The notes under the pieces: generated by a model
The model's database searches: none
What the model saw: the letters and a program-made list of their open reading frames with translations, nothing else
Told to the model about the DNA's origin: nothing
Source: a virus
Virus record (IMG/VR): IMGVR_UViG_3300032308_001355
Span: 1 to 64,000 of that record
DNA length: 64,000 nt
Direction: 5' to 3' (one strand)
Shown: positions 1 through 64,000 of the stretch, piece after piece
Layout: each line of letters starts with the position of its first letter
How positions within the stretch are numbered: position 1 is the stretch's first letter
Position numbers and translations under genes: made by a program

Positions 1-215
1 GCAGCTGTTGCTGACATGTATGTTGGTGATACAAAAGAAGCCATTGAGGCTTCTTCTGCTTTTCTAAAAGATGCTGGTGAGAATGTGCTTGTAGCTGGCG
101 CTGGTGTTACTTCTTTAAATTGTTGGCTTACTGCAGGCGCAGATTTTGATGCGGGTGTAATAACCTCATCACGACCACCACCATCAACCATCATTACTCC
201 TGGGTTGAATATCAT
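1..215 (-). CDS. Hypothetical protein, N-terminal part only (runs off the left edge)
   Basis: The reading frame opens with ATG at 213-215 and stays open to the window edge, giving about 71 residues of a Ser/Ala/Pro/Thr-rich, low-complexity protein. The start overlaps the stop of the upstream 58-residue gene by one base (TAATG), so translation is probably coupled. No domain is recognised. The composition resembles small structural or scaffold-like phage proteins, but that is only an impression. The overlapping plus-strand frame at 16-234 is treated as a shadow because this frame continues the leftward operon with the same overlap pattern as its neighbours. Confidence 0.6.
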   Translation of the reverse strand, partial: MIFNPGVMMVDGGGRDEVITPASKSAPAVSQQFKEVTPAPATSTFSPASFRKAEEASMASFVSPTYMSATA

Positions 216-391
216 TACATACCACCTAACGTGATGCTAGGCGCGGTTTCACGCGTAGTCATTGGTTGAACAAATCCTTTTTCCATTTCAGCTGTGCGCA
301 TAGTTTTATCTGGACTACCAGAAAACTTTGTTGGCTTACTAGTTGCTAGAACAGGAGCTTTGATTGAAGATGAAACAAGATAGTTGTTCAT
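215..391 (-). CDS. Hypothetical protein, 58 aa
   Basis: A short Ser/Thr/Lys-rich, probably disordered protein that starts at ATG 391, two bases after the stop of the upstream 77-residue gene. A GAGG stretch in the end of that gene can serve as ribosome binding site. Its own stop overlaps the next ATG. No family is recognised. Support comes from the tight packing in the leftward operon. Confidence 0.6.
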   Translation of the reverse strand: MNNYLVSSSIKAPVLATSKPTKFSGSPDKTMRTAEMEKGFVQPMTTRETAPSITLGGM

Positions 392-393
392 TT

Positions 394-627
394 TTACCTC
401 ATATCCATATTGCGTTTTTGACGGTTTAATAAATCGCTAGCCTGTTCCGATACATTATAACGTCCATAAGATGGTCTTGGACCGTCATACTGACCGTGAT
501 GTATTACTCTAAACTCATTTAATCTACTTCGTTTAGCTTTTAATTCTGTTGGCTTTTTCTTAGCATTTGGGTGGCCCTCACCTAGCGCTCGTTGTGCGCG
601 GGTGCGCCCTACTGCTGGGTCATTCAT
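394..627 (-). CDS. Hypothetical basic protein, 77 aa
   Basis: A Lys/Arg-rich small protein that begins with an ATG overlapping the stop of the upstream 29-residue Cys-rich gene (ATGA junction at 624-627). The N-terminal third is a run of charged helix-like sequence. The C-terminal half contains YGRYNVSEQASDLL and a basic tail. No family is recognised. It could bind nucleic acid, judging only from its charge. Confidence 0.65.
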   Translation of the reverse strand: MNDPAVGRTRAQRALGEGHPNAKKKPTELKAKRSRLNEFRVIHHGQYDGPRPSYGRYNVSEQASDLLNRQKRNMDMR

Positions 628-713
628 TTAGGCTCACATGAGCATGGGCATGCTGCTTGATTGCAAAGACCGTAGTCCATTGTATGGTCGCACTTCTTAC
701 AAACATTTTCCAT
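624..713 (-). CDS. Cys-rich mini-protein, 29 aa (possible zinc knuckle)
   Basis: A 29-residue frame with six cysteines: a CxxC pair near residues 5-8, then C17, C22, C24 and C26. It is joined to both neighbours by overlaps: TAATG with the 69-residue gene upstream and ATGA with the 77-residue gene downstream. These overlaps are the main reason to believe it is translated. Cys spacing suggests metal binding. Function unknown. Confidence 0.55.
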   Translation of the reverse strand: MENVCKKCDHTMDYGLCNQAACPCSCEPK

Positions 714-922
714 TACTTATCTTCTCTAATAACTGAATCCCAGTGGCGGTCCATCTCATCAGAACTATCTGTATCTAATTTAATTGGGACGCTCTTTCCA
801 GTGCGCTCTTTAATTACACGGCTTGCGCTTAAATCTAAAACATTATCAAACTGACCTTCGGTGCGCTTACCTAATCCGCGGTGCGCAGGATGGTTTGGTC
901 CAGGTGTACCCATATCGTCCAT
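713..922 (-). CDS. Hypothetical acidic/basic mixed protein, 69 aa
   Basis: Starts at ATG 922 and ends in a TAATG overlap with the next small gene. The N-terminus is Gly/Pro/His-rich and the C-terminus is charged, with a DSSDEMDRHWDS stretch. No domain is recognised. It sits in the leftward operon of small genes behind the promoter at 2167-2194. Confidence 0.6.
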   Translation of the reverse strand: MDDMGTPGPNHPAHRGLGKRTEGQFDNVLDLSASRVIKERTGKSVPIKLDTDSSDEMDRHWDSVIREDK

Positions 923-937
923 AGATATTATTCTCCT

Positions 938-1165
938 CTATTTTGGTGGAAGTGAAAGCATATAAGCTTTGTACGCCGCCGATAGAAGCGGTATTAAAGT
1001 ATCTTTTTTCTCGAAGTGGCGCGCCTCAATGTGTTGTAACCATTTAGTAGCATTAAAGGTTCCGTGCGCACAACCATTATTAACGTCAGCCCAGCAGAGG
1101 TTGGCAAAATAGCCTATGCGGCTAGATTCATCCATTTGCTCCCAGAGCCATGTTGAGAAGTGCAT
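938..1165 (-). CDS. Small helical protein, possibly YozE/SAM-like
   Basis: 75 residues. The pattern F-x2-WL-x2-Q followed by an Ile-Gly-x-Phe-Ala stretch and an Asp about eight residues later resembles the YozE SAM-like fold, which is common as a small protein in Firmicutes and actinophages. The middle (residues 35-50) carries a Trp-Leu-x-His-Ile helix. The similarity is by pattern only. It may be a protein-protein or DNA-interaction module. A fold search would decide. Confidence 0.6.
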   Translation of the reverse strand: MHFSTWLWEQMDESSRIGYFANLCWADVNNGCAHGTFNATKWLQHIEARHFEKKDTLIPLLSAAYKAYMLSLPPK

Positions 1166-1238
1166 GGCAGAAAGTATGCCACTTTGACGAAAAAATTATG
1201 GCGCTAACGATTTCTTCAGTACACCATCTTTGCGCTTG

Positions 1239-1445
1239 TTACTCTGCTCTCCAATGGAGGTAGGAACGGATATATACAATTGCGTAGGCTAGGGCAGAGA
1301 AGATAAAGCCATATTGTGCGGTTATTATGGCGTAGGTAATCCATAGTATTTCATTGAATAGTAGGACCATCCAGCCCCAGATTGTTTTGCGCCCGACAAA
1401 GTAGATGCCAGTTACACCGATTATTGCTAATACCCAGGACCACAT
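1239..1445 (-). CDS. Small membrane protein, 68 aa
   Basis: Three hydrophobic stretches (about residues 3-17, 23-42 and 47-59) with a basic linker GRK between the first two and a charged C-terminus. The ATG directly abuts the stop of the upstream cupin gene (1446), so it is probably translated from the same message. Size and topology would suit a holin or other small inner-membrane protein, but no lysin gene is next to it. Holin is therefore only one possibility. Confidence 0.6.
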   Translation of the reverse strand: MWSWVLAIIGVTGIYFVGRKTIWGWMVLLFNEILWITYAIITAQYGFIFSALAYAIVYIRSYLHWRAE

Positions 1446-1781
1446 TTAGCGTCCGTAATCATCTGATAGGCGTTCGATGTCATCTTCACCAAAGTAAGTT
1501 CCTGTTTGGACCTCGGAGAATATCAACGCGCTTGTGCCAATGTTCTCAATGCGGTGGGTCGAACCAGCTGGAATGTCATAGACCGCCCCTGCAAGGCCGT
1601 AAGAGTCCACACCGTCAATGGTGACCTTGGACTCGCCTTCAATAATGAACCAGTGCTCTGAGCGCTTCTGGTGGCGTTGTAGTGATAAGCGCGAAGATGG
1701 ATTAACAGTAATTATCTTAATTTTGTAATTATCTGCTTCAGCTAGGGTTTGATAGCTCCCCCATGGGCGAGACTCACTCAA
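1446..1781 (-). CDS. Cupin-domain protein, mannose-6-phosphate isomerase C-terminal type
   Basis: A 111-residue single cupin. It opens with RPWGSYQTL and has the RLSLQRHQKRSEHWFIIEG core and a following GAVYDIPAGSTHRIEN strand, which together match the C-terminal cupin of type II phosphomannose isomerase/GDP-mannose pyrophosphorylase proteins. The two histidines (QRH and EHW), a Glu and the later THR motif are the usual metal ligands. The start used is TTG at 1779-1781, overlapping the stop of a 44-residue frame; no in-frame ATG lies near. Free-standing cupins of this kind occur in phages near sugar-nucleotide genes. Here it may act in surface-sugar metabolism or as a binding-only cupin. Confidence 0.75.
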   Translation of the reverse strand: MSESRPWGSYQTLAEADNYKIKIITVNPSSRLSLQRHQKRSEHWFIIEGESKVTIDGVDSYGLAGAVYDIPAGSTHRIENIGTSALIFSEVQTGTYFGEDDIERLSDDYGR

Positions 1782-1908
1782 GATTATCGGCCGCCCACTC
1801 TTTCCACTCTACATTAAGCTCGGCTATATCAATTGTTCCTTCATAGCCCATTTCGTGTAGATACTCAATGAAGTCATCATCTGCTACTAATACTGGTAAA
1901 TTTTCCAT
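1774..1908 (-). CDS. Hypothetical acidic protein, 44 aa
   Basis: A very acidic 44-residue frame from ATG 1908 to a TGA that overlaps the cupin start by eight bases. No recognised domain and no clear ribosome binding site. It lies between the tRNA and the cupin in an otherwise empty stretch. Acidic mini-proteins of this size are often inhibitors of host enzymes in phages, but nothing specific supports that here. Confidence 0.45.
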   Translation of the reverse strand: MENLPVLVADDDFIEYLHEMGYEGTIDIAELNVEWKEWAADNLE

Positions 1909-1941
1909 AAGCGCATCATAGCAGCTCGTGAGAGCTCATTG

Positions 1942-2012
1942 CTCCCCACCGTGGATTCGAACCACGATTCTTGGTGCCAAAAACCAATGTCCTGCCGTTG
2001 GACGAATGGGGA
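1942..2012 (-). tRNA. tRNA-Gln (anticodon TTG)
   Basis: The minus strand folds into a complete cloverleaf. The acceptor TCCCCAT pairs with GTGGGGA, the T arm is CGTGG-TTCGAAT-CCACG, and the anticodon stem TTGGT/ACCAA encloses a loop with TTG at its centre (reads CAA). Discriminator base is G and only CA, not CCA, follows in the DNA, so the 3' end needs host CCA addition. It lies between two small leftward genes and would be cut from their transcript. A Gln-CAA tRNA would help an AT-leaning phage decode CAA codons. Confidence 0.93.
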
Positions 2013-2016
2013 TTGT

Positions 2017-2160
2017 TTACTTACAGGAGTTACAGTAGTTACCAACCCGAAGGTTTTCTACCGCAGTCACATAGACTTTACCGCAATGTACGCAGGTGAC
2101 ATCGGTCTTGTGAATCTTCCGCTCAGGGGCGCGACGTAGTTCCAATCCAAAGGCAATCAT
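2017..2160 (-). CDS. Zinc-ribbon mini-protein, 47 aa
   Basis: ATG at 2158-2160, TAA at 2017-2019, ending five bases before the tRNA-Gln 5' end. It contains CVHC about residues 23-26 and CNSC about residues 43-46, a classic two-knuckle zinc ribbon. The ATG sits six bases downstream of a good -10 element, so the message is probably leaderless. It is the first gene of the leftward small-gene operon. Function unknown; a nucleic-acid or protein-binding role would be typical. Confidence 0.7.
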   Translation of the reverse strand: MIAFGLELRRAPERKIHKTDVTCVHCGKVYVTAVENLRVGNYCNSCK

Positions 2161-2166
2161 AGATTA

Positions 2167-2194
2167 AGTATATCTTAGGCTACTGCCTTGTCAA
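2167..2194 (-). promoter_or_regulatory. Leftward sigma70-like promoter (leaderless start)
   Basis: On the minus strand TTGACA (2189-2194) is followed by a 16-base spacer and TATACT (2167-2172). The ATG of the zinc-ribbon gene lies six bases beyond the -10, where transcription should begin. This predicts an mRNA starting at or next to the start codon. Confidence 0.7.
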
Positions 2195-2258
2195 TATAGG
2201 CAAATGTTGTCCATGAAGCCTGGTAGGCACCTTGTGGGGGTGGGGCTTTAAGGGTGGG

Positions 2259-2271
2259 GGGTTGTTATAAA
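2259..2271 (+). promoter_or_regulatory. GGGTTGTTATAWW element, copy A
   Basis: First of ten copies in the rightward module. It contains TGTTATAAA, which fits the extended -10 consensus TGnTATAAT, and is followed six bases later by TTGACA. Leads the operon that starts at 2350. Confidence 0.65.
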
Positions 2272-2349
2272 TGAGGCTTGACACTGAGTTGCGTTACCCC
2301 CTAGAGTAAGCCTTGTTAGTAACCGCTAACACTTATGAAGGGAAATTAA

Positions 2350-2571
2350 ATGTTAAGTCTAGATGAGGTCAAGGATAAGTACGGCGAGCAAGCCTTTATT
2401 CAGTTGACCGATAACACACCTTGTTCTATGTGTAACGGTACTGTTCACCCTATCTTCGAGCGCGTAGCCCTTAACGGTTGCGAGCGTTGCGAGCGCGAGA
2501 ACAGCCCACATGCACCTTCACACTTTCGCTGTAATCATGGTGCGCATTGCACCCGCGATAGTTGCTGGTAA
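2350..2571 (+). CDS. Zinc-finger-like protein, 73 aa
   Basis: First gene of a rightward four-gene operon. GAAGGGAAATTAA precedes the ATG and is a good ribosome binding site. Two CxxC pairs (CSMC near residue 26 and CERC near residue 44) are followed by a His/Cys-rich tail with several more Cys and His residues, so it probably binds one or two zinc ions. No family is recognised. Confidence 0.7.
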   Translation: MLSLDEVKDKYGEQAFIQLTDNTPCSMCNGTVHPIFERVALNGCERCERENSPHAPSHFRCNHGAHCTRDSCW

Positions 2572-2582
2572 GGGGGCGCGAA

Positions 2583-2762
2583 ATGATGTTCTATAACGGG
2601 TTCAACCTAATGATTGACCTAATTATCGCAGGACTAGTATTCTACTTTACACGTCGCACTAGTTGGTGGCAGGGGTACCGCGCAGGTATCGAGGATACTA
2701 ACGAGTATGCCGAGCGCGCTGGCGATTACTGGCTAGAACAGGAGCGCGAGCGTGAACACTAA
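2583..2762 (+). CDS. Small single-pass membrane protein, 59 aa
   Basis: The start chosen is ATG 2583, seven bases after GGGGGCG; an upstream TTG at 2562 would put the start inside the previous gene without a binding site. After a short N-terminus there is one hydrophobic segment (about residues 7-21) and then a long charged, Glu/Arg-rich cytoplasmic-type helix ending in EREREH. Overlaps the next start. Function unknown. Confidence 0.65.
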   Translation: MMFYNGFNLMIDLIIAGLVFYFTRRTSWWQGYRAGIEDTNEYAERAGDYWLEQEREREH

Positions 2763-2952
2763 GGAAATACGCAACATAATAAGGCTAGCAATAAAGCGCG
2801 GATACACCGTAGAAGTACGCAACAACGGACACTACAAGTTCACCGCACCTAGTGGGAAGTTCTTTTTTACTAGTAGCACTCCTAGCGATAGGCGCGCACT
2901 AGATAACATACTGGCAGACATGAAACGCGCAGAAAAGGAGGATAACAAGTGA
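2752..2952 (+). CDS. HicA-like (YcfA fold) small RNA-binding protein
   Basis: 66 residues, GTG start inside the end of the preceding gene. An N-terminal helix with basic residues, then a strand, NNGHYKFTAP around residues 24-33, further strands and a C-terminal helix match the HicA/YcfA double-stranded-RNA-binding-like fold. The His in the GHYKF stretch is where HicA toxins carry their catalytic His. No HicB antitoxin follows, so it is more likely a domesticated RNA-binding protein than a toxin-antitoxin module. Such stand-alone proteins are frequent in actinophages. Confidence 0.6.
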   Translation: MNTKEIRNIIRLAIKRGYTVEVRNNGHYKFTAPSGKFFFTSSTPSDRRALDNILADMKRAEKEDNK

Positions 2953-3182
2953 TAGCAACAATTCATGAACGCATTACAAATAATAGGGTTAATAAGTGCA
3001 TGGCGAGCAAACCTCACTCTTCAACAGGCGGACGGCTTATCTGTGAACTACTTCATGGTACGCGCCCGAAGTACCGCACCTCATACTTTATCTTCGACAT
3101 GGTTCTAGAGATGATTACCAAGCCTAACAAGGCGCGCCAATACTGGAACGAAATGATTACCACGCTACGGGATAAGCATTAA
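2949..3182 (+). CDS. Hypothetical protein, 77 aa
   Basis: GTG start overlaps the previous TGA (GTGA) and is preceded by AAGGAGG, the strongest ribosome binding site in this operon; the internal ATG at 3000 has none. The protein is basic and mixed alpha/beta. No family is recognised. It ends just before a double hairpin terminator, so it is the last gene of the operon. Confidence 0.65.
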   Translation: MIATIHERITNNRVNKCMASKPHSSTGGRLICELLHGTRPKYRTSYFIFDMVLEMITKPNKARQYWNEMITTLRDKH

Positions 3183-3245
3183 CAACCTCAACCCTTCCGA
3201 GGTTGTTACTAGGGGAGCCAGTTGGTTACTGGCTCCCCGCTTTAC
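3181..3245 (+). terminator. Double hairpin terminator
   Basis: Two consecutive perfect hairpins: AACAACCTC/GAGGTTGTT (3181-3207) and GGGGAGCCAGT/ACTGGCTCCCC (3212-3238, 11 bp), followed by a T-rich stretch. Ends the 2350-3182 operon. Confidence 0.85.
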
Positions 3246-3333
3246 TTTACTCCCTTATACGGCATTGGGTTAGGCATCAACACAAACATTAGAACGGCAT
3301 AGGGACTGGCAAAAGAACCCCAAGAAAAAGAGA

Positions 3334-3346
3334 GGGTTGTTATAAA
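3334..3346 (+). promoter_or_regulatory. GGGTTGTTATAWW element, copy B
   Basis: Same 13-mer, followed after six bases by TAGACA. Between the terminator and this element lies a TCAACACAAACATT half-site (3277-3290) related to the inverted-repeat cassettes further right. Leads the 3416-3720 gene pair. Confidence 0.65.
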
Positions 3347-3415
3347 CGAGACTAGACACGCAAGGTTGATAAGGTTATTGTTTAATTAGTGGAAATACCA
3401 CAAGGAAAGGGAAAC

Positions 3416-3556
3416 ATGGAAACATGTGAAATGTGCGGTTCAGTAGGGGCAGTGACCTACCTACCTTACCAGTACGATAACGGCGAGCAATTCCGCGCCC
3501 ATGTATGCGGAGTATGCGCTATTCAACACGCTATCCTGATAGGGGCTAAGAAATGA
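3416..3556 (+). CDS. Zinc-binding mini-protein, 46 aa
   Basis: Preceded by AAGGAAAGGG and an ATG at 3416. CEMC near residues 4-7 and CGVC near residues 31-34 form a likely zinc ribbon, with a hydrophobic C-terminal helix. Its TGA overlaps the next ATG (ATGA). Unknown role. Confidence 0.65.
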   Translation: METCEMCGSVGAVTYLPYQYDNGEQFRAHVCGVCAIQHAILIGAKK

Positions 3557-3720
3557 CCACTATCCACGCTGGCGACCACACCACGGATTGTGGAATATGC
3601 GAGCAGAACGCGCGCATTAAACAGAACATGGAGGATAGTCTCGATGATGTATTAGAATCGGGCGATTCTCAAGCTTTTCAAGATATATTCGAGGACCGCG
3701 ACCCATTCGAATTTATCTAG
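3553..3720 (+). CDS. Acidic small protein with one CxxC, 55 aa
   Basis: Coupled to the previous gene by ATGA. The N-terminus holds HTTDCGICEQNAR, one CxxC; the remainder is strongly acidic (DDVLESGD, FEDRDPFEF). Ends right before a GAAA-tetraloop terminator. No family recognised. Confidence 0.6.
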   Translation: MTTIHAGDHTTDCGICEQNARIKQNMEDSLDDVLESGDSQAFQDIFEDRDPFEFI

Positions 3721-3723
3721 GAG

Positions 3724-3750
3724 GGAGCCCCGAAAGGGGCTTTCTTTCTA
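3724..3750 (+). terminator. Rho-independent terminator
   Basis: AGCCCC-GAAA-GGGGCT stem (3726-3741), extended by two G-T pairs and followed by TTCTTTCTATT. Closes the two-gene operon at 3416-3720. Confidence 0.85.
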
Positions 3751-3847
3751 TTCCCCTATAGGTGAGAATGGGGAGGTGGGTCAACACAAACATTCGGCAT
3801 TAGGGTATTAGGCAAACGAGCCCACGAACGAACAAGAGAGCGCGTGA

Positions 3848-3860
3848 GGGTTGTTATAAA
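3848..3860 (+). promoter_or_regulatory. GGGTTGTTATAWW element, copy C
   Basis: Same 13-mer with TTGACA six bases downstream (3867-3872), and TATAAT at 3882-3887. A CAACACAAACATT half-site lies upstream at 3782-3793. Leads the 3936-4233 gene pair. Confidence 0.65.
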
Positions 3861-3935
3861 TGGGGCTTGACACGATTGCTTTATAATAGTTAAATAGGAC
3901 TTACAACGAACAGCCTACCGAAAGGGGCAAAAGAA

Positions 3936-4109
3936 ATGACAAGGAAGCATTACCGCGCAACGGCAGAAATTCTGTCTATCTCTAAAAACGCAATGGCACC
4001 CGAGGAATACTCTTTCCTCGTTGATAAATTCGCTTACATGTTTAAATTGGATAACCCACGCTTTAACCGCGATAAATTCCGCGAGGCTTGCGGGGTGGCT
4101 AATGTCTAG
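3936..4109 (+). CDS. Conserved-type small actinophage protein, 57 aa
   Basis: GAAAGGGGCAAAAGAA precedes ATG 3936. The sequence has the look of a short family often seen in actinophages: an N-terminal basic helix, then ATAEIL, a middle FAYMF helix and a C-terminal NPRFNRDKF motif followed by ACGV. That assignment is recalled by pattern and not searched. Overlaps the next gene by eight bases. Confidence 0.65.
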   Translation: MTRKHYRATAEILSISKNAMAPEEYSFLVDKFAYMFKLDNPRFNRDKFREACGVANV

Positions 4110-4233
4110 TTACTTCCCGCCCGTAAGTGGCATTCTTCAATCCGTCCCTAATCCTGTTAAAACTATCAAGTGCTCCGAGTGCTTTAAGCCACTAGGGCAA
4201 GACGATGCCTACGGGCACGATTGCGAGGTGTAA
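4102..4233 (+). CDS. Zinc-knuckle-like mini-protein, 43 aa
   Basis: ATG 4102 lies inside the end of the preceding gene; the longer frame from 4021 is rejected because it would read through that gene. One CSEC pair at about residues 24-27 and a C-terminal HDC give a CCHC-like set of ligands. Last gene before a long structured non-coding stretch. Confidence 0.6.
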   Translation: MSSYFPPVSGILQSVPNPVKTIKCSECFKPLGQDDAYGHDCEV

Positions 4234-4235
4234 CA

Positions 4236-4305
4236 TGTGAGCGGACTTGCTCCGAAAGGCTCCGAAAGGAGGCGTCCTACAGCTGACTGTAGGTGTGGGC
4301 TCACA
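4236..4305 (+). ncRNA. Candidate structured RNA, closed multi-branch fold
   Basis: TGTGAGC (4236-4242) pairs with GCTCACA (4299-4305) to close the element. Inside are GGAC/GTCC (4243-4246 with 4274-4277), a CTCC-GAAA-GGAG hairpin (4260-4271) and CCTACAG-CTGA-CTGTAGG (4276-4293). The GGAC/GTCC helix and the last hairpin share two bases, so they may be alternatives. It could be an sRNA, the 3' part of the preceding message, or a switch before the terminator at 4320. Confidence 0.4.
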
Positions 4306-4319
4306 CATCATGGGACCTT

Positions 4320-4343
4320 GGCCGCCAGATTTACCTGGCGGCC
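4320..4343 (+). terminator. Hairpin terminator
   Basis: GGCCGCCAG-ATTTAC-CTGGCGGCC, 9 perfect base pairs, followed by TTGCTATTTCT. Probably ends the 3936-4233 transcript. Confidence 0.7.
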
Positions 4344-4358
4344 TTGCTATTTCTGGAG

Positions 4359-4434
4359 ATGTTTGTGTTGGTGGCTGATGTAGTTTAATTGGAAAAGGCA
4401 TTGGAACAATCTTTGATTGTTCCAACACAAACAT
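4359..4434. repeat. Inverted-repeat cassette 1 (TTTGTGTTGG ... CCAACACAAA) with internal hairpin
   Basis: Outer arms ATGTTTGTGTTGG (4359-4371) and CCAACACAAACAT (4422-4434) are exact complements. The right arm overlaps a second perfect hairpin, TTGGAACAATC-TTT-GATTGTTCCAA (4401-4425). The two pairings are mutually exclusive. Related cassettes occur at 5634 and 6884, each just upstream of a GGGTTGTTATAWW element. Confidence 0.75.
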
Positions 4435-4442
4435 GCGGCGAG

Positions 4443-4474
4443 TTATCCACAGGTTTATCCACAGCCTGTGGACA
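4443..4474 (+). other. Two perfect DnaA boxes, candidate origin element
   Basis: TTATCCACA occurs at 4443-4451 and again at 4455-4463, the exact bacterial DnaA consensus, followed by an inverted weaker copy (TGTGGACAG, 4468-4476). No other exact pair was noticed elsewhere. Directly upstream of promoter-like copy D. Confidence 0.5.
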
Positions 4475-4476
4475 GA

Positions 4477-4489
4477 GGGTTGTTATAAA
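4477..4489 (+). promoter_or_regulatory. GGGTTGTTATAWW element, copy D
   Basis: Same 13-mer, about 80 bases upstream of the DUF932 gene. The downstream hexamer at the usual six-base distance is TAGGGC, a poor -35, which favours reading the 13-mer itself as an extended -10 promoter. Confidence 0.6.
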
Positions 4490-4570
4490 AGATACTAGGG
4501 CTATTGGGGAAGAGATGTTAGTCTTATCCCGTAAGCGCAACAAGGCGCTTGCATAAGAGAAGGGTAAGTC

Positions 4571-5575
4571 ATGGCTCATAATCTTGAGACCTACGGCTCA
4601 CAGGTAGCGTTCGCGTTACGTGGCGAGCCTGCATGGCATGGGCTCGCGGACACATTGTTCGACGAATCCGCACATGTTACTACGCAAGACATGCTAGATT
4701 CTGCTCACCTCTCCAATTGGAATGTTTCATTGGAGCAGGTACAAGTACCAGCAGGCTATCGCACAGTATCGGATGCGTTTATGGTTACACGCACAAATCC
4801 ATTTGACAATGGAACAGATGTTCTCGCAATGGTCGGTGACCGTTACAAGGTATATCAGAATGAGGAATTGTTCTCATTCGGAGATAACCTTACAGATGGT
4901 GGCGCGACATGGGAATCTGCAGGCTCAATCAAGAATGGGCGCCAAGTATTCGGCTCCCTATCGGTACCACGTGAGTTTATTCTAGACCCACAAGGTATTG
5001 CAGATAAGACTAAGACTTATCTACTCGTTACCTCTTCACACGATGGTAGCGCTAGCATCCAAGCGTGTATCACTCCCGTTCGCGTAGTCTGCCAAAACAC
5101 TCTCAACATGGCTCTACAGGGCACAAAGCAGACTTTCAAAGTCCGCCACACTCAAAAAGCAGATGGACGTGTTGCAGAAGCACAGCGCGTACTAGGCTTA
5201 ACAAATACTCACATGGATGAATTCGAGAAGATGGCGCAAGAATTATTTGCCACTTCAATCACCAATGCACACTTCGACAAGATAGTTGAGGCTCTTTATC
5301 CTGCTCCAGTAGATGGCGCTAAGGGCGCAATCACTATGCACTCAAACAAGGTAGACCTTATTAAGGCTATCTACCTAAACTCCCCTACTCAAACAGGTAT
5401 CACAGGTACCGCATGGGGCGCGCTCAATGCACTAACTGAGCGCATAGATTACTTCCGCAATCCTCGCGGGGGTAATATTGAAGGTGTAGCATCCGCTGCA
5501 TCAGGTTTCGAGGCAGGCGTTAATGCCGAGAAGGCTCGCATACTCTCAGCAGTACGCGAACTAGCAGTAGCATAG
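4571..5575 (+). CDS. DUF932 (TIGR03299-type) phage/plasmid protein
   Basis: 334 residues, ATG 4571 with AGAGAAGGG nine bases upstream. The N-terminus (residues 8-35, containing GEPAWHGLA), the central VGDRYKVYQNEE and the ITPVRVVCQNTLNMAL stretch at about residues 168-183 are hallmarks of the DUF932 family found on phages and plasmids. Its biochemical role is not established; some members are highly expressed early proteins. It is the longest gene of the early rightward module before 9.3 kb, stands alone between copy D and copies E/F, and has a long 5' leader. Confidence 0.9.
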   Translation: MAHNLETYGSQVAFALRGEPAWHGLADTLFDESAHVTTQDMLDSAHLSNWNVSLEQVQVPAGYRTVSDAFMVTRTNPFDNGTDVLAMVGDRYKVYQNEELFSFGDNLTDGGATWESAGSIKNGRQVFGSLSVPREFILDPQGIADKTKTYLLVTSSHDGSASIQACITPVRVVCQNTLNMALQGTKQTFKVRHTQKADGRVAEAQRVLGLTNTHMDEFEKMAQELFATSITNAHFDKIVEALYPAPVDGAKGAITMHSNKVDLIKAIYLNSPTQTGITGTAWGALNALTERIDYFRNPRGGNIEGVASAASGFEAGVNAEKARILSAVRELAVA

Positions 5576-5633
5576 GCGGACGGGGGCGGAGCAATCCGCC
5601 CCCTAAGTCGCACTATATCAGCCGCGGGCAAAA

Positions 5634-5723
5634 GTTTGTGTTGGTGGGTGGCTGGCGTAGTGGCGTTTCTTAATATAAGTTATAAAGGCTTGGACAAATG
5701 TTTCACATTTGTCCAACACAAAC
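5634..5723. repeat. Inverted-repeat cassette 2 with internal hairpin
   Basis: GTTTGTGTTGG (5634-5644) complements CCAACACAAAC (5713-5723). The internal stem is TTGGACAAATG/CATTTGTCCAA (5690-5700 and 5706-5716) with loop TTTCA. Compared with cassette 1 the stem sequence is different but still perfectly paired, so pairing rather than sequence is conserved. Confidence 0.75.
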
Positions 5724-5732
5724 ATCGGGCGA

Positions 5733-5745
5733 GGGTTGTTATAAA
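5733..5745 (+). promoter_or_regulatory. GGGTTGTTATAWW element, copy E
   Basis: First of two tandem copies; TTGACA follows after five bases and runs into copy F. Ten bases after the cassette 2 right arm. Confidence 0.65.
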
Positions 5746-5758
5746 AGAAATTGACAAA

Positions 5759-5771
5759 GGGTTGTTATAAA
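5759..5771 (+). promoter_or_regulatory. GGGTTGTTATAWW element, copy F
   Basis: Tandem copy, 26 bases after copy E, followed by TTGACA (5777-5782). Only about 21 bases separate its end from the GTG start of the 180-residue gene, so transcription from it must use a very short leader. Confidence 0.65.
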
Positions 5772-5792
5772 GAGTGTTGACAGGGCAAAAGA

Positions 5793-6335
5793 GTGAGAGT
5801 AAGTTACGCATTAGTTGAGAGTAACAAGGCTTTCAACGACGAAGGGAACAAAGTGTTCACAACCCCCGACGGTGTTGCACTATACACCGAAGAAGATATG
5901 GCTGAGGCGCGCAATACCGCGACTACTCAGTTTAATGTAGGCGCCGAATACGGCGTACGCAGTACCACCAACGACCTACGGACTAAGGCTATTAACTGGT
6001 TCCGTGGCGAAGTTCGCTCAGGGTCTATGACCCAAGAAGATGCCCTAGGTATCTACAACGGTCTAGCCGAAGCACTTGGCTGGGCAACACTTGATAGTAT
6101 TACTAGCAAGTACACCGTAGTAGTTTCTTTCAACGGCAACATTGTCGCTGAATTCGAGGACGTTGAGGCTGATGATTCAGACTCTGCTGAGGACGAAGTT
6201 CGTGGCAATATGGAGGTAGAGGACGTAGAAATCTCCTTTATTATCTCCTACAACAACCAAACAGCCCGCGAAAGCGCCAACATGACTTGGGACTTCGATG
6301 AGGAGTTCGAGTACGAGGCAACAGAACAGGATTAG
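5793..6335 (+). CDS. Hypothetical acidic protein, 180 aa
   Basis: GTG at 5793 is the first start after copy F; the region between has only a weak GGGCAAAAGAG. The N-terminal 90 residues are helical, with the WFRGEVRSGSMTQEDALGIYNGLAEALGW stretch split over residues 66-95 looking like a small conserved helical unit. The C-terminal half is beta-rich and very acidic (VEADDSDSAEDEV). A later ATG near 5898 would shorten it. No family recognised. Confidence 0.65.
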   Translation: MRVSYALVESNKAFNDEGNKVFTTPDGVALYTEEDMAEARNTATTQFNVGAEYGVRSTTNDLRTKAINWFRGEVRSGSMTQEDALGIYNGLAEALGWATLDSITSKYTVVVSFNGNIVAEFEDVEADDSDSAEDEVRGNMEVEDVEISFIISYNNQTARESANMTWDFDEEFEYEATEQD

Positions 6336-6482
6336 TAGGTTCTCCTAGCAAGGGCAACCCCCTCTTGTCTAGGACTTACTAGCAGACGACCTACGATAAG
6401 GCTAGGAAGTCTTGGTAACGTCGGGTTGGGGCTCATTTCTGGTGAGCCCCACCTCTTAACAACTACAAGAAAGGCAATAAAA
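6336..6482 (+). other. Structured intergenic leader, no gene
   Basis: 147 bases upstream of the next gene with a perfect hairpin GGGGCTCA-TTTCTGG-TGAGCCCC (6427-6449) and several weaker complementary CTAGG/CCTAG segments before it. No T-run follows the hairpin, so a structured 5' leader is as likely as a terminator. Confidence 0.4.
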
Positions 6483-6809
6483 ATGGATACAAAGACATAC
6501 AACCACCGCGTTGCAGTACTAGAAACGCGCCAAATTATTATGGATATTGAAGCACCGAACGATATAGATAGTATTAAGGAAGTAGCGCTTAGCGCATACT
6601 TTCAAGGTGAAGGCGACCAAGAAGAAGGACTTTCCTACCCTGCTAGCCTTGTTATCTACCCATGGCTTGAAGAAGGTCAAACTCCGCCAGTTGGAAGCGC
6701 ATACCCTAACCCTACTGAACTCCCCATTACACCCCTTGATTTCAAAGGCACACCTGACCACGAAGATGACGACTCACTCAGCGCGACAATCTATAACTTC
6801 CCCAAGTAA
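6483..6809 (+). CDS. Hypothetical protein, 108 aa
   Basis: The start at ATG 6483 is preceded by GAAAGG at the right distance; the longer frame from 6426 would begin inside the hairpin. Mixed alpha/beta, Pro-rich towards the end, acidic. No domain recognised. A clear terminator follows. Confidence 0.65.
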   Translation: MDTKTYNHRVAVLETRQIIMDIEAPNDIDSIKEVALSAYFQGEGDQEEGLSYPASLVIYPWLEEGQTPPVGSAYPNPTELPITPLDFKGTPDHEDDDSLSATIYNFPK

Positions 6810-6823
6810 CTAAGATTACTAAG

Positions 6824-6860
6824 TAGCCCTATTAGCCCACGTGGTTAGTAGGGCTATTTT
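6824..6860 (+). terminator. Rho-independent terminator
   Basis: TAGCCCTA (6824-6831) pairs with TAGGGCTA (6849-6856) around a GC-containing loop and is followed by TTTT. Confidence 0.75.
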
Positions 6861-6883
6861 GCGAGCGCGGACGGCGCGAAAAT

Positions 6884-6989
6884 GTTTGTGTTGACCCACC
6901 CACCCAATATATAGATATATATACCCTTTACTTGCTTTGCTTATTCAGCAAATCAGATTGGATAAATGGAACATTTATCCAACACAAAC
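6884..6989. repeat. Inverted-repeat cassette 3 with internal hairpin
   Basis: GTTTGTGTTG (6884-6893) complements CAACACAAAC (6980-6989). The internal stem is TTGGATAAATG/CATTTATCCAA (6958-6968 and 6972-6982) with loop GAA. It differs from cassette 2 by paired changes in the stem, again keeping all 11 pairs. Confidence 0.75.
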
Positions 6990-6993
6990 TCTA

Positions 6994-7006
6994 GGGTTGT
7001 TATAAT
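6994..7006 (+). promoter_or_regulatory. GGGTTGTTATAWW element, copy G
   Basis: This copy reads TGTTATAAT, a perfect extended -10. TTGACT follows after five bases. Confidence 0.7.
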
Positions 7007-7045
7007 CCGACTTGACTTACTAAAGAGTAACCACTAAGGTGCGCG

Positions 7046-7094
7046 CCTCTCGGAGAGAGTGAGAGCCACGTCACACTAGGCTACTGCCGAGAGG
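7046..7094 (+). ncRNA. Candidate structured leader element
   Basis: CCTCTCGG (7046-7053) and CCGAGAGG (7087-7094) form a perfect 8-bp stem enclosing 33 bases, 40 bases after copy G. Could be a small RNA or a leader structure. Only the stem is seen. Confidence 0.3.
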
Positions 7095-7140
7095 TTGCTA
7101 GGGCTATCTACGGGTAAGGGCAGACTATTGACTCCTTGCA

Positions 7141-7153
7141 GGGTTGTTATATA
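7141..7153 (+). promoter_or_regulatory. GGGTTGTTATAWW element, copy H
   Basis: TGTTATATA variant. TTGCGA follows after six bases, a weak match to TTGACA. Confidence 0.55.
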
Positions 7154-7241
7154 TGCTAATTGCGAGAGAGGAGAGAGAGTGAGAGCATTGGACACTATGC
7201 CCGTGTATGACCCCCTATTGGTATCTATATAGGTATCCATA

Positions 7242-7254
7242 GGGTTGTTATATT
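7242..7254 (+). promoter_or_regulatory. GGGTTGTTATAWW element, copy I
   Basis: TGTTATATT variant, 75 bases before ATG 7329; nearest promoter-like element to the 7329-8904 operon. Confidence 0.55.
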
Positions 7255-7328
7255 AAGGATTGGTCGTTAAGCGCGACTTCGGATACAGTACGACCATAAC
7301 CAACAAGGAAAGAGAAGGAATACAAGAT

Positions 7329-7523
7329 ATGACTAAAGATGAAGCACAGATGATTGCTAAGGCTATCTCTAACGTAAAAAGCACTACCAAGATAGTTTCA
7401 ATTCCCTACGACGTACCAAGCGCACTAGCCCTATTAACCCTTGCTATTGCAGACACGCTAGAGAAAATAACCCCTGACTTTAACTATTCAGCCTTTCTAG
7501 ACGAGTGTGAGGACAACGCATGA
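7329..7523 (+). CDS. Hypothetical helical protein, 64 aa
   Basis: ATG 7329 follows AAGGAAAGAGAAGG; the TTG at 7260 would place the start almost on top of copy I and is rejected. Predominantly helical with an acidic C-terminus. First gene of a four-gene operon with overlapping starts (ATGA into the next gene). No family recognised. Confidence 0.65.
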   Translation: MTKDEAQMIAKAISNVKSTTKIVSIPYDVPSALALLTLAIADTLEKITPDFNYSAFLDECEDNA

Positions 7524-7825
7524 TTAAGACACACGCAGAGTTTAAGCGAGCCTTATCTACTAAAGGTACTCGTTTGACTACACTAGCCCTAGCAACAGGT
7601 ATGAAGGAAGGTCGTATTAAGTTAGGCGCGACCCGTCATATCCGCAAGGCTGATACCACAGGCGTATATCTAGTCACAGATGAGGAGTTAGATAAGCCTA
7701 CTAACGGCAGTTTCTTAGGTTTTGATAAGGCTAGTGATTGGAAGTTTGAGGGCGATATTGCCACTAATACTAAGTTTGGATACTCATATCGGGTAGTCCT
7801 ACCAACAACAGAAGAGGGTAAATAA
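7520..7825 (+). CDS. Hypothetical protein, 101 aa
   Basis: Coupled to the previous gene by ATGA. The N-terminal half is basic with a TLALATGMKEGRIKLG stretch that could be a helix-hairpin; the C-terminal half is beta-rich. No family recognised. One base separates it from the next start region. Confidence 0.65.
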   Translation: MIKTHAEFKRALSTKGTRLTTLALATGMKEGRIKLGATRHIRKADTTGVYLVTDEELDKPTNGSFLGFDKASDWKFEGDIATNTKFGYSYRVVLPTTEEGK

Positions 7826-7826
7826 G

Positions 7827-8363
7827 ATGAGTAAGCGCGAGATGTACGACGGAGTTATTGCTGAGGTCGAGTACGACAAGGCACTAATTCAGATAGATAA
7901 TGCTTCATATATAGATGTAGTACGGGAAGGTAGCGTTAAGTTAGCCCTACCTGAAAATGGTGTATCGCTAAAAAGCGCGACCAGCGTGTTCGCCGACTAC
8001 GACGTTCGCGACGCACTACTTGTTAAGACTATGGAAGATGAGGAGTTTGCCTTCGTCCTTATCAACAAGATTGGTTCAACCGTAAAGTCTAAGGTAGAAG
8101 ATAAGACTATTACCCAAGATGATGTAGAAGCCCTAGCAACGGCAGGGCAGGTACTTGTTATGTGGGAACAGTTTGGTGGCGCGCTCGTAATGACCGCACT
8201 ACTTGATAACGTTATTGAGGAGTACAACCTCTCTACCCCTAGCCTTGCTGATATTACTAAGCGCCTATTAGAGGTAAAGGATTACTTCCCGTTTGCTGAA
8301 ACCCGTAAGGGGTCAGTTGCAGACCTTTCAGGCAAATTAGAAGAAGGGCTAAGTAATGAATAA
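7827..8363 (+). CDS. Hypothetical protein, 178 aa, paralogue of the next gene
   Basis: Contains a DEEFAFVLINKIGS segment followed by a short linker and QDDVEALATAGQVLVMW, which lines up with EDVEFKFKLVALLTNS and DDDVEALAISANILW in the following gene. The two are therefore diverged tandem copies. Largely helical and acidic, no transmembrane segment. Function unknown. Overlaps the next start by eight bases. Confidence 0.7.
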   Translation: MSKREMYDGVIAEVEYDKALIQIDNASYIDVVREGSVKLALPENGVSLKSATSVFADYDVRDALLVKTMEDEEFAFVLINKIGSTVKSKVEDKTITQDDVEALATAGQVLVMWEQFGGALVMTALLDNVIEEYNLSTPSLADITKRLLEVKDYFPFAETRKGSVADLSGKLEEGLSNE

Positions 8364-8904
8364 AGCAGAGCGCCTTTACCGCTTCGGGGAGATTATGAGT
8401 ACGGTAGGACTATTACCCGATATTACTATGGAAGATGATGTCGCTGAGGCTGAGGCTGAAAGCGCAAAAGAGTGGGTTCTACCTAATCTTACTAAGAACC
8501 TATCCGATAGTGGGCTAAGTCAAGCAATTCTATGCCAAAGCCTTCGTGAAGATGTAGAGTTTAAGTTTAAGTTAGTAGCACTATTAACTAACAGCGCGAC
8601 TATGGCTCTCAATAATTGTATAGAGAACGATACTAACCCTACTGATGATGATGTAGAAGCCTTAGCAATTAGCGCAAATATCTTATGGAGTAGTGGTCAG
8701 ACTAAGGGCTTGTACCAAATGCTAGGGTTACTAAGTCATATATGCTCACAATTCGATAGGAAGATACCTGAGTTAGCAACAGCCTTTATTCGCTCTAATG
8801 ACGGAATAGATACCTTTGGACGGCTAGACCCACTAGAACTACTAGCAGGTAATGTTACGAAAGATGATGTTCGTAACTTACGCGCCGACCAAGACGGGGA
8901 GTAA
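8356..8904 (+). CDS. Hypothetical protein, 182 aa, paralogue of the previous gene
   Basis: ATG 8356 lies in the end of the preceding gene. It shares with it the acidic-aromatic segment and the DDVEALA motif at about residue 95, then diverges into a longer helical C-terminus. The pair shows that duplication has enlarged this operon. No family recognised. Confidence 0.7.
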   Translation: MNKAERLYRFGEIMSTVGLLPDITMEDDVAEAEAESAKEWVLPNLTKNLSDSGLSQAILCQSLREDVEFKFKLVALLTNSATMALNNCIENDTNPTDDDVEALAISANILWSSGQTKGLYQMLGLLSHICSQFDRKIPELATAFIRSNDGIDTFGRLDPLELLAGNVTKDDVRNLRADQDGE

Positions 8905-9126
8905 TCCCTATTAGGACTACTAGGCTAACCGAGCCAATTAAGCCGTAATTGCATAGTAGTCCTACCTAATAACTAAATAGAGAATTGTGGATAACCCTAT
9001 TAAGTAAGGATAGGTGTAGGCGCAACTTCACGACCTGAGGGTATCGGACTAGAGGTAATAGCGATATTACAGTTACGACTAGGGGTGTTGCTGAAATACT
9101 AGGACTACTTAAACTGCCTTACTGCC

Positions 9127-9140
9127 ATTGTGCGCACAAT
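9127..9140. promoter_or_regulatory. 14-bp perfect palindrome, operator-like
   Basis: ATTGTGCGCACAAT is fully self-complementary, about 95 bases upstream of copy J. Its length suits a dimeric repressor. Its binder is unknown. Confidence 0.4.
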
Positions 9141-9232
9141 ACAGACCGTACTTAATAGTGCCGTTGTACCACGATAGGTAGTAGCCCTAGTAGTTACTTC
9201 AATTACTTACTAGGGTTACTTCCTTAAATCTA

Positions 9233-9245
9233 GGGTTGTTATATA
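9233..9245 (+). promoter_or_regulatory. GGGTTGTTATAWW element, copy J
   Basis: TGTTATATA variant followed after six bases by TTGCAC. Last copy seen; leads the AAA+/VWA operon. Confidence 0.6.
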
Positions 9246-9314
9246 TAAAACTTGCACTTACTAATTAAATACGTTTAACTAAACCAAAACCAAATGACGA
9301 GAAAGGTCAAACAG

Positions 9315-10742
9315 ATGTCCATAGCACTATTCGTAGAAAGTAACGCAGGTGAGTTAGATAACTTACCTGCAACCGCACAGACTTTATTATTCGCACACGA
9401 TAACACTATTAAAACTTACCACCGTATTAGTAATGGTAGTAAGGGTAAGGGTCAAGTATGGAAGAGCGTTGATGATATTAGCGCGCTACCTATTAACCCT
9501 ATCAACCGCGCACCCGTAGGTGTCTTGCTTACCGCGCGCGACCTAGCACTAGCCGACTTAGATAGTATTACTAATATATCTATCAAGGCTATCTATGCTA
9601 GTGAGAACGCTGAGGCTATTGCAGAACCTATTGCTCACCGTGAAATGGTCGCTAATCTTACTTCGCGCCTTATCTATGGCGACCAAGCACTAGCAGATTA
9701 TGTAACTGATAAGCGTAGTAGCACAGGCACAGCGCAAGGAATTGTTATTAACCCTATTAACGTAGAGGTTACTGAGCCTATTGCAGAGGTAACCAACACA
9801 AACGCCACCGTATCTGAGCCAGTAGTTACTAGCACTATTAAGTTGCCTGATATGGCGCTTAATATGATTACAGTACCCGACCCTAAATGGGCTAAAGAAT
9901 ACGTTAATCGTCGTATTGCAGGGCGCACAGATTGGGATATTTATGACCAAGCACTAGCCGACGGAGATAATATCCTTATCGAAGGTGGCGCAGGTAGTGG
10001 TAAGACTATTAGCGTTCAGAGTTATGCAAGTGCGCGTGGCTATCGTTACTTTAACGTATCAAATAATAATGGTATTGACCCTTCACAGTTATTCGGTCGT
10101 TGGATACCTAAGTCAGACGGTCAGGGCTATATGTGGCAGGACGGCGCAGTAACTCTACTCGTTCGTCATGGTGGAGTGTTGTTACTTAATGAAGTCAATT
10201 TCCTACCTGCTAGGGTTAGTACCGTACTCTTCTCACTTCTCGATTATCGTCGTGAGATACAGTTGCTAGAAAATGGTGGCGAAGTAGTTAAGGCGCACCC
10301 TAACTTACTAATCGTAGCCGATATGAACTATGGCTATAAAGGTACGCAAGAACTTAATCAAGCGTTCAGCGACCGCTTCAATATCAAGTTAGAGTTTCCT
10401 TATGACCGCACTATTGAAAATAAGGTTATTGGCTCTAAGGCTATCCTTAATCTTGCAGACCAGTTACGCGACCAGTACGACAAAGAAGAAATTAGTAGCC
10501 CTATCTCTACTCGTTCGTTAGTAAGCCTAGTAAAGAACGCACGTCGCTTCGGTACTGAGTTTGCTATCGGCTCGTTCGTAAATGGCTTCAACAAAGATGA
10601 ACGCAACGGTGTTCGCCTTGCTTGTGAAACACACAAAGACAATATCGAACAGGACTTAGGATTAGCGCCTACAAAAGCGCACCCAGTATCGCCTGATGAA
10701 GTAGAACAGTACGCTAATTCTATCAACGCATGGGTTAAGTAA
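9315..10742 (+). CDS. MoxR/CobS-like AAA+ ATPase
   Basis: 475 residues from ATG 9315, which has GAAAGG eight bases upstream; ATG 9294 has no binding site. The first 190 residues are a poorly conserved domain. The AAA+ core follows: Walker A GGAGSGKT near residues 223-231, Walker B VLLLNEVNFL near 287, a sensor-like ADMNYGYKG stretch and a DRF motif near 350. The family ranges over MoxR chaperones and CobS of the aerobic cobaltochelatase, both of which act with a VWA-domain partner. That partner is the next gene, two bases downstream. Likely an ATP-driven remodelling or metal-insertion motor in the cytoplasm. Its target is unknown. Confidence 0.85.
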   Translation: MSIALFVESNAGELDNLPATAQTLLFAHDNTIKTYHRISNGSKGKGQVWKSVDDISALPINPINRAPVGVLLTARDLALADLDSITNISIKAIYASENAEAIAEPIAHREMVANLTSRLIYGDQALADYVTDKRSSTGTAQGIVINPINVEVTEPIAEVTNTNATVSEPVVTSTIKLPDMALNMITVPDPKWAKEYVNRRIAGRTDWDIYDQALADGDNILIEGGAGSGKTISVQSYASARGYRYFNVSNNNGIDPSQLFGRWIPKSDGQGYMWQDGAVTLLVRHGGVLLLNEVNFLPARVSTVLFSLLDYRREIQLLENGGEVVKAHPNLLIVADMNYGYKGTQELNQAFSDRFNIKLEFPYDRTIENKVIGSKAILNLADQLRDQYDKEEISSPISTRSLVSLVKNARRFGTEFAIGSFVNGFNKDERNGVRLACETHKDNIEQDLGLAPTKAHPVSPDEVEQYANSINAWVK

Positions 10743-10744
10743 TC

Positions 10745-12664
10745 ATGCCACGTCCTCGTACTCACTACTTAGATGAGGTTAGTAGTCTTATTACAGACTA
10801 TCGTGTAGATGAAAACGGTAATTATGTAGCCATGAGCGCCGACGGCTTTACACGCACAGACCTTATAGAACAGGTTGCTGAGGAGAAGTCACGCTTAGAC
10901 GGTATTAGTAGTGTGTATCAAACCGCAGATAGGATTATTAGTGGTGACGATATTAACGTTACCGTAGTGCGTAATCCTGAAATGGATACTACTGCTACTA
11001 ATAATGGGCGTGAGATTATCTTCAACGCTAATCTTATTGAGGACTTAGATACCGATACTATCGTATCTATGAACGGTACTAACTACCATGAACTAGCGCA
11101 TATTCTATTCTCTCCACGCGCAGGTTCAGCACTAGGTCAGTATGTAACTAATAATAAGATGAAGCGCGCCTTCAATATGCTAGAGGAGTCGCGTATTGAA
11201 AAGATGTTAGTCGCTAAGTACCCTGCTACTCGTCTATTCCTAGAAGCAACCGTCCTAGACTATGCACTAAAAGATAGTCCTGATAAGTGGGGCGATATGT
11301 TTCCAGTTATTACAGGTCGTCGCTACTTAGATGTAGAACTACGGCAAATGATTGCTGATAAGTTTATTAACTCTTACGGCTCAGAGGTAGCACAGACAGT
11401 TAGTAGGATTGTTAATGAGTATGGCTCGTTGATATTCCCTACCGACTTTACGCGTGGTATGGAGTTAATCGCTGAGTACTCGCAGTTAGTAGGATTAGAT
11501 ACTGAACCGCAAGGTCAGATACCTAACGGCAACGGTGACGGTCATAGTCATAATGAACGCAACGTATTACAAAAGGGTCGCCCTGCTTCCACTAAAGAAC
11601 AGGAACGCTTGCAGGGTAAGTCAGGTAGTGGAGAAGGCGAAAACCTTAACGGCGATAATGTTATCAACGGTGAAAAAGGTAACGGTAATGGAACTACCCC
11701 TGCATGGGGCGTAGGTGGAGAAGGCATTGAATACACAGGTGAGCAAACGTCTTACACAAACTCTGATGAAGATATTGCTCGCGCACTAACGCAACGCCTA
11801 AAAGATATTCACGCTGATAGCCGTATTAAGAACGAAGTCCGTGAAGTCCGTAAGGCTATTACAGGTAATGATGAGGTGCGCTCTACTCTAAAGAATAGTA
11901 AGCACTTTGACCTAGAAGTAAATACTAACGCTAGTAACTTTGCTCGTCGTTTCGGTGTGGAGTTAGAACGCATGGTGCGTGATAGCGACCCTCATTGGGA
12001 TAAGTTTCTACCTAGTGGTAAGTTAAATGTAAGTCGTACCATGACCCCTGATGTTAATGCTATTGGACAGATGTTCGACGTATGGGATACAGGTAACGAA
12101 AACACAGACATAGAGGCAGTAATCCTATTAGATAACTCAGGCTCTATGTCGTACCACATGACCGAAGTATGCGAGAAGGCATGGATTATTAAACGTGGTA
12201 TTGAAAATATAGACGGTAGCGTTACCGTGTATAACTTCCATAGTTATAGCGAGTTGCTATACGACAAAAAGGAAAAGGCTAAGCCACGCCAGCACCGTAG
12301 CGTACACGCCACAGGCTCTACTAATCCTATGACGGCTCTAGTAGAGGCAGAACGCACACTAACTACTACTGATAAGCATATTAAGATGTTGTTTATTGTT
12401 ACCGACGGTGAGTGGGAGAACACAGAGGAGTGCGATAGTATTATTAAGCGCCTTAACGATAAGGGCGTACTCACTTGTGTAGTATTCATGGGAGATTACA
12501 AGCAGGTGCATGAACTTATGGCTGAGGCTAAGCGTGGTAATGAACAAGCACGTCACTACCTACAACGCCTACGTCATAGTGCTAAGGTATTCAAGGCAGT
12601 TGCTAATCCTAAAGACGTGTTGGAGTTGGCAGTTGATATTGTTAAGAGTAAGGTAGGGAAGTAA
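10745..12664 (+). CDS. VWA-domain protein with HExxH motif (CobT/DUF2201-like)
   Basis: 639 residues. An N-terminal domain carries HELAH near residues 115-119, the zinc-metallopeptidase signature. A Gly/Asn/Glu-rich, probably flexible middle (about 245-330) leads to a C-terminal VWA domain with a complete MIDAS: DNSGS near 462, a Thr near 522 and a TDG Asp near 551. Length and layout resemble CobT, while the HExxH plus VWA order also fits DUF2201-type proteins. Two bases after the AAA+ gene, so the two almost certainly work as a pair. Protease activity, chelatase activity or a chaperone role remain open. Confidence 0.85.
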   Translation: MPRPRTHYLDEVSSLITDYRVDENGNYVAMSADGFTRTDLIEQVAEEKSRLDGISSVYQTADRIISGDDINVTVVRNPEMDTTATNNGREIIFNANLIEDLDTDTIVSMNGTNYHELAHILFSPRAGSALGQYVTNNKMKRAFNMLEESRIEKMLVAKYPATRLFLEATVLDYALKDSPDKWGDMFPVITGRRYLDVELRQMIADKFINSYGSEVAQTVSRIVNEYGSLIFPTDFTRGMELIAEYSQLVGLDTEPQGQIPNGNGDGHSHNERNVLQKGRPASTKEQERLQGKSGSGEGENLNGDNVINGEKGNGNGTTPAWGVGGEGIEYTGEQTSYTNSDEDIARALTQRLKDIHADSRIKNEVREVRKAITGNDEVRSTLKNSKHFDLEVNTNASNFARRFGVELERMVRDSDPHWDKFLPSGKLNVSRTMTPDVNAIGQMFDVWDTGNENTDIEAVILLDNSGSMSYHMTEVCEKAWIIKRGIENIDGSVTVYNFHSYSELLYDKKEKAKPRQHRSVHATGSTNPMTALVEAERTLTTTDKHIKMLFIVTDGEWENTEECDSIIKRLNDKGVLTCVVFMGDYKQVHELMAEAKRGNEQARHYLQRLRHSAKVFKAVANPKDVLELAVDIVKSKVGK

Positions 12665-12790
12665 ATGGATAATCTATTATGCGCTAACTGCGGATATGAG
12701 TACGACGAAGTAGATGATGTTGGATTGTGCCAAACGTGTCGTAAAGCCTATGATAAAGGATTACAGAGGGGTTATGAAATAAATGGATAA
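12665..12790 (+). CDS. Rubredoxin-like zinc-ribbon mini-protein, 41 aa
   Basis: ATG directly follows the stop of the VWA gene. CANC near residues 6-9 and CQTC near residues 22-25 separated by an acidic loop form a compact zinc ribbon. Overlaps the next ATG by eight bases. Confidence 0.65.
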   Translation: MDNLLCANCGYEYDEVDDVGLCQTCRKAYDKGLQRGYEING

Positions 12791-13016
12791 AGAACTAGAG
12801 AAAGCCTACGATAACTACGGCAAAGACGGGAATATAACCGTTGAACAGACCGTTACAGACTATGCAGTACTTATGAAAGATATTCTAATTAAAATGCAAG
12901 ATAGCGTAGAGATGTTAGAGGCTACCGTTATTCAAGTACCACACTTAATAAACCTAATCAAAACAGCGAACGATTACCTCTTCTATCTAGAAGATAACCG
13001 TCGCGTAATCCTATAA
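12783..13016 (+). CDS. Hypothetical helical protein, 77 aa
   Basis: ATG 12783 within the end of the previous gene. Almost entirely helical with a heptad-like hydrophobic pattern (about residues 25-70), so a small coiled coil is likely. No family recognised. Confidence 0.6.
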   Translation: MDKELEKAYDNYGKDGNITVEQTVTDYAVLMKDILIKMQDSVEMLEATVIQVPHLINLIKTANDYLFYLEDNRRVIL

Positions 13017-13034
13017 GAGAAAGAACGATATAAA

Positions 13035-13652
13035 ATGGGTCTAGATATGTACCTATATGCAGAGAAATATATAAGCGGATACGACTATGAAACTATCAAC
13101 GGAGAACTAACCCGTAGGGATAACCTTATGTACGATAAGGTTATTGAGAGTGCAGGGCTAACTAAACTACCCAGCACAGAGTATGGAAGCACAACAGTTA
13201 CTAAATGCGTGGGTTATTGGCGCAAGGCAAACGCTATTCACGGTTGGATTGTACGCAACCTAGCCGAAGGTGTAGATGAGTGCCAGCGTATAAATATGAG
13301 TCGTGAGGACTTAATATCACTACGCGACTCATGCGTTAAGGAACTTAATAATCGTAGTAACGCACTTCCTATTAAAGAACCTAAGTCAATATCTATTTCA
13401 GACACAGGTGATGAGAGCCTTGTAGTATCCAGTATTGCTAATGCTATTAAGCAAGAAGCACTAAAGAAGCATACCGAAGTAGTACTAGCAGACCCGTTAG
13501 AGTTAGCGCCAACCGCAGGTTTCTTCTTTGGTAACACAGATAAAGATGAGTACTATTATTCAGATATTGAACACACAGTTGATATGCTGAACTCTCTTCT
13601 TGCAGGAACGCAAGATGAGGCTTATAGTTTCTACTATCAAGCCAGTTGGTAA
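13035..13652 (+). CDS. Conserved-type phage hypothetical protein, 205 aa
   Basis: The N-terminus GLDMYLYAEKY and the central GYWRKANAIHGWIVRN with GVDECQ are characteristic of a phage protein family seen in many dsDNA phages, recalled by pattern only. Function not established. Ends a run of genes before a structured gap at 13653-13815. Confidence 0.75.
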   Translation: MGLDMYLYAEKYISGYDYETINGELTRRDNLMYDKVIESAGLTKLPSTEYGSTTVTKCVGYWRKANAIHGWIVRNLAEGVDECQRINMSREDLISLRDSCVKELNNRSNALPIKEPKSISISDTGDESLVVSSIANAIKQEALKKHTEVVLADPLELAPTAGFFFGNTDKDEYYYSDIEHTVDMLNSLLAGTQDEAYSFYYQASW

Positions 13653-13671
13653 AAAACTAAATAAAAGTAGA

Positions 13672-13784
13672 GAGTAATCTAGTAGGGTTGGTCAGTTTCT
13701 ATTCTGCCAAGTACCGCTAATGTCTGCTACCACAGAGAACACAGCCGTCAATGCCAATAGTACGCAGTACCTATTAGATTACTC
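13672..13784 (+). ncRNA. Candidate non-coding RNA closed by a 15-bp stem
   Basis: GAGTAATCTAGTAGG (13672-13686) pairs with CCTATTAGATTACTC (13770-13784), all Watson-Crick except one G-T. It encloses about 83 bases with no reading frame. The arms lie between two genes of the same direction and no T-run follows, so a discrete structured RNA or processing signal is as likely as a terminator. Confidence 0.4.
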
Positions 13785-13815
13785 CTACAATAACTACTAG
13801 AGATTGGAATACTAT

Positions 13816-14070
13816 ATGTTTCGTGTTATGGCAACGCTTGTGCATGATGAGTTAGAACCTGCTTATACTTATTCAGAGGAAGTATTTGAGAGTAAAGCGG
13901 AAGCAGAGAGTTGGATTAACAGCAAAGAAGGCTATCTATTCGCCCAAGATGTAATGATTGGCGTAGATGTCCATGAGTATCTAGACGGTTATTTATTAGA
14001 GAGCCTAACCGCAGAAGAAACCCCACTTAGTAAGGTTGGTATCTCCCCTAGCGTAACCTTTGGAGAGTAA
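13816..14070 (+). CDS. Hypothetical acidic protein, 84 aa
   Basis: ATG 13816 chosen; the TTG 12 bases upstream is possible. Begins with a beta strand and a segment ESKAEAESWINSKEG that resembles small single-domain phage proteins with a beta-alpha-beta fold. Stop overlaps the next start (TAATG). Confidence 0.6.
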   Translation: MFRVMATLVHDELEPAYTYSEEVFESKAEAESWINSKEGYLFAQDVMIGVDVHEYLDGYLLESLTAEETPLSKVGISPSVTFGE

Positions 14071-14162
14071 TGAGTTCTTGTACTTGGTGCGGAGATACTA
14101 TGAAAGAGGGCTTATGGGAGAGCCATAAGTGCGTAGAGCCTGTGGAGAATAATGAAAACTGA
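14070..14162 (+). CDS. Zinc-knuckle mini-protein, 30 aa
   Basis: Starts in the TAATG overlap and ends 11 bases inside the next gene. CTWC near residues 4-7 and HKC near residues 19-21 give CCHC-type ligands. Small, but tightly nested between two genes. Confidence 0.5.
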   Translation: MSSCTWCGDTMKEGLWESHKCVEPVENNEN

Positions 14163-14346
14163 AATAGAGATACGAGAAGAGATTGAAGCCATACTTAAAG
14201 ATATGGCGGAGTCGGGCGACGACTACCAATTTAAGTCATACCTAAACACGGTACTTAATACACTTTATTGGGTACTGGGTAGCCTATCTATGGACGAGTT
14301 GATAACCGTAACCGAAGAAGAGGCTAACTTTTGGGGAAGCGACTAG
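14152..14346 (+). CDS. Hypothetical acidic helical protein, 64 aa
   Basis: A Glu-rich N-terminal helix, then a hydrophobic helix around residues 32-48. No family recognised. Followed by a lone CCAACACAAAC half-site (14351-14361) like that of the inverted-repeat cassettes. Confidence 0.6.
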   Translation: MKTEIEIREEIEAILKDMAESGDDYQFKSYLNTVLNTLYWVLGSLSMDELITVTEEEANFWGSD

Positions 14347-14396
14347 CGTTCCAACACAAACCGCAGTATATTTAACCCACTATCGAAAGGAAAAAA

Positions 14397-14684
14397 ATGA
14401 GTAAAAAAGTAAATGCCTTGTTTAATGGCGAACTACGCAAGAATAAGGAAAAAGGTGGCGCTTGGGTTGCTGAGTATGTAGTTACTCGCGCTGACTTTGA
14501 TAAGCCTGTAAAGGCTGAGTACTCTGCATGGTCTAATGCCTCTGCTGGTAAGCGTTGGTTGAAGGCTATGGTGTTGGCAAATACTCCTAAGAAAAGTATT
14601 AAAATGGTAGCCACCTCAGATGTAGATGAAAAAGGCAAGCCAGTACTATTTAACGGTGATGTTGTATTTAAGATTGAACTGTAA
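14397..14684 (+). CDS. Hypothetical basic protein, 95 aa
   Basis: CGAAAGGAAAAAA precedes the ATG. A Lys-rich protein with probable beta-alpha-beta-beta order: a strand, EYVVTRADF, a WSNASAGKRWLKAMVLANTP helix (cut here at 20 residues) and two final strands. The layout could suit a small nucleic-acid-binding domain, but no family is recognised. Confidence 0.65.
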   Translation: MSKKVNALFNGELRKNKEKGGAWVAEYVVTRADFDKPVKAEYSAWSNASAGKRWLKAMVLANTPKKSIKMVATSDVDEKGKPVLFNGDVVFKIEL

Positions 14685-14698
14685 AGAGAGGAAAGATT

Positions 14699-14893
14699 AT
14701 GTGGTATTTCAAACAGGACGAAACAACAACAGCAGAAGAGCCGAAGTTTAATGTAGGTCACTACGCACCTAACGGAGACTTTATCCCAGCCTTTACTTGC
14801 GACGACGCAATTACAGCCTCAGTTATAGTTAATAGCCTTAACGGCGGTAAGTCTTTAGTAAATAATAAAGATAACGAAACACCTGCGGAATAG
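14699..14893 (+). CDS. Hypothetical protein, 64 aa
   Basis: ATG 14699 with GAGGAAAG upstream. The central stretch VGHYAPNGDFIPAFTCDDA followed by a helix ending in NSLNGG looks like a small globular phage protein. No recognised family. Confidence 0.6.
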   Translation: MWYFKQDETTTAEEPKFNVGHYAPNGDFIPAFTCDDAITASVIVNSLNGGKSLVNNKDNETPAE

Positions 14894-14903
14894 GAGAGAG
14901 TCC

Positions 14904-15026
14904 GTGACCGACAACAACACCGATTGGGAGAGTCTTTTAGAGGACTTTGAGTGTGAGGATTGCGGAGAGAGTATCGTAGATTGTTCTTGCGATACAGAAG
15001 AGTATGAGTTTGAAGAAGAAGAATAA
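14904..15026 (+). CDS. Acidic zinc-ribbon mini-protein, 40 aa
   Basis: GTG 14904 with GGAGAG upstream. CEDC near residues 17-20 and CSC near 27-29; the C-terminus is nearly all Glu. Last gene of the rightward module. Confidence 0.55.
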   Translation: MTDNNTDWESLLEDFECEDCGESIVDCSCDTEEYEFEEEE

Positions 15027-15154
15027 GCCTTAGTGAATACTATAAAGAAGTGTTAAAGAGACTCTTACCTTTCTCACTCTAAGGACGGTCAAGACTTCTT
15101 TCTCTTTGTAATTGGCGAAGAGAGAGGACGAGCCGCACCTGCACTTCAATATAG

Positions 15155-15189
15155 AAGAAGCCCCCTGTATCTTGCGCAGGGGGCTTCTT
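15155..15189. terminator. Bidirectional terminator between converging operons
   Basis: A 13-bp perfect stem AAGAAGCCCCCTG/CAGGGGGCTTCTT with a nine-base loop, followed on the plus strand by TATTTA and on the minus strand by a pyrimidine-rich CTTCTTCTAT. It lies between the last rightward gene and the end of the leftward RNR gene. Confidence 0.9.
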
Positions 15190-15202
15190 TATTTAGAGAG
15201 AG

Positions 15203-17224
15203 TTATGGTTTTGGTACTTCACAGAAGTCCGTGGAGCAATACTTTTCACCAATAGCGTCCGCAGCCATGCCAGCGTACACGTCAGTAAAGTCAATAGGAA
15301 GTAATTTGTACTTGTATCCTTCGTACTCTTCTTTAGTAATTTGAGTGTATGGCATTTGAGGATAGACAGCGTTGCCCATAGGTAGGAAAGAGACAGTCTT
15401 TAGTTGTCCGTCGAACATATGAAGAACAGTACCAACGTGGTCTTTCTCAGTCTCAGCATTAAAAGAGACCGTTACTGATACTGAATTATCCGACCAATGA
15501 CGTTGAGCCATAGAAGCAAGAGAGGTCTTTTCATAAATAGTTACGTCCTTTTCAGAACGGAGAGCCTCAGATTCAATAGGGAAATAAACTACCGAAGTTG
15601 TTTTTGGAGATTCACTTGCTGGTTCAACCGTGTATCCACTTGCAGTAAAGAGAGGTAGCATAGGGTCTTCATTACCGAAACGAATAGTGCGTAAGAAGAA
15701 TTGACCGCCAGGAGTCCAATGTACCCCAGGAGATTCACCAGCCAAGATAGAAACAGTTCCCGAAGGTTTAACAGTTGTAGTCTTGATTGACTCACGGATA
15801 CCAAGCCACTCTGAGTATGACTTATCGTATGCCTGTATTACTTCGTATCCCTTATCCATCCACTCACGTAGAGCAGGTAACCCTGCGCGGTCAGCGAAGT
15901 TAGCGATACCTGAGATAGAAGTACCAATGCGACGATTACGTTGCATGATTGCGTTAGTTTCTTCCCAATGTGTAGGAAGAAGAGTAACGGTCTTAGCATA
16001 AAGATATGCAAACTTTAGTGTGCGCTTAAAGTCCTCTAGAGAGTCATGGCGATTCATATATGTCTCTACGAGAGTACAACACTCAAAAGATTCAAGAGAT
16101 TGTTCAGCGCAAGGGTTGTATCCCGCTGCGCGCCAGTCTTTGTTATTAGGAGCATCAATCAAACGACCATACTTCCTAGTAACATCCATCCAAATGACCC
16201 CAGGTTCACCGTTGCGGGCAATACCGTCAATGATTCCAGAGAAGTCATCCCCAACCTTTACCTCAACAGAGTTGTTGGACATCCAAGCCCAGCCAGGATT
16301 CTTCGGGTCATAAGAGTTACGCTCAGGATATACTTCAGCGTTCTTTAAATTAAGGAAGTCTTTGTCATCCAAACGACCCATCAAGAGCTCAGCCGAACGA
16401 CGGACATTTCCACTTACAACACAAACTCCAATTAAGTTACCAATATCTGCAATATCTTTACGAGTTAGTTTCTCACCAGCTCGATTGCTGAAGATTGCAC
16501 GCACATAGTTGTGTAACTTCTCTAGCGGCTCATGTCCTGCAGCGGTTCCGCCAAAGGTTTTAATAGGAGTTCCAGCAGGACGGATGAGCGAGTAGTCAAA
16601 CTCGCAGATATTCTGTTCAGACTTCAGGTAGGAGTTAATAAGTAATGAAGTTGATTCAACCCAACCCTCACGTGTATCAGGGATTACTGTGGTTACAGCA
16701 GGTAGTTTAGGCTCATAGATTGTGAAGTCTTTGTCCGCACCTTTGTCATCAAAGCCAACGCCTACGCCTAACATGCTTGCTTCCATGAGGAAGGCAAATG
16801 GTTTGGCTGGGTTAATCTTGGTCATAGACTCAGTAGAAACAAAAGAACAGTTTTGAAGAGCGGCTGAGTTGCGTTGCTCATTGACCAGAGGGGTACCCAT
16901 TACCCATAGTCCGCGCCCTGGCGGAGTCCACTTTAAATTAAAAAGGCGGTCATAGGCTTCTTTAGCAGAAGCCTGGGCTTTAGCATCATTCCAAGGAAGG
17001 CGGTTTAATTTAGCGTGGTCTTTTTGTAGGGAGTACATGCCATTGATAACACGCTCGCATACTTCAACCCAAGTCTCTTTAGTGCCGTCCTCTTTAAGAC
17101 GAGAATAGGTGCGCAAGAAAGTAATCTCACCTACTGCATTTCCGCCAGCATCCACATAGCCCCATGGGACTTTCTTGGATTTATATCCAGCGACAAAATC
17201 GTCCGCAAGATGGAATGACAACAT
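15203..17224 (-). CDS. nrdJ: Class II (adenosylcobalamin-dependent) ribonucleotide reductase, monomeric RTPR type
   Basis: 673 residues, ATG 17224 with AAGGGAGAT upstream. It reduces ribonucleotides to deoxyribonucleotides for phage DNA synthesis using coenzyme B12 as radical source. The alpha-barrel signatures are visible: LQNCSF near residues 130-135, GVGVGFDDKG near 160, the NPCAEQ active-site loop near 370, the VKPSGTVSIL loop near 490, and a C-terminal Cys pair (CSTDFC) that re-reduces the active site. Length and layout match the Lactobacillus leichmannii-type monomeric enzyme. No small subunit or activase gene is present, as expected for class II. Confidence 0.93.
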   Translation of the reverse strand: MLSFHLADDFVAGYKSKKVPWGYVDAGGNAVGEITFLRTYSRLKEDGTKETWVEVCERVINGMYSLQKDHAKLNRLPWNDAKAQASAKEAYDRLFNLKWTPPGRGLWVMGTPLVNEQRNSAALQNCSFVSTESMTKINPAKPFAFLMEASMLGVGVGFDDKGADKDFTIYEPKLPAVTTVIPDTREGWVESTSLLINSYLKSEQNICEFDYSLIRPAGTPIKTFGGTAAGHEPLEKLHNYVRAIFSNRAGEKLTRKDIADIGNLIGVCVVSGNVRRSAELLMGRLDDKDFLNLKNAEVYPERNSYDPKNPGWAWMSNNSVEVKVGDDFSGIIDGIARNGEPGVIWMDVTRKYGRLIDAPNNKDWRAAGYNPCAEQSLESFECCTLVETYMNRHDSLEDFKRTLKFAYLYAKTVTLLPTHWEETNAIMQRNRRIGTSISGIANFADRAGLPALREWMDKGYEVIQAYDKSYSEWLGIRESIKTTTVKPSGTVSILAGESPGVHWTPGGQFFLRTIRFGNEDPMLPLFTASGYTVEPASESPKTTSVVYFPIESEALRSEKDVTIYEKTSLASMAQRHWSDNSVSVTVSFNAETEKDHVGTVLHMFDGQLKTVSFLPMGNAVYPQMPYTQITKEEYEGYKYKLLPIDFTDVYAGMAADAIGEKYCSTDFCEVPKP

Positions 17225-17255
17225 ATTTATATCTCCCTTTGTTTAGTTGTGTTGC

Positions 17256-17273
17256 AACCCCCATTTGGGGGTT
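17256..17273. terminator. Short hairpin between RNR and its upstream gene
   Basis: AACCCCC-ATTT-GGGGGTT, 7 perfect pairs, in the 67-base gap. The T-rich flank is on the plus-strand side, so on the leftward transcript it may attenuate or mark RNA processing rather than terminate fully. Confidence 0.45.
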
Positions 17274-17291
17274 CTTATATGATAATAAGAA

Positions 17292-18752
17292 TTACTTATC
17301 TTCTAAAGATTGTTTGATAATTTGGGTGGTTTCAGATTCGTTCAATCCGCCTTCTGGCAGTTCCCGAAGTACCTGAGCCTTATCACCAAAGATAGAGGAT
17401 AGCACGCCAGCCGAGCCTTGGCGCTCTACAGTCATGCGAATAAACTCACGTGAGTCGTCCAATTCTTTGGTGGTTTTAATAAGTTTAAATAGTCGGTCAA
17501 TCTCTTGAGAAACGTTTGGGTCTGCGTATCCACCGTTCATTTCTTCGCTAAAACGCATAAAAGCAACGCGTTGTCCTTGCATTTCAATGACTGCGTTAAT
17601 CAAAGACTTTAGTTGGTCTTTGGTCTTAATGCTAACTGGTAACTTAAAAGCGCATGTACTTGATGGTTTAAAAGCAGGACAGTTAGAAGCTACAAAGCAT
17701 GTATCGCACGCTCGAAGTGAGACATCCTGTGAGGTAAGTGTAGTCACATCTTTGATAGTTCCATCGTCTTCTACAATGGTCTCTAACTCGTAACCGAAGA
17801 CAGGTAAATTGCCCATTTCCTCTGGCTTACGGGGTTCAAGTTTGCGTACCTGAGTACCCTTATTATCAATATGGGAAGGGGTAGTTTCCCCATTTTGCTC
17901 CACTTCGCTCCCCCCGCTATTATCATATAAGAAGTCGTCGTTATTCATTCCATTTAACCTCGCTTCGTACTGCAAGTAAGACCAGACTGCCAAACGACAG
18001 ACTTCCTTAGAGTCATCTTCTAATATCTTATCTACATCTAACCTAGCCTTTGTATATACGTTTCTGTATCTAGTGCGGGCTTGGTCTTTCATTCGTTTGG
18101 GGTATCGCTTGATTTGAGTACCGTCCCAGACAATAGTTTCGCCATTCATCATGGGAGACAACCAAGCCATAGTGCTGGCGGTTTCTGCAGATACTTGACG
18201 TAAATTGTCGGGTTTAGCGGAGCCTAGCACATGAAACCGTGTACCGTGCTTGCGGTTAATAGTCCTAGTGACCATAGCAAGTTGAACTTCTGTTTCTAAA
18301 GATTCCCCAGAAATACCAATGTCCAGATAGTCTTCAGCCATTCGATGAAGACCAGCGTAGCCCGTGGTGGGCTCCCAAACGGGTAAAAACTTACCAGGTG
18401 GTACTTGAGACCAGGCTGTTCGTCGTTGTTGTAGTACAAACTCTTGGTCTATGCGTGGCCCTGAGATTTCACTGAAGACATTAATCCTATCAACGTTGTT
18501 TGCTATAAATCCTTCATACTCAGCGGCAAAATCCTCAAGCTCTTCAGCTGTTAATTCCGTGTCTTTTGGTATGCCTGGGTATACATAAATATAAAATGAG
18601 TCTTTAAAGTAGTTCTTTAATAAATAATCGCTTTTCTTTGGAAGCCCTCGTTGTTTCAGCCGCCAGAAGCTAACACCTACGTGGGTTGCCCCTGTGGTTT
18701 CTAATAAAGTACGATTTGAGGGAACCTCTGCTCCCAACATTACAAGTTTCAT
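17292..18752 (-). CDS. TIM-barrel protein resembling tRNA-guanine transglycosylase/DpdA, with Cys-rich C-terminal domain
   Basis: 486 residues. Residues 1-270 read like a TGT-type barrel: an N-terminal strand with GAEVPSN, then FLPVWEPTTGYAGLHRMAED (about 122-141) and RFHVLGSAKPDNLRQV near 170-187, which parallel the substrate and zinc-end loops of TGT/DpdA proteins. The second half carries a CDTC-x5-NC-x7-TC cluster near 350-370 and a helical tail that looks like a separate domain. DpdA proteins put 7-deazaguanines into DNA, but no preQ0 synthesis genes are in the window, so DNA modification is only a hypothesis. Overlaps the upstream gene by four bases. Confidence 0.5.
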   Translation of the reverse strand: MKLVMLGAEVPSNRTLLETTGATHVGVSFWRLKQRGLPKKSDYLLKNYFKDSFYIYVYPGIPKDTELTAEELEDFAAEYEGFIANNVDRINVFSEISGPRIDQEFVLQQRRTAWSQVPPGKFLPVWEPTTGYAGLHRMAEDYLDIGISGESLETEVQLAMVTRTINRKHGTRFHVLGSAKPDNLRQVSAETASTMAWLSPMMNGETIVWDGTQIKRYPKRMKDQARTRYRNVYTKARLDVDKILEDDSKEVCRLAVWSYLQYEARLNGMNNDDFLYDNSGGSEVEQNGETTPSHIDNKGTQVRKLEPRKPEEMGNLPVFGYELETIVEDDGTIKDVTTLTSQDVSLRACDTCFVASNCPAFKPSSTCAFKLPVSIKTKDQLKSLINAVIEMQGQRVAFMRFSEEMNGGYADPNVSQEIDRLFKLIKTTKELDDSREFIRMTVERQGSAGVLSSIFGDKAQVLRELPEGGLNESETTQIIKQSLEDK

Positions 18753-19207
18753 TGAACTCGGTGGTCTTCTACGTATAGTTCTTGTTGGCGCGTAATCTCA
18801 TTTTCTATATCTGCCCAACTTTTACGACCCTCACGGCTATCTGGACGAAACTTTTCACTTATATAAAGGGGTTGTAAAAACATTAAGGTTGTAATACCAG
18901 ATTCCAATAACTTAGCAGATAGCTTTGGGTCGGATGTAACTACATAATCTACGGGGCCTCTGCCTCTGCAATACTCTACCTGTCGCCATTCAAGCCAATC
19001 AATACTTAAAGGTATATCTTCCCCAACCAAATCATCTACTAAATTAATTTTATTTTCTTTAAGCCATCTGTCATCCCGTGCTTTATGTGAACATATAAGT
19101 ATTACTTGTGTAGTTTCTTTTAAGGTACGGTAAAGGGCAAACCCTTGCCTATTAGGTGAGCCTGTGTGTGAGCGTAAAACGCCGTCTACAAACATTAAAA
19201 TTGCCAC
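18749..19207 (-). CDS. HAD-like protein with altered nucleophile position
   Basis: 152 residues. The opening FVDGVLRSH aligns with the HAD motif I DxDGVL, but the first (nucleophile) Asp is replaced by Phe. A later ILICSHKARD strand may match motif II, and VTSDPKLSAKLLESG the motif IV region. If the alignment is right it is a catalytically impaired or binding-only HAD-like protein. Coupled to the TGT-like gene (four-base overlap), which suggests a joint role. Confidence 0.5.
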   Translation of the reverse strand: MAILMFVDGVLRSHTGSPNRQGFALYRTLKETTQVILICSHKARDDRWLKENKINLVDDLVGEDIPLSIDWLEWRQVEYCRGRGPVDYVVTSDPKLSAKLLESGITTLMFLQPLYISEKFRPDSREGRKSWADIENEITRQQELYVEDHRVQ

Positions 19208-19229
19208 GTGTTAGTTCTCCAACTACTAA

Positions 19230-20162
19230 TTAATTCTTGGCGCCGAGTGCCCTTCGGACTAGGGTATTAACATCAGGAAGTTCCATACCATAAGTTTGAG
19301 TCTCAAACTCTTTGCGTCCTTTAGCGGCAATATCCTTTAACTTACGCAAGGCTTGAATCGTACCAGCGGCTTTACCAGATTGCCAACGGTGATTGTAAAT
19401 ATCCATATAACCTTGCCCACTGGGACTAAACGCATAACTTCTTCCATGGTGAATTTCATCAAATAATGCGGCGCCTTGCTCAATCGCAAGCTTTAAGGCA
19501 GCTTCAGCGTTTCTGCGCGCCGTATCTGTAGTCGCGCTCCCTATGGATGTGAGCGCTGCTGAGTATCTTGACAAAATCTCTGTTGTCATAGATGTATCTT
19601 TAGCAACTCTGTCATCCCATGCTCTATTTTGAGGTGGGGCCTTGACTTCTGGCTGTACTGTCCAATCATCATTAGTTAACGAATACGCGGCGTATGGTTT
19701 AATAGAACGAATATCTGTTTTAACATTTACAAAAAAAGTTAATTCGTAAGCTTCAAGGAAGTTATTAGTAACTGGATGTAACATTTCTCTAAAATCGGCG
19801 TTAAACATATCAGCAATTTGTTTATCACTTAAAGCTTTGTATTCTGGATTAGTTTGCCTAAACGTTAGGTAGTTAATTCCAATTAAACAATCCAAATCAG
19901 CTGGGTTACGAGCAGCTGTCCACTGATAGCTTATAGCTGAGCCAGCTAACCAAACGTGTGTGTATGCCTCTGGGTTATAGTAATGATTCTTTAAATGTTC
20001 AAATAAAATGCGCAAAATTGAAGAACGAACGTGAGGTACAAGTTTTCCGCTTCTAAATAAACGTGGGTCTAGCCCAGCCCCAGGAGCGCTAAAATATGAC
20101 GTTTCAGAGGGCTCTATTGCTACTGGTGTAGCCTGCGCCACCAATGAAGAATAGATGTCCAT
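19230..20162 (-). CDS. Nucleotidyltransferase-fold protein
   Basis: 310 residues. A GSAISYQWTAARNPADLDCL stretch near residues 74-93 has the GS...DxD arrangement of the pol-beta-type nucleotidyltransferase fold, with a further acidic strand near 140. The C-terminal 130 residues are helical and end with basic GRKEF. Such proteins are common in actinophages; their substrates are unknown. Not obviously a toxin, since no partner gene of the MNT/HEPN type is present. Confidence 0.7.
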   Translation of the reverse strand: MDIYSSLVAQATPVAIEPSETSYFSAPGAGLDPRLFRSGKLVPHVRSSILRILFEHLKNHYYNPEAYTHVWLAGSAISYQWTAARNPADLDCLIGINYLTFRQTNPEYKALSDKQIADMFNADFREMLHPVTNNFLEAYELTFFVNVKTDIRSIKPYAAYSLTNDDWTVQPEVKAPPQNRAWDDRVAKDTSMTTEILSRYSAALTSIGSATTDTARRNAEAALKLAIEQGAALFDEIHHGRSYAFSPSGQGYMDIYNHRWQSGKAAGTIQALRKLKDIAAKGRKEFETQTYGMELPDVNTLVRRALGAKN

Positions 20163-20191
20163 TTAACTATTATAGCCTTTACCAGGCATCC

Positions 20192-20758
20192 TTAGTTGTA
20201 TAGACCCTTCTTCTTAAATGCCTTTTCTTGAACTTTACTCTTTACAGGGCAATAATCACATAAGTACACTTTTGGCCCACGGCTTTCTTTTTCCAAACCA
20301 GCAGCCATTCGTTCTTTAGCTGTGTCAGGAACTAGGAGCTTTTTATCTGTTTTGTAATCGCCGCAGTCTGTGGTTTGGTTATGTTCTTTAATCCAACATG
20401 ACATAGCATCTGCTGTAAAGTTATTTTTAGTATCGTAAAAATTAGTGCCAAATACGTCTAAGCCCTGTGCGCCTTCTTTTAATTGAGCTAAAATTCCTTC
20501 TTTAACTTTAGGAATAATCCAAAAACGTGTAGGAAACTTAATAGTAATAAAATCATCACGGACACAGCCTTTACGCACGTGCTGGTCTGTGAAGAACTTT
20601 TGGGTTAGGTCAAACTCCATGGTGTTTTCACCACCCTCTGGGCCCTCATAATCAGGAACCTCTTCAATTGAACGGCATTTAATGCACTTTAGGACGCGCA
20701 TATGCGGTTCGTTAGGGTTTACCTCTGCGGTTTTAAGTTGAGCTAAGTCGTATACCAT
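20192..20758 (-). CDS. Zinc-binding hypothetical protein, 188 aa
   Basis: CIKC near residues 25-28 and CDYC near residues 166-169 bracket a mixed alpha/beta domain with additional Cys residues (around 65, 120 and 132). The N-terminal ribbon plus IPKVKEG core suggests a structured, metal-stabilised domain. No family recognised. Confidence 0.65.
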   Translation of the reverse strand: MVYDLAQLKTAEVNPNEPHMRVLKCIKCRSIEEVPDYEGPEGGENTMEFDLTQKFFTDQHVRKGCVRDDFITIKFPTRFWIIPKVKEGILAQLKEGAQGLDVFGTNFYDTKNNFTADAMSCWIKEHNQTTDCGDYKTDKKLLVPDTAKERMAAGLEKESRGPKVYLCDYCPVKSKVQEKAFKKKGLYN

Positions 20759-20776
20759 GGCAGAAGTCTAGCACAA

Positions 20777-21262
20777 TTATTTCTTTTTGTTTTCAGCCAA
20801 TCGTTTTCGAGCAGCAGCCATTTTTGCTTCATTAGAAGCTAAAGCAACAGCACGGGCTTGAGCACCACCTGCGGTACCTGCAACTGGTGACGGAACTGCT
20901 GTTTTCTTTGGAGCCGCCTTTTTTGTTTTTGTAGTGGCTTCTTGTTTAGGAAATGAAAAATACCCACCAGAATGAAGCATCATGCCTTTGTTGGAATCAT
21001 CTTTAGATGTAAGCAAACCGACATGTTCTTTATTATTTTTATCAAATTTAGTCATTTCACGTGGACCAAGCTCTTCCGCGTTGTACTCCTCAACACGAGG
21101 GCGTCCGCCACCAAAATCCCATTTACCTGTTCCAGGGCGTGTATCTCCACGAGATGGTAATGAAACTGATGCGATGTTCTTTTTGCCCTCTAAGCTTTTA
21201 TAAATAGCTTCAGTATTAATTTGTGGTGTACGAGCGGGGTTGTTAGCACGGTCATCAGCCAT
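20777..21262 (-). CDS. Hypothetical disordered basic protein, 161 aa
   Basis: ATG 21262 (MADDR start) preferred over the upstream in-frame TTG-type start because AGGAAAA lies upstream and the ATG overlaps the stop of the preceding 56-residue gene. Low-complexity Lys/Ala-rich C-terminus (KKAAPKK, AARKRLAENKKK). The first five residues resemble those of the next two upstream genes. Function unknown. Confidence 0.6.
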   Translation of the reverse strand: MADDRANNPARTPQINTEAIYKSLEGKKNIASVSLPSRGDTRPGTGKWDFGGGRPRVEEYNAEELGPREMTKFDKNNKEHVGLLTSKDDSNKGMMLHSGGYFSFPKQEATTKTKKAAPKKTAVPSPVAGTAGGAQARAVALASNEAKMAAARKRLAENKKK

Positions 21263-21425
21263 TAGATGTTTTCCTATCTTCTGCATCCATAGCATCTAAT
21301 TCTGCTTGATGTGGGTCTGGTCGTTCACGCATTTCAATAATGTCTGCGCCAAACTTACCTTCCATACGTTCTTGTCGTTCAAGGTTAGGTACTCGGCGTG
21401 AGTCGTATGCGCGGTCTTCAGCCAT
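21255..21425 (-). CDS. Hypothetical charged protein, 56 aa
   Basis: Starts in an ATGGCTGA overlap with the upstream gene and ends in the same ATGGCTGA overlap with the downstream gene. MAEDR N-terminus, highly charged, probably helical. Function unknown. Confidence 0.6.
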   Translation of the reverse strand: MAEDRAYDSRRVPNLERQERMEGKFGADIIEMRERPDPHQAELDAMDAEDRKTSNG

Positions 21426-21714
21426 TTAATTTATACTCATTTTCGTCATAAGCCTGTTTAACATGTCCGCCACCAACATTATAAACTTCGTTTCTATCTT
21501 TTCTAAAATCCCCATCGTGTTTTTTATTAATAGAAGAATTATCATGTGGGCGTCCTTCTTTAACAGCGTTTTGAGGGAATGACTGACCCGAGTTCATTTG
21601 AAGGTTGTCTGCCCAAGCAGAGCTTTCTCGCTTCCAACCTAAAGCATCACCCATTTTACTTAAAGCACTGGTGTCAATAGTACGCTTTGAGTCGCGTGAG
21701 CGGTCTTTAGCCAT
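21418..21714 (-). CDS. Hypothetical hydrophilic protein, 98 aa
   Basis: MAKDR start. Rich in Asn, Lys, Asp and Ser, probably disordered, with a GGGHVK motif near the end. Third member of the run of MA[EDK]DR proteins. Function unknown. Confidence 0.6.
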   Translation of the reverse strand: MAKDRSRDSKRTIDTSALSKMGDALGWKRESSAWADNLQMNSGQSFPQNAVKEGRPHDNSSINKKHDGDFRKDRNEVYNVGGGHVKQAYDENEYKLNG

Positions 21715-21716
21715 AA

Positions 21717-21926
21717 TTAGTTGCCTAGTGGATTAACTTGTGATGTCTCTTCTGAGTTAATAAATCCGTAGTTCATGTATGGATGTAAACCTGCTCGGTT
21801 TTTAACAACTAGTTCGTCACCCATCGCAGGTGCAACTGTTGTATTAGGACGACGCTTACGGTATTTACCGTCTGTTGCGCCCATTTCAAGTGCAGTGTTT
21901 TCAGACATTGCTTTGCGAACGGTCAT
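21717..21926 (-). CDS. Hypothetical protein, 69 aa
   Basis: ATG 21926 overlaps the TGA of the upstream gene (ATGA) with GAAAGGACG upstream; the longer frame to 21980 would lie inside that gene. Basic N-terminus, YMNYGFIN near the end. No family recognised. Confidence 0.55.
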   Translation of the reverse strand: MTVRKAMSENTALEMGATDGKYRKRRPNTTVAPAMGDELVVKNRAGLHPYMNYGFINSEETSQVNPLGN

Positions 21927-22153
21927 GCCATTCGTCCTTTCACTAAGGAGTAGTTTTTCCTGCGTTGGCAAGAAGTGCACATCTCGTTAAGTAATGATTG
22001 TACTGGGTCAATACGTCGTCCACAGCCTTTGCACGCTGTGTCTCCATTATAAATGGTCTGTCCTAGCTCTTTTTGAGTGCTAAGGGCAACGTCCTCAGCC
22101 CCAGCCATACCTTCGCCAGTGCTATCTGTAAATAAACCTGGGTCATTGCTCAT
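21923..22153 (-). CDS. Zinc-ribbon protein, 76 aa
   Basis: CKGC near residues 41-44 and CTSC near residues 59-62 form a zinc ribbon between an acidic N-terminus and a basic tail. Overlaps both neighbours by four bases. Possibly a DNA- or protein-binding adaptor. Confidence 0.6.
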   Translation of the reverse strand: MSNDPGLFTDSTGEGMAGAEDVALSTQKELGQTIYNGDTACKGCGRRIDPVQSLLNEMCTSCQRRKNYSLVKGRMA

Positions 22154-22515
22154 ATTGTAGGTCCTAACGAGTTAGTGCTTGTAGATTGTTGAGTATTAGG
22201 TGTTTGGCTAAAGTCGGACTCAACGCGTTGGGTAGTAGCAACACGACGTGGCATATTGACTAAATCTTCAATGCCAATCTCATCTTCACTATATCCATAA
22301 CGTGCTGGGAATAACTGTATCTGTGGGAGTGGTGGACGAACATATTCTTGAATCTCTGATGCGCTCATGCTCCAAGCAGCTAGTGATTGGCTTAACAGCC
22401 GCTCTTGATTGCTAGCAAAAGGCCCTACATATTCCTGTGGTGGATATGCAGGTTCTACTAATGGCGCTACCCATGGGCGGCGATTATAAACTCCGTCTGC
22501 AAACTTACCTGCCAT
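22150..22515 (-). CDS. Hypothetical Pro-rich protein, 121 aa
   Basis: Starts with MAGKFADG and contains several Pro/Tyr-rich segments, with a SLAAWSMSASEIQEYV helix in the middle. No family recognised. Part of the 20.8-23.1 kb run of small hydrophilic proteins. Confidence 0.6.
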   Translation of the reverse strand: MAGKFADGVYNRRPWVAPLVEPAYPPQEYVGPFASNQERLLSQSLAAWSMSASEIQEYVRPPLPQIQLFPARYGYSEDEIGIEDLVNMPRRVATTQRVESDFSQTPNTQQSTSTNSLGPTI

Positions 22516-22516
22516 A

Positions 22517-23056
22517 TTACTTCCAACCTGGGCGCATACGAGCCATTTGGTCTACGCGTCGTTTGTCTAATGACATAGGTGAAGTACTACGCATATTAGC
22601 CTTACCATCATTTGGTAGGTGAGGTGCTGGAGCAGCCATTGCGTTTTCTACACCACGGGGTACGCGGTATACGTTTCCATCTTTAACTGCTTTCATTTGA
22701 CGTGCAATACCACGTGTATTTTCTAAACCTGCTGGGTAGTAATAATCTTGTACATCAATGCGCTCACCACGGTGAACACCTCGTTGATATGAACGTTGAC
22801 CTACTCTTACTTTTAAACCGTCTAATACACGGTCTGCTACTCCAGATGAACGCCCTCTATCATCTCTACGTGAACGAATAGTTCCAAGATACCCATCTGG
22901 GTACTCTGCTTGTGGCGCGCGACCTACACCAAGACGAAGAAAATCAAGTTCACTACGAGCAACTGGAACACCACCACCACCGTAAACGGTGTTGGTCCCA
23001 TACATACCAGCTGCGCCCAGATTCTGAACGTTTTGATGTGGTTGTGGATTAGCCAT
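22517..23056 (-). CDS. Hypothetical basic protein, 179 aa
   Basis: Gly/Arg/Tyr-rich, with many scattered Arg residues and few hydrophobics, which suggests disorder or nucleic-acid association. No domain recognised. One base after the next downstream stop region; follows the metallophosphoesterase by four bases. Confidence 0.6.
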   Translation of the reverse strand: MANPQPHQNVQNLGAAGMYGTNTVYGGGGVPVARSELDFLRLGVGRAPQAEYPDGYLGTIRSRRDDRGRSSGVADRVLDGLKVRVGQRSYQRGVHRGERIDVQDYYYPAGLENTRGIARQMKAVKDGNVYRVPRGVENAMAAPAPHLPNDGKANMRSTSPMSLDKRRVDQMARMRPGWK

Positions 23057-23060
23057 AAGA

Positions 23061-24263
23061 CTATGGTAAGCGATTTTCTCCTGCTAGTACCGCTAAATCA
23101 CGACGTGGGTCGTGCCCCTCACCAACTACTAGTGAGACTATACCTGTCGGTGATTCAAGACCACTTTTATCACGGAACCATGCGCTACCACCGTCCATTG
23201 CTGGTACTTGAATCCAAAGGCGTGGACCAACTTGGTCTGCACGGAAATGGTGGAAGTGACCTGTTAATAGAACATCTGCCGAACCGACTGGTGTTCGACC
23301 AGTTGCTTGTCCGTGTAACCACTTACCCATATCTTTTGCTTGGTGACCGTGAGCTAAGCCAACAATAGTGCCACCCAAATCAATAGCAAGTGTTCCATTG
23401 TCTGGCTTTGGATAATAAAACTTAACGTGTGAAAGGTTTGGGTTTTCTGCGCACGCGTCTTGAACCGCTGCAACAACCTCAATCTGCCAAGAATCAATCG
23501 GGTCTGTCATCATAATACGGTGTGGCTCATCGTGGTTTCCTGGTACAACTGGTACTAGTAACTCGTCGCAAAGTGGAGCAAACGCCTTAACCCACGCCAT
23601 TAGTACACGGCGACCAATACGTACCTGTTGCGTTACTCCAAGGTCACTTCGTCCAATTACTTTTCCATGTTGTGAAGCTGTACCTTCAATACAATCACCT
23701 AATTGGGGCAACACTACTGTACCAATTTTACGTCCTGCTTTTAATAGTTCTTTATGACGCGCAACCGATTCTTCAATAGCTGTAAGAACTCGAGCAACTG
23801 TTGCTTCTGTACCACCACCTGCATCTTTTCCATACTGTGTATCACCTATAGCATAAATTGCATATAACGGGCCAGTGGCCTGCTCTACTTTTCCTGGTTT
23901 CCACTTACTTATATCTGCAACTAATGCGTCGTAATCTAAATCTTTACCGTCTGTGAGTCTATCTGCTGGCTTTACTGTTACCTTAGCAGCTTCTAACCAT
24001 TCTCCATCAAAACGTTGCCAACGGCTTTGTCGAACGCTGACCACTGTCCAAACATTTGGGTCTAAATCAAAATCTTTAAATAACTCAACTGCATCGGGCA
24101 ACTCCCCTGCGGTACGTGGTGTAGAAACAAAGTAACCACCCTCTGTACCGATATCCATACGTGCCCTATATTCAGGCGGCGTATTTGCTTTTTTTACTTC
24201 ATCCTCTACGCCGTTAAGTTCTGCATTAATCAGTGCTTTTCCTATTACATTTATTTTTGACAT
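23061..24263 (-). CDS. Metallophosphoesterase (calcineurin-like)
   Basis: 400 residues. After a 130-residue N-terminal domain the full set of metallophosphoesterase motifs is visible: GDTQ at 140-143, GDC at 189-191, GNHDE at 242-246, HGH at 305-307 and GHFHH at 335-339. These bind two metals and hydrolyse phosphodiesters or phosphomonoesters. SbcD/Mre11-type nucleases share the fold, but no SbcC partner is seen. Overlaps the upstream gene by 13 bases. DNA end processing or a nucleotide phosphoesterase are both possible. Confidence 0.9.
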   Translation of the reverse strand: MSKINVIGKALINAELNGVEDEVKKANTPPEYRARMDIGTEGGYFVSTPRTAGELPDAVELFKDFDLDPNVWTVVSVRQSRWQRFDGEWLEAAKVTVKPADRLTDGKDLDYDALVADISKWKPGKVEQATGPLYAIYAIGDTQYGKDAGGGTEATVARVLTAIEESVARHKELLKAGRKIGTVVLPQLGDCIEGTASQHGKVIGRSDLGVTQQVRIGRRVLMAWVKAFAPLCDELLVPVVPGNHDEPHRIMMTDPIDSWQIEVVAAVQDACAENPNLSHVKFYYPKPDNGTLAIDLGGTIVGLAHGHQAKDMGKWLHGQATGRTPVGSADVLLTGHFHHFRADQVGPRLWIQVPAMDGGSAWFRDKSGLESPTGIVSLVVGEGHDPRRDLAVLAGENRLP

Positions 24264-24484
24264 GTGCAGTACCCTCGAAAGTGTGAACGAAACGCGGTTA
24301 ATTTAAAAGGCAATTTATCTTCTTTATCTAAATCTGTAAATAGTGTTGCTAACTTTATATTTTTATTATTTTGCTTTACTAAGGCAAATGCTTCTTGTTC
24401 TTCTTGTGGAAGCGACAAAACCCATTGGTAGACCATACAACCATCGTCTTCATCACTAAGGTACTTATTTAGTATTTCTAACAT
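24251..24484 (-). CDS. Hypothetical protein, 77 aa
   Basis: Helical, acidic, with a C-terminal YCTC pair. Patterned like small wHTH-type phage proteins (the LATLFTDLDKEDKLPFKLTA stretch). Coupled to the metallophosphoesterase by overlap. No firm family. Confidence 0.55.
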   Translation of the reverse strand: MLEILNKYLSDEDDGCMVYQWVLSLPQEEQEAFALVKQNNKNIKLATLFTDLDKEDKLPFKLTAFRSHFRGYCTCQK

Positions 24485-24556
24485 GAGCTCTCCTTGACTC
24501 CATCGTGTTGCATCATAACCTAGACTAGCACAGATGCATGCGGAATCAAATGAAAA

Positions 24557-24578
24557 ACCCCGCTATTTTTAGCGGGGT
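24557..24578 (-). terminator. Rho-independent terminator
   Basis: On the leftward transcript ACCCCGCTA-AAAA-TAGCGGGGT is followed by TTTTCATTT. Ends the transcript of the Ntn hydrolase gene. Confidence 0.9.
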
Positions 24579-24593
24579 CTCTACCTATAAAAA

Positions 24594-25169
24594 CTAGGCG
24601 TACTGAGTGTATATGCGAGTCTCTCCGCCCGAGTTTGTATCAAATTCTTTTGCGGCGTTTACTGCACTGGTCATAGCTTTTGCAGCCAAATCTATATCTT
24701 TAAATATCTTAGAACCAGCAGCATACAAAGCACCTTGGGCAAAATCCCCACCACTTCCTGTAGCAAAGTAATTTCGAGCGTCTCGGTCTAGTGAGTAATC
24801 CTCATCAATTATGTATAGGGTCCCCTGAACTGCAACAAGAAATACGTTTTCAAACTGGGCATAATCCCCATCGTCTTTCATATCGTAACCACCATCAATA
24901 AAAACTTGACGCATTCCAGGAATAAAAGTGTTTATCATCCAAGCATCTAATTGGTCGGGTGTGCTATTAACACGGGGCTTTGGTGCTTTCCAACCACGTT
25001 GCAAAAGGTTCATACCCCGACCAATACCGCAACCAGCAATTAAAATACCATTATTGTCTACGACCTTATGGTCTTTCATAAATACATTTCGGTATTCATT
25101 ATAAGTGCCTTGTGAATCAGCGCCCATTACTACCCAACCATCACCTTGAATAGCTGCGATTGTGGTCAT
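24594..25169 (-). CDS. HslV/20S-proteasome-beta-like Ntn hydrolase
   Basis: 191 residues; AAGGAG upstream of the ATG. After removal of Met the protein starts TTIAA, exactly like mature HslV and proteasome beta subunits where Thr1 is the nucleophile. Asp17 (GADSQ) is at the canonical position and a Lys lies at 34, near the usual Lys33. The later TGSGGDFAQGAL motif matches the HslV GSGG/YA-x-GA signature. It is therefore likely a self-compartmentalised threonine protease. No HslU or other cognate unfoldase is next to it; the host ATPase or another partner could feed it. Flanked by two terminators, so transcribed on its own. Confidence 0.85.
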   Translation of the reverse strand: MTTIAAIQGDGWVVMGADSQGTYNEYRNVFMKDHKVVDNNGILIAGCGIGRGMNLLQRGWKAPKPRVNSTPDQLDAWMINTFIPGMRQVFIDGGYDMKDDGDYAQFENVFLVAVQGTLYIIDEDYSLDRDARNYFATGSGGDFAQGALYAAGSKIFKDIDLAAKAMTSAVNAAKEFDTNSGGETRIYTQYA

Positions 25170-25234
25170 CTTATATGCTCCTTATGCTTCACAGACCCAT
25201 ACTGTACTGGTGGTTGAGGGTTATTGCAATAAAA

Positions 25235-25258
25235 AGGGCTGGCATCTCTGCCAGCCCT
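25235..25258 (-). terminator. Rho-independent terminator
   Basis: AGGGCTGGC-AGAGAT-GCCAGCCCT on the minus strand followed by TTTTATT. Ends the 25271-25612 gene and isolates the Ntn hydrolase gene. Confidence 0.9.
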
Positions 25259-25270
25259 ATTAATTTATTA

Positions 25271-25612
25271 CTAGTTATAGTTAGACATCCCCGCACCAAA
25301 TTCTGGCGCCTGACGGCGAACAGCTGATGCAAAAATGCGTCCGTTACCCTGGGTGGCCCCAGCTTCTGGAGCAACTGTCTGTTGAAACTTAACACGGATG
25401 CCGTAGCGAGCTCCCGCATGCTTAGCGTCTGGGCTCATTACGTTTGGGCGCGCTGTCTTTGGTTGTCCATAAGGGTCACCTGCTGCTGTGTTCTTCTTTT
25501 TGATTAATGTTCCCTTTTCAGGTGCAGCGTAACGTGGCTTTGCACTTGAAGACGCTGTAGGCTCAGTTGAAGCTGGTGCTACAGGCTTTGGGTTCTTGGT
25601 TGAATCTTTCAT
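25271..25612 (-). CDS. Hypothetical disordered protein, 113 aa
   Basis: Pro/Ala/Lys/Thr-rich throughout, with no hydrophobic core until the last 40 residues. Preferred over the overlapping frame 25189-25419 because it ends just before a perfect terminator and follows the operon direction. Function unknown. Confidence 0.6.
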   Translation of the reverse strand: MKDSTKNPKPVAPASTEPTASSSAKPRYAAPEKGTLIKKKNTAAGDPYGQPKTARPNVMSPDAKHAGARYGIRVKFQQTVAPEAGATQGNGRIFASAVRRQAPEFGAGMSNYN

Positions 25613-25651
25613 ATTTTGTCCTTTGGCCTAAGGGGTTTAGTTAAATGTACC

Positions 25652-25930
25652 TTAAATAACGATAACTGTAAGGACTATTGCGCTGATATCGCCGTCGTGG
25701 CTCTGAATTGTAGTAAATCCAGGCACATAGGCAATATCAATACCTCTTGGAGCTGTATAGCCTCGGGCAATAGCTAATGCTTTAGTAGCTTGATTAACAG
25801 CCCCAGCGCCTACTGCACGGACCTTACAGGTACGTGTCTCATAAATAGCGTGGGCAATAGCTGAAGCTAGGGCCTGTGGGTTTGAGCCTGCTGATACGCG
25901 CAAGACGTTTTCTTCTGGTTGTTCTGTCAT
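25652..25930 (-). CDS. spoVS: SpoVS-family (Alba-like) protein
   Basis: 92 residues. VLRVSAGSNPQALASAIAHA near 9-28, then AVGAGAVNQATKALAIARGY and a PRGIDIAYVPGF segment follow the sporulation protein S sequence almost position by position. SpoVS in Bacillus affects septation and sporulation and has an Alba-like fold, so nucleic-acid binding is plausible. A phage copy could modulate host division or act as a chromatin-like protein. Stands between two short gaps in the leftward block. Confidence 0.85.
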   Translation of the reverse strand: MTEQPEENVLRVSAGSNPQALASAIAHAIYETRTCKVRAVGAGAVNQATKALAIARGYTAPRGIDIAYVPGFTTIQSHDGDISAIVLTVIVI

Positions 25931-25982
25931 TTTATACCTCGGTTTACGAATAGTGGAATTCCCGCGGTATAAATTATGCAGT

Positions 25983-26201
25983 TTAAATAAGCCCAGGTCT
26001 GTCTAAAGGAGTAGGAGCTTTTGCAAAAGTGCCACAAATAGCGCACTCCATATCAAGGAGGTATTGGGCTATCTCATAGTCATCAAAAGACACCTTTAGC
26101 AACCATAAATTACTTTCACAATGTGGGCACTCATTATGGACCTCATACTGATGGTCAAGGGTGCCAGAATAATCAGGCTTTAAGGTCCTGATTGGCTTCA
26201 C
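25983..26201 (-). CDS. Zinc-ribbon protein, 72 aa
   Basis: CPHC near residues 25-28 and CAIC near residues 53-56 frame a beta-rich ribbon of typical length. Starts inside the end of the upstream helical gene. Function unknown. Confidence 0.65.
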   Translation of the reverse strand: MKPIRTLKPDYSGTLDHQYEVHNECPHCESNLWLLKVSFDDYEIAQYLLDMECAICGTFAKAPTPLDRPGLI

Positions 26202-26415
26202 GCTTTAGCCTTTCAAGTGTCTCTAGTTGTTCAATCTTCATCTTTTCAATTACTTCAATTTCTTCTGGAGACATTTTGTCTTTGTTTTCTTCAAACATCC
26301 TAAGACCAACACCGTAAGCATGTTCAAACATTTGTAATTGAGATTGGCGGCGAGCTCGAACAAATGCCTCGGCCTCAGCTTTACGAGCAGCTCTTTTATC
26401 TTGTGTTTTACTCAT
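26173..26415 (-). CDS. Small coiled-coil protein, 80 aa
   Basis: ATG 26415 (MSKTQ) is preceded by GGGGAGGAC; the four-residue longer TTG start is rejected. Nearly all helix, rich in Glu, Arg and Lys, likely a coiled coil from residue 45 onward. Overlaps the FmdB-like gene by four bases (ATGA). Confidence 0.6.
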   Translation of the reverse strand: MSKTQDKRAARKAEAEAFVRARRQSQLQMFEHAYGVGLRMFEENKDKMSPEEIEVIEKMKIEQLETLERLKREANQDLKA

Positions 26416-26585
26416 TGTCCTCCCCAACCCCCACCTTTAAGTTGAATAGCAAAACTAGAAAACTTACGAGATGCCTCTTTACCGCAGCTAGTACACAGCA
26501 CTGAGGGGGCTGGGCCATCAACTATAGGAAAAAACTGCTCAGATTCTGCTTTGCAGTGCGGACATTGGTACTCATACGTAGGCAT
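26412..26585 (-). CDS. FmdB-family zinc-ribbon protein, 57 aa
   Basis: Opens MPTYEYQCPHC and has CTSC near residues 31-34, the hallmark of the FmdB putative regulatory family, and ends with GGGWGG like many members. TAATG overlap with the RuvC gene upstream and ATGA overlap with the next gene. Role in phages unknown; probably binds zinc. Confidence 0.8.
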   Translation of the reverse strand: MPTYEYQCPHCKAESEQFFPIVDGPAPSVLCTSCGKEASRKFSSFAIQLKGGGWGGQ

Positions 26586-27124
26586 TATCGTTCCCTAAAT
26601 TTTGGGTCTTGAAGCTTATCGTAAACTTCTTTTTCATACGCACGAGTATACGAGCCAGAAATCAAATGTGCAAGTACGTAAGAATCTGCTGCATTATCGT
26701 CTGTAAACTCAGCGCCCCAATTCTTGTATACGTGTAAAAGTATTTGGCTTTTTGATACCCCATTGCCCTTACCGCAAGCGTATTTCTTAAGGTTAGTTGG
26801 CGGGACTATAAGGGGGTAAATGCCAAAATCAAGCAAAGTTAGTTTTACCATGCCGCCAAGCTCGCCAAGCATATTAGCCATTTGACTACCAAATGCATAG
26901 CCTTCCATGGCCACGTCTTCAATATTATTAAATTGATAAAGCCAGTTCATCACGTGGCTTTGTATATCCCTAAGTCTGTCTATACCGCGCTTATCTGATT
27001 TATAAACTTCTGTGTAGTAGTTACCAGCCTGAAACGCTGTTATAGCAAAGCCACTATAAGACTGGTCAATACCTAAATAAACTGGACGTTCTCTGTCTAC
27101 AGTTCCGTTATAAAATACTTTCAC
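26585..27124 (-). CDS. RuvC-like Holliday junction resolvase
   Basis: 179 residues. The RNase H-fold acidic residues are visible: Asp20 in YLGIDQSYSG, Glu74 in AMEGYAFG, and the DDNAAD cluster at 142-147. The LKKYACGKG and VSKSQI stretch matches the loop that contacts DNA in RuvC proteins. It should cut Holliday junctions or other branched DNA before packaging. Its neighbours are a Cas4-like nuclease, RecA and a second resolvase-like nuclease. Confidence 0.9.
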   Translation of the reverse strand: MKVFYNGTVDRERPVYLGIDQSYSGFAITAFQAGNYYTEVYKSDKRGIDRLRDIQSHVMNWLYQFNNIEDVAMEGYAFGSQMANMLGELGGMVKLTLLDFGIYPLIVPPTNLKKYACGKGNGVSKSQILLHVYKNWGAEFTDDNAADSYVLAHLISGSYTRAYEKEVYDKLQDPKFRER

Positions 27125-27600
27125 TAAAACCTAGACTTCATAGATGAGGTACGGCGGGTTAATTCACGGCTTGTTAGCTGGTAATACCGTTCTAAGTTGT
27201 CTTGCATAGTCTTAAGAAGCTTATGGTATGCCTTGGCATGCATCAAGCCTTGTGACATAGTTTCCATCTCTGGGTTAATTAAAATGGATGCTTTTATAGT
27301 CGTTGCTTTAGCTTTTGGGTCAGCAGAGCCTGTAATCAAAAGCTTTGCTTCTTCCTTATCATAGATGCTCTCTGCTTCAGTTACAGCAAGCTCTGCACAA
27401 GCTACCTGTGTAATTAAGAAGTTGTAATTTTCCATGTAACAACGAGCCAATTGCATTAGTTCTTGGTCATCCACAGCTGTGATATCCCTAGGGAAAGAAG
27501 GGACATCAATATCTAACTTACGTCTAACGGGTAATCCTTGCGATTCTAGTACAGATAATACTGAACCGCTGACCCCATTTGCAAGTAACTCAATTGCCAT
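27124..27600 (-). CDS. Hypothetical helical protein in the recombination cluster, 158 aa
   Basis: ATG 27600 overlaps the end of the Cas4-like gene; an earlier in-frame start at 27630 lies deeper inside that gene. Mostly helical with a long amphipathic middle and an Arg-rich C-terminus (LTRRTSSMKSRF). By position it could be a recombination accessory or ssDNA-binding factor, which is inference. Confidence 0.6.
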   Translation of the reverse strand: MAIELLANGVSGSVLSVLESQGLPVRRKLDIDVPSFPRDITAVDDQELMQLARCYMENYNFLITQVACAELAVTEAESIYDKEEAKLLITGSADPKAKATTIKASILINPEMETMSQGLMHAKAYHKLLKTMQDNLERYYQLTSRELTRRTSSMKSRF

Positions 27601-28432
27601 AGTCTTTACACCTTCCGCAACCATCTGCATTTATATTACATAGTGGCGGCGTACCCGCCTTTACAGATTCAACAATCATCTTAGCAGCATCAAACAAATG
27701 TTGTATACCCCAGTTACTACGTGGAATTACAAACTCTTTGCTCTCCTGATTGGGCTTTGCTTCATAAATAATTACAGCCTCGTCAGGGACGTCTTCATAT
27801 CCTTGTAGCTTAGCAAGTTCTAAATACATCTGTACTTGGTCAATGTGTTTTTGAAACGGGGCATCAATTGATTTCCAAGTTTTATTAAAATCATATCCAT
27901 TGTCTGCGTACAGTCCAGGACATTCCCATCGAAGCGTACCCTCACCTACAGATTTAATTTCTAGAAATAAAGGGTTACCTAAACCAACAAGCCATCCATC
28001 GGCTTTTCCAGTAATACGGTACTCTTCATTAATAAAAGGTACTTCTCTATAATGTAATGGCCCGTCGTGGCAATCAAACATTCCAAAAAATAACTCGCCA
28101 CACTCTTCGCACCACCATTGACCCTTTAGAACACCCATGTTTTTAAACCAAGTTTGCCACTTATTGTGAATGTCATGTCCTTCTTGAAATACTGTTTCTA
28201 AACGAAGACTAGACGTTCGTGTATCTGAGGGTGTGTGACCAAGCAAATGAAAATAAGAAGCACGGTGGCACCAATCTTTCCCAACCATATCGGATGGGTG
28301 AAGCATGTCGGTACGACGTGATTTATCTTTAGGGCGAGAAATAAGATAACGCTCTACGGAACCAAGTACGCGGGTATCTTTCTTAGCCACGTCTATAAAC
28401 TTCTTTAAGGCCCCACTTGGTTTGTATGTCAT
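27590..28432 (-). CDS. Cas4-like PD-(D/E)XK exonuclease with Fe-S-type cysteines
   Basis: 280 residues. Catalytic motifs GKADGW (Asp145) and FLEIKS (Glu158, Lys160) and a downstream HIDQVQMY Gln follow the RecB/Cas4 nuclease pattern. One N-terminal Cys (55) and three C-terminal Cys (265, 272, 275) are spaced like the [4Fe-4S] ligands of Cas4. An extra pair at 108/111 may bind zinc. No CRISPR array or other cas genes are present, so a role in phage recombination or end resection is the likely one. Confidence 0.85.
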   Translation of the reverse strand: MTYKPSGALKKFIDVAKKDTRVLGSVERYLISRPKDKSRRTDMLHPSDMVGKDWCHRASYFHLLGHTPSDTRTSSLRLETVFQEGHDIHNKWQTWFKNMGVLKGQWWCEECGELFFGMFDCHDGPLHYREVPFINEEYRITGKADGWLVGLGNPLFLEIKSVGEGTLRWECPGLYADNGYDFNKTWKSIDAPFQKHIDQVQMYLELAKLQGYEDVPDEAVIIYEAKPNQESKEFVIPRSNWGIQHLFDAAKMIVESVKAGTPPLCNINADGCGRCKDYGN

Positions 28433-28444
28433 AGGGTAAACCTA

Positions 28445-28792
28445 TCATCTATCTACCCACTCTTCAAGAGTTAATCCTTGTTTAGATGCTTTACGCTTAA
28501 GCGCGTTTCTTTCTCTGTGACTCATACCTCCCCAGATACCATGTTGTTCATCCATAGACTCTGCATATAAAAGACATTCTTTACGAACAGGGCATTCTGG
28601 TAATCCATCTTTACCGTAGCAAACTGCTTTAGAAATACCAGCAACAGATTTGTATTTTGTTTTATCTCTTGGTGGGTACCAAAGCTCTGTGTCCATACCA
28701 CGGCATTTAGCGTCGTAACGCCAGCCTTGATTATGACCAATGTCTTCTTGAAACAATATGTAAACTCCTGGGGTCGTTGTTGCTCTTCCCAC
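28445..28792 (-). CDS. WhiB-family iron-sulfur regulator
   Basis: 115 residues. Four cysteines (30, 58, 67, 73) with CPVRKECLLYAES, the GIWGG turn at 85-89 and a basic RERNALKRK tail are the WhiB signature. WhiB proteins are restricted to Actinobacteria and their phages, where they bind sigma factor region 4 and regulate transcription. Unusual here: eight residues rather than two lie between the second and third cysteines. Probably redirects host transcription. Strong evidence for the host phylum. Confidence 0.92.
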   Translation of the reverse strand: MGRATTTPGVYILFQEDIGHNQGWRYDAKCRGMDTELWYPPRDKTKYKSVAGISKAVCYGKDGLPECPVRKECLLYAESMDEQHGIWGGMSHRERNALKRKASKQGLTLEEWVDR

Positions 28793-28822
28793 TCCCAGGG
28801 GTTAATAGTTTAGCATAAAGTA

Positions 28823-29140
28823 CTACTTGAGCTCTAATTTCTCTTTCATCTCAAGGTAGTCGTCTTCTGTTAAAATGACATAATTATTATTATTTAAACT
28901 TATTCCTAAAATAGGCATTCTGCTGTCTAAAATAGCTTCTTTTACTATTTTTTCAAGCACTTCTGACTTTAAAGTAAAAGATTTCTTGCCAGTCCATTTA
29001 TGCTCTAGCAAGACTCTTTTACTCCTAACGTCACCTTTCCGACTCCAAAAAGCACCACTAGCAAAACTTCTTTGACCATCAATAGCCTTAGCAAGCCTGT
29101 CCTCATGCTTTTTAGATTGTTTCTGACCCTCACTCCTCAT
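28823..29140 (-). CDS. Hjc/PD-(D/E)XK resolvase-like nuclease
   Basis: 105 residues from ATG 29140, which overlaps the RecA stop; TTG 29146 is the alternative. GDVRS (Asp37) and LEHKWT (Glu46, Lys48) form the PD-(D/E)XK core of small archaeal-type Holliday junction resolvases. A second junction nuclease beside RuvC is notable. It could instead be a structure-specific or restriction-like nuclease. Confidence 0.75.
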   Translation of the reverse strand: MRSEGQKQSKKHEDRLAKAIDGQRSFASGAFWSRKGDVRSKRVLLEHKWTGKKSFTLKSEVLEKIVKEAILDSRMPILGISLNNNNYVILTEDDYLEMKEKLELK

Positions 29141-30191
29141 GTGCAAACTTAGAGCCAGCTTTAATAGAATCTAAAACGTCTTTTTCAAGAACTTCTTTTA
29201 GTTCTATTTCTTCACGAATAGATTCAAGTAAAGCGTCCTGACCCTGCCACTGTCTAGTCTCTCCGTTAAAATCATAACGATAGTAAGCACCTGCTCTAGT
29301 AATTACTTTATTAATAATGCCCATAGAAACAATTTCTTTTGCAAAATCAAACTCACCAGCTGGTGTGTCCGACCCCTCTGCAAAGTAAAAATCAACAGTA
29401 GCTACCTGAGAAGGGGCTGCTGATTTGTTTTTAATTACTCTTGCTTTTATAGATTGACCTATACGACGTTTTTCTTGTCCAGTTCCTGACTCTATCCACT
29501 CATCACGACGAACCTCTGTACGTGTAAAAAACGCATAATCTTTGCCAAGCCCACCTGGTGTAGTGCGAGGGTCCCCGTACATAACACCAATCTTTGAGCG
29601 CCATTGATTAATTACAATACCAATAAATGGACGTTCGGGGGAAACCAAAGAACGTTTAGAAGCTTTACCTACTTTACGGAAAAACTTATTAGTAACTAGA
29701 GCCGACCGTCCCATGGTTGACTCATCCATTTCTTTCTCATCTTCTGCGCTAGGAACCAAGGCAGGAAGGCTATCAATAACGATGCAGTCCACAACCTTAC
29801 TTTCAGCGAATTTAATAACAGCTTCATAAGCTTCCTCCATTATATTTGTAGAAATTACATAAACTCGAGATGAATCAACACCACATAGGTCAGCGTATCC
29901 AGTTACCCATTCCTCTGCTGCAACCCATACCGTTGTAAACTCTGGGTCACGTTTTTGATTAGCAGCGATTGTTTTAAGAGCCAAAGCAGTTTTACCATTG
30001 CTTGCTTCTCCAATTAATTCATGCCATTGGTTAGGTGGCCAACCACCTCCAAGTGCTAAATCAAGTGATAACGAACCTGTGGTAAACCTAGTAGGTGGGT
30101 CAATAATTTCTGACCCAAGCACTACGGTAGCGTCACCCATTTTTTTATTTAATCCGTTAATTACTTTTAATAGCTCTGCTGATGCTTTCAT
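29130..30191 (-). CDS. recA: RecA-like recombinase
   Basis: 353 residues. Walker A GEASNGKT at 61-68, Walker B VVDCIVIDSLPAL near 135-147, a VINQWRSKIG stretch near 195 and the GGLGKDYAFF loop typical of RecA L2 are present. It catalyses homologous pairing and strand exchange and should drive recombination-dependent replication with the nucleases next to it. Confidence 0.92.
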   Translation of the reverse strand: MKASAELLKVINGLNKKMGDATVVLGSEIIDPPTRFTTGSLSLDLALGGGWPPNQWHELIGEASNGKTALALKTIAANQKRDPEFTTVWVAAEEWVTGYADLCGVDSSRVYVISTNIMEEAYEAVIKFAESKVVDCIVIDSLPALVPSAEDEKEMDESTMGRSALVTNKFFRKVGKASKRSLVSPERPFIGIVINQWRSKIGVMYGDPRTTPGGLGKDYAFFTRTEVRRDEWIESGTGQEKRRIGQSIKARVIKNKSAAPSQVATVDFYFAEGSDTPAGEFDFAKEIVSMGIINKVITRAGAYYRYDFNGETRQWQGQDALLESIREEIELKEVLEKDVLDSIKAGSKFAHEE

Positions 30192-30562
30192 TAAATGTGT
30201 CCAATGATTGTTGTCGGATTAAAGCCACCTGCTTGTACTTGTTTTGCTGGCATTGCTGGACCTGATGCTTGACCGCCTTGTCCTACAATTCCACGTCCCA
30301 TACCACTACCCGATTGTTGAATTGGGTATCCACAATCGTAACAACGTTTACGAGCCTCAGGAGTAGACCCACCGTAGTTACCGCTAGCACAATTAGGGCA
30401 ACGGTCTGGTTGAGGAGTCATCTGTTGTGATGGTGGGTACTGGGGCTGTTGTGGTTGAGCATATGTTGCTGGTTGTGGTTGTGCCATAGGAACTTGGGGC
30501 ATAAGTGGAGCTGTTTGTTGTGGCACGTTAAGTTTCCGCGCAAACCAATCTGCATTACTCAT
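30191..30562 (-). CDS. Pro/Gln-rich protein with zinc ribbon, 123 aa
   Basis: ATG 30562 (MSNADWF). A Pro/Gln-rich linker covers about residues 15-52, then a ribbon with CPNC and CYDC near 55-78 and a Gly-rich tail. Likely an adaptor with disordered arms; located between RecA and DNA polymerase, so an interaction with replication proteins is plausible. Confidence 0.6.
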   Translation of the reverse strand: MSNADWFARKLNVPQQTAPLMPQVPMAQPQPATYAQPQQPQYPPSQQMTPQPDRCPNCASGNYGGSTPEARKRCYDCGYPIQQSGSGMGRGIVGQGGQASGPAMPAKQVQAGGFNPTTIIGHI

Positions 30563-31028
30563 TATATTCACCATCCATATCTATACGTTGTAAATCTGAA
30601 GTTAAAGCTGTTATTTGAATTAAACCTAAAGCCGATGCTGTAGAAAAAGCACCAATAAGTGTTGATAAAGAAACTGATTTATACAAATTACCTATAATTT
30701 CAGCCATCTCTTCTAAGTCTTCTTCTTCTGTTATGTCATCTTTAGTAGCAGAGTATACGGCTATAGAAGATAAAACATTTGCTGCTATATCTGACATAGA
30801 ATCAATAAAAGGGACAAGTGGCTGAAGCTCAAGTAACCTAGAATCGCTATCTTGAACTTCTTTGCTATATCCTTCTTCACTAATTGGTGAAAGACCAATT
30901 AAATCGTCAACTTTATCTTCACCATGCCCAATATCGTGTATAAACCAACGTACCATAGTAGTAACTGGCACCTCGCTAGTAAATATTTCAAATTCTGGTT
31001 CTTGTTTTCGACGTTTAAACCAACCCAT
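30555..31028 (-). CDS. Hypothetical acidic helical protein, 157 aa
   Basis: ATG 31028 overlaps the polymerase stop (TAATG). N-terminal Trp-Phe-basic peptide, then acidic helices and a hydrophobic, Ser/Ala-rich C-terminal third (about 110-145) that could be a membrane-associated helix. No family recognised. Confidence 0.6.
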   Translation of the reverse strand: MGWFKRRKQEPEFEIFTSEVPVTTMVRWFIHDIGHGEDKVDDLIGLSPISEEGYSKEVQDSDSRLLELQPLVPFIDSMSDIAANVLSSIAVYSATKDDITEEEDLEEMAEIIGNLYKSVSLSTLIGAFSTASALGLIQITALTSDLQRIDMDGEYNE

Positions 31029-33007
31029 TACTTTGCATCTCCCCACTTTTGAACAATTTTTATGTCTGCTACAAGCGGGATTGGAAGTAAATTAATACCT
31101 TCCATAGCCTCACGAATGGCCTCACGCGTTTGTTCTACCAAAGAATCAGGGGCTACGGTTACAAGTTCATCGTGAACTGTGAGAATCAACTTAGACTCCT
31201 TTGGAAGAATATCATGGGCCCTAATCATAGCAAGTTTAATAATATCTGCAGCCGTACCTTGAATACGTGTATTAAAGGCTTGACGCTCAGAACTAGCGCG
31301 AAACTTAAGAACCCTTGAGTCAATATCTGGAAGATAGCGACGTCGATTCATAAGCGTTGTTACGTATCCTTTTTTACGGGCTACGCTAACCACGGTTGTT
31401 TTGTATTTTGAAACAGATGGGAACTTTTCAGAAAAATCATTTAATAACTTCTTGGCTTCTTGAACAGTGCAACCAATTTGATTTGAAATCTTCTCTGGCC
31501 CTACTCCGTATGCCATAGCCAATACTAATATCTTACCAGCTTTACGGTCTACTCCCATAGTGTTACCAACGGTTGTATAGATATCACCGCCATTTAAATA
31601 GTTATCCATCATAATTGGGTCTTTAGACATAGCTGCAATTACACGAGGCTCAATCTGCGAGTAGTCTGCAACAATAAGCTTGTACCCTTCAGGAGCAATA
31701 AATAAGTTACGAATGGCCTTTCCATGCGCAGTGTGAGGCGAGGGTACATTTTGTAAATTAGGATTACGACTAGAAAAACGACCAGTCTCCGCACCCCATT
31801 GAATAAAGTCTGCGTGTAATTTTCCATTAACTAGCATGCTCTCACGAGTTTCAATCTTTGATTTACCGTTAGTAGTTTTTACAACATCTCCACCTAAGTA
31901 CGGAACAACATAGGTTGTGTGAAGCTTATTTAAATCTGAATACGCAAGCATTGCCCCTACAAGTTCATCTTTGCTCCTCAAAGCCTCTAAAGCCTCAGAA
32001 CTAACGGAAAAGTCTTTGTAACTTAAAGCATCTTGCCCGTCCTGCTCCAACGTTTTTTTACCCGTTCCAGTTAACAAATCTGTTCGTAGACCACGACAGC
32101 CTTCTTCTTTTGGACCATACAAAATCCATTGTTTTTCACTCGTAGAGTTCATATTAAATACCTGACCAGCAATACGGTATACCTCAGATATCGTCTGTTC
32201 TAATTCTATCTCAAGCTGGTCGTTAAGTTCTTGAAGCGCTTTTGTATCAATGGCGGCTCCAGTCAATTTCATATCACATAAAACCTCTAACACGCCCATC
32301 TCTAAACCCATAACGTTAACTACATCAGATTCCTCTAGTTTTGGTTTGACAATCTTCCATAATAAAAACGTGTATTTAGCATCAAGATAAGCGTACTTAG
32401 CAACCTCGTCAAAAGAATAATCTTCAACTTTATGGCCAATACCTTTTTGCATACTAAAACCAAGCTCACGTTGTAAACAATCGTCTAATCCAAGCTTTCC
32501 ACGGTTTTTATTGTCATATAGAAAAGAAGCCATAAGAGTATCAAAATACGGTGCGCAAGGAACCTCTCCACCAAAATATTTTGCAACAGATGATAGGTCA
32601 AAACCTAAATTATGCCCAATCTTTAAGATATTTGAATTAAACATTAAAGGCTTAAGTGCTTTAAATACTTCACCTGGAAACAGCTGTTGAGGTGCAGATG
32701 AAAATATTTTTGTTGCTTTCTTATCATCACGTGAATAATCAAGTGGACGTGCTGGAAGACCCGCATCTACGCGTTTTTGTCCTTGTCCAGTCAAAGGGCG
32801 AATTAATTCTATAAAATCACCATTAGGATGCCCCATTGGAATAACATCACCGCGTCCATAAGTAGCAAGTGAAATCCACATTACTTCATTAACTGCTGGT
32901 ATCACACGATGTGTGCCAACAGTTTCTACGTCAAAAGCAAAAGCATCTTGTTTAAGATAGTACGCAACCATCTCGTCTAACTCTTCTTTAGTTGTAATTA
33001 TATTCAA
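31028..33007 (-). CDS. Family A DNA polymerase with 3'-5' exonuclease domain
   Basis: 659 residues. Exonuclease motif AFDVETVG places Asp26 and Glu28 near the N-terminus. The polymerase part shows motif A VADYSQIEPR near 445, the finger helix with KILVLAMAYGVG near 490, and motif C HDELV near 610. No 5' nuclease domain. It is the phage replicative polymerase, encoded among helicase, primase and RecA genes. Confidence 0.95.
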   Translation of the reverse strand: MNIITTKEELDEMVAYYLKQDAFAFDVETVGTHRVIPAVNEVMWISLATYGRGDVIPMGHPNGDFIELIRPLTGQGQKRVDAGLPARPLDYSRDDKKATKIFSSAPQQLFPGEVFKALKPLMFNSNILKIGHNLGFDLSSVAKYFGGEVPCAPYFDTLMASFLYDNKNRGKLGLDDCLQRELGFSMQKGIGHKVEDYSFDEVAKYAYLDAKYTFLLWKIVKPKLEESDVVNVMGLEMGVLEVLCDMKLTGAAIDTKALQELNDQLEIELEQTISEVYRIAGQVFNMNSTSEKQWILYGPKEEGCRGLRTDLLTGTGKKTLEQDGQDALSYKDFSVSSEALEALRSKDELVGAMLAYSDLNKLHTTYVVPYLGGDVVKTTNGKSKIETRESMLVNGKLHADFIQWGAETGRFSSRNPNLQNVPSPHTAHGKAIRNLFIAPEGYKLIVADYSQIEPRVIAAMSKDPIMMDNYLNGGDIYTTVGNTMGVDRKAGKILVLAMAYGVGPEKISNQIGCTVQEAKKLLNDFSEKFPSVSKYKTTVVSVARKKGYVTTLMNRRRYLPDIDSRVLKFRASSERQAFNTRIQGTAADIIKLAMIRAHDILPKESKLILTVHDELVTVAPDSLVEQTREAIREAMEGINLLPIPLVADIKIVQKWGDAK

Positions 33008-33030
33008 GTTATGCCCCTAATTAAAAGCCA

Positions 33031-33066
33031 GAGGGTCAGGAACAGGGGATAATTGCCCTGACCCTC
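33031..33066 (-). terminator. Hairpin between polymerase and upstream gene
   Basis: GAGGGTCAGG/CCTGACCCTC, 10 perfect pairs with a 16-base loop. On the leftward transcript it is followed by TGGCTTTTAATT, so partial termination is likely. Confidence 0.6.
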
Positions 33067-33081
33067 CAGCAACCTAGTTGA

Positions 33082-33747
33082 CTAGAGCAGTGAAGCTGCT
33101 ACGGCTTCAAGCTCTTCCCAAGTTGGTTCCTTGAGGTCAGAACTTGTAAATGGCTTGATGTCAGCAAGTGACTTCTCAATATTTTCAATGTCAGTCATTC
33201 CCCAGTCCTCTACGAGGTCACGGGCCTTGACTGCGTTAAGATGATACATAGTTGTTTGCATCTTTCCTGAACGTGAAATAGCCCAATAGTTTTTAGTTAA
33301 TGGGCCTTGAGGTGAAAACTCTGCTGCATGAAGCGCATCATATAAACGAGGGCTAGCAATAAGACGTTCACGACGTGGTCCTCCTGGAGCGCTCAAGTTA
33401 ATAACGCTAAAAGCGCGCTTGAGTTCTGGCTTGCTTCCCAATTTTGTACACAATGGGTCATTAGCACCCAATGAGATATATGCACGTTGACCACTAGTCT
33501 TCTGTGATAAGAAATGTTGCTTGTACACAGCAAATGGACCGTTGGGGTCAATAAACTTAATAATCTGTGGTGAATCACCAAACTTAAAATCTGTTGGGTA
33601 ATTCCCTGCTACTGACTTCTCTGCGGCATCCCAACCTGACTGGACTGCAGAACTTGTTGTTTGTGCTGGGCGCGCTGTAATTGGTTCGTCAATCATAGCG
33701 AACTCATCTGTTTCTGGTAGATATTCATCTGTACGGTTTACTGCCAT
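33082..33747 (-). CDS. Possible single-stranded DNA-binding protein, 221 aa
   Basis: ATG 33747 (MAVNRT) preferred, AAAGGATG upstream; the longer frame would start inside the MerR-like gene. The central part has a CTKLG region and alternating strands, with an acidic C-terminal tail ending in AVAASLL. Position next to the polymerase and the acidic tail recall phage SSB-like proteins of actinophages. Sequence alone does not prove it. Confidence 0.5.
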   Translation of the reverse strand: MAVNRTDEYLPETDEFAMIDEPITARPAQTTSSAVQSGWDAAEKSVAGNYPTDFKFGDSPQIIKFIDPNGPFAVYKQHFLSQKTSGQRAYISLGANDPLCTKLGSKPELKRAFSVINLSAPGGPRRERLIASPRLYDALHAAEFSPQGPLTKNYWAISRSGKMQTTMYHLNAVKARDLVEDWGMTDIENIEKSLADIKPFTSSDLKEPTWEELEAVAASLL

Positions 33748-33769
33748 TTTTATCATCCTTTTATAGTTA

Positions 33770-34237
33770 TCATTTGTTTTCAATTGCACGGATTTGACTC
33801 CATGCCTCGGCAATCTCAGTACTGAGTTGTCGGTGTAAGCCCCAGTCTATACGCTTTACATATAGAAGTCCAGCTTTATCAAACAACTCAATTACTTTTT
33901 CCACCATTGCCCTTGAATAAAGGCGCCTGCCTTGATGGTCATCCCCGTTAATATTTTTCTTAGCGGGAAGTCTATATGGTGCAACGGGTAGGTAGCCCTC
34001 TTTTAACCAAGCACGTATTGTTATAACAGGGCGACCTAGAGCCGAAGCAATTGCACCAATAGTAAAGAGTTCAATATCCGTACCGTTGGGCAATGTTGTT
34101 ATGCGGGGTCGCGAATCCCACTGAGTATCTGGAAACACCTCTTGTTTTGGTGCAACTTTTTCCTTGCGCTTTCGTTTACTTCCTGGATAGTAAGTATCTA
34201 GGTCAGAAAACGTTTTATCAATAAAGTCTTCACTCAT
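33770..34237 (-). CDS. MerR-like DNA-binding protein, 155 aa
   Basis: A winged-helix HTH is visible near residues 55-120: FTIGAIASALGRPVITIRAW is the recognition helix region and GRRLYSRAMVEKV the wing. A basic KRKRKEKV stretch precedes it. Small MerR-type phage proteins regulate transcription or act as excisionase-like DNA benders. Overlaps the SSB-like frame only if the latter's longer start is used. Confidence 0.75.
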   Translation of the reverse strand: MSEDFIDKTFSDLDTYYPGSKRKRKEKVAPKQEVFPDTQWDSRPRITTLPNGTDIELFTIGAIASALGRPVITIRAWLKEGYLPVAPYRLPAKKNINGDDHQGRRLYSRAMVEKVIELFDKAGLLYVKRIDWGLHRQLSTEIAEAWSQIRAIENK

Positions 34238-34239
34238 TT

Positions 34240-34347
34240 TTAGTTACAAGACCTACAGTCGCAAGTACCGCGTGTGCATGGACAAACCGCATCGGTAGGT
34301 AAATTTCCTGTACCGCTGCACCAATAACAATCTTTAACATTTTTCAT
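34240..34347 (-). CDS. DnaJ-type Cys-rich mini-protein, 35 aa
   Basis: Contains CYWCSGTGN near 7-15, a CxxCxGxG-type repeat, and then CPCTRGTCDCRSC. Seven Cys in 35 residues make zinc binding nearly certain if expressed. ATGA overlap with the upstream gene stop. Function unknown. Confidence 0.6.
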   Translation of the reverse strand: MKNVKDCYWCSGTGNLPTDAVCPCTRGTCDCRSCN

Positions 34348-34739
34348 TTAGCGTCCACCAAAAATGCAAAAGTTACTTTTGATGGGAACATAGCATCAAT
34401 GTCTTCTTCTGTTAAAAGACCTTCATAAAAAGCAGACATAATTGAACCCTCATCAAGAGTTGGAATCATTTTTATACATTTATCTTTAATTCCTTTAGAT
34501 GTAAGGATAGTTTCCGCAACATCCATATCTAATGATTTAGATACACGGCGTTGTTTGGTAAGGGTTACTTCACCTTTAAAATCATCTTCAATAACAAGCT
34601 TTTTATGACCGCGGTCATCAAAGTCTGCTTGGTCTACTTCTAGAAGAAGTTCTTCTTTTATTTGAACTGTGCGCTTTGTGAGTAAAGCGGCTTCATCCCT
34701 AAGAGCTAAGTACTGACGTACTTTTGACTTTATATCCAT
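34344..34739 (-). CDS. Hypothetical protein, 131 aa
   Basis: ATG 34739 (MDIKSK) has GGGGAGAACC upstream. The first 40 residues are a coiled-coil-like helix followed by a small alpha/beta domain with a LTKQRRVSKSLD basic strand. Similar small genes sit beside SNF2 helicases in phages, but no function is known. Confidence 0.6.
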   Translation of the reverse strand: MDIKSKVRQYLALRDEAALLTKRTVQIKEELLLEVDQADFDDRGHKKLVIEDDFKGEVTLTKQRRVSKSLDMDVAETILTSKGIKDKCIKMIPTLDEGSIMSAFYEGLLTEEDIDAMFPSKVTFAFLVDAK

Positions 34740-34778
34740 TTGGTTCTCCCCTGTTAGGGGCACCAATTTAGTGCTGGC

Positions 34779-34925
34779 CTACTCCTGTGTCAAATAGAGC
34801 TCTAGATGTTTAATTATGACGCTGGTCACTGTAACCTTCTCTAGGGCAGCTTTCTTCTGGACAGCCCCCCATAGGTCATCTGATACGCGGATAGTACGCG
34901 TAGGGGTTTTAGGCGCGTTAGGCAT
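34779..34925 (-). CDS. Ribbon-helix-helix (Arc/MetJ-like) protein, 48 aa
   Basis: TPTRTIRVSDDLW gives the RHH beta strand, followed by two helices (about 17-30 and 33-46) ending LELYLTQ. Typical size of a dimeric repressor or copy-number-type regulator. Starts eight bases before the helicase stop. A candidate for binding operator-like repeats in this genome. Confidence 0.75.
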   Translation of the reverse strand: MPNAPKTPTRTIRVSDDLWGAVQKKAALEKVTVTSVIIKHLELYLTQE

Positions 34926-34932
34926 TATATAA

Positions 34933-36522
34933 TTATACGACAGCTGATATAAGGAACTGCTTTAAACTGCCAATTGTAAGAGCTAATTCACCGTCCTTGT
35001 CTATTCCTTTACCGTCAATGACTGCGTCTGCTACTGCGGATTTTTGCTGCAAGGACTCCCACTGACGCTCTTCAATACTCCCACGTATAAGAATGTCAGC
35101 AATAACTATAGAGGGCCAGGTAGAAGAAGCGCGTTTGATACGTCCATTGCGCTGAACAGCTGTGCCAGAAGACCAAGGTAAGTCATAGTTTATTAGTAAG
35201 TTGGCTGCTGGTAGGTCTACGCCATAGCCTCCAGCGTCAGAACTAATTAATACGCGAATACTTGGGTTTTCATTAAAAGCAATTTTATTATCTTCTTTAG
35301 TCTTAGCATCTAAACGACCTGAGTATAAGCGACATTGGTCTGGGCCTAAAGCTTCAGCAATTTTATCAAGCATATCTACATATGTAGCAAAGATAACAAC
35401 CTTATTAAGGTCATTTTGTTCTAAAAAGTCTTTTACATATTGAATTAAATAATCAAGTTTAGGTGATGAGGTTAACTCTTCTAATGCCCCAGCTTGCACT
35501 AGCTCAGCAGCGTAAGCTGAACCCTCACCGTTCATAAGATGAAACTTGCGAGCGCTAGTAGTAAGCAAATCTGGGTGCGAACAAAGCATTTTGAGGCAGC
35601 CTATCTTAGACATAATTTTTCCACGCATTTCGTCCTCAGGCCCCCCAGAGCGACCCTCTTGACCGTAATGGGTAAGAATGTTAAAGCTTGCTCCAAAAAG
35701 ACTTTGAGCCTCTTCTAACTCCTCTACAAGGTCGTGCACAACCCTTGTATATAATTTAGAAGTTTTGCGGTCAAAATGAATCATTATAGGGTCTTGATGA
35801 ATAGTGGCTGGTAAATACGGAGCAACATCATCGTCTCTTTGTGATTTACGAACACTTGCTTCTTTCATTTTAGTGTGCAACGTTGGCAAATTTCTATAGT
35901 GTTTAACACCTCCCCATGAGTTTCGCACAATAAACGCTGAATCAAATATATCAAAACGACCAAGTACTGTTGGGTCTACAAATTGCATAATGCTATATAG
36001 CTCTTCTGGTTTTCCATTTTCAATTGGAGTACCAGTAAGCGCAAAACGGTAAGGGGTATGAAGTAAACGTTTTACGTGTTTAGAGCGCTTAGACCTAAAT
36101 GATTTTATAGCTGTTGCTTCGTCAAGTACTACAAATCCTCGTGGTAAGTCTTTGATGGAATCCCAGTCGTTAACAACTTGCTCGTAGTTAAGAATGATGT
36201 AATCAACCCCTGAATTCCTCCAGTCCATAGCTTCGGAGTATTGTGATGTTCTTTTCTTTGGCGTTCCATCAATAACCAAAGCTTTTGAAGTTCCATTTGT
36301 AAATTTCTCAATCTGATTAGCCCACTGATATTTAAGTGAAGATAAACAAATTATAAGACCTGGCTCTGTAACTTTGTTCTCATCCATCAAACGCTCTATA
36401 GCTGCAATTGTAATAACAGTCTTGCCAAGCCCTAAATCGTAAGCAACAAGCATTTTGGTTCGCTCGCACATACGGTCTACGGCTTCTGGTTGATAAGGTA
36501 GCAAAGTACCTTTAAAAGTCAT
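34933..36522 (-). CDS. SNF2-like superfamily 2 helicase
   Basis: 529 residues. Walker A YDLGLGKT at 28-35, DEAT box at 134-137, LTGTPIEN motif III near 175, and the C-terminal helicase motifs VIFATYVDML and QRNGRIKRAS with the arginine fingers. An ATP-driven DNA translocase that could remodel replication forks or remove bound proteins. Overlaps the dNMP kinase gene by four bases. Confidence 0.9.
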   Translation of the reverse strand: MTFKGTLLPYQPEAVDRMCERTKMLVAYDLGLGKTVITIAAIERLMDENKVTEPGLIICLSSLKYQWANQIEKFTNGTSKALVIDGTPKKRTSQYSEAMDWRNSGVDYIILNYEQVVNDWDSIKDLPRGFVVLDEATAIKSFRSKRSKHVKRLLHTPYRFALTGTPIENGKPEELYSIMQFVDPTVLGRFDIFDSAFIVRNSWGGVKHYRNLPTLHTKMKEASVRKSQRDDDVAPYLPATIHQDPIMIHFDRKTSKLYTRVVHDLVEELEEAQSLFGASFNILTHYGQEGRSGGPEDEMRGKIMSKIGCLKMLCSHPDLLTTSARKFHLMNGEGSAYAAELVQAGALEELTSSPKLDYLIQYVKDFLEQNDLNKVVIFATYVDMLDKIAEALGPDQCRLYSGRLDAKTKEDNKIAFNENPSIRVLISSDAGGYGVDLPAANLLINYDLPWSSGTAVQRNGRIKRASSTWPSIVIADILIRGSIEERQWESLQQKSAVADAVIDGKGIDKDGELALTIGSLKQFLISAVV

Positions 36523-37067
36523 ACAGGCAAGCCTACCAAACGACGTAAAACCAAAGCCTCTAGGTCTGCAATAGTTCCGTTGTTTACAAATATCTGGTCA
36601 ACAGGGTAACCATCTAGTTGAGTCTCTGATGTGTGAGAGTTAACGGGCTCAACCCCTAAACGTTTTATGCGCCATATCTGTGAGCCAGGATACCATTTTA
36701 TGTAATCAGCCTCATTTGTAAAACGTACGTCTGTAAACACCACGTTGTCTATGTTTTTATATCCACTAAGAGCTTGTTTAATCCAAAAGTCTTCTCCAAA
36801 CACTGTACGGGCGCCTACACCTGTAGTTTGAAGCAACTCACGTACAGTTTGATATTTTTTAGCTTCTTCCCAACCTACTTCATCAACAATAAGTTTAATG
36901 TAGTTAGGAGCAGTCTCATACAATAACTCACGAATTTTGTCAGCAAAAGCAATACGCCGATATCCGTAGTTATCTACAAGAATCTTTGCAACTGTATCTT
37001 TTCCAGACTGTGCATACCCAGTTAATCCAATAATCAAGGTATTTGCACGTACTTTCCAGTTAACCAT
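36519..37067 (-). CDS. Deoxynucleoside monophosphate kinase
   Basis: 182 residues in the long form. P-loop GYAQSGKDT near residue 17, a FADKIRELL stretch and TDVRFTNEADYI match the T4 gp1-type dNMP kinase. It converts dNMPs to dNDPs for phage DNA synthesis. Two starts compete: ATG 37067, which overlaps the protease gene by 34 bases, and TTG 37037, whose TTGA overlaps the protease stop. Neither has a clear binding site. Confidence 0.8.
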   Translation of the reverse strand: MVNWKVRANTLIIGLTGYAQSGKDTVAKILVDNYGYRRIAFADKIRELLYETAPNYIKLIVDEVGWEEAKKYQTVRELLQTTGVGARTVFGEDFWIKQALSGYKNIDNVVFTDVRFTNEADYIKWYPGSQIWRIKRLGVEPVNSHTSETQLDGYPVDQIFVNNGTIADLEALVLRRLVGLPV

Positions 37068-37918
37068 TCATTAGTTGCTGTGCTAGAAGATGTTGCTATT
37101 TTATTATAAGTGTCAGACCAAGTGCTTTGTAGATTTAAAACCCACCAAGCCGTCAAAGCGGCACTTGAGTTAGAGGTACCAACCATAAATTTAGTTTTAC
37201 CGTTTGGTTGAAGAGTAATCCAACGAGCATTTGCATAAAAACTTGTTTGGGTATTTCCATTACTGTACCTAGCAATATAAGGCTTAGCTGTTGGGTCATA
37301 TGGGCGCTTTTGAGACGTTGGGTCTGGATTGTCGGTAGCCCCTACTGAAACAACATCTGTCAGACAGGCAATTGAATCCATTGCAGACCTATTACCATCG
37401 TTACCAGAGGCTGCAATAACAGCCACATTATTTGCTTTTAATGATGCAACAACTTGAGTAGTTCCATCTGGAACTTTGCAACCATCAAATATTTTTCCCT
37501 GAGAAACGTTAACAGCAACTATGTTGTATTTAACACGGTTTACCGCAACCCAATCAAGAGCCAACTTAACTGCGTTATTAGAATAAATATAAGGATTACC
37601 TTTATCTGTAATACCTACAATACGAACGGGAATTAAACCTACTGATGGGTTTACTTTATTAATAATAGAAAGCATCTCTGTTCCATGCGTAAGGGTTGGG
37701 TTAGTTGTTACTCCAGTGTTAGACGCACCAGCGCCCTCCATAAAAGGCTTGCCATTGGGGCAGTTAGAGTATTCCAATATACATACCTCTGCCACAATAT
37801 TTGTAAATAATGCTGTGTTTACCCCAGAGTCAATAACAACTATTGACTTGGTTGGGTTTGCGTGAGCAGATGTAAGTGGTAGTAGTGAAAGTAATAATAC
37901 AAATATAAATTTTTTCAT
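37034..37918 (-). CDS. Secreted subtilisin-like (S8) serine protease
   Basis: 294 residues. The N-terminus MKKFIFVLLLSLLPLTSAHA is a clear Sec signal peptide. The catalytic triad is complete: Asp30 in VVIDSGV, His78 in THGTEM, and Ser249 in GTSNSSAA, with the oxyanion Asn173 in ASGNDGN. Mature size fits the subtilase core without a propeptide. Located in the replication operon between dNMP kinase and primase, an odd place for an exported enzyme. It may cleave host surface or competitor-phage proteins, or act at lysis. Signal peptide and triad are seen; the role is open. Confidence 0.9.
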   Translation of the reverse strand: MKKFIFVLLLSLLPLTSAHANPTKSIVVIDSGVNTALFTNIVAEVCILEYSNCPNGKPFMEGAGASNTGVTTNPTLTHGTEMLSIINKVNPSVGLIPVRIVGITDKGNPYIYSNNAVKLALDWVAVNRVKYNIVAVNVSQGKIFDGCKVPDGTTQVVASLKANNVAVIAASGNDGNRSAMDSIACLTDVVSVGATDNPDPTSQKRPYDPTAKPYIARYSNGNTQTSFYANARWITLQPNGKTKFMVGTSNSSAALTAWWVLNLQSTWSDTYNKIATSSSTATNEWLTGKYVQIP

Positions 37919-38832
37919 AATACGATATATCCCCTTGATATGTGTTTTGAGTTGTCTAATCCAAACCTTACCTCATCCAAGCTCATACCGCCAATATCTT
38001 TGACGTCTAAGCCGTTATAGTTAAAAAACCAAGCCTCCTTCTCCATATCCTTACACATGTTGTATAAGCTCATATTTGACTTATGACCAGCCTCATCGTT
38101 GTCCATAGCAAGGACTATTCGGTCCCCACCACGAATTAAATTAAACTGATGATTAGACACTAAAGCCCCGTAAGTTGCCACCCCACCAAGTATCCCTAAG
38201 GAAGCAAGCCTAATAACATCAAGAGGTGACTCTACAACAATCATGTCTCCAGACACATACTTATCATAACCAAATAAAGAATGGCTTTTTTGAATACCCG
38301 TAGGGTAGTTCCTAAAGTATCGTCGGTCATAACCTTTTTCTTGCCAACCTAAAAGTTTTCCTGTAGATGCCTCACGAATAGGTATAATCCAATTTTTATT
38401 ATGCCTATCCCAACAAAGCCCATAGTCACGCGCCGCGTTACTAGTTAACCCGCGAGATTTTAAAGCATCTGATGGTGGTTCTACAAATGCACTAAGCATT
38501 GATTCTGTTATGTATGTCTGCTCTTGAATCTTTGGTTGTTCACGTGTAGCTCGGTTAAACCTTGCAGATAACCCCTGTTCACTATCTAGCCATGACCTAG
38601 CGTCTATGTCACCCTGTTTATAATTGATAAGTGTGTAGAGGCTCCCTTTCCAACCGCAAGAAAAACAAATAAAAGCACCGCTGTCGGCATTGATGTAAAA
38701 AGAAGGGTTACGGTCTTTATGACCTGTACGTTCTTCGTGGGCTGGGCACTCAGCTTGAATCTCATAACCACGGTTTGAGTAGAACTCAACGCCTAAACGA
38801 GTTAAAGCGTCTTGCATTTCTTCAACGGTCAT
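37915..38832 (-). CDS. DnaG-like primase (zinc-binding and TOPRIM domains)
   Basis: 305 residues. Zinc site C29, H32, C56, C59 in the N-terminal domain, then a TOPRIM-like core with VVESPLDVIRL near 195 and AMDNDEAG near 238. It lacks a helicase domain; the separate DnaB gene follows. Makes primers for lagging strand synthesis. Overlaps neighbours by four bases on both sides. Confidence 0.9.
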   Translation of the reverse strand: MTVEEMQDALTRLGVEFYSNRGYEIQAECPAHEERTGHKDRNPSFYINADSGAFICFSCGWKGSLYTLINYKQGDIDARSWLDSEQGLSARFNRATREQPKIQEQTYITESMLSAFVEPPSDALKSRGLTSNAARDYGLCWDRHNKNWIIPIREASTGKLLGWQEKGYDRRYFRNYPTGIQKSHSLFGYDKYVSGDMIVVESPLDVIRLASLGILGGVATYGALVSNHQFNLIRGGDRIVLAMDNDEAGHKSNMSLYNMCKDMEKEAWFFNYNGLDVKDIGGMSLDEVRFGLDNSKHISRGYIVL

Positions 38833-40052
38833 AAGTCAGTCTCGTCAATCTCGCGAAATAGACCCGTGTCCCAATTCCACATAAGAGAAACTTCTTGAAA
38901 ACCACCGTTACGGTTTGCAATAACCTTAAGGGTACGGGTGTCATCTACAGTTTCGTCTTCACGCTGTAGACCAAAAATAACGTCCGCATCTTGATGGAAA
39001 GAAGATGAGTAGCCAATTGCATCCGCAGTAACCTGGCCTTTTCGCATCTTCCAATTAAGAACCTGGGTTGTAGCAACTACTGGAATCTTAGCTTTTTGAG
39101 CCAAACGCTTAAGTGCGCGAGTAATGTTAGTCATCTGCTGGTTATATGCCTCAGCACCTTCCTCGTCAATCATAAGGTAGGTACCATCAACGTAAACAAT
39201 GTCTGGTTTGAAGTTCTGAATCTTGCTAGCAACGCTACTTACGGTCACACCATTAGCAGAGTCAACAAACCACATCTCATCTTCCATGTTTTGAATGGAA
39301 TCAATCTTTTGATAAAAACGCGCTTCTTCTTCATCGGTCAAAGTACCTGTTCGCAAACGATGATGAGATACGCGAGCACGAATAGCATAGTAACGAAGTT
39401 TTTGTTCTTCGTTGTTCATTTCAAATGATAAAAACATAGGTCGTAATCCATTTAAATGATTAGTTGCAGCCATCTGCAAAGCAACTGTGGATTTACCTGT
39501 TTTTGGAGGGGCAACAATAAAAATTAACTGCCCAGCTTGCATACCAGCAGTGGAGGCATCCATAGTAGGAAACCCTGTAGAAAAACCAAGTAAACCTGGA
39601 TTGTTCTTACGACGCTCATATTCTTCTTTAGCGTTTGCGGCAGCCTTTGTAATCTCAATGTCGTTAGTGCGTGAAAGACCTTCACTCTCAATACGAGCAA
39701 AACCACGTAACAAAGCATTTAGAGCTTCTTCATGGTCTTTTTTATTTTCAACTTGTTCAATAGCGTCACTAATAGTTGAAACAACAATTGATTTTCGGCG
39801 CTCATCTACAAGACGGTCAATTAAATACTCAAGGCTATCCTCAACTAAAAGTGGTACATAAGTTGGAAAGTTTTCTTGAATTACTTCAAGGCTTGGGGTT
39901 TCTGAGTAATTAGCAAAATGGTGTTGAAGAAATTTAAAAAGCTTTTTATCACTTGGGTCATGAAACCAAGACTCGTTAACTCCTTTTTCAAATAAATAGT
40001 TAACGTTACGTCCCTGAACAATTTTGCTAAGTATCTTTGCTTCATGGTTCAT
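38829..40052 (-). CDS. DnaB-like replicative helicase
   Basis: 407 residues. RecA-type core with Walker A APPKTGKST at 181-189, Walker B PDIVYVDG, and a QVLNWKMRKG stretch near 330 as in DnaB motif H4. A shortened N-terminal domain compared with bacterial DnaB. Works with the primase and the DnaC-like loader encoded on either side. Confidence 0.9.
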   Translation of the reverse strand: MNHEAKILSKIVQGRNVNYLFEKGVNESWFHDPSDKKLFKFLQHHFANYSETPSLEVIQENFPTYVPLLVEDSLEYLIDRLVDERRKSIVVSTISDAIEQVENKKDHEEALNALLRGFARIESEGLSRTNDIEITKAAANAKEEYERRKNNPGLLGFSTGFPTMDASTAGMQAGQLIFIVAPPKTGKSTVALQMAATNHLNGLRPMFLSFEMNNEEQKLRYYAIRARVSHHRLRTGTLTDEEEARFYQKIDSIQNMEDEMWFVDSANGVTVSSVASKIQNFKPDIVYVDGTYLMIDEEGAEAYNQQMTNITRALKRLAQKAKIPVVATTQVLNWKMRKGQVTADAIGYSSSFHQDADVIFGLQREDETVDDTRTLKVIANRNGGFQEVSLMWNWDTGLFREIDETDL

Positions 40053-40450
40053 ATTTGGTCTAACCCCCAGTGCCCGTATCGTAATTGCCTAGACTGTATA
40101 TCTAGAACACCTACTACTTCTGGCCTATATGGCAGTTCAGCAACTAAATGCTCAACTGATTCATACGAAGTGTAGTATCTAAATGGATTTGTACCCATAA
40201 TGTCAAGCTTATCCATAAACTCGCCCAAGTTAGACTCATCCATTGTAAAAGAAGCTAACTCTAACGTAACACCCTCACGAGTAGTGTAAAGGTAAAAACG
40301 ACTAAGAAGCTGACGATTTATAGATTGTTCAATTTTAGGTAATTTAAATACCTTAAAACGCTTTTGTAACTTTAGCTCCGTTTGTAAGAATACATCTGTT
40401 GTAACAATTATCCTTACGGGGAGCTCGTTACTTATATCCCCGTTTTTCAT
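40049..40450 (-). CDS. Hypothetical protein in replication operon, 133 aa
   Basis: Beta-rich N-terminal half (RIIVTTDVFLQ) and a C-terminal helix. No recognised domain. Overlaps the helicase start by four bases and lies between the helicase and the SWIM-finger protein. Confidence 0.6.
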   Translation of the reverse strand: MKNGDISNELPVRIIVTTDVFLQTELKLQKRFKVFKLPKIEQSINRQLLSRFYLYTTREGVTLELASFTMDESNLGEFMDKLDIMGTNPFRYYTSYESVEHLVAELPYRPEVVGVLDIQSRQLRYGHWGLDQI

Positions 40451-40451
40451 T

Positions 40452-40766
40452 TTAAAAAACCTCTATTTTCCCATATCGTATAATAAACTTACGGTACTCT
40501 TCAGCAGAGTTTTTTGCCTTTTGAGCATCTTCTTCGGTTGCTTTGCTAAGAATCTCTAATGGATAATTACCATTATTACTTTCTATTCTGTTCTCAACAA
40601 GTTTTGTATGCTTACACCGTTTACGAGAAATATAAACAGAACAAGTGCAAAGTAATAAACCATCTTGAGTGGTAGAGACTTCAAAAATCCCAGGACCAGG
40701 GTTATTAGACTCACTTAGAAAAACTTGTACTAGCCTTGGTTTGCTATTCACCGAAACCTCTTTCAT
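40452..40766 (-). CDS. SWIM-type zinc-finger protein, 104 aa
   Basis: A CTC-x7-CKH motif near residues 35-48 is the CxCx(n)CxH SWIM finger, flanked by beta strands. SWIM domains bind DNA or proteins, often with recombination or helicase factors. Overlaps the DnaC-like gene by four bases. Confidence 0.65.
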   Translation of the reverse strand: MKEVSVNSKPRLVQVFLSESNNPGPGIFEVSTTQDGLLLCTCSVYISRKRCKHTKLVENRIESNNGNYPLEILSKATEEDAQKAKNSAEEYRKFIIRYGKIEVF

Positions 40767-41455
40767 TTCCTAAGGTCGCCTTTATTAGAAAAAATTGGAA
40801 TATAAACAAAAGCTTCGTTTGCAAAACTTTCGGTCGAGTCGCCGTATAGGGCTGCCCAGTCTTCCAACTTTATATTAGTGGTAACTATAGTAGGCAATCC
40901 GTTGTTAAAACGTGTGCGCAAAACCTCATGAAGTAAGTTCTTTTGCCAACCGCTTAAACTAGCGTGCTCTTTACCAATGTCATCAATAACTAAAACACGA
41001 ATATTAAACGAATCTTGTTCGCAATTACCGAGCATTCCATTATAAATAACCTCTTGGTCATCTGTTGCGGAGTTGTTAATCAAAGCACCTTTAATGTTTA
41101 GAATCTCATTAAATGTGGTAAAGAAACAAGGCCGTACAAGGGTGTTACTTTCTTTAACATCTAGCTCATCTAATCCAAAAGTACGAATAACTTCTTGAAT
41201 AACCGCAAGAGCTAACGTTGTTTTGCCTTGACCTGGTGTTCCATAAAACATTAAACCTTTTCCGCATAAGCTACTGCCTTGGGAACGAATTACTTCTTTG
41301 TTTTTCAAACGACTTATCCATAATTTGACATCTTCTATATCTTCTTCAGATATTTCTTTGCAATCCTCAAACTCCCAACCAGTTAAGTGTGGGGGTATAT
41401 GCGCAAGCTTTATCCAAGATAGGCGACGTGCTTTTAGTTCTTTACTCTTGAACAC
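40763..41455 (-). CDS. DnaC-like helicase loader AAA+ ATPase
   Basis: 230 residues. Walker A YGTPGQGKTT at 71-80, Walker B VLVIDDIG near 150, TTNIK sensor I near 192. Typical of phage/bacterial DnaC and DnaI loaders that place DnaB on DNA. Encoded just before the wHTH initiator-like gene, a common arrangement. Confidence 0.88.
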   Translation of the reverse strand: MFKSKELKARRLSWIKLAHIPPHLTGWEFEDCKEISEEDIEDVKLWISRLKNKEVIRSQGSSLCGKGLMFYGTPGQGKTTLALAVIQEVIRTFGLDELDVKESNTLVRPCFFTTFNEILNIKGALINNSATDDQEVIYNGMLGNCEQDSFNIRVLVIDDIGKEHASLSGWQKNLLHEVLRTRFNNGLPTIVTTNIKLEDWAALYGDSTESFANEAFVYIPIFSNKGDLRK

Positions 41456-42299
41456 GTAATTTACTCCTTGACTTTTGTGAACGCTCGCGCTCTATCTCTA
41501 ACTGCTCAGGTGTTGCACTCTGACGAGTCACCTGCAAGAACAGACTACCGAAATCTACTATAAACTTCTTCCATATAATCTCTGGGTCGTTAATACGTTT
41601 ATCGTGTTTAATCTTGTCAAAAAAAATGTCCATCATCTGGCACTCTAAGTCGCCCGTAGTGTTGTACTCAGAACGTTTCTTGTCAAGAGCAAAACGAAAA
41701 CGGCTGCGAGTAACTTGCCAAGGAGCCACGTGCCAAAGCAGTTGCATACGATGACCAAACTCAAATGCTACATCTGTAGGAGACCAATTGACACGGTTGC
41801 TATCTTCACGGCGTTTCATGCGCTCACCACGAATACGCTCATGTTGAGCCATCTTCTCTTGGTGCTTCTGCTCACGTTTTTTCTGAAGCATAGAGTCCCT
41901 GTCCTCTGGGTCTACGTACATAGGAGCGAAGTCATCCCAATCCATTTCATTTCCTCCACGCAACGCTTCCGCGTTGCTATTCTGTTTATGACTTAATAAA
42001 TGTGTATTAGTATCTATGTATAGATTGTTATTAGCATTTAGCTGTATCAGCAGTATAGATGTACGGCTTTTCAGGAACTGATAACCCGCCTCAGTTACCC
42101 TTAAGTTTCGGGCAAATCCAAGCTTGCCAGTCTTGACCGTAGTGGTCTCAATGAACCCTAGGGAACGTAGGTCAGACAGAGCATTTTGAATAGCATCGCG
42201 CCCCTCCCCCAAACGCTCTGAGAGGCCTCTAGCGCCTCCGTGGTTGGGGTTTATAAGTAATTCCTCTAAGACGCCTATGGCGCGGGCTGTAATCGCCAT
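41442..42299 (-). CDS. Winged-helix protein, possible replication initiator
   Basis: 285 residues from ATG 42299, two bases after the stop of the upstream gene. Residues 5-60 form a MarR-like winged helix (ELLINPNHGGARGLSERLG, then SLGFIETT). A charged linker with a KREQKHQEKM coiled coil leads to a C-terminal helical domain. DnaD/DnaB-type initiators have this build and would bind near the origin to recruit the loader encoded next to it. Identification by architecture only. Confidence 0.65.
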   Translation of the reverse strand: MAITARAIGVLEELLINPNHGGARGLSERLGEGRDAIQNALSDLRSLGFIETTTVKTGKLGFARNLRVTEAGYQFLKSRTSILLIQLNANNNLYIDTNTHLLSHKQNSNAEALRGGNEMDWDDFAPMYVDPEDRDSMLQKKREQKHQEKMAQHERIRGERMKRREDSNRVNWSPTDVAFEFGHRMQLLWHVAPWQVTRSRFRFALDKKRSEYNTTGDLECQMMDIFFDKIKHDKRINDPEIIWKKFIVDFGSLFLQVTRQSATPEQLEIERERSQKSRSKLRVQE

Positions 42300-42300
42300 C

Positions 42301-42873
42301 CTAAGCCTTATCCAAGGCATCCCGCAAGGCAACCTTGACGGCCAAAACCACCGCTTCGGTTATTTCGGCCTTTAGCGCCTCATCTAAGACGTTAGGTAAA
42401 GACTTAGATTCCTTAGGTAAAGGCTTAGGCTCCACCATCAGCTCCTCTGGACTCACTACCGTTTTATTCCCTTGTTTAACGATTGAAAGTCCTTCACAAA
42501 GATTAAGCGCTTTTTTACCAACCGCTTCACAGTGCTCAAACGCATCCATGCAGTGGGTGTCTGACTCATCCCACAAAAGCATTACAGTCTCTACCATATC
42601 GACCGCTTCTGTAATTGGATATTTAGTAAAAGAAACACTAGCGGATGGTATCGACGCTACGTTGGCGCCTTCTTTACAAAGAACAACTATCTCTTTGCCT
42701 TTATCTTTTGCGTATTGCGCAGCAAATACTTGACCTTGACTTGGTACTTTATCAAATGCAAGTACTAGGTAGGACTCTTTGCCTTTTGCGTAAAAATAAT
42801 CTTCTACAAGTGCTTCTATGTTTGCTCTACTAGTAACTCCTGTACCAACAATTAACACATATAGTTTGTCCAT
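42301..42873 (-). CDS. Rossmann-like (possibly SLOG) nucleotide-binding protein, 190 aa
   Basis: Begins with strand LYVLIVGTG and a Thr/Ser-rich loop, then YLVLAFDKVPSQGQ and EIVVLCKEGA strands in Rossmann order. This resembles SLOG/DprA-like domains that bind nucleotides. C-terminal 60 residues are helical. First gene of the replication block. Function unknown. Confidence 0.55.
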   Translation of the reverse strand: MDKLYVLIVGTGVTSRANIEALVEDYFYAKGKESYLVLAFDKVPSQGQVFAAQYAKDKGKEIVVLCKEGANVASIPSASVSFTKYPITEAVDMVETVMLLWDESDTHCMDAFEHCEAVGKKALNLCEGLSIVKQGNKTVVSPEELMVEPKPLPKESKSLPNVLDEALKAEITEAVVLAVKVALRDALDKA

Positions 42874-42916
42874 AGGGCCTCCTTATTAGGGGAGGCTCAC
42901 TCTAGCATATGTTTTT

Positions 42917-43195
42917 TTATTGTCTAGTTTGGTTTACTACAACTGGTCGGTAGGCGGTTAGTCGTTCAGCAGCTTTTAGCGCCACTTTTCCTAAAAAAGC
43001 CCCAGCAACGGTTTTTACAATAAATTCTTTGCCAAACGTATCATTTAATAAATACGTACCTATTGACGATAGTGTTAAAGAAAATATAAAATTAACAGCT
43101 ACCGTTCCTATAAAAATTGACAAAAAATCAATAAATGAATCAAAAACTGCAAGGAAAAAAGAAGTAAAACACGCAACAAGTAGTAATTCAAGCAT
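42917..43195 (-). CDS. Small integral membrane protein, possible holin
   Basis: 92 residues with two strong hydrophobic segments (about 2-24 and 28-52), a short amphipathic region and a basic C-terminus. Lies between the replication and tail blocks where lysis genes can occur, but no endolysin is visible nearby. Holin is a reasonable guess, not more. Confidence 0.5.
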   Translation of the reverse strand: MLELLLVACFTSFFLAVFDSFIDFLSIFIGTVAVNFIFSLTLSSIGTYLLNDTFGKEFIVKTVAGAFLGKVALKAAERLTAYRPVVVNQTRQ

Positions 43196-43207
43196 GGGTT
43201 TAGTACA

Positions 43208-45778
43208 CTACGTATTTGATTGAGCGTAGTAGACGGCTACCGTAGTTCCTAAAAGAAGCTCATCATTTAGGGCCTCACTAGCAAGTCTTGTACTGAATAC
43301 TTTGTAATTTTTGTAATAATGGCTTCGGCTAGCATCAGCCACACCTTCCCAAATAAAATCTGTAGACTCACTAGAACCAACATCCCCATCAAAAAAAGGT
43401 AACGCAAAAGATTCTCTTTCAAACAAAGCAGATTCAAAGTTAAATGTATTTCCAACACTTGTAGCAAGAGAAATATGTACAGTTGCGTAAGATGCATCTT
43501 CAGGAGAGGCAGCGGTAATATAATTTCTATCCCAGGCGGTTCCTGTTAATAAACTAGAAACTGTAAATGTATCACCAACTGATGTGCTGATAAGTGTGTT
43601 TGTATCGTCATACCATTTGATAGACAAAGTTACGTTATCATTGATAGTAGTTCCTTTAGAGTACACACTAAAAGTATAATCAGCGTTTGAATAGTGGACT
43701 GGAATTTGTTGACTTGTTGTTGAGCCATCCCATGAGTCAATAGATACAGAACTTGATGTAGGTATGACTTTAAGTACGCTTCCATTTTCAAAAAAAGTAC
43801 CATTTACCGCTGTTCTAGGTGCTGTGGTAGAGCCCCCTGTATCAAAAGTTATATATGAATTTGCTGGAGACGCTGCCCCTTGCCAACTTAAAACCTCATA
43901 CACACCGTTAGTAATACCAGTAACCCCAGAAACGTAAACGTAAGCTCCTTGAACAATATCGCTTGAATATAAAGACTCTAAAGTTGCAGTTCCAGAGTCT
44001 AAAGATAAATATGTAGTGTTGTATATAGTTGTTGTAGGAGGCGCTACATCTTCTACTATATCAAATGTAGCACCTGTTACTTCCCAAGGCTCAGGTAGTA
44101 GTGACATGTTAAGTTTAAAGTGTGGATTAGTTAACTCATTAATACGAGTAGCCTTCAATATAACATTAATTTGACGCGCCTCTTCAAAAGAAGTTGCCGC
44201 AGAAACTTGTTCAAATTGTGCTGCGTCAAAGTAGTGCCACTCATTGCTTGCTGAGCCAGCGGCCGCAGCAATAGATATTGTTGGAACAGCGTAGTAAGCA
44301 TCTGCAGGTGCTGTCTTGTTTTCTACTTTTATTCTAACTGTAAACTGTCCAGTTAAGTTAGAAGTTGCTGAACCATTGCTTGATGAAAGATATACGCCAA
44401 AACGGTTATACCAATCAATCCCCACGGTTACGTTTCTAGCAGAAACATCACCAGAGGAGTAAACACTAAAACTATAGACTTGTCCCGCAGTAACTGGGAT
44501 TCCCTTTAAAACAGCATTGTCGTAACCGCACTGTATCTTAACTGTTCCGCTAGGTGTTTTAGAGTTTTTTACAGAAAGAATTCCCTTACGTTTATTTGGG
44601 TATAGATTAAGGGAAGTTGGTTCTTGCCAAGCTTTAGGATATGGATAAATAATTGGATACGTGTCTGTCGTGTTATTAAAAGCATTTACAGTATCAATAT
44701 TTTCTCCAGTTAAAGCAAAACTAATAGATGTACTTGTCCTTGCAGTAATTGTAACTGGCGTGGTTGTTTTATTAAATAATGGGAATGAACACCCACTAAT
44801 ATAAACTTTGTTTCCTACTTGATAATTATGTGGCTCAACAGTTAACGTTGCTACGTTACTTAATAATTGTAGTGCTTTAATGCGTCTTTCTGTTAAGGAA
44901 AACAGAGAGGCGCTACTGTCTGGTGTTGCCCAGTGGCCCACACCCTCTTCAAATGAAGAGTCGTTGTAATCAAGCATTATATTTTTACCAATACTAAATC
45001 CATCAATTGGCGGGTTTGGGCTTGAAGACGTGGTAGAAATTGCATAACCGCTATAAGATTTAATAAATTCCATCAAACCCGCTGCTGCGCCCTTTTCTTT
45101 ATAGCTAATAGCAGAGTTTTGTAAAAGAACACGTTCTTGTTGATACCCAATTTCAGGCTCATGGGCTAAACCAAATTGTTGCATAAATGCTGGTAAAAGC
45201 ATCCCACCAACTTTTTCAGTGTCATACCTATTTACAAGAAGGTTTGTGTAGGTGTGTATTAAACTTAATTGAAACCCAAAAAGTGATAAAAAGTTATATA
45301 AATCTTCGTTATAACTTCCAACAAATGGGTCGTTTAAACTATTAACTTTATAGACCTCAGGCAAATATTCATACATTAAATCTGTGTATCCATAGTCATA
45401 TGCCGATAGTGCTGCTGTATTACCTACTCTTTGCCAACGTTTTGTAGCATTTTGAAATACAAATAAAGAATAGTAGTAAAACGTATTGTAAGCAATATTT
45501 TCTGTATCATCAAAGATAGTAGGGTCTGTTTCTTTAAAAGCGTAGTATGTATCATCGTTTCCAATATCTAACTCAACGCCATCCCATGGGTTTACAGGGT
45601 ATCCATATGTATTCCTTGTTAATTTAATCTTAGACCAATTACCTGCTGGACTAGTCCACCTAACGTTAATGGAACCAAACGTTTTAGGTACAGCTTTAAA
45701 GTTTAAAGCTGTAAAGAAAGAAACATTAGGCGCACCATAGTACGCCAGCTCATAATAATTAGAACCATAACGTGACAT
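43208..45778 (-). CDS. Large tail/baseplate protein, P2 gpI-like N-terminal domain with repeat-like C-terminus
   Basis: 856 residues. Residues about 120-260 show the gpI-like pattern LPEVYKVN, a helical FLSLFGFQL segment, LLPAFMQQFGLAHEP and a YKEKGAAAGLMEFIKSYSGY motif. The remainder consists of beta-rich segments with two similar modules (FSVYSSGDVSARNVTVGIDW and FSVYSKGTTINDNVTLSIKW), probably carbohydrate-binding-like. It probably links the baseplate wedge to receptor-binding parts. Directly follows the J-like baseplate gene. Confidence 0.8.
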   Translation of the reverse strand: MSRYGSNYYELAYYGAPNVSFFTALNFKAVPKTFGSINVRWTSPAGNWSKIKLTRNTYGYPVNPWDGVELDIGNDDTYYAFKETDPTIFDDTENIAYNTFYYYSLFVFQNATKRWQRVGNTAALSAYDYGYTDLMYEYLPEVYKVNSLNDPFVGSYNEDLYNFLSLFGFQLSLIHTYTNLLVNRYDTEKVGGMLLPAFMQQFGLAHEPEIGYQQERVLLQNSAISYKEKGAAAGLMEFIKSYSGYAISTTSSSPNPPIDGFSIGKNIMLDYNDSSFEEGVGHWATPDSSASLFSLTERRIKALQLLSNVATLTVEPHNYQVGNKVYISGCSFPLFNKTTTPVTITARTSTSISFALTGENIDTVNAFNNTTDTYPIIYPYPKAWQEPTSLNLYPNKRKGILSVKNSKTPSGTVKIQCGYDNAVLKGIPVTAGQVYSFSVYSSGDVSARNVTVGIDWYNRFGVYLSSSNGSATSNLTGQFTVRIKVENKTAPADAYYAVPTISIAAAAGSASNEWHYFDAAQFEQVSAATSFEEARQINVILKATRINELTNPHFKLNMSLLPEPWEVTGATFDIVEDVAPPTTTIYNTTYLSLDSGTATLESLYSSDIVQGAYVYVSGVTGITNGVYEVLSWQGAASPANSYITFDTGGSTTAPRTAVNGTFFENGSVLKVIPTSSSVSIDSWDGSTTSQQIPVHYSNADYTFSVYSKGTTINDNVTLSIKWYDDTNTLISTSVGDTFTVSSLLTGTAWDRNYITAASPEDASYATVHISLATSVGNTFNFESALFERESFALPFFDGDVGSSESTDFIWEGVADASRSHYYKNYKVFSTRLASEALNDELLLGTTVAVYYAQSNT

Positions 45779-45780
45779 TA

Positions 45781-47493
45781 TTAAACAATACCTCCATTAT
45801 ATGAAATAGTAGAGGATTTTAACTCAGGTATTTCATTTGGTTCACAGATAATGTCTTTTACGTTTAATACAGTTACCGCACCACTAGATACCGCTGCGGA
45901 GTTTACGTTTGTAGCTACACTTGTATAGCTAATTGTATTTGAAGTAACCTCATTAACAACAAATGTTCCATCAAATTCGGTTCCTATGCTAGAAACAAAA
46001 ATAGTCTGACCAACTGTTATATTATGTGTTGCTGTAGTGGTTAGTGTTGCTTTATTACTTAGTAACACTTTGTTATTAACAAAAAAACTTTGGTCTTGGT
46101 CGTCTCTAACTAATTTAAGTATTTTTACCGAAGCAACTCCGTAAATAGAAGTAATTGCATTAAATACATCATGGACATATATAGTGTCTTGAAAAGCAAC
46201 GTTATCTAATGCAAATAAAGCAGAAACAGCTGAATCTGTTTGTAATGTTACATTGTATTGATTAAATTTAGGTAAAACAACTACTTGAGCAATTAAATTT
46301 ACGCCTACGTATGAGGCTGGTTGGTAAGTTACAGTTGTATTTGCTGGTATTTTATCTTTTAAATAAGTTTTAATTGTTGGTATGCTGTTTGTAAATACTG
46401 TTGACGGTGTAGTTCCATTTTCCAAAACGCCTTTATCACCATAAGGAACAAAAAATACAGTTACGCTTGTATAAACATCAGCTACTGCAGATGCTTTAGA
46501 CATTCCTGATGCTTTTACTAAAGCTGCGTAGTCTGATAGAGATACGGCCCTGTTTATTGTTCTTAAGCTAAGTGGGGCATTAATTCTAATAGAGTCTGTA
46601 GATTCTGAATCAGTGCCACCTCTTGCGGAACCGTCATCTTCTGGATTTCCATAAGATGTGTTTAGTACGCTTAGTCCAACTTGATTGTTTGTAAGAATTG
46701 TTTTAATGCTTCCCGCGGCTACGTTTCCAACAATACCTCCACCTACACGGTAAGTTGCATAAATAACGGAAGAATTTGTAGGTATACGTCCGCTGATTCC
46801 GTCACCAAACAACACATAAGAAGTGCCCTCCGCGTTGGTATAAACAGAGAACACAGCATCATATCCGTTATAGTCAATAAGGTAGGGTACTTGTGTGTAT
46901 GATGTGTTACCAGAAGTGATAGTAATGCTATTGTTAATTACAGAGGTGCTTGATAGCTTGTAAACTTGGTTTAGTTGACCGCTACTTGTTCCAATAACTT
47001 CATTTGTTATTGTCGTTCCCTGTGTAGCCGCAACTTGGGCAGAGCCATTAACAGCACCAACTTTAGCTGGAATAGTAGCAACAGCATCTGTTTCAAAAAT
47101 AATTTGAACGTTAGAGCCACTAGCTACAGAGCTGGTTGATACTTGTGTTTTTGCTGGAACCGTTATTGGTGAAGCGGTTGAGTTGTAGAATGTCAAAGTT
47201 ACTTTTGCTCCAGTGTTTTCTACAGGCTTGTACCCTAACAATCTTGAAATTTGTAATACGCTGTCTCGTTGGCTAGCTGTACCAATAAAAGCTTCGTTTG
47301 CTGAACGGTCAACATAATAGTTTAGTAGGTCTCCCATGTAAGCAAACAACTCAAGCATAGTCATACCAAAATCTGACGGCTCTCGGTTTGTCCACTTAGG
47401 GGCGTAATCAGGAATAAGAGAAATCATGTCATCTCTGAGGCTCGTGTAATCACGAGATGTATAATCAACCTGTGGTATGTATTTATCGGCCAT
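45781..47493 (-). CDS. Baseplate J-like protein (wedge)
   Basis: 570 residues. MADKYIPQVDYTSRDYTSLRDDM N-terminal region (residues 1-23), a WTNREPSDFGMTMLELFAYM segment and the SRLLGYKPVENTGA motif are typical of the phage and eCIS J protein, equivalent to T4 gp6. A central jelly-like beta region and a C-terminal beta-rich domain follow. Forms the ring of wedges around the tail hub. Followed by the gpI-like gene, preceded by gp25-like. Confidence 0.9.
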   Translation of the reverse strand: MADKYIPQVDYTSRDYTSLRDDMISLIPDYAPKWTNREPSDFGMTMLELFAYMGDLLNYYVDRSANEAFIGTASQRDSVLQISRLLGYKPVENTGAKVTLTFYNSTASPITVPAKTQVSTSSVASGSNVQIIFETDAVATIPAKVGAVNGSAQVAATQGTTITNEVIGTSSGQLNQVYKLSSTSVINNSITITSGNTSYTQVPYLIDYNGYDAVFSVYTNAEGTSYVLFGDGISGRIPTNSSVIYATYRVGGGIVGNVAAGSIKTILTNNQVGLSVLNTSYGNPEDDGSARGGTDSESTDSIRINAPLSLRTINRAVSLSDYAALVKASGMSKASAVADVYTSVTVFFVPYGDKGVLENGTTPSTVFTNSIPTIKTYLKDKIPANTTVTYQPASYVGVNLIAQVVVLPKFNQYNVTLQTDSAVSALFALDNVAFQDTIYVHDVFNAITSIYGVASVKILKLVRDDQDQSFFVNNKVLLSNKATLTTTATHNITVGQTIFVSSIGTEFDGTFVVNEVTSNTISYTSVATNVNSAAVSSGAVTVLNVKDIICEPNEIPELKSSTISYNGGIV

Positions 47494-47896
47494 TTGGAGC
47501 CACCTCTCGAATAATATCTCCGCTCCTGCTTAGAACGGCTGTTTTAATACTTACGGTTTGCGTTTGGTTTTGAGACCTATAATTGTACTTTATCTGGACA
47601 ATAAGATGGTCATCGTAAGGGTCTACGTACCCAGTAACATCTAAAAGAGTCAAGGATTGAAGCCATCGACTGAAGGCAACTGACACGCTTTGTCTAATAA
47701 GAGAGATTGCGTCATTAACATTTTCCCCAGATGTCTTAGGGGCATCACTACCAAAAGTAGGGCGCATAATGCGCTCTCCAATACTGGTCATAACAGCAAT
47801 GATTACGCGGTCTTGCCAAATTTTAGCTGGGTCTTCTGTGTAAGCAATAGAACCGCTGCTATCAAAGTTAAATGGCAAAGATATAGCTCTACTCAC
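47483..47896 (-). CDS. gp25-like (GPW/gp25) baseplate wedge protein
   Basis: 137 residues from GTG 47896, whose GTGA overlaps the upstream stop and has GGAG seven bases before it; ATG 47914 is the alternative. RVIIAVMTSIGERIMRPTFG around residues 28-47 is the gp25/GPW signature. Acts in sheath initiation on the baseplate. Overlaps the J-like gene by 11 bases. Confidence 0.88.
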   Translation of the reverse strand: MSRAISLPFNFDSSGSIAYTEDPAKIWQDRVIIAVMTSIGERIMRPTFGSDAPKTSGENVNDAISLIRQSVSVAFSRWLQSLTLLDVTGYVDPYDDHLIVQIKYNYRSQNQTQTVSIKTAVLSRSGDIIREVAPNGR

Positions 47897-48135
47897 GGCA
47901 TTACTCCAATCCACACGGGAAAGTTAGGGTCTCCTGCTATAAACATAACCCAAACTATTTGTTCTACTTCTGGTACTTCAGTTGAACCAGGTGACATGCA
48001 TGGGTACACCCAGTCCGTTACAGAGCTACCAAGCACTTGAGGTACTTGAACCCTAATCTTATACGATAAAGAGGGGTCTTGGTTATCTATGCAAATAGCC
48101 TGGTAAATTCCATAAAATCTTTTATCAAAACTCAT
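47893..48135 (-). CDS. OB-fold baseplate hub protein (gp5/gpV N-terminal-like)
   Basis: 80 residues with RFYGIYQAICIDNQDP, KIRVQVPQVLG and WVMFIAGDPNFPVWIG segments, the OB-fold pattern of gpV/gp5 hub proteins. No spike repeats are attached, so the spike tip must be elsewhere. ATGA overlap with the preceding gpD-like gene. Confidence 0.75.
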   Translation of the reverse strand: MSFDKRFYGIYQAICIDNQDPSLSYKIRVQVPQVLGSSVTDWVYPCMSPGSTEVPEVEQIVWVMFIAGDPNFPVWIGVMP

Positions 48136-49475
48136 AGTAAACCCAGCTTGCTGTACATTCGGTCAATAATAAATTGAGGTTTTTTCTTTTCATAAATTAT
48201 AGAATCAAGGATTGGGGTGTCTGTTTGCCACATAGATGGAGAGTTAGACCTTCCATTAATGCTTGGCTTTGCTCTATTCTGCGGATTACCAAAACTTCCT
48301 GTATTAGAAACGCTATCGTACCTTACTTTTTTGTTTAAGATAGTTTTTGGTAAAACTTTGGTTTGTAACACGTTTGGGATAATAGTTCGTTTAGGTAAAT
48401 ATTCTGGAGATGTAACCGTTCTATTATCAATCCATTGACCCGAAGAGCCTAAAGAATCTGTTCCCACTACAAGAGTAGTTGTATACCTTTGTCGGTTCAA
48501 CTCTTCTTCAACAATAGTATGGTGAGCTTCTAAAATAATCCAATACCCTGTGTAAGGGTCTCCGATTCCATCTAAATACACTGGCATATCTGGGTGAAGG
48601 TTAGGGTTTCCTAAAACCTCTACTACACCACGATACGGGAAGTAGTTTCTATTTTCAGCTGCTTCCGCTTCAAATGTTGCTATTTGAATGTCTGGAGCAA
48701 CTACGTTTGTTTCAAAAATATCAAAAAACTCTGTTTGTTGTTTAACTCTAGTTTTTTTATTACGAATCTGTTGCGTAATAGAAACAGGTGTAGAATTAGT
48801 GATATCAATTCCATTTACAGCAATAGCCCCCTTTGTTGCATCCTCATAGGGCACAGACTCTCCAATAGTAGGGTTAAATGAATAAATAGTTGAGCCCTGT
48901 GGGTCTCCTGCTTGTCTAAGGGTAAATCTGTGGGCTTCTTCTCGTTTATTTGTATATTCATACATAACTGGTTCAAAGTAAAGTTCTGTATTTGTAGCAC
49001 GCAGGGTGTAACCATTTTGTTTAGCAAGCCTAACCATAAGCTCCCAGTCCGTGTGCCCAGCCTGAGCTATTTGAGGATAAACTCTTTGAGTAGGTACGGT
49101 ATAGCATGCAAAGTTGTACTTAAAAGCAATTTGTTTTACAACTTGGTCAGCGGTTGAGTTTAAATACACTTGCTGAGCTTGCTGTTTCATAGGAAAAGAA
49201 GCACCTATAATTGTAACTTCTGTAAAGTTTTTACCAGGGGTTCTGTCTAAGTTAATGTGGTGCACGTATCCATATATTTCTTTCTTTTCGTGCAGCCCGT
49301 TAACAATTAAACGTACAGGAGAGCCTGCTTTAACAACGTCATATTGAACACCCCAGTCTTTAAAATATAAACAAATAAGTTCATGCGCATAGCGTTTTTG
49401 ATAAATATTTGCTTTATATACAACCTGTGGTTGAATAGTTGTTTCTGGAAAGTCTACAGATATATAATTAAACAT
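48132..49475 (-). CDS. Baseplate hub protein, gpD/gp27-like
   Basis: 447 residues. VYLNSTADQVVKQIAFKYNF and WELMVRLAKQNGYTLRATNT motifs correspond to the VgrG/gpD/gp27 hub fold. Forms the hub ring at the end of the tail tube; the small OB-fold protein probably sits on it. Located between LysM-like and OB-fold genes. Confidence 0.85.
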   Translation of the reverse strand: MFNYISVDFPETTIQPQVVYKANIYQKRYAHELICLYFKDWGVQYDVVKAGSPVRLIVNGLHEKKEIYGYVHHINLDRTPGKNFTEVTIIGASFPMKQQAQQVYLNSTADQVVKQIAFKYNFACYTVPTQRVYPQIAQAGHTDWELMVRLAKQNGYTLRATNTELYFEPVMYEYTNKREEAHRFTLRQAGDPQGSTIYSFNPTIGESVPYEDATKGAIAVNGIDITNSTPVSITQQIRNKKTRVKQQTEFFDIFETNVVAPDIQIATFEAEAAENRNYFPYRGVVEVLGNPNLHPDMPVYLDGIGDPYTGYWIILEAHHTIVEEELNRQRYTTTLVVGTDSLGSSGQWIDNRTVTSPEYLPKRTIIPNVLQTKVLPKTILNKKVRYDSVSNTGSFGNPQNRAKPSINGRSNSPSMWQTDTPILDSIIYEKKKPQFIIDRMYSKLGLL

Positions 49476-49749
49476 TAGGTATCTTTAACACCGTTCCAGG
49501 GGTAATATTATTAATATTAGATATATTTGGATTATATTCTGGAATAATCCACCAATACTCTGGACGACTATAGTACTTAAAAGCAATTTCTTCTAATCGT
49601 TCGCCACTACGATATACGTGTTCCCAGTAGTTAGTTAATCCTAAATTAGAAAACTGATATAAAACGTATGGTTTTTCAGAACCATCACGTTTTGTTGTAA
49701 AGTAATCCACCGTAGAGTACTCATATCTAGAACCTTTATAAATAGACAT
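49468..49749 (-). CDS. LysM-like small tail protein (gp53/tail X-like)
   Basis: 93 residues. A C-terminal LysM domain is seen as ERLEEIAFKYYSRPEYWWII then ITPGTVLKIPN. Small LysM baseplate proteins link tube and hub in contractile tails. Overlaps the hub gene by eight bases. Confidence 0.8.
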   Translation of the reverse strand: MSIYKGSRYEYSTVDYFTTKRDGSEKPYVLYQFSNLGLTNYWEHVYRSGERLEEIAFKYYSRPEYWWIIPEYNPNISNINNITPGTVLKIPNV

Positions 49750-49750
49750 A

Positions 49751-50809
49751 TTAAACTCCTGACGTTAAACCAGAGCCAGAGAAGCACTGGATAGAAATTG
49801 ATACTTCAGTTCTAATAGGTACCATGTTTTCTGTAAATGCTGTGTGGTTAATTCCCATATTAGATACCCAACCAACGTAAGAAAGATTATTTAAAGTAGG
49901 ACCAAGCTGGATTCCTAAAAGGGTTGGCGCTAGGTACCCTATATTGGCTGTTTTTTTACCTAGCAAATTAGTCCATTGCAGTGAGCCGTTACCGCTACCA
50001 TTAATTGCTTTAAATAGATACTCTAAGTCGGCCATAGTGCCTTGCGCCATCAAAGCGGTTATTTGTTCAGGCATGCTTTGGCTAGTGTCAGCTCCTGGAT
50101 ACAAAGAATTATAATATGCAACAAATTTGCTATATTCGCTAATACTTGATGCTGCACGAATGCATGCAAAATCATTTGTTCTATCTATAACAATGTTAAG
50201 AGATACTGTTTCTTGACCAGGAAAAACACCAGCTACTACGCGCAAAGTGTCTGCGCTAGACGGTGTGATGTCCATATTTCTTGAAACGTTTGTGTTGATA
50301 GATGTAGGGTTCCACAGAAACTGAAAACCCCAGTTAGTATCAATTAAATTCAAAGCCGTGCTAGATGTTCCTGTATTGGTAGTTTGTGATGTAGATGCGG
50401 ATGTGCTACCAGTAATATTGTTTGCCCCAGCCCAGTACCATATACGACCACGACGTAACCCATGAAAAGAAGAATCTGAAGTTTGCCCTACTAAATCAGG
50501 GTCTACCGTCGCTGGTCTTAAAGGAAGACTCCAGTCATGTGGCGGCAAGTTAAACTTGTAACCAATGGGTTGAGTTGTTCCTATTTGATTTGCTGGTGAT
50601 GTACTAGAAGAAGGGACTTTTAAAGCATCCGCCAAAGTAGCATCTGATACGGATACCACACCTACGGCAGTGTTTGCCGTAGCATTTAAAACTTCAGTTG
50701 TATTTGTAGTTAGTGAAGCTAATCTAGTTGTAGCGGTTGTGCTGGAGGAGGCTACATTCACAGAAGAGTTGGTAGATACTAAATCATTTGTATTAGAAAG
50801 GGTTACCAT
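49751..50809 (-). CDS. Tail/baseplate protein near hub, 352 aa
   Basis: Ser/Thr-rich N-terminal 60 residues, then a globular domain with GFQFLWNPTSINTNVSRNMD and LSYVGWVSNMGINHTAFTENMVP. This FQWNP type is typical of proteins between LysM and tape-measure genes in contractile systems and probably serves as tube-baseplate connector. One-base overlap with the tape measure gene. Confidence 0.65.
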   Translation of the reverse strand: MVTLSNTNDLVSTNSSVNVASSSTTATTRLASLTTNTTEVLNATANTAVGVVSVSDATLADALKVPSSSTSPANQIGTTQPIGYKFNLPPHDWSLPLRPATVDPDLVGQTSDSSFHGLRRGRIWYWAGANNITGSTSASTSQTTNTGTSSTALNLIDTNWGFQFLWNPTSINTNVSRNMDITPSSADTLRVVAGVFPGQETVSLNIVIDRTNDFACIRAASSISEYSKFVAYYNSLYPGADTSQSMPEQITALMAQGTMADLEYLFKAINGSGNGSLQWTNLLGKKTANIGYLAPTLLGIQLGPTLNNLSYVGWVSNMGINHTAFTENMVPIRTEVSISIQCFSGSGLTSGV

Positions 50810-52599
50810 TATGACTCACTCACTTTCTTATTAGTTTCAATTTGAACAAGAACATTTTTAATTTCTGTAACTAAATCTTGCGTATTACCACTAGGCGCAT
50901 TGATTGTAAAGTTATAGGTAGTGGCGCCAGATGTTAATTTGTCATTTGAAACTATTGTTCCATTACTATTTGGAATAAATAACTCTGGTCCTACCTCTCC
51001 AACAATGTAAGGAGAGTTTGCTGACACGGGACCGCCACTAGCCATACCAGGCAACACACCCAACAAAGAGCTAAGGTTAAAGGCTTTAAATACCCCCTCT
51101 AATGCTGTAACTATTGCAGATGACGGGGTAGATATAAAATCAAGTGTTCCTTTTATAGCAGGCAATATATTTGCAGCGCCTGTTGCTAATAGAGCAGACG
51201 CTGGGTTTCCTCCAAAAGCAGTTAAAAGTGTATCTCCAAATGATTTTGCAAAACTAAGGGCTGTTGCAACCCCTACGTTTTCATAATATTTAGTAATTTG
51301 TGTGTTTGCCCCCATAAAACCTGCAGCAGACTCTCCTTGAGCTCCAACTAAAAACCCTTGACCAGCGGCAGCGGTTGAGGAGTAGGAAAGCATTGCTGAT
51401 GTAGTTCCTCCAAGCTCTGTTACACCACCTTTAATAGCACCAGCTCCGAGACTTCCTCCTTGAGCTTTGTAGATAAGACCATTTGCTACTAATTGTTTAA
51501 GCATAGGGTCATTTCCAAAGTACATATTAAGCATTGAGTCTAAAGAGTTACCTGGTTGTAAAGCTATTTGTACCTCATTTAGTGAAGGGGTTTTACCACC
51601 ACCATATGCTTGTGAATAATCTCTAGAAATCTTTTTCCACACCTGGTCAATAACCTCATCGGGTCCTTTAAGCTGTCCTGTGATTGGGTCACGTAATTGA
51701 ATACCAATGCCTCGTAACATATTTACGTTAGAAGCTTGTTGCATAGACCCAGTAGCACGAATAGCGCCTTCAACACCAATACCAGGCATTAAATTAGATA
51801 CGTTTGCCGCACTTTTTAAAAGTGAGTTTACGCTAGAACCTAATCCATAGCTTTGAGCGGCAATTTGCGCTCTCATAACATCCATCTGTGGATTGTCACC
51901 ACTTAGCATGGCCGCCTGAGCTACAGATTGTTGCGAGGCCTGTATATTACCAATTCCCGATTTACCACCACCTGTATAAAAAGAAGCCCTTTGCTGTAAT
52001 AGTTGTGATTCAAGAATATCTGAGGTAGATGGTGTTAAATTAGAAGCTGTGTTATATATTGCGTAACCAGCACCAATAGCCGTTCCGACTAAAGGAATAT
52101 TAGAAAGACCTAGGTACGAGCCAGAACCAGCTCCTCCAGCTCCGCTAGTACCACCAGAGCCTGTATTAAAGTTATTTCTACCCCCAGAGCCGCCACCAGA
52201 ACCTCCACCAAGGTTTCCGCCATATCCCGATACTCCAACTGAACCACGTTCTGGTTGATATAGGGTAGCAGCGCCTGTTTGAGAAGCATAAATACTTAAA
52301 TTAGTAGCACCCCTAGCTACAAGTGAACTAGAAGGACCAGAAGGACCAGAGGCTACTAGACCGCTACCCGTTTGAGTAAGGGAACTAACTGGAGGTGCAT
52401 TGAATACTGGGTTAGGTGCGACCAACATGTTAGATGCGCCCGCATTTTGGCCCCCAACAGAAGAAGTTTTAGATATACCAGAAGTTATTCTTTGAAAAGC
52501 GTTATCGGTAGTTTGACCCAATAAAGAAATGACTGATTTGAGCTCACTTATAATACTGCTACTACGTGACCCCATGTTCATTGATTCTCTACTTGCCAC
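50809..52599 (-). CDS. Tape measure protein
   Basis: 596 residues. Ser/Gly/Asn-rich N-terminal half with a GGGSGGGSGG linker (about 132-141), long helical middle, a hydrophobic segment and a C-terminal MASGGPVSANSPYIVGEVGPELFIP motif region that is the usual tape-measure end. At about 1.5 angstrom per residue the tail would be roughly 90 nm. Preceded by the chaperone-like genes and followed by the hub connector. Confidence 0.85.
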   Translation of the reverse strand: MASRESMNMGSRSSSIISELKSVISLLGQTTDNAFQRITSGISKTSSVGGQNAGASNMLVAPNPVFNAPPVSSLTQTGSGLVASGPSGPSSSLVARGATNLSIYASQTGAATLYQPERGSVGVSGYGGNLGGGSGGGSGGRNNFNTGSGGTSGAGGAGSGSYLGLSNIPLVGTAIGAGYAIYNTASNLTPSTSDILESQLLQQRASFYTGGGKSGIGNIQASQQSVAQAAMLSGDNPQMDVMRAQIAAQSYGLGSSVNSLLKSAANVSNLMPGIGVEGAIRATGSMQQASNVNMLRGIGIQLRDPITGQLKGPDEVIDQVWKKISRDYSQAYGGGKTPSLNEVQIALQPGNSLDSMLNMYFGNDPMLKQLVANGLIYKAQGGSLGAGAIKGGVTELGGTTSAMLSYSSTAAAGQGFLVGAQGESAAGFMGANTQITKYYENVGVATALSFAKSFGDTLLTAFGGNPASALLATGAANILPAIKGTLDFISTPSSAIVTALEGVFKAFNLSSLLGVLPGMASGGPVSANSPYIVGEVGPELFIPNSNGTIVSNDKLTSGATTYNFTINAPSGNTQDLVTEIKNVLVQIETNKKVSES

Positions 52600-52602
52600 T
52601 GG

Positions 52603-52755
52603 CTACCTCCTTGCTTTACGTTGACTTCGTTCAATCCAATTACTTCGTTCCCTAACCGATAGTCCTTTGATATCAGCTAATGTCCACCCAGTAAATATTC
52701 TTGTTAAAACCTCATACTGGTCTAAAAGGTTTTCGTAAGCTCCGTCTTCATAGGC
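52603..52755 (-). CDS. Tail assembly chaperone second frame (probable frameshift extension)
   Basis: Open frame directly upstream of the tape measure gene, in the +1 frame relative to the 264-residue gene. It encodes AYEDGAYENLLDQYEVLTRI and a WIERSQRKARR tail, a helical sequence typical of chaperone second parts. It has no good start (a GTG at 52800 lies inside the upstream gene), which is why translation by ribosomal frameshift at TTG-TTT-CGC (52754-52762) is proposed. Confidence 0.55.
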   Translation of the reverse strand, partial: AYEDGAYENLLDQYEVLTRIFTGWTLADIKGLSVRERSNWIERSQRKARR

Positions 52756-53542
52756 GAAACAAATCGAGAAGGCTAAGTGGAAGAGAAATATCTTCTCCAC
52801 ATGCCCTGCAAACCTTCTTCACCTCCCCAAGGCGTGGTCCTGGGTTACGAGAAATAATTTCCTCTACAATTTCTGTTCGGTCAGCCATTCCAAGAGATAA
52901 TGCTGTTTGAGCACCTATTGATGGGGCATTGTTTACAGATAAAATACAACCAGCTAGAAGCATTGTATTAATTTCAGAAGAAGTTTTATCTAAGTTGTCC
53001 ATGAGTTTTTTCTGAGTAATACCGTTAGGCAAAGATAATTTAATTACACCTTGCTTTGTGTTTACTTCCCAAACTCGGTCAGAGATTGGGTCATTAAGAA
53101 CTTTTACTGGAACATCTGTCTCAAGGTCAACATCTGTTGATTGTTCTTCAGAACAAAATGAACAACGAACTTTAAGTGGTACGGTTTTTCCAAAAGTAAC
53201 TTTACGGATACCTAAAAGGATTGCGTCACGGTCTCCCGCTAAAAGCGCGTCTAAGTCATCCTTAGTTACGTCTTTGTCTCCAATTTTTATTAAACCCCTT
53301 TGTAACAAGATGTTAAGAGATTTAGATGTTGAGCCTGCTTTAGAGATAGCCTCCTCGTCAGCCCCATTTAATTCTTTAACTTCAGCAGTTTTAACTAGCT
53401 CACCGTTTGGCATTATGTAACCAGCTGGTAACTGAACTGTTGACTCAGAAGGTGCCCGAGTGATTATAGTCTTCTCGGGCTCCTCCATCGCCTTTTGTGC
53501 GTACTGTGATACAAGTTCTGCATCTGTAATAATCTGTGTCAC
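52748..53542 (-). CDS. Tail assembly chaperone-like protein, first frame (264 aa)
   Basis: Contains two CxxC pairs (CSFC near 128-131 and CRAC near 245-248), helical C-terminal half and a IISRNPGPRLGEV stretch. Position right before the tape measure gene is where phages encode tail chaperones or T4 gp26/gp51-like baseplate hub assembly factors. Ends with LLDLFRL and a stop, while an overlapping frame continues. Likely made in two lengths. Confidence 0.7.
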   Translation of the reverse strand: MTQIITDAELVSQYAQKAMEEPEKTIITRAPSESTVQLPAGYIMPNGELVKTAEVKELNGADEEAISKAGSTSKSLNILLQRGLIKIGDKDVTKDDLDALLAGDRDAILLGIRKVTFGKTVPLKVRCSFCSEEQSTDVDLETDVPVKVLNDPISDRVWEVNTKQGVIKLSLPNGITQKKLMDNLDKTSSEINTMLLAGCILSVNNAPSIGAQTALSLGMADRTEIVEEIISRNPGPRLGEVKKVCRACGEDISLPLSLLDLFRL

Positions 53543-53564
53543 GACTTTTGCTCCTTTAGTTTAA

Positions 53565-54215
53565 TTAACGTAGTACGGTACGGCCTACTGCGCCGTAGTT
53601 GTTATCAGTAAAGAATACGGATAGCCCTTCATGAACAATGTTCAAAGATTCAAAAAGAATTGCCCCATCATTTGCGTTTAGGTCCGTATAGCTAAGTTGT
53701 GTAATCCAAGCGTTACGTACATCAAATCCTATACGTGGAATCATATTTGTTCCAGCGTTTGGGTGGTCCATAACCCATAGTTTGATGTTGCAACGGTAGC
53801 CCTTAGCGTTGGATGCACCAGCAGAGATACCATCACCAGATACCGCTGCAAATAGTCCACGCATCCATGTCATAGCTTGGTCATTTCCATATAGAACACC
53901 GCGTTGCATTGTGATAGGTGTGAACGTTGTCATACCTGGGATTTGGTGCACAGTGGTGTTGTAGCCTCCCTCACGGTATTGAATCGCTTGAGTAGTAATG
54001 TTTAATCCGCTAATGGATGTAAAACCACCAATAAATCCTGTAGAGAGGCTGTTAAGGCTAGCTTTAGTGCTAGCAGTTGATGTTATTTTTGAGCTAAATA
54101 CGGACTCGCCGTTTAAAGCTGGGTCGCTAAACTCTGCGATGAACCGAAACGAACGTAGCGGGTCAGTTGCGAGGGTAGAGAAACGATTGATTACGCTATC
54201 TGTTGTTGTTGGCAT
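53565..54215 (-). CDS. Tail tube protein (gp19-like)
   Basis: 216 residues. Opening SFRFIAEFSDP, central SGLNITTQAIQYREGGYN, HQIPGMTTFTPITMQRGVLYG (split) and LSYTDLNANDGAILFESLNI are gp19-type tube signatures. Forms the inner tube inside the sheath. Immediately downstream of the sheath gene. Confidence 0.9.
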   Translation of the reverse strand: MPTTTDSVINRFSTLATDPLRSFRFIAEFSDPALNGESVFSSKITSTASTKASLNSLSTGFIGGFTSISGLNITTQAIQYREGGYNTTVHQIPGMTTFTPITMQRGVLYGNDQAMTWMRGLFAAVSGDGISAGASNAKGYRCNIKLWVMDHPNAGTNMIPRIGFDVRNAWITQLSYTDLNANDGAILFESLNIVHEGLSVFFTDNNYGAVGRTVLR

Positions 54216-54231
54216 TTTTCTTTATGTCTCC

Positions 54232-55749
54232 TTACGCCACAGTAACGGTGGTTCCACCGTCAAACTGACCAATTTTGATTACAATAAATTCAGCAGGACG
54301 TTGTAGTGCAACACCAATTTCAATGTGGACTTCTCCATTATCAATAGTTGCTGGTGTATTAATCGTGTCATCTACCTTAACAAAGAATGCTTGTTGAGGA
54401 ATATTTCCACGAAGCCCGCCCTGTGCCCAGAAATTAGTCAAGAAACTAGACACAGTTGAATTAATACGGCGCCATAGTGCCGCATCGTTTGGCTCAAAGA
54501 CCGCAAATTGAGTTAGGTCAGAGAGTGCTTTTTGTAAGTAAATAAGTGTGCGACGTGTAGGAACATACTTATCTACATAAGCTGGGTTTAGTGTACGTGA
54601 ACCCATAACTACAATTCCAGAACCTGGAACAAATTTGATTGCGTTAACAGCAGCAGATGCGCTATTAAGATTATCTAATTCAGCGTTAGTTAGTGTAGTT
54701 ACTGACACAGCGTTTGCAATTCTAGCTTGCAATCCAGCAGGAGCTTTGAAAACTCCGCGGAAGTTATCTGTTGAAACAAATAAACCAGCTACAGCTCCAC
54801 CAGGTCCTACAAGCAAAGTAGTTCCTGTTGCAGCACCAACGCCTTTTGTAGGGTCTGAAATTAAAATGCGTGGATAATAAACAGCAGCATACCCAGTTGT
54901 TGTATAGCTAGCTGCAAGCGTTAACTGATTAGCAACGGTATCGTCTTTACCGTCTACAATTACAAATACATCTTTACGTGACGCGGCGTATGAGATTGCC
55001 GCGTTTACTGTTGTTGCGTCTGTAAATCCAGCTACGTTTAGAAGCAATGATGAATTAATTACATCAAATGAACTAAAATCTGTAACAGATGTAACAGCAG
55101 CTCCATTAGCGCCACTAGTTAAAGAACCTGAAGCAACAGCCACTACTGCTGGGTTTCTAGTAGCACCTGTCGATGCTGATGCGGCATCAGTTGCAATTAG
55201 GTAGCGTGAGCCAGCATTAATAACCGAAGGTGCGTATCGAGCATCAGTTGAGGTCATGCACAAGTCTGTAAACTTTTCAACAATGTATGGGGCTGTAATT
55301 CCACCAAAGTACACCGTTAAATCAAAGTAACCAGTTTTAGCTGAATTAGTAATTTCAAAAGAAATTCCATAATATGCTCCGCTGTTTACTGACCATGTGC
55401 CAGGGTTAATAGCGGTAAGGGTTAATGTGTCATCTGGTGAAACAGCACGGTCTTGAAGAGTACGTGCGGCCGAAGCTGCTCCAGTACCAACTACGCGCTT
55501 AACGTAAGTTTGGCTTCCACCATTTGCAAAAAACATATATACCGCAAGCGCTAAATTGTTGCTTGCTGTTGTGTTCCAAGACCCATACTTATTTACATAG
55601 TCGCTCCATGAAGTAACTAGAGTTGGGGCAAGGGGTCCACGGTCATTAGGTCCAACAAAAGCTCCAACTGTATTTGAGTTGAGTCCTGTTGTTGGTTGAG
55701 TAGGGTTTAACGTTTCTTCTACGTATACCCCAGGGCGGTCATATGCCAT
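54232..55749 (-). CDS. Tail sheath protein
   Basis: 505 residues; AAGGAGACTATCTA upstream of the ATG. N-terminal YDRPGVYVEET, a SWSDYVNKYG segment, ALAVYMFFANGGSQTYVKRV and C-terminal RRTLIYLQKALSDLTQFAVF motifs match phage tail sheath proteins. Contracts to drive the tube through the host envelope. The middle 200 residues are a variable surface-domain insertion. Confidence 0.95.
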   Translation of the reverse strand: MAYDRPGVYVEETLNPTQPTTGLNSNTVGAFVGPNDRGPLAPTLVTSWSDYVNKYGSWNTTASNNLALAVYMFFANGGSQTYVKRVVGTGAASAARTLQDRAVSPDDTLTLTAINPGTWSVNSGAYYGISFEITNSAKTGYFDLTVYFGGITAPYIVEKFTDLCMTSTDARYAPSVINAGSRYLIATDAASASTGATRNPAVVAVASGSLTSGANGAAVTSVTDFSSFDVINSSLLLNVAGFTDATTVNAAISYAASRKDVFVIVDGKDDTVANQLTLAASYTTTGYAAVYYPRILISDPTKGVGAATGTTLLVGPGGAVAGLFVSTDNFRGVFKAPAGLQARIANAVSVTTLTNAELDNLNSASAAVNAIKFVPGSGIVVMGSRTLNPAYVDKYVPTRRTLIYLQKALSDLTQFAVFEPNDAALWRRINSTVSSFLTNFWAQGGLRGNIPQQAFFVKVDDTINTPATIDNGEVHIEIGVALQRPAEFIVIKIGQFDGGTTVTVA

Positions 55750-55793
55750 TAGATAGTCTCCTTAGTTTTAATCATTAGTTCCATGTTTTAACT

Positions 55794-56411
55794 CTAGTAG
55801 TTTCCAGTTAGGGTGTACGAAATGGTGTCAATATTTACTGTTTGAACAGAAGGAATTAGTTCCGCAGCAACAGCTGGAGACATTTCGCTTACTATTCTAA
55901 CGGTAAGTGTGTTGCGCAAAAGACGTCGGTTACCCGTCTCGCCTTCAGTAGCATCACGTTTTACAAATCCATCAAGGAACATAGAACGATACGCAGTCTC
56001 TGTCCCTAATTGGTTAGGTACTGCTAGCTTTCCATATTTTGACGGAAACTTATTTAATAACTGATACATTATTGAGCGGTCATGCCGCGGGTGGCGAGAA
56101 TAAGATGTAATTTGATAAACGAGGTCGTACGCTACTGGAACCGTATATCCGTAATAAGAATCTGGTTCTGCGGCAATTGTCCCTTGAAAATCATTGTCAT
56201 ATTGAATGCCTGATGTTTGGCGATTATTAGCTGGAATAATATCAATTAAATCAATTGTAATAAATGGAAAAGCCTGGTCTCTAGCCTCTACGTCAGGGTA
56301 GCCAAACCATACTTTTACGGTCCGTGGGCTTTCTACGTTATCACTAACTGTAATACCTTGACAAAGAGTTTTAAGAGATAGGTCCTCCGCAATAATAAAT
56401 TGGTTTCCCAT
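55794..56411 (-). CDS. Neck/tail terminator-like protein, 205 aa
   Basis: Begins after a 44-base gap before the sheath gene. Strands such as RTVKVWFGYPDVEARDQAFP and YDLVYQITSYSRHPRHDRSI (both trimmed) resemble small tail-completion or tail-terminator proteins. Not a firm match. One-base overlap with the next upstream gene. Confidence 0.55.
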   Translation of the reverse strand: MGNQFIIAEDLSLKTLCQGITVSDNVESPRTVKVWFGYPDVEARDQAFPFITIDLIDIIPANNRQTSGIQYDNDFQGTIAAEPDSYYGYTVPVAYDLVYQITSYSRHPRHDRSIMYQLLNKFPSKYGKLAVPNQLGTETAYRSMFLDGFVKRDATEGETGNRRLLRNTLTVRIVSEMSPAVAAELIPSVQTVNIDTISYTLTGNY

Positions 56412-56746
56412 TAAATTACCCCCTCCGCATCTAATATTAAGTCAAGAGTGCGGGATACCAATACATCCCCTATGTAAGCCTCACTATTATAAACAAATGG
56501 GCGAATTACAGGATTAGGCAAACCATACGGTTTGCCGTACTCAAGGTCATCAATTTCTGAGGAGAGCTCGTCTGGATACTTTACTAAAAGGCTGCTTCCA
56601 TCAAATGTAACTATTAAAGACCCAACAATGCGCTCAGGCCATCCAGCAGCTCTTGCATGCTCTTGTAAATTATCTTGTAATATAGGTTGAAGGACCTGGG
56701 CTGCATCAGATGCAGCAAACTGTAGGTTACGGTCTTGTGAGTACAT
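56411..56746 (-). CDS. Neck-type protein, 111 aa
   Basis: ATG 56746 (MYSQDRN); the frame extended to 56782 would lie fully inside the upstream gene. Helical N-terminal half and strand-rich C-terminus, resembling small head-tail joining proteins by size and position. Overlaps the previous 52-residue gene by 20 bases. Confidence 0.5.
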   Translation of the reverse strand: MYSQDRNLQFAASDAAQVLQPILQDNLQEHARAAGWPERIVGSLIVTFDGSSLLVKYPDELSSEIDDLEYGKPYGLPNPVIRPFVYNSEAYIGDVLVSRTLDLILDAEGVI

Positions 56747-56885
56747 TACGTATCGCTTTATATAGGAGATATGCGGCCCCAAGTTCGTACACTGTGCGCA
56801 CGTTTGTTTGGTCGCTAGGGAAGTGTTTGGTCATTCCCTTTATAAGCCCCACCTCATCGGTAGGCTTAAGCACTTTGTCAGACAT
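56727..56885 (-). CDS. Hypothetical protein, 52 aa
   Basis: ATG 56885 to TAA 56727. A compact helical sequence with a LGAAYLLYKAIRNV hydrophobic helix that might associate with membrane or capsid parts. No family recognised. Retained because it fills the gap before the neck gene in the operon direction. Confidence 0.5.
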   Translation of the reverse strand: MSDKVLKPTDEVGLIKGMTKHFPSDQTNVRTVYELGAAYLLYKAIRNVLTRP

Positions 56886-56968
56886 GACAAACTCCTAAAT
56901 AAGCAATGTGAAGCGCAAGTGTACTACATTGTTCCCCGCATGAGAACTACTATAAGAGTAAAGCAAAA

Positions 56969-56986
56969 GAGCCCCTTTCGGGGCTC
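56969..56986 (-). terminator. Rho-independent terminator
   Basis: GAGCCCC-GAAA-GGGGCTC on the leftward transcript followed by TTTTGCTTT. Ends the transcript of the small basic-protein cluster. Confidence 0.9.
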
Positions 56987-56992
56987 AAATGC

Positions 56993-57226
56993 TTACTTCT
57001 TTTTGTCATCCTTATTGGACTTTTTAATCTTTTTAATAATCTTGGCATCAATCTTCTTATCTTCAGCCATTGTCTTAGGCTTTTTTTTAGCTCCGTGAGC
57101 TTTGTCAGCCTTTTCAAACTTAGCCTTTTCGTCCTTGTCAAAGCCCGCCTTCTTAAGCATTTTGGCGTCCTTCTTCTTGTCCTTGGCTTCTGTATATTTA
57201 CCTGAACTAAATCCCATAGCGGCCAT
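56993..57226 (-). CDS. Lys-rich basic protein, 77 aa
   Basis: About a third Lys, with alternating DKK and KK repeats, no hydrophobic core. Could bind nucleic acid or act as a capsid filler or scaffold. TAATG overlap with the next upstream gene. Unusual composition compared with its neighbours. Confidence 0.6.
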   Translation of the reverse strand: MAAMGFSSGKYTEAKDKKKDAKMLKKAGFDKDEKAKFEKADKAHGAKKKPKTMAEDKKIDAKIIKKIKKSNKDDKKK

Positions 57227-57369
57227 TACATTCCCTTCTTTCTTACCATAGAAGACTTGTTAGACTTTGCAGGAGCAGCTTTCTTGGCAGCAAACTTCTT
57301 GTTCGCTGCTTGTAGTGTTTTCATCCCGTGCTTGTCTTTTGGCTTCATACAGCCGCAGGTCGCGCACAT
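57226..57369 (-). CDS. Basic Cys-motif mini-protein, 47 aa
   Basis: Starts MCATCGCM, then an Ala/Lys-rich basic tail. Its N-terminal Cys triplet resembles that of the next upstream protein (MCKSCGCGC), so the two are probably related. TAATG overlaps on both sides. Confidence 0.55.
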   Translation of the reverse strand: MCATCGCMKPKDKHGMKTLQAANKKFAAKKAAPAKSNKSSMVRKKGM

Positions 57370-57545
57370 TACTTTTTCTTCTTACGTAGGGCAGCGAAGT
57401 CAGAACCTTCTAGCTTTCCGTCTTTGTCTACATCAAGCTTCTTCTGCTTTGGGGACATTTTCTTTGGAGCCGCTTTCTTTGCAGTCTTCTTGCAAGCACC
57501 CTTACAGCCTGGCTTTGAACAACCACATCCACATGATTTGCACAT
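57369..57545 (-). CDS. Cys/Lys-rich protein with EF-hand-like loop, 58 aa
   Basis: Six Cys in the first 20 residues (MCKSCGCGCS, then GCKGAC), a basic middle, and a C-terminal DVDKDGKLEGSDF loop that fits the EF-hand or dockerin calcium-binding consensus (DxDxDGxLxxxD). Tiny calcium-loop proteins of this type are rare in phages. Function unknown. Confidence 0.6.
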   Translation of the reverse strand: MCKSCGCGCSKPGCKGACKKTAKKAAPKKMSPKQKKLDVDKDGKLEGSDFAALRKKKK

Positions 57546-57546
57546 A

Positions 57547-57690
57547 CTATTTTCCTACTTTCTTTTGGGTAGTTTTCTTTACTTTCTTTGGAAGCTTCTT
57601 CCCTTTTGGGGTTTTATCTTCCCATTCCTTAGCCATTTCTGGATGCTGAGCATACATAAATTTTCGTTGAGATTGTGACTTGAATGGCAT
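57547..57690 (-). CDS. Small conserved-type phage protein, 47 aa
   Basis: The MPFKSQSQRKFMYAQHPEMA N-terminus followed by KEWEDKTPKGKKLP is a short motif seen in small proteins of many phages (pattern recall). Very basic C-terminus. Function unknown. Ends three bases before the start of the downstream gene region. Confidence 0.65.
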   Translation of the reverse strand: MPFKSQSQRKFMYAQHPEMAKEWEDKTPKGKKLPKKVKKTTQKKVGK

Positions 57691-57692
57691 AA

Positions 57693-58229
57693 TTATAACG
57701 GATTATCTGAAAAGTCATAGAACTGAGGGTCATTAACCATTTCTTCTGGCATGACTTGTTGACACTCAACCACAAGTAAGGTAAATCCTTCACTAATAAT
57801 ACCGCGCTGTTGGACGTTGAATGGTCGATAGACTTGGTTTTTCCAAACAACACGGCTACGGTTTTGGTCATCTGGATTTGTCATAACCCCTGGGGCAATA
57901 GATTCAATATCTTTAGAGTTAATAGTAAGGTGCAAAGTATCGGCGTTATAAAAACCAGCTTGTGAAATCTTTGTACTGCCTTGGCTAATAACAGCTTTAA
58001 TAAGTGGAATTTTAAATGGTCCGTGCCACACTTTTCCGTCCGTGGCGAGCTCAGCTACGTTATTTCCAACATCGTAGATTGGGTCAAGTGCTGAGTTAAC
58101 CTCATCGTAGATATACCAAAGCGCGCTTGTACCAACTGGGTTTTTAAGGTCCATGTCAATCCCTGTGAATATAGACTGCGCCTCAAAATCACTAGTAAAT
58201 CGGCCACCAGGGCTGCAGGCTCTGCTCAT
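57693..58229 (-). CDS. Structural-type hypothetical protein, 178 aa
   Basis: ATG 58229 (MSRACSP) preferred; the longer frame starts within the FkbM gene. Beta-rich with TSALWYIYDEVNSALDPIYD and a VWKNQVYRPFNVQQRG segment like head-to-tail or neck proteins. Not a firm assignment. Confidence 0.5.
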   Translation of the reverse strand: MSRACSPGGRFTSDFEAQSIFTGIDMDLKNPVGTSALWYIYDEVNSALDPIYDVGNNVAELATDGKVWHGPFKIPLIKAVISQGSTKISQAGFYNADTLHLTINSKDIESIAPGVMTNPDDQNRSRVVWKNQVYRPFNVQQRGIISEGFTLLVVECQQVMPEEMVNDPQFYDFSDNPL

Positions 58230-58234
58230 GTATA

Positions 58235-59503
58235 CTAGTGTAAAGTTAAATCCTGAGAAAAACACTCCTTATTACGAGAAGCAAGGGCTGGGTTTACCCA
58301 TACCTGGTCTTCCATTTTGTTTCCCCATTCGTGAGAGGTATCTACCAACACAAACCCATTGCCGTTCATAAACTCAACAATCTTATCTGTTGGCATGTGG
58401 TCGGGGTGAAGTGACTCCCTCTCAGTCTCTATATGAAAGAGCTTTACATCTTTAAGGCGCTCCCCAAAGCTGTGTAGTACTTGCCAGCTATGCCCCTCTG
58501 TATCAATCTTAATTACATCAATAATGCCTTCAATGTCTTTAAGCAGTGTATCCATACGAGTTGAGGGGACCTTTATTGCCTCAACCTTTCCTTCATAAAA
58601 AGAAGCAGGTGGGTCAATAGACGTGTCTTTGCTCATAATAGAAGATGTACCCAATACCTCAATATTATCTGTTTTAACTTGGTTAAATAAAACCTCACCG
58701 TCGGTATCAGACACTGCTGTGTGCCTAATGTCCATCCACGGGTATCGCCCTTTAACAATGTTAATACATACTGGGCTTGCATCAATAGCTACTACTTTTT
58801 GCCCGTATAGCTCTTTGTAAAGGTAGTTGGCGTCATCACCGTCACGAGTACCTACATCAATAATATTTGTAGCCTTAGTGCCAAAGTACTTACGGTAATT
58901 AGATACAACAGTTTCTAGTGGGTTTACATAACTAGGTGTATCGTCAACTGTGTTTAAGTTGTTATGAATAGCTGAACGGTACACCTGATTTATATCTTCT
59001 TTTAATAGTTCTTTGAATATATTAATCGCTTCATCTTTTCGCCCTACCCACCAACCACTTACGGCTTTTTCAAATCGCAACCCATATTCACCTGGATAAT
59101 CAACCCACACTGGTAAGGGACCAGACTTAAGTTTTCCAAAAGACAATCCTACTTCAGCGGCTGTGTAGGATTCTTGCCACTTTTGATTACGCTCGTACCA
59201 ACGAGCTAAAAGAAACCAAGCCTCTGGTCTAGAAGGGATGTAAGCAATAGCTTTTAAGTAAAGATTAACTACAGTATTCTCTCTATTTTTTTGGCTACTA
59301 AAACAGTGCGCAGATTTTAAAAGAGATGCGTACACATGCTCAGGGTGTGAGTAGTACCCATACTCTGCTGTACGAAGGTAGAAAGACACAGCAGATGCGG
59401 TCTGCCCAATATTTTCGTACTCAATAGCAATTTGTAAGCTAAGAGTGGGGTTAAACGGGTCGTTAGATAATGAAACTATTAGGCTGTTTATACGGTTATA
59501 CAT
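58235..59503 (-). CDS. FkbM-family methyltransferase with N-terminal TPR-like repeats
   Basis: 422 residues from ATG 59503, with GGAGGC seven bases upstream. Residues 1-150 are helical repeats of TPR type. The C-terminal part has IIDVGTRDGDDANYL (SAM motif I), VVAIDASP, and a VIKIDTEGHSWQVL block that is the FkbM signature. FkbM enzymes methylate hydroxyl groups of sugars and natural products. It should act with the glycosyltransferase and GH130-like genes nearby, probably on surface or DNA-linked sugar. Overlaps the neighbouring gene by eight bases. Confidence 0.85.
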   Translation of the reverse strand: MYNRINSLIVSLSNDPFNPTLSLQIAIEYENIGQTASAVSFYLRTAEYGYYSHPEHVYASLLKSAHCFSSQKNRENTVVNLYLKAIAYIPSRPEAWFLLARWYERNQKWQESYTAAEVGLSFGKLKSGPLPVWVDYPGEYGLRFEKAVSGWWVGRKDEAINIFKELLKEDINQVYRSAIHNNLNTVDDTPSYVNPLETVVSNYRKYFGTKATNIIDVGTRDGDDANYLYKELYGQKVVAIDASPVCINIVKGRYPWMDIRHTAVSDTDGEVLFNQVKTDNIEVLGTSSIMSKDTSIDPPASFYEGKVEAIKVPSTRMDTLLKDIEGIIDVIKIDTEGHSWQVLHSFGERLKDVKLFHIETERESLHPDHMPTDKIVEFMNGNGFVLVDTSHEWGNKMEDQVWVNPALASRNKECFSQDLTLH

Positions 59504-60494
59504 TGATAGCCTCCGCAATTAAAGTATCTACTAGGTCTCCAGGAACCTCTAAAACAAATGCTGCGTTATCTTGGAACCCAAAGCTAATAAGTAGTTTGCC
59601 GTCATACTCAGCGGCGCCCGCGCAAAACTCAATCTGACCATCTAGGAAAGACCAAGACTCCTTAGATAAACCTATAAGTTCAAAGTCTTCATTCCATACA
59701 CATAAACGATGGCGGTATGTACCGTTTTTTTGCTTAAGGTAGTTCTTAAACAAAACTACCTCATGAGTAATAGCAATGTAGTACTCGCCCCATTTAATTA
59801 CTTGAGAGCCTCCGCGTTGGTCAGCGTTAGCCCACTTACCTTCTTTAACAGAGACCTGTTTGCATTTAGGCTCATTAGGGTCAGCCTCTACAACCTCTGT
59901 GGGGACGGTCCACTTAATGTATTGGAACTTCCTATTTAAGATAGGCATCCAATTCTTCTCACAGTAGGAGTTTTCATCAATAGGCGCTGGTACTCGGACT
60001 CTAGATACTTCTTTAGCTGTCCACTTGTCTTTGTCTATTTCAAGCTTAGACAGCTCCATGCGACCCTGCCCATTAGTCGTAGTATCTCGGCGCACACCAG
60101 TGCCATAGTACTCACCGTCCCACTTAACTAAGCGCGCATCCTCTAGCCCAACAAAAGTCCAAATAGGTTTAACATCTAAGGTAGAGGTATCAATAGAGCA
60201 GTAGTTAATAATGTTTAGGTCTTTGTCAAGGCGAAGAAGATAGTTGTCTGTTACTAGGCGCTGGTCCTCTTCTGGGTGCAGGTATGACAAGGGGCCCCAG
60301 ATGCTAGGAAATCTTTGATTATTTTCCGCATGGTATAGAGTGTAGTTAATGTGGCGTAGGATACAAAGAATATCCCCATCTTCATCTATAAAGATGGATG
60401 GGTTCATTAGACCAGTACCGCCAGTTATAGTAGAAGGGATTATAAGTGGTCTTAATTTGCCACCCGCTATTACCGATTTTTGCACCAAATTCAT
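59496..60494 (-). CDS. GH130/GH43-like five-bladed beta-propeller protein
   Basis: 332 residues from ATG 60494, seven bases after a TACACT -10-like element, so possibly leaderless; ATG 60533 would overlap the divergent promoter region. MNPSIFIDEDGDIL, VGLEDARLVKWDGEYYGTGV and AAEYDGKLLISFGFQDNAA are blade motifs of GH130-type mannoside phosphorylases or related binding propellers. Probably acts on glycans. Whether it keeps the catalytic Asp is not clear from reading alone. Confidence 0.65.
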   Translation of the reverse strand: MNLVQKSVIAGGKLRPLIIPSTITGGTGLMNPSIFIDEDGDILCILRHINYTLYHAENNQRFPSIWGPLSYLHPEEDQRLVTDNYLLRLDKDLNIINYCSIDTSTLDVKPIWTFVGLEDARLVKWDGEYYGTGVRRDTTTNGQGRMELSKLEIDKDKWTAKEVSRVRVPAPIDENSYCEKNWMPILNRKFQYIKWTVPTEVVEADPNEPKCKQVSVKEGKWANADQRGGSQVIKWGEYYIAITHEVVLFKNYLKQKNGTYRHRLCVWNEDFELIGLSKESWSFLDGQIEFCAGAAEYDGKLLISFGFQDNAAFVLEVPGDLVDTLIAEAINV

Positions 60495-60501
60495 ACCCGA
60501 A

Positions 60502-60507
60502 AGTGTA
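60502..60507 (-). promoter_or_regulatory. Possible leftward -10 element
   Basis: TACACT on the minus strand, seven bases before ATG 60494. No good -35 is visible, so confidence is low. It would give a leaderless message like the rightward partner. Confidence 0.35.
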
Positions 60508-60526
60508 CACCAGAATGCATAAAATG

Positions 60527-60555
60527 TTGGCATTTTACTATTAGTTTGATACAGT
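60527..60555 (+). promoter_or_regulatory. Rightward promoter (leaderless start)
   Basis: TTGGCA (60527-60532), a 17-base spacer and TACAGT (60550-60555), then seven bases to ATG 60563. No ribosome binding site precedes the ATG, consistent with a leaderless message. Confidence 0.6.
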
Positions 60556-60562
60556 ACCTCTT

Positions 60563-61243
60563 ATGGAAAATAACAAAGTACCTCATTTTAATGTAGTTTT
60601 TGCAACCCCTGGTAGCTCGATGCTCCCAGGTTATGTACGAAGTCTTTTGCTAAGCACATACTATTTAACACAACGGGGCATGACTTGGAACTTTTTAACA
60701 GAATACTCTTCACTTGTAGCACATGCGCGTGAAAAAACTATAGGTGGCACGGGCTATCAAGATAAAAGCAATCGTAAGCCTGGTCATGGTCAATTTACTT
60801 ATGATGTAATTGTGTGGATTGATTCTGACATTGCTTGGCTTCCAGAAGATTTATTCCGCCTTATTGAACATGAAGAAGATGTAGTTTCTGGTTGCTATAT
60901 GATGGAAAACGGAGAAGTGACTGTTTATCCAGAGGCTCTTAAGAGCGGCATGCGGGCTGAAGAGATTATGAAATTAAAAAAACCTTTTGAAGTACGTGGT
61001 GTTGGGTTTGGGTTCTTAGCAGTTAAATCAGGTATTTTTGAAAAGTTAGAACGACCTTGGTTCTCTCAAGTTGAAGTTGAAGTTAAAAATGAAGAAACTG
61101 GTGAGGTTGAGTACAAATTCCCACTCATGGGAGAGGACCTGTCTTGGTGCGAAAAAGTTCACCGTACTGGAACTAAAATTTGGGTAGACCCACTTATTCG
61201 CGTTACACATCATAAACAAATTAAATTAGAGTGGCCTCGTTAA
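60563..61243 (+). CDS. GT-A glycosyltransferase (family 2-like)
   Basis: 226 residues. ATPGSSMLPGYVRSL N-terminal nucleotide-sugar segment, then IVWIDSDIAWLPED containing the DxD metal site near residues 92-94, and a GEDLSWCEKVHRTG acceptor-side motif near 191. Transfers sugar from a nucleotide-sugar donor. First gene of the divergent glycan cluster. Confidence 0.85.
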   Translation: MENNKVPHFNVVFATPGSSMLPGYVRSLLLSTYYLTQRGMTWNFLTEYSSLVAHAREKTIGGTGYQDKSNRKPGHGQFTYDVIVWIDSDIAWLPEDLFRLIEHEEDVVSGCYMMENGEVTVYPEALKSGMRAEEIMKLKKPFEVRGVGFGFLAVKSGIFEKLERPWFSQVEVEVKNEETGEVEYKFPLMGEDLSWCEKVHRTGTKIWVDPLIRVTHHKQIKLEWPR

Positions 61244-61755
61244 TGCCAGATTCTAACCCAGAAACAAAACCATGGATTGCTGAGCATATTTCTAAAATTA
61301 AACCAAAAACTGTTTTAGATGTCGGGGCAGGTAGGGGTTTATATTTAAATTTATTGTACGATGTTCTTGGTAAAGAAAACGTTCACGTAACCGCGGTTGA
61401 GGTATGGGAAGACTACATACAATTTTTCATGCTTAAAATGCGGTATGACGTTCTTATTAAAGAAGATGTACGAAAAATGAATGATTTTAAATATGATTTA
61501 GTTATACTTGGGGATGTGCTCGAGCATATGTCTAAAGAAGATGCTATAGAGCTTTGGAATAAGATAAGCAAACAAGCTAAATACGCCATAATAGCTATTC
61601 CAATCATTTACCACCCGCAGGAAGCAGTTAACGGCAACCCATACGAGGTACATGTAAAAGAAGACTGGACTACCCAAGAGGTACTTGACAGTTTTTCTGG
61701 TATTGTTGACCACGCTGAGTTCTCAGTATGTGGTGCATTTATAGCTAAATTTTAA
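61243..61755 (+). CDS. Class I SAM-dependent methyltransferase, 170 aa
   Basis: Starts in a TAATG overlap with the glycosyltransferase. TVLDVGAGRGLYL is SAM motif I, LVILGDVLEHM motif IV. Ubiquinone/sugar type small methyltransferase fold. Substrate probably a sugar or glycan intermediate, given its neighbours. Confidence 0.85.
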   Translation: MPDSNPETKPWIAEHISKIKPKTVLDVGAGRGLYLNLLYDVLGKENVHVTAVEVWEDYIQFFMLKMRYDVLIKEDVRKMNDFKYDLVILGDVLEHMSKEDAIELWNKISKQAKYAIIAIPIIYHPQEAVNGNPYEVHVKEDWTTQEVLDSFSGIVDHAEFSVCGAFIAKF

Positions 61756-61763
61756 GGAGATAT

Positions 61764-61892
61764 ATGGAAATCTACGAGCGACCAGGTTGGGGACACCCAT
61801 CACCAGTTATAAATCCAAGTCAACCAATTATTGAAGAGGCTATTGAAACCGCGCCCGAAGAAGAACCGACTGACGAAAACCCAAAGGAGTAA
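61764..61892 (+). CDS. Acidic Pro-rich small protein, 42 aa
   Basis: ATG 61764 with AAGGAG upstream. WGHPSPVINPSQPIIEEA then a Glu-rich tail. Disordered, perhaps a linker or adaptor. Two bases before the next start. Confidence 0.5.
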   Translation: MEIYERPGWGHPSPVINPSQPIIEEAIETAPEEEPTDENPKE

Positions 61893-61894
61893 AA

Positions 61895-62791
61895 ATGACA
61901 GAACGTCTTATGCCTAAAGGTGGCTCTGACATAATGTTAGATGGCTTAAAGCGCCACGTTAATTTAGACGGAATCAACATTATTCAATCAGTATGTAGGG
62001 AAAACCTTATTGATTTAGATAAAAAAAACATATTGTGGCAGCACCTTCCTGCAGACCAACTATATGTTCAAGGCATAAGAGATAAATATTTTCAGCGACA
62101 ACTAGATGCAACAGTTATGGTATCTAATTGGCAACATGAGCGCTATCGCCTTATGCATCAAATACCCTTAAATAATGTATTTGTTATAAAAAATGCAATT
62201 GAGCCTATAGAGTTTATTCCACGTTCAAATGATAAAGTAAAGGTTATTTACGCATCTGCCCCTTATAGAGGATTAGATGTTATGTTAGCCGCTTTTGAAT
62301 ACTTAAATAGAGATGATGTAGAACTAGACGTTTACTCCTCTACTATTATCTATGGTTCTGATTATGTAGAGTATGAAGGTGATAAGTATGAGCCTTTATT
62401 TCAAAAAGCCCGAGAATTAAAGAACGTTAGCTATAAAGGCTATGCTCCTCACGATAATCTTATTAAAGCACTACAAAACGCAGATATCCTTGCTTATCCC
62501 TGCACTTTTGAAGAGACATCTTGTCTAACCGCTATTGAGGGTTTAGCCGCAGGTTGTCAAGTAATAACTACAAATATTGGCGCGCTACCAGAGACGGGTT
62601 CAGAGTTCTCTACACTTGTTCCTATTCAGTCTACTTACGCCGATATAGTTATGTCTTTTGCAGCATCACTTAACACTTTAATTGATAACGCTAAAAATTT
62701 TGATGGCAGGTACCAATCAGAGTTTTACAACAAGATGTATGGTTGGGAAAAACGCACTAAAGAATGGAATGATTTGCTTAATAGGATTTAA
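61895..62791 (+). CDS. GT4-type (GT-B) glycosyltransferase
   Basis: 298 residues, AAGGAG upstream. The C-terminal Rossmann half shows APYRGLDVMLAAFEYL near 124-139, then YKGYAPHDNLIKALQNADIL near 183 and ETSCLTAIEGLAAGCQVITT near 209, the donor-binding motif of GT4 enzymes. Overlaps by 14 bases the end of the convergent propeller gene. Confidence 0.85.
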   Translation: MTERLMPKGGSDIMLDGLKRHVNLDGINIIQSVCRENLIDLDKKNILWQHLPADQLYVQGIRDKYFQRQLDATVMVSNWQHERYRLMHQIPLNNVFVIKNAIEPIEFIPRSNDKVKVIYASAPYRGLDVMLAAFEYLNRDDVELDVYSSTIIYGSDYVEYEGDKYEPLFQKARELKNVSYKGYAPHDNLIKALQNADILAYPCTFEETSCLTAIEGLAAGCQVITTNIGALPETGSEFSTLVPIQSTYADIVMSFAASLNTLIDNAKNFDGRYQSEFYNKMYGWEKRTKEWNDLLNRI

Positions 62792-63848
62792 TATATGCAG
62801 TATACCCCGCAATTGAAGGTACTGCAAAGAATGCACGAGAGCTTAATCCCGTTGAGGTGCGAATAGTTCCAACATTAGTGCCTGCAACAAATAAGTTTCC
62901 AAAAGCAAGTGCAGTTATAGAAGCGGTTGAGGGGTTATAAATATTAACATCCCAAGTGACCGCATCTGTTGATGTTCTTAAGGCTCCATTATTACTACCA
63001 GCTACCCAAAGATTATTACCATATGCTATTGATAAAATAGTAGTAGTGAATGTAGATGTTTGAGTAGTCCAAGTTATAGTATCAGTAGAGGTTCTTATAG
63101 CACTACCAGCAACAGCAACAAAAAGATTATTTCCATATGCTATTGATGCAATAGTAGTAGTAAAATTAGAAGTCTGAGTATCCCAAGTGATTGCATCAGT
63201 TGAAGTTCTTAAAGCTCCACCATTACCACCAGCAACAAAAAGATTATTGCCGTATGCTACTGTGTTAATAGCAGAAGCACCAAAGTTAGAAGTTTGAGTA
63301 ATCCAAGTTACCGCATCTGTGCTTGTTCTTAAAGTTCCAGCAAAACCACCAGCTACCCAAAGATTATTTCCGTATGCTATTGATAAAATAGAAGTAGTAA
63401 ATGTAGAAGTTTGAGTATTCCACGTAACACCATCTGTACTTGTTCTTAACTGACCACCATTGCCACCAGCAACAAAAAGATTATTTCCGTATGCTATTGA
63501 GTAAATTTGAGTAGTAAATGTAGAAGGTTGAGTTGCCCAAGTAATACCGTCGGTAGAGGTTTTTATTTGTGTACTAGAACCCGCATTAGCGCCAGCTACC
63601 CAGATACCATTGCCGTAGGCTACAGTAGTAAGTGCTAAAGTAAATTGCGTAGGTTGAGAGGCCCAAGTAGCTACTATGGGATTTTTTGTTTTTTTAGACA
63701 ACACGCTATTTAAATCCATATTAAATGTAGTATTTGCGTTTACCCACTCAGGCCCAGGTCGCCCTAAAGTAGATTTTACATATATAGTATCGCCTACGCG
63801 ATAAACACCAGATGGGTTTGGAGAGCCTTTAAATAATCCATTATTCAC
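62778..63848 (-). CDS. Repeat-rich beta-propeller-like protein, probable tail fibre or receptor-binding protein
   Basis: 356 residues, GTG 63848. Six to seven units of about 39 residues, each with a TSTDxxTW core, an STFTT-type stretch, an AYGNNL strand and an FVAGGNGG-like turn, match sialidase/YCF48-type propeller blades. The N-terminal 60 residues are different and may anchor it to the tail. Overlaps the stop of an upstream gene with the same repeat. Probably contacts the host surface. Confidence 0.75.
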   Translation of the reverse strand: MNNGLFKGSPNPSGVYRVGDTIYVKSTLGRPGPEWVNANTTFNMDLNSVLSKKTKNPIVATWASQPTQFTLALTTVAYGNGIWVAGANAGSSTQIKTSTDGITWATQPSTFTTQIYSIAYGNNLFVAGGNGGQLRTSTDGVTWNTQTSTFTTSILSIAYGNNLWVAGGFAGTLRTSTDAVTWITQTSNFGASAINTVAYGNNLFVAGGNGGALRTSTDAITWDTQTSNFTTTIASIAYGNNLFVAVAGSAIRTSTDTITWTTQTSTFTTTILSIAYGNNLWVAGSNNGALRTSTDAVTWDVNIYNPSTASITALAFGNLFVAGTNVGTIRTSTGLSSRAFFAVPSIAGYTAYIKSY

Positions 63849-64000
63849 GCATCCACCCCCAAACGCTATTTCCTAAATTAATAGTAGGAAGTACAAAAGA
63901 ATAAGTTTTTAAAACTCCATTATTACCACCAGCAACAAAAAGATTATTGCCAAATGCTATTGAGTTAATAGAAGTAGTAAATGTAGAGGTTTGAGTATTC
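63841..64000 (-). CDS. Second repeat-rich propeller protein, C-terminal part only
   Basis: The frame reads in from the window edge through one STFTTSINSIAFGNNLFVAG unit and ends with GNSVWGWMRE just before the next gene (eight-base overlap with GTG 63848). Shares the repeat with the downstream protein, so the two are tandem paralogues. Confidence 0.65.
   Translation of the reverse strand, partial: NTQTSTFTTSINSIAFGNNLFVAGGNNGVLKTYSFVLPTINLGNSVWGWMRE

Follow-up and report, generated by a model that had tools for sequence, protein, structure and literature searches.

Why a phage should keep a gene for a secreted protease among the genes that copy its genome is the question raised by the stretch of DNA analyzed here (the window), which covers 64,000 bases of an IMG/VR virus record 64,368 bases long. 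A predicted exported subtilase without a propeptide, recognized from its open reading frame, phmmer and family-profile matches, fold, and invariant residues, is encoded on the minus strand at exactly 37034 to 37918, where the frame specifies 294 amino acids from an ATG start and has no internal stop. It is surrounded by genes for PolA, a DNA primase (37915 to 38832; Pfam Zn_ribbon_DnaG/Toprim, PHROG 47), a deoxynucleoside monophosphate (dNMP) kinase (36519 to 37037; Pfam DNMK, PHROG 139), and, in the same operon by Pfam/PHROG annotation, an SNF2-type helicase (34933 to 36522) and a DnaB-like helicase (38829 to 40052), the last four all on the minus strand. The position of the subtilase, with the primase as its upstream flank and the kinase as its downstream flank, is referred to here as slot A.

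The complete Asp-His-Ser triad claimed in a sequence-only reading of this DNA is present on the minus strand, with Asp30 in the motif VIDSG (codon at 37829 to 37831), His78 in THGTEM (37685 to 37687), and Ser249 in GTSNSSA (37172 to 37174, followed by N-S-S-A), together with the oxyanion-hole Asn173 in ASGND (37400 to 37402). These four residues are invariant among 59 distinct phage relatives, 9 actinobacterial proteins, and 5 remote homologues. Gln140, Ala253, and cysteines 46, 53, 147, and 185 are also invariant among the 59 distinct phage proteins, and the four cysteines are kept in the 9 bacterial and 5 remote proteins as well. The Asp-His-Ser order with an oxyanion Asn and the subtilisin fold place the protein in family S8. 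Among solved structures, subtilisin-like proteases were matched by phmmer at an E value of 2.6e-5 and by the family profile at 1.1e-8. Because the window protein has no match in Pfam or PHROGs, the case for homology rests on phmmer, the profile, the fold, and the motifs; two of seven relatives match PF00082 (best E value, 1e-11), and the Pro usually found in the serine motif is missing. An AlphaFold model built from 28 family members (pLDDT 87, pTM 0.87), which replaced an earlier, poor fold from 7 sequences (pLDDT 67), aligns with subtilisins at Z scores of 26 to 27 and an rmsd of 2.3 to 2.8 over 223 to 246 residues. At the level of this predicted structure, the window protein is confirmed as a subtilase with a subtilisin fold.

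Pairwise dN/dS values for 13 phage pairs range from 0.06 to 0.13 and are mostly 0.06 to 0.10 (the window/L009 pair is saturated at silent sites); the gene has therefore been kept for its protein. Ala253 (window 37160 to 37162) replaces the usual subtilisin Pro225 in 59 of 59 phage proteins and is also kept in close bacterial relatives. This is the position changed (P225A) in engineered subtilisin peptide ligases, although nothing other than this likeness points to ligation.

The predicted Sec signal peptide spans residues 1 to 20 (37859 to 37918, minus strand) and has the sequence MKKFIFVLLLSLLPLTSAHA, in which a basic end is followed by a hydrophobic stretch and an AHA motif, cleavage being expected before the following Asn (AHA-N). 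An N terminus of the same type (basic, hydrophobic, AxA) is found in all full-length phage relatives except L039, and Ala20, at position −1 of the cleavage point, is conserved in 58 of 59 phage proteins, the exception again being L039, which has lost its signal peptide. This copy, on the same contig as L208, lies at the contig end (position 140), and the catalytic part of L039/L208 is still constrained (dN/dS of 0.064 versus L036). The four invariant cysteines fit an oxidizing place outside the cytoplasm, where they may form disulfides, with C46-C53 and C147-C185 as the guessed pairs. The expectation of an exported, active protease is well supported by the conserved signal peptide, these cysteines, the invariant triad, and purifying selection.

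No propeptide was found. Only nine residues lie between the AHA site and Asp30, a layout common to the full-length relatives, and there is no room for a propeptide because model residue 22 aligns with residue 24 of mature BPN'. Thus, judged from the AlphaFold model, the window subtilase lacks the propeptide and also the opening stretch of mature BPN'. A membrane or wall anchor is also absent; the C terminus reads NEWLTGKYVQIP, and neither sequence nor model contains a hydrophobic helix there.

Secreted S8A subtilisins such as BPN' share with the window protein the fold (Z of about 26), the order of the triad and oxyanion Asn, and secretion by a signal peptide, whereas the window protein lacks an I9-type propeptide and a counterpart of the first approximately 23 mature BPN' residues, has four invariant cysteines and Ala in place of Pro225, and is about 20% identical. 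The cyanobactin proteases PatA and PagA are also similar (PagA 4h6w, E value of 9e-7; PatA 3zxy, fold match with Z of 25.9), but the window protein has a signal peptide and no precursor peptide gene; identity with PatA/PatG was rejected (TIGR03895, 20 bits against a cut-off of 421, with replication genes as neighbors). QhpE, a quinohemoprotein maturation protease, is the best NCBIfam match (residues 26 to 176, E value of 2e-6), although the window locus has no maturation-system genes nearby and the window protein is predicted to be exported; at 27 bits against a cut-off of 165, this identity was likewise rejected. Mycosins are actinobacterial exported S8 proteases associated with type VII secretion. 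They are matched weakly by five of seven family members (best, 4e-10), but the window protein has no C-terminal membrane helix and no type VII genes were noticed near it, and a mycosin identity was not adopted.

Subtilases are already known in phages. The BFVD entries include S8 domains in tailed phages, with low identity to the window protein, among them A0A6J5NRV7 from an uncultured Caudovirales phage (24% identity, TM of 0.70), and BFVD also lists the subtilisin DY of Bacillus phage vB_BcoS-136. In the INPHARED collection, no phage protein is a full-length relative of the window subtilase. The combination seen in this family (export, no propeptide, invariant cysteines, slot behavior, and sharing with bacteria) is undescribed in the libraries and open PMC papers searched, and the freshwater actinophage papers examined in open PMC mention no protease or peptidase.

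The gene is tied closely to its neighbors. The primase and subtilase genes overlap by ATGA at 37915 to 37918. The longest kinase frame starts at 37067 and would overlap the subtilase by 34 bases. In relatives, the kinase start codon (ATG or GTG) coincides exactly with the stop of the subtilase (ATGA, GTGA), and the window kinase therefore most likely starts at TTG 37037, which gives a four-base overlap (TTGA). The four-base overlaps with primase and dNMP kinase described in the sequence-only reading are thus both recovered, the second given the TTG start, and the proposed translational coupling within the replication operon is supported in the window and in relatives. This shared coupling makes it likely that the subtilase is expressed together with the replication genes. 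Structural genes are on the same strand as the subtilase, and early timing is not proved by the gene arrangement.

At slot A, the gene is seldom present. A helicase search returned 80 loci, 69 of them with both primase and kinase, and the subtilase lies between the two in 3 of these 69; a primase search found it at slot A in 4 of 43 loci (the loci were not dereplicated, and both counts are of contigs rather than independent phages). Two loci, L103 and L104, have 94% helicase and 87 to 88% primase identity to the window and yet lack the subtilase; L104 has a different open reading frame, of 68 amino acids, at its position. Nucleotide alignments to four phages without the gene (L103, L104, L106, and L115) break identically, stopping at 37940 and resuming at 37036, and the insert (37037 to 37939, minus strand) therefore consists of one gene, with the overlaps preserved at both ends. 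A profile search of 24 contigs that lack the subtilase at the slot, mostly fragments, found no copy elsewhere, and the same query recovered all 13 known carriers as a control. LuckySocke, a Streptomyces phage of the BRock group, has no gene between primase and helicase, which overlap each other directly. Judged from these comparisons, the subtilase gene is an accessory one-gene cargo cassette, a description that is new here. Absence from close relatives together with decay had been named beforehand as the outcome that would speak against an exported protease; the subtilase is indeed missing from 66 of the 69 and 39 of the 43 loci that share this gene order, whereas the existing copies show no decay, in view of the low dN/dS. 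Since most slot A relatives do without the subtilase, its benefit would be conditional.

In a related clade, the subtilase occupies a second position in the same operon, slot B, where it lies between c1 and a RuvC-like resolvase and is followed by either the kinase or the small gene C29. Comparison with related phages indicates that this slot (26585 to 27630, minus strand) is empty in the window phage, where c1 (27124 to 27630) abuts the resolvase (26585 to 27124). The subtilase is present in 51 of 83 slot B loci having both flanks, a proportion that favors carriers because the loci were found with resolvase queries taken from carriers. Several slot B loci without the subtilase have other signal-peptide proteins, of family X (L213, L226-L229) or family Y (L199, L200, L253), and it therefore appears that the slot favors genes acting outside the cell. 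In one such locus, the slot B cargo is a Nol-like carbamoyltransferase (L204:1305-2969).

Family X consists of exported proteins of 212 to 231 amino acids, whose slot B genes stand by themselves or immediately precede that of the subtilase (for example, L214:1758-2393, L226:2536-3228, L260:1476-2111, and L213:1938-2621), and has no convincing PHROG match. In one sub-branch, X is directly upstream of the subtilase in at least 15 loci (examples are L214, L223, L225, L230, L233-L236, L239, L243, L245, L251, L260, L261, and L266); X is missing from the window and most subtilase loci, and it is also found without the subtilase. Subtilase genes behind X (L260 at about 2110, L236, L225, and L266) have no ATG, GTG, or TTG before the signal peptide, and the only evident start in X-preceded copies is an ATT overlapping the TAA stop of X (ATTAA). 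The suggestion that a substrate gene might be found thus met with a divided result: no lantibiotic-like gene was seen beside the window subtilase or its relatives, whereas the exported family X adjoins the subtilase in that sub-branch. A third setting, outside the replication operon, is found in L016, L017, and L049.

Close homologues with 47 to 67% identity occur in records titled uncultured actinobacterium, Actinomycetota, and Candidatus Nanopelagicaceae. In the order to which one of these belongs, a copy at an E value below 1e-70 is found in 7 of the 251 genomes sampled (interrupted by an internal stop in one), and a remote copy is found in 5 further genomes. No phage replication or structural genes were found in the flanks of the bacterial subtilases, which suggests a chromosomal location. 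A gene for a TPR-repeat protein lies upstream of the bacterial subtilase in five loci (L051, L052, L053, L054, and L055) and is not carried by the phage subtilase loci. A dual-specificity-phosphatase-like gene is found near bacterial subtilases and those of third-setting phages (L054:1148-1609, L094:2421-2900, L055:2191-2676, L016, L017, and L049). Models of defense families did not mark the bacterial subtilase loci as a whole; only in L050 (720-9680) does the subtilase have such neighbors, namely a type IIG restriction-methylation gene and a candidate-defense match (PDC-S57). In both trees, copies from phages are interleaved with those from bacteria, and the gene has therefore been exchanged between the two more than once. 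The trees differ at the base, with host copies near the base of the 44-row tree and phage copies near that of the larger tree.

The window virus probably infects a freshwater actinobacterium, because close homologues of its subtilase occur in the actinobacterial records above and because its PolA, SNF2 helicase, and tail sheath all have their closest matches in BRock-group Streptomyces phages (38 to 39% identity over 98 to 100% of the length), to which it would be distantly related. The tRNA-Gln gave no match in 101 genomes, and a simple whiB pattern scan gave no host assignment. Freshwater actinobacteria are among the most abundant lake bacteria. It is only recently that phages of the order "Ca. 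Nanopelagicales" were first brought into culture (PMC10202952).

The best explanation, to which we assign a probability of roughly 0.4, is that the gene is an accessory secreted-subtilase cassette in the replication operon of a contractile-tailed freshwater actinophage and trims proteins at or near the surface of the infected cell. The subtilase would be translated with primase and dNMP kinase during genome copying and exported by Sec, with removal of the signal peptide, and, having no propeptide, would be active once folded outside the membrane. Without a membrane or wall anchor, it would act in the cell-wall zone or just outside it and cut proteins on the infected cell's surface. The gain, the least certain step, would be the removal of surface proteins bound by other phages or by the phage's own progeny at release. 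Surface shaving of this kind, whether for exclusion or for easier release, fits because the slot prefers exported cargo and the distribution is on-off. It is possible that the cutting of receptors excludes other phages, as first proposed. More broadly, we suggest tentatively, and at somewhat less than even odds, that freshwater relatives of the BRock group keep swappable slots for secreted proteins in the replication operon, with a new propeptide-independent subtilase family, traded with hosts, as frequent cargo. If this is true, such phages would be at work on the exterior of the infected cell before the copying of their genome has ended.

Two other uses of a secreted protease are each unlikely, though worth serious consideration. 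The subtilase could be a nutritional auxiliary gene, cutting dissolved or surface proteins to peptides that a starved host imports to feed phage protein synthesis. Its predicted secretion without anchor or propeptide, its occurrence in genomes of actinobacteria, whose normal growth it could serve, and the adjoining nucleotide-supply gene are in keeping with this. However, a diffusible enzyme from one planktonic cell would presumably feed its neighbors equally, a close copy in only 7 of 251 sampled host-order genomes argues against a standard feeding enzyme, and the slot B alternatives X and Y are not enzyme-like. Alternatively, it could mature or destroy one exported partner (X, a bacteriocin, or a host signal peptide), like PatA, QhpE, and LanP, each of which acts on a single precursor. 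Although X is directly upstream in those 15 or more loci and the weak best matches among curated families (QhpE, PatA, and mycosin) are all maturation proteases, the scores fall far under the curated cut-offs (27 bits versus 165 for QhpE), X, as described above, is missing from the window and most subtilase loci and is also found without the subtilase, and neither a precursor-peptide gene nor a lan gene was seen close by.

A helper of release or lysis, stored outside the membrane and loosening surface proteins at lysis or freeing progeny from receptor-bearing debris, seems to us rather improbable: the predicted exported location, the missing anchor, and the exported X and Y in the same slot would suit it, but both slots place the subtilase among replication genes, no gene for lysis was recognized next to it, and most relatives manage without it. 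That the gene is dead or fading after chance acquisition is very improbable. Its absence from most close relatives at slot A would agree with such a fate, but the frame has no internal stop, all catalytic residues are kept, and the gene is retained at the majority of slot B loci; dN/dS values of mostly 0.06 to 0.10 contradict it directly.

A conserved, mobile protease of the exported type in such phages offers a concrete way into what a phage does beyond the cell membrane as it replicates, and a secreted subtilase that naturally dispenses with a propeptide would be worth studying as an enzyme for itself. Elsewhere in the window, a proteasome-subunit-like Ntn hydrolase is encoded at 24594 to 25169 on the minus strand (Pfam PF00227, E value of 5e-6), and a gene 35% identical to it is found directly upstream of the subtilase in two of the third-setting phages (L016:6019-6588 and L017:9156-9725). 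The window also carries ribonucleotide reductase and queuine tRNA-ribosyltransferase genes at 15203 to 18752, on the minus strand.
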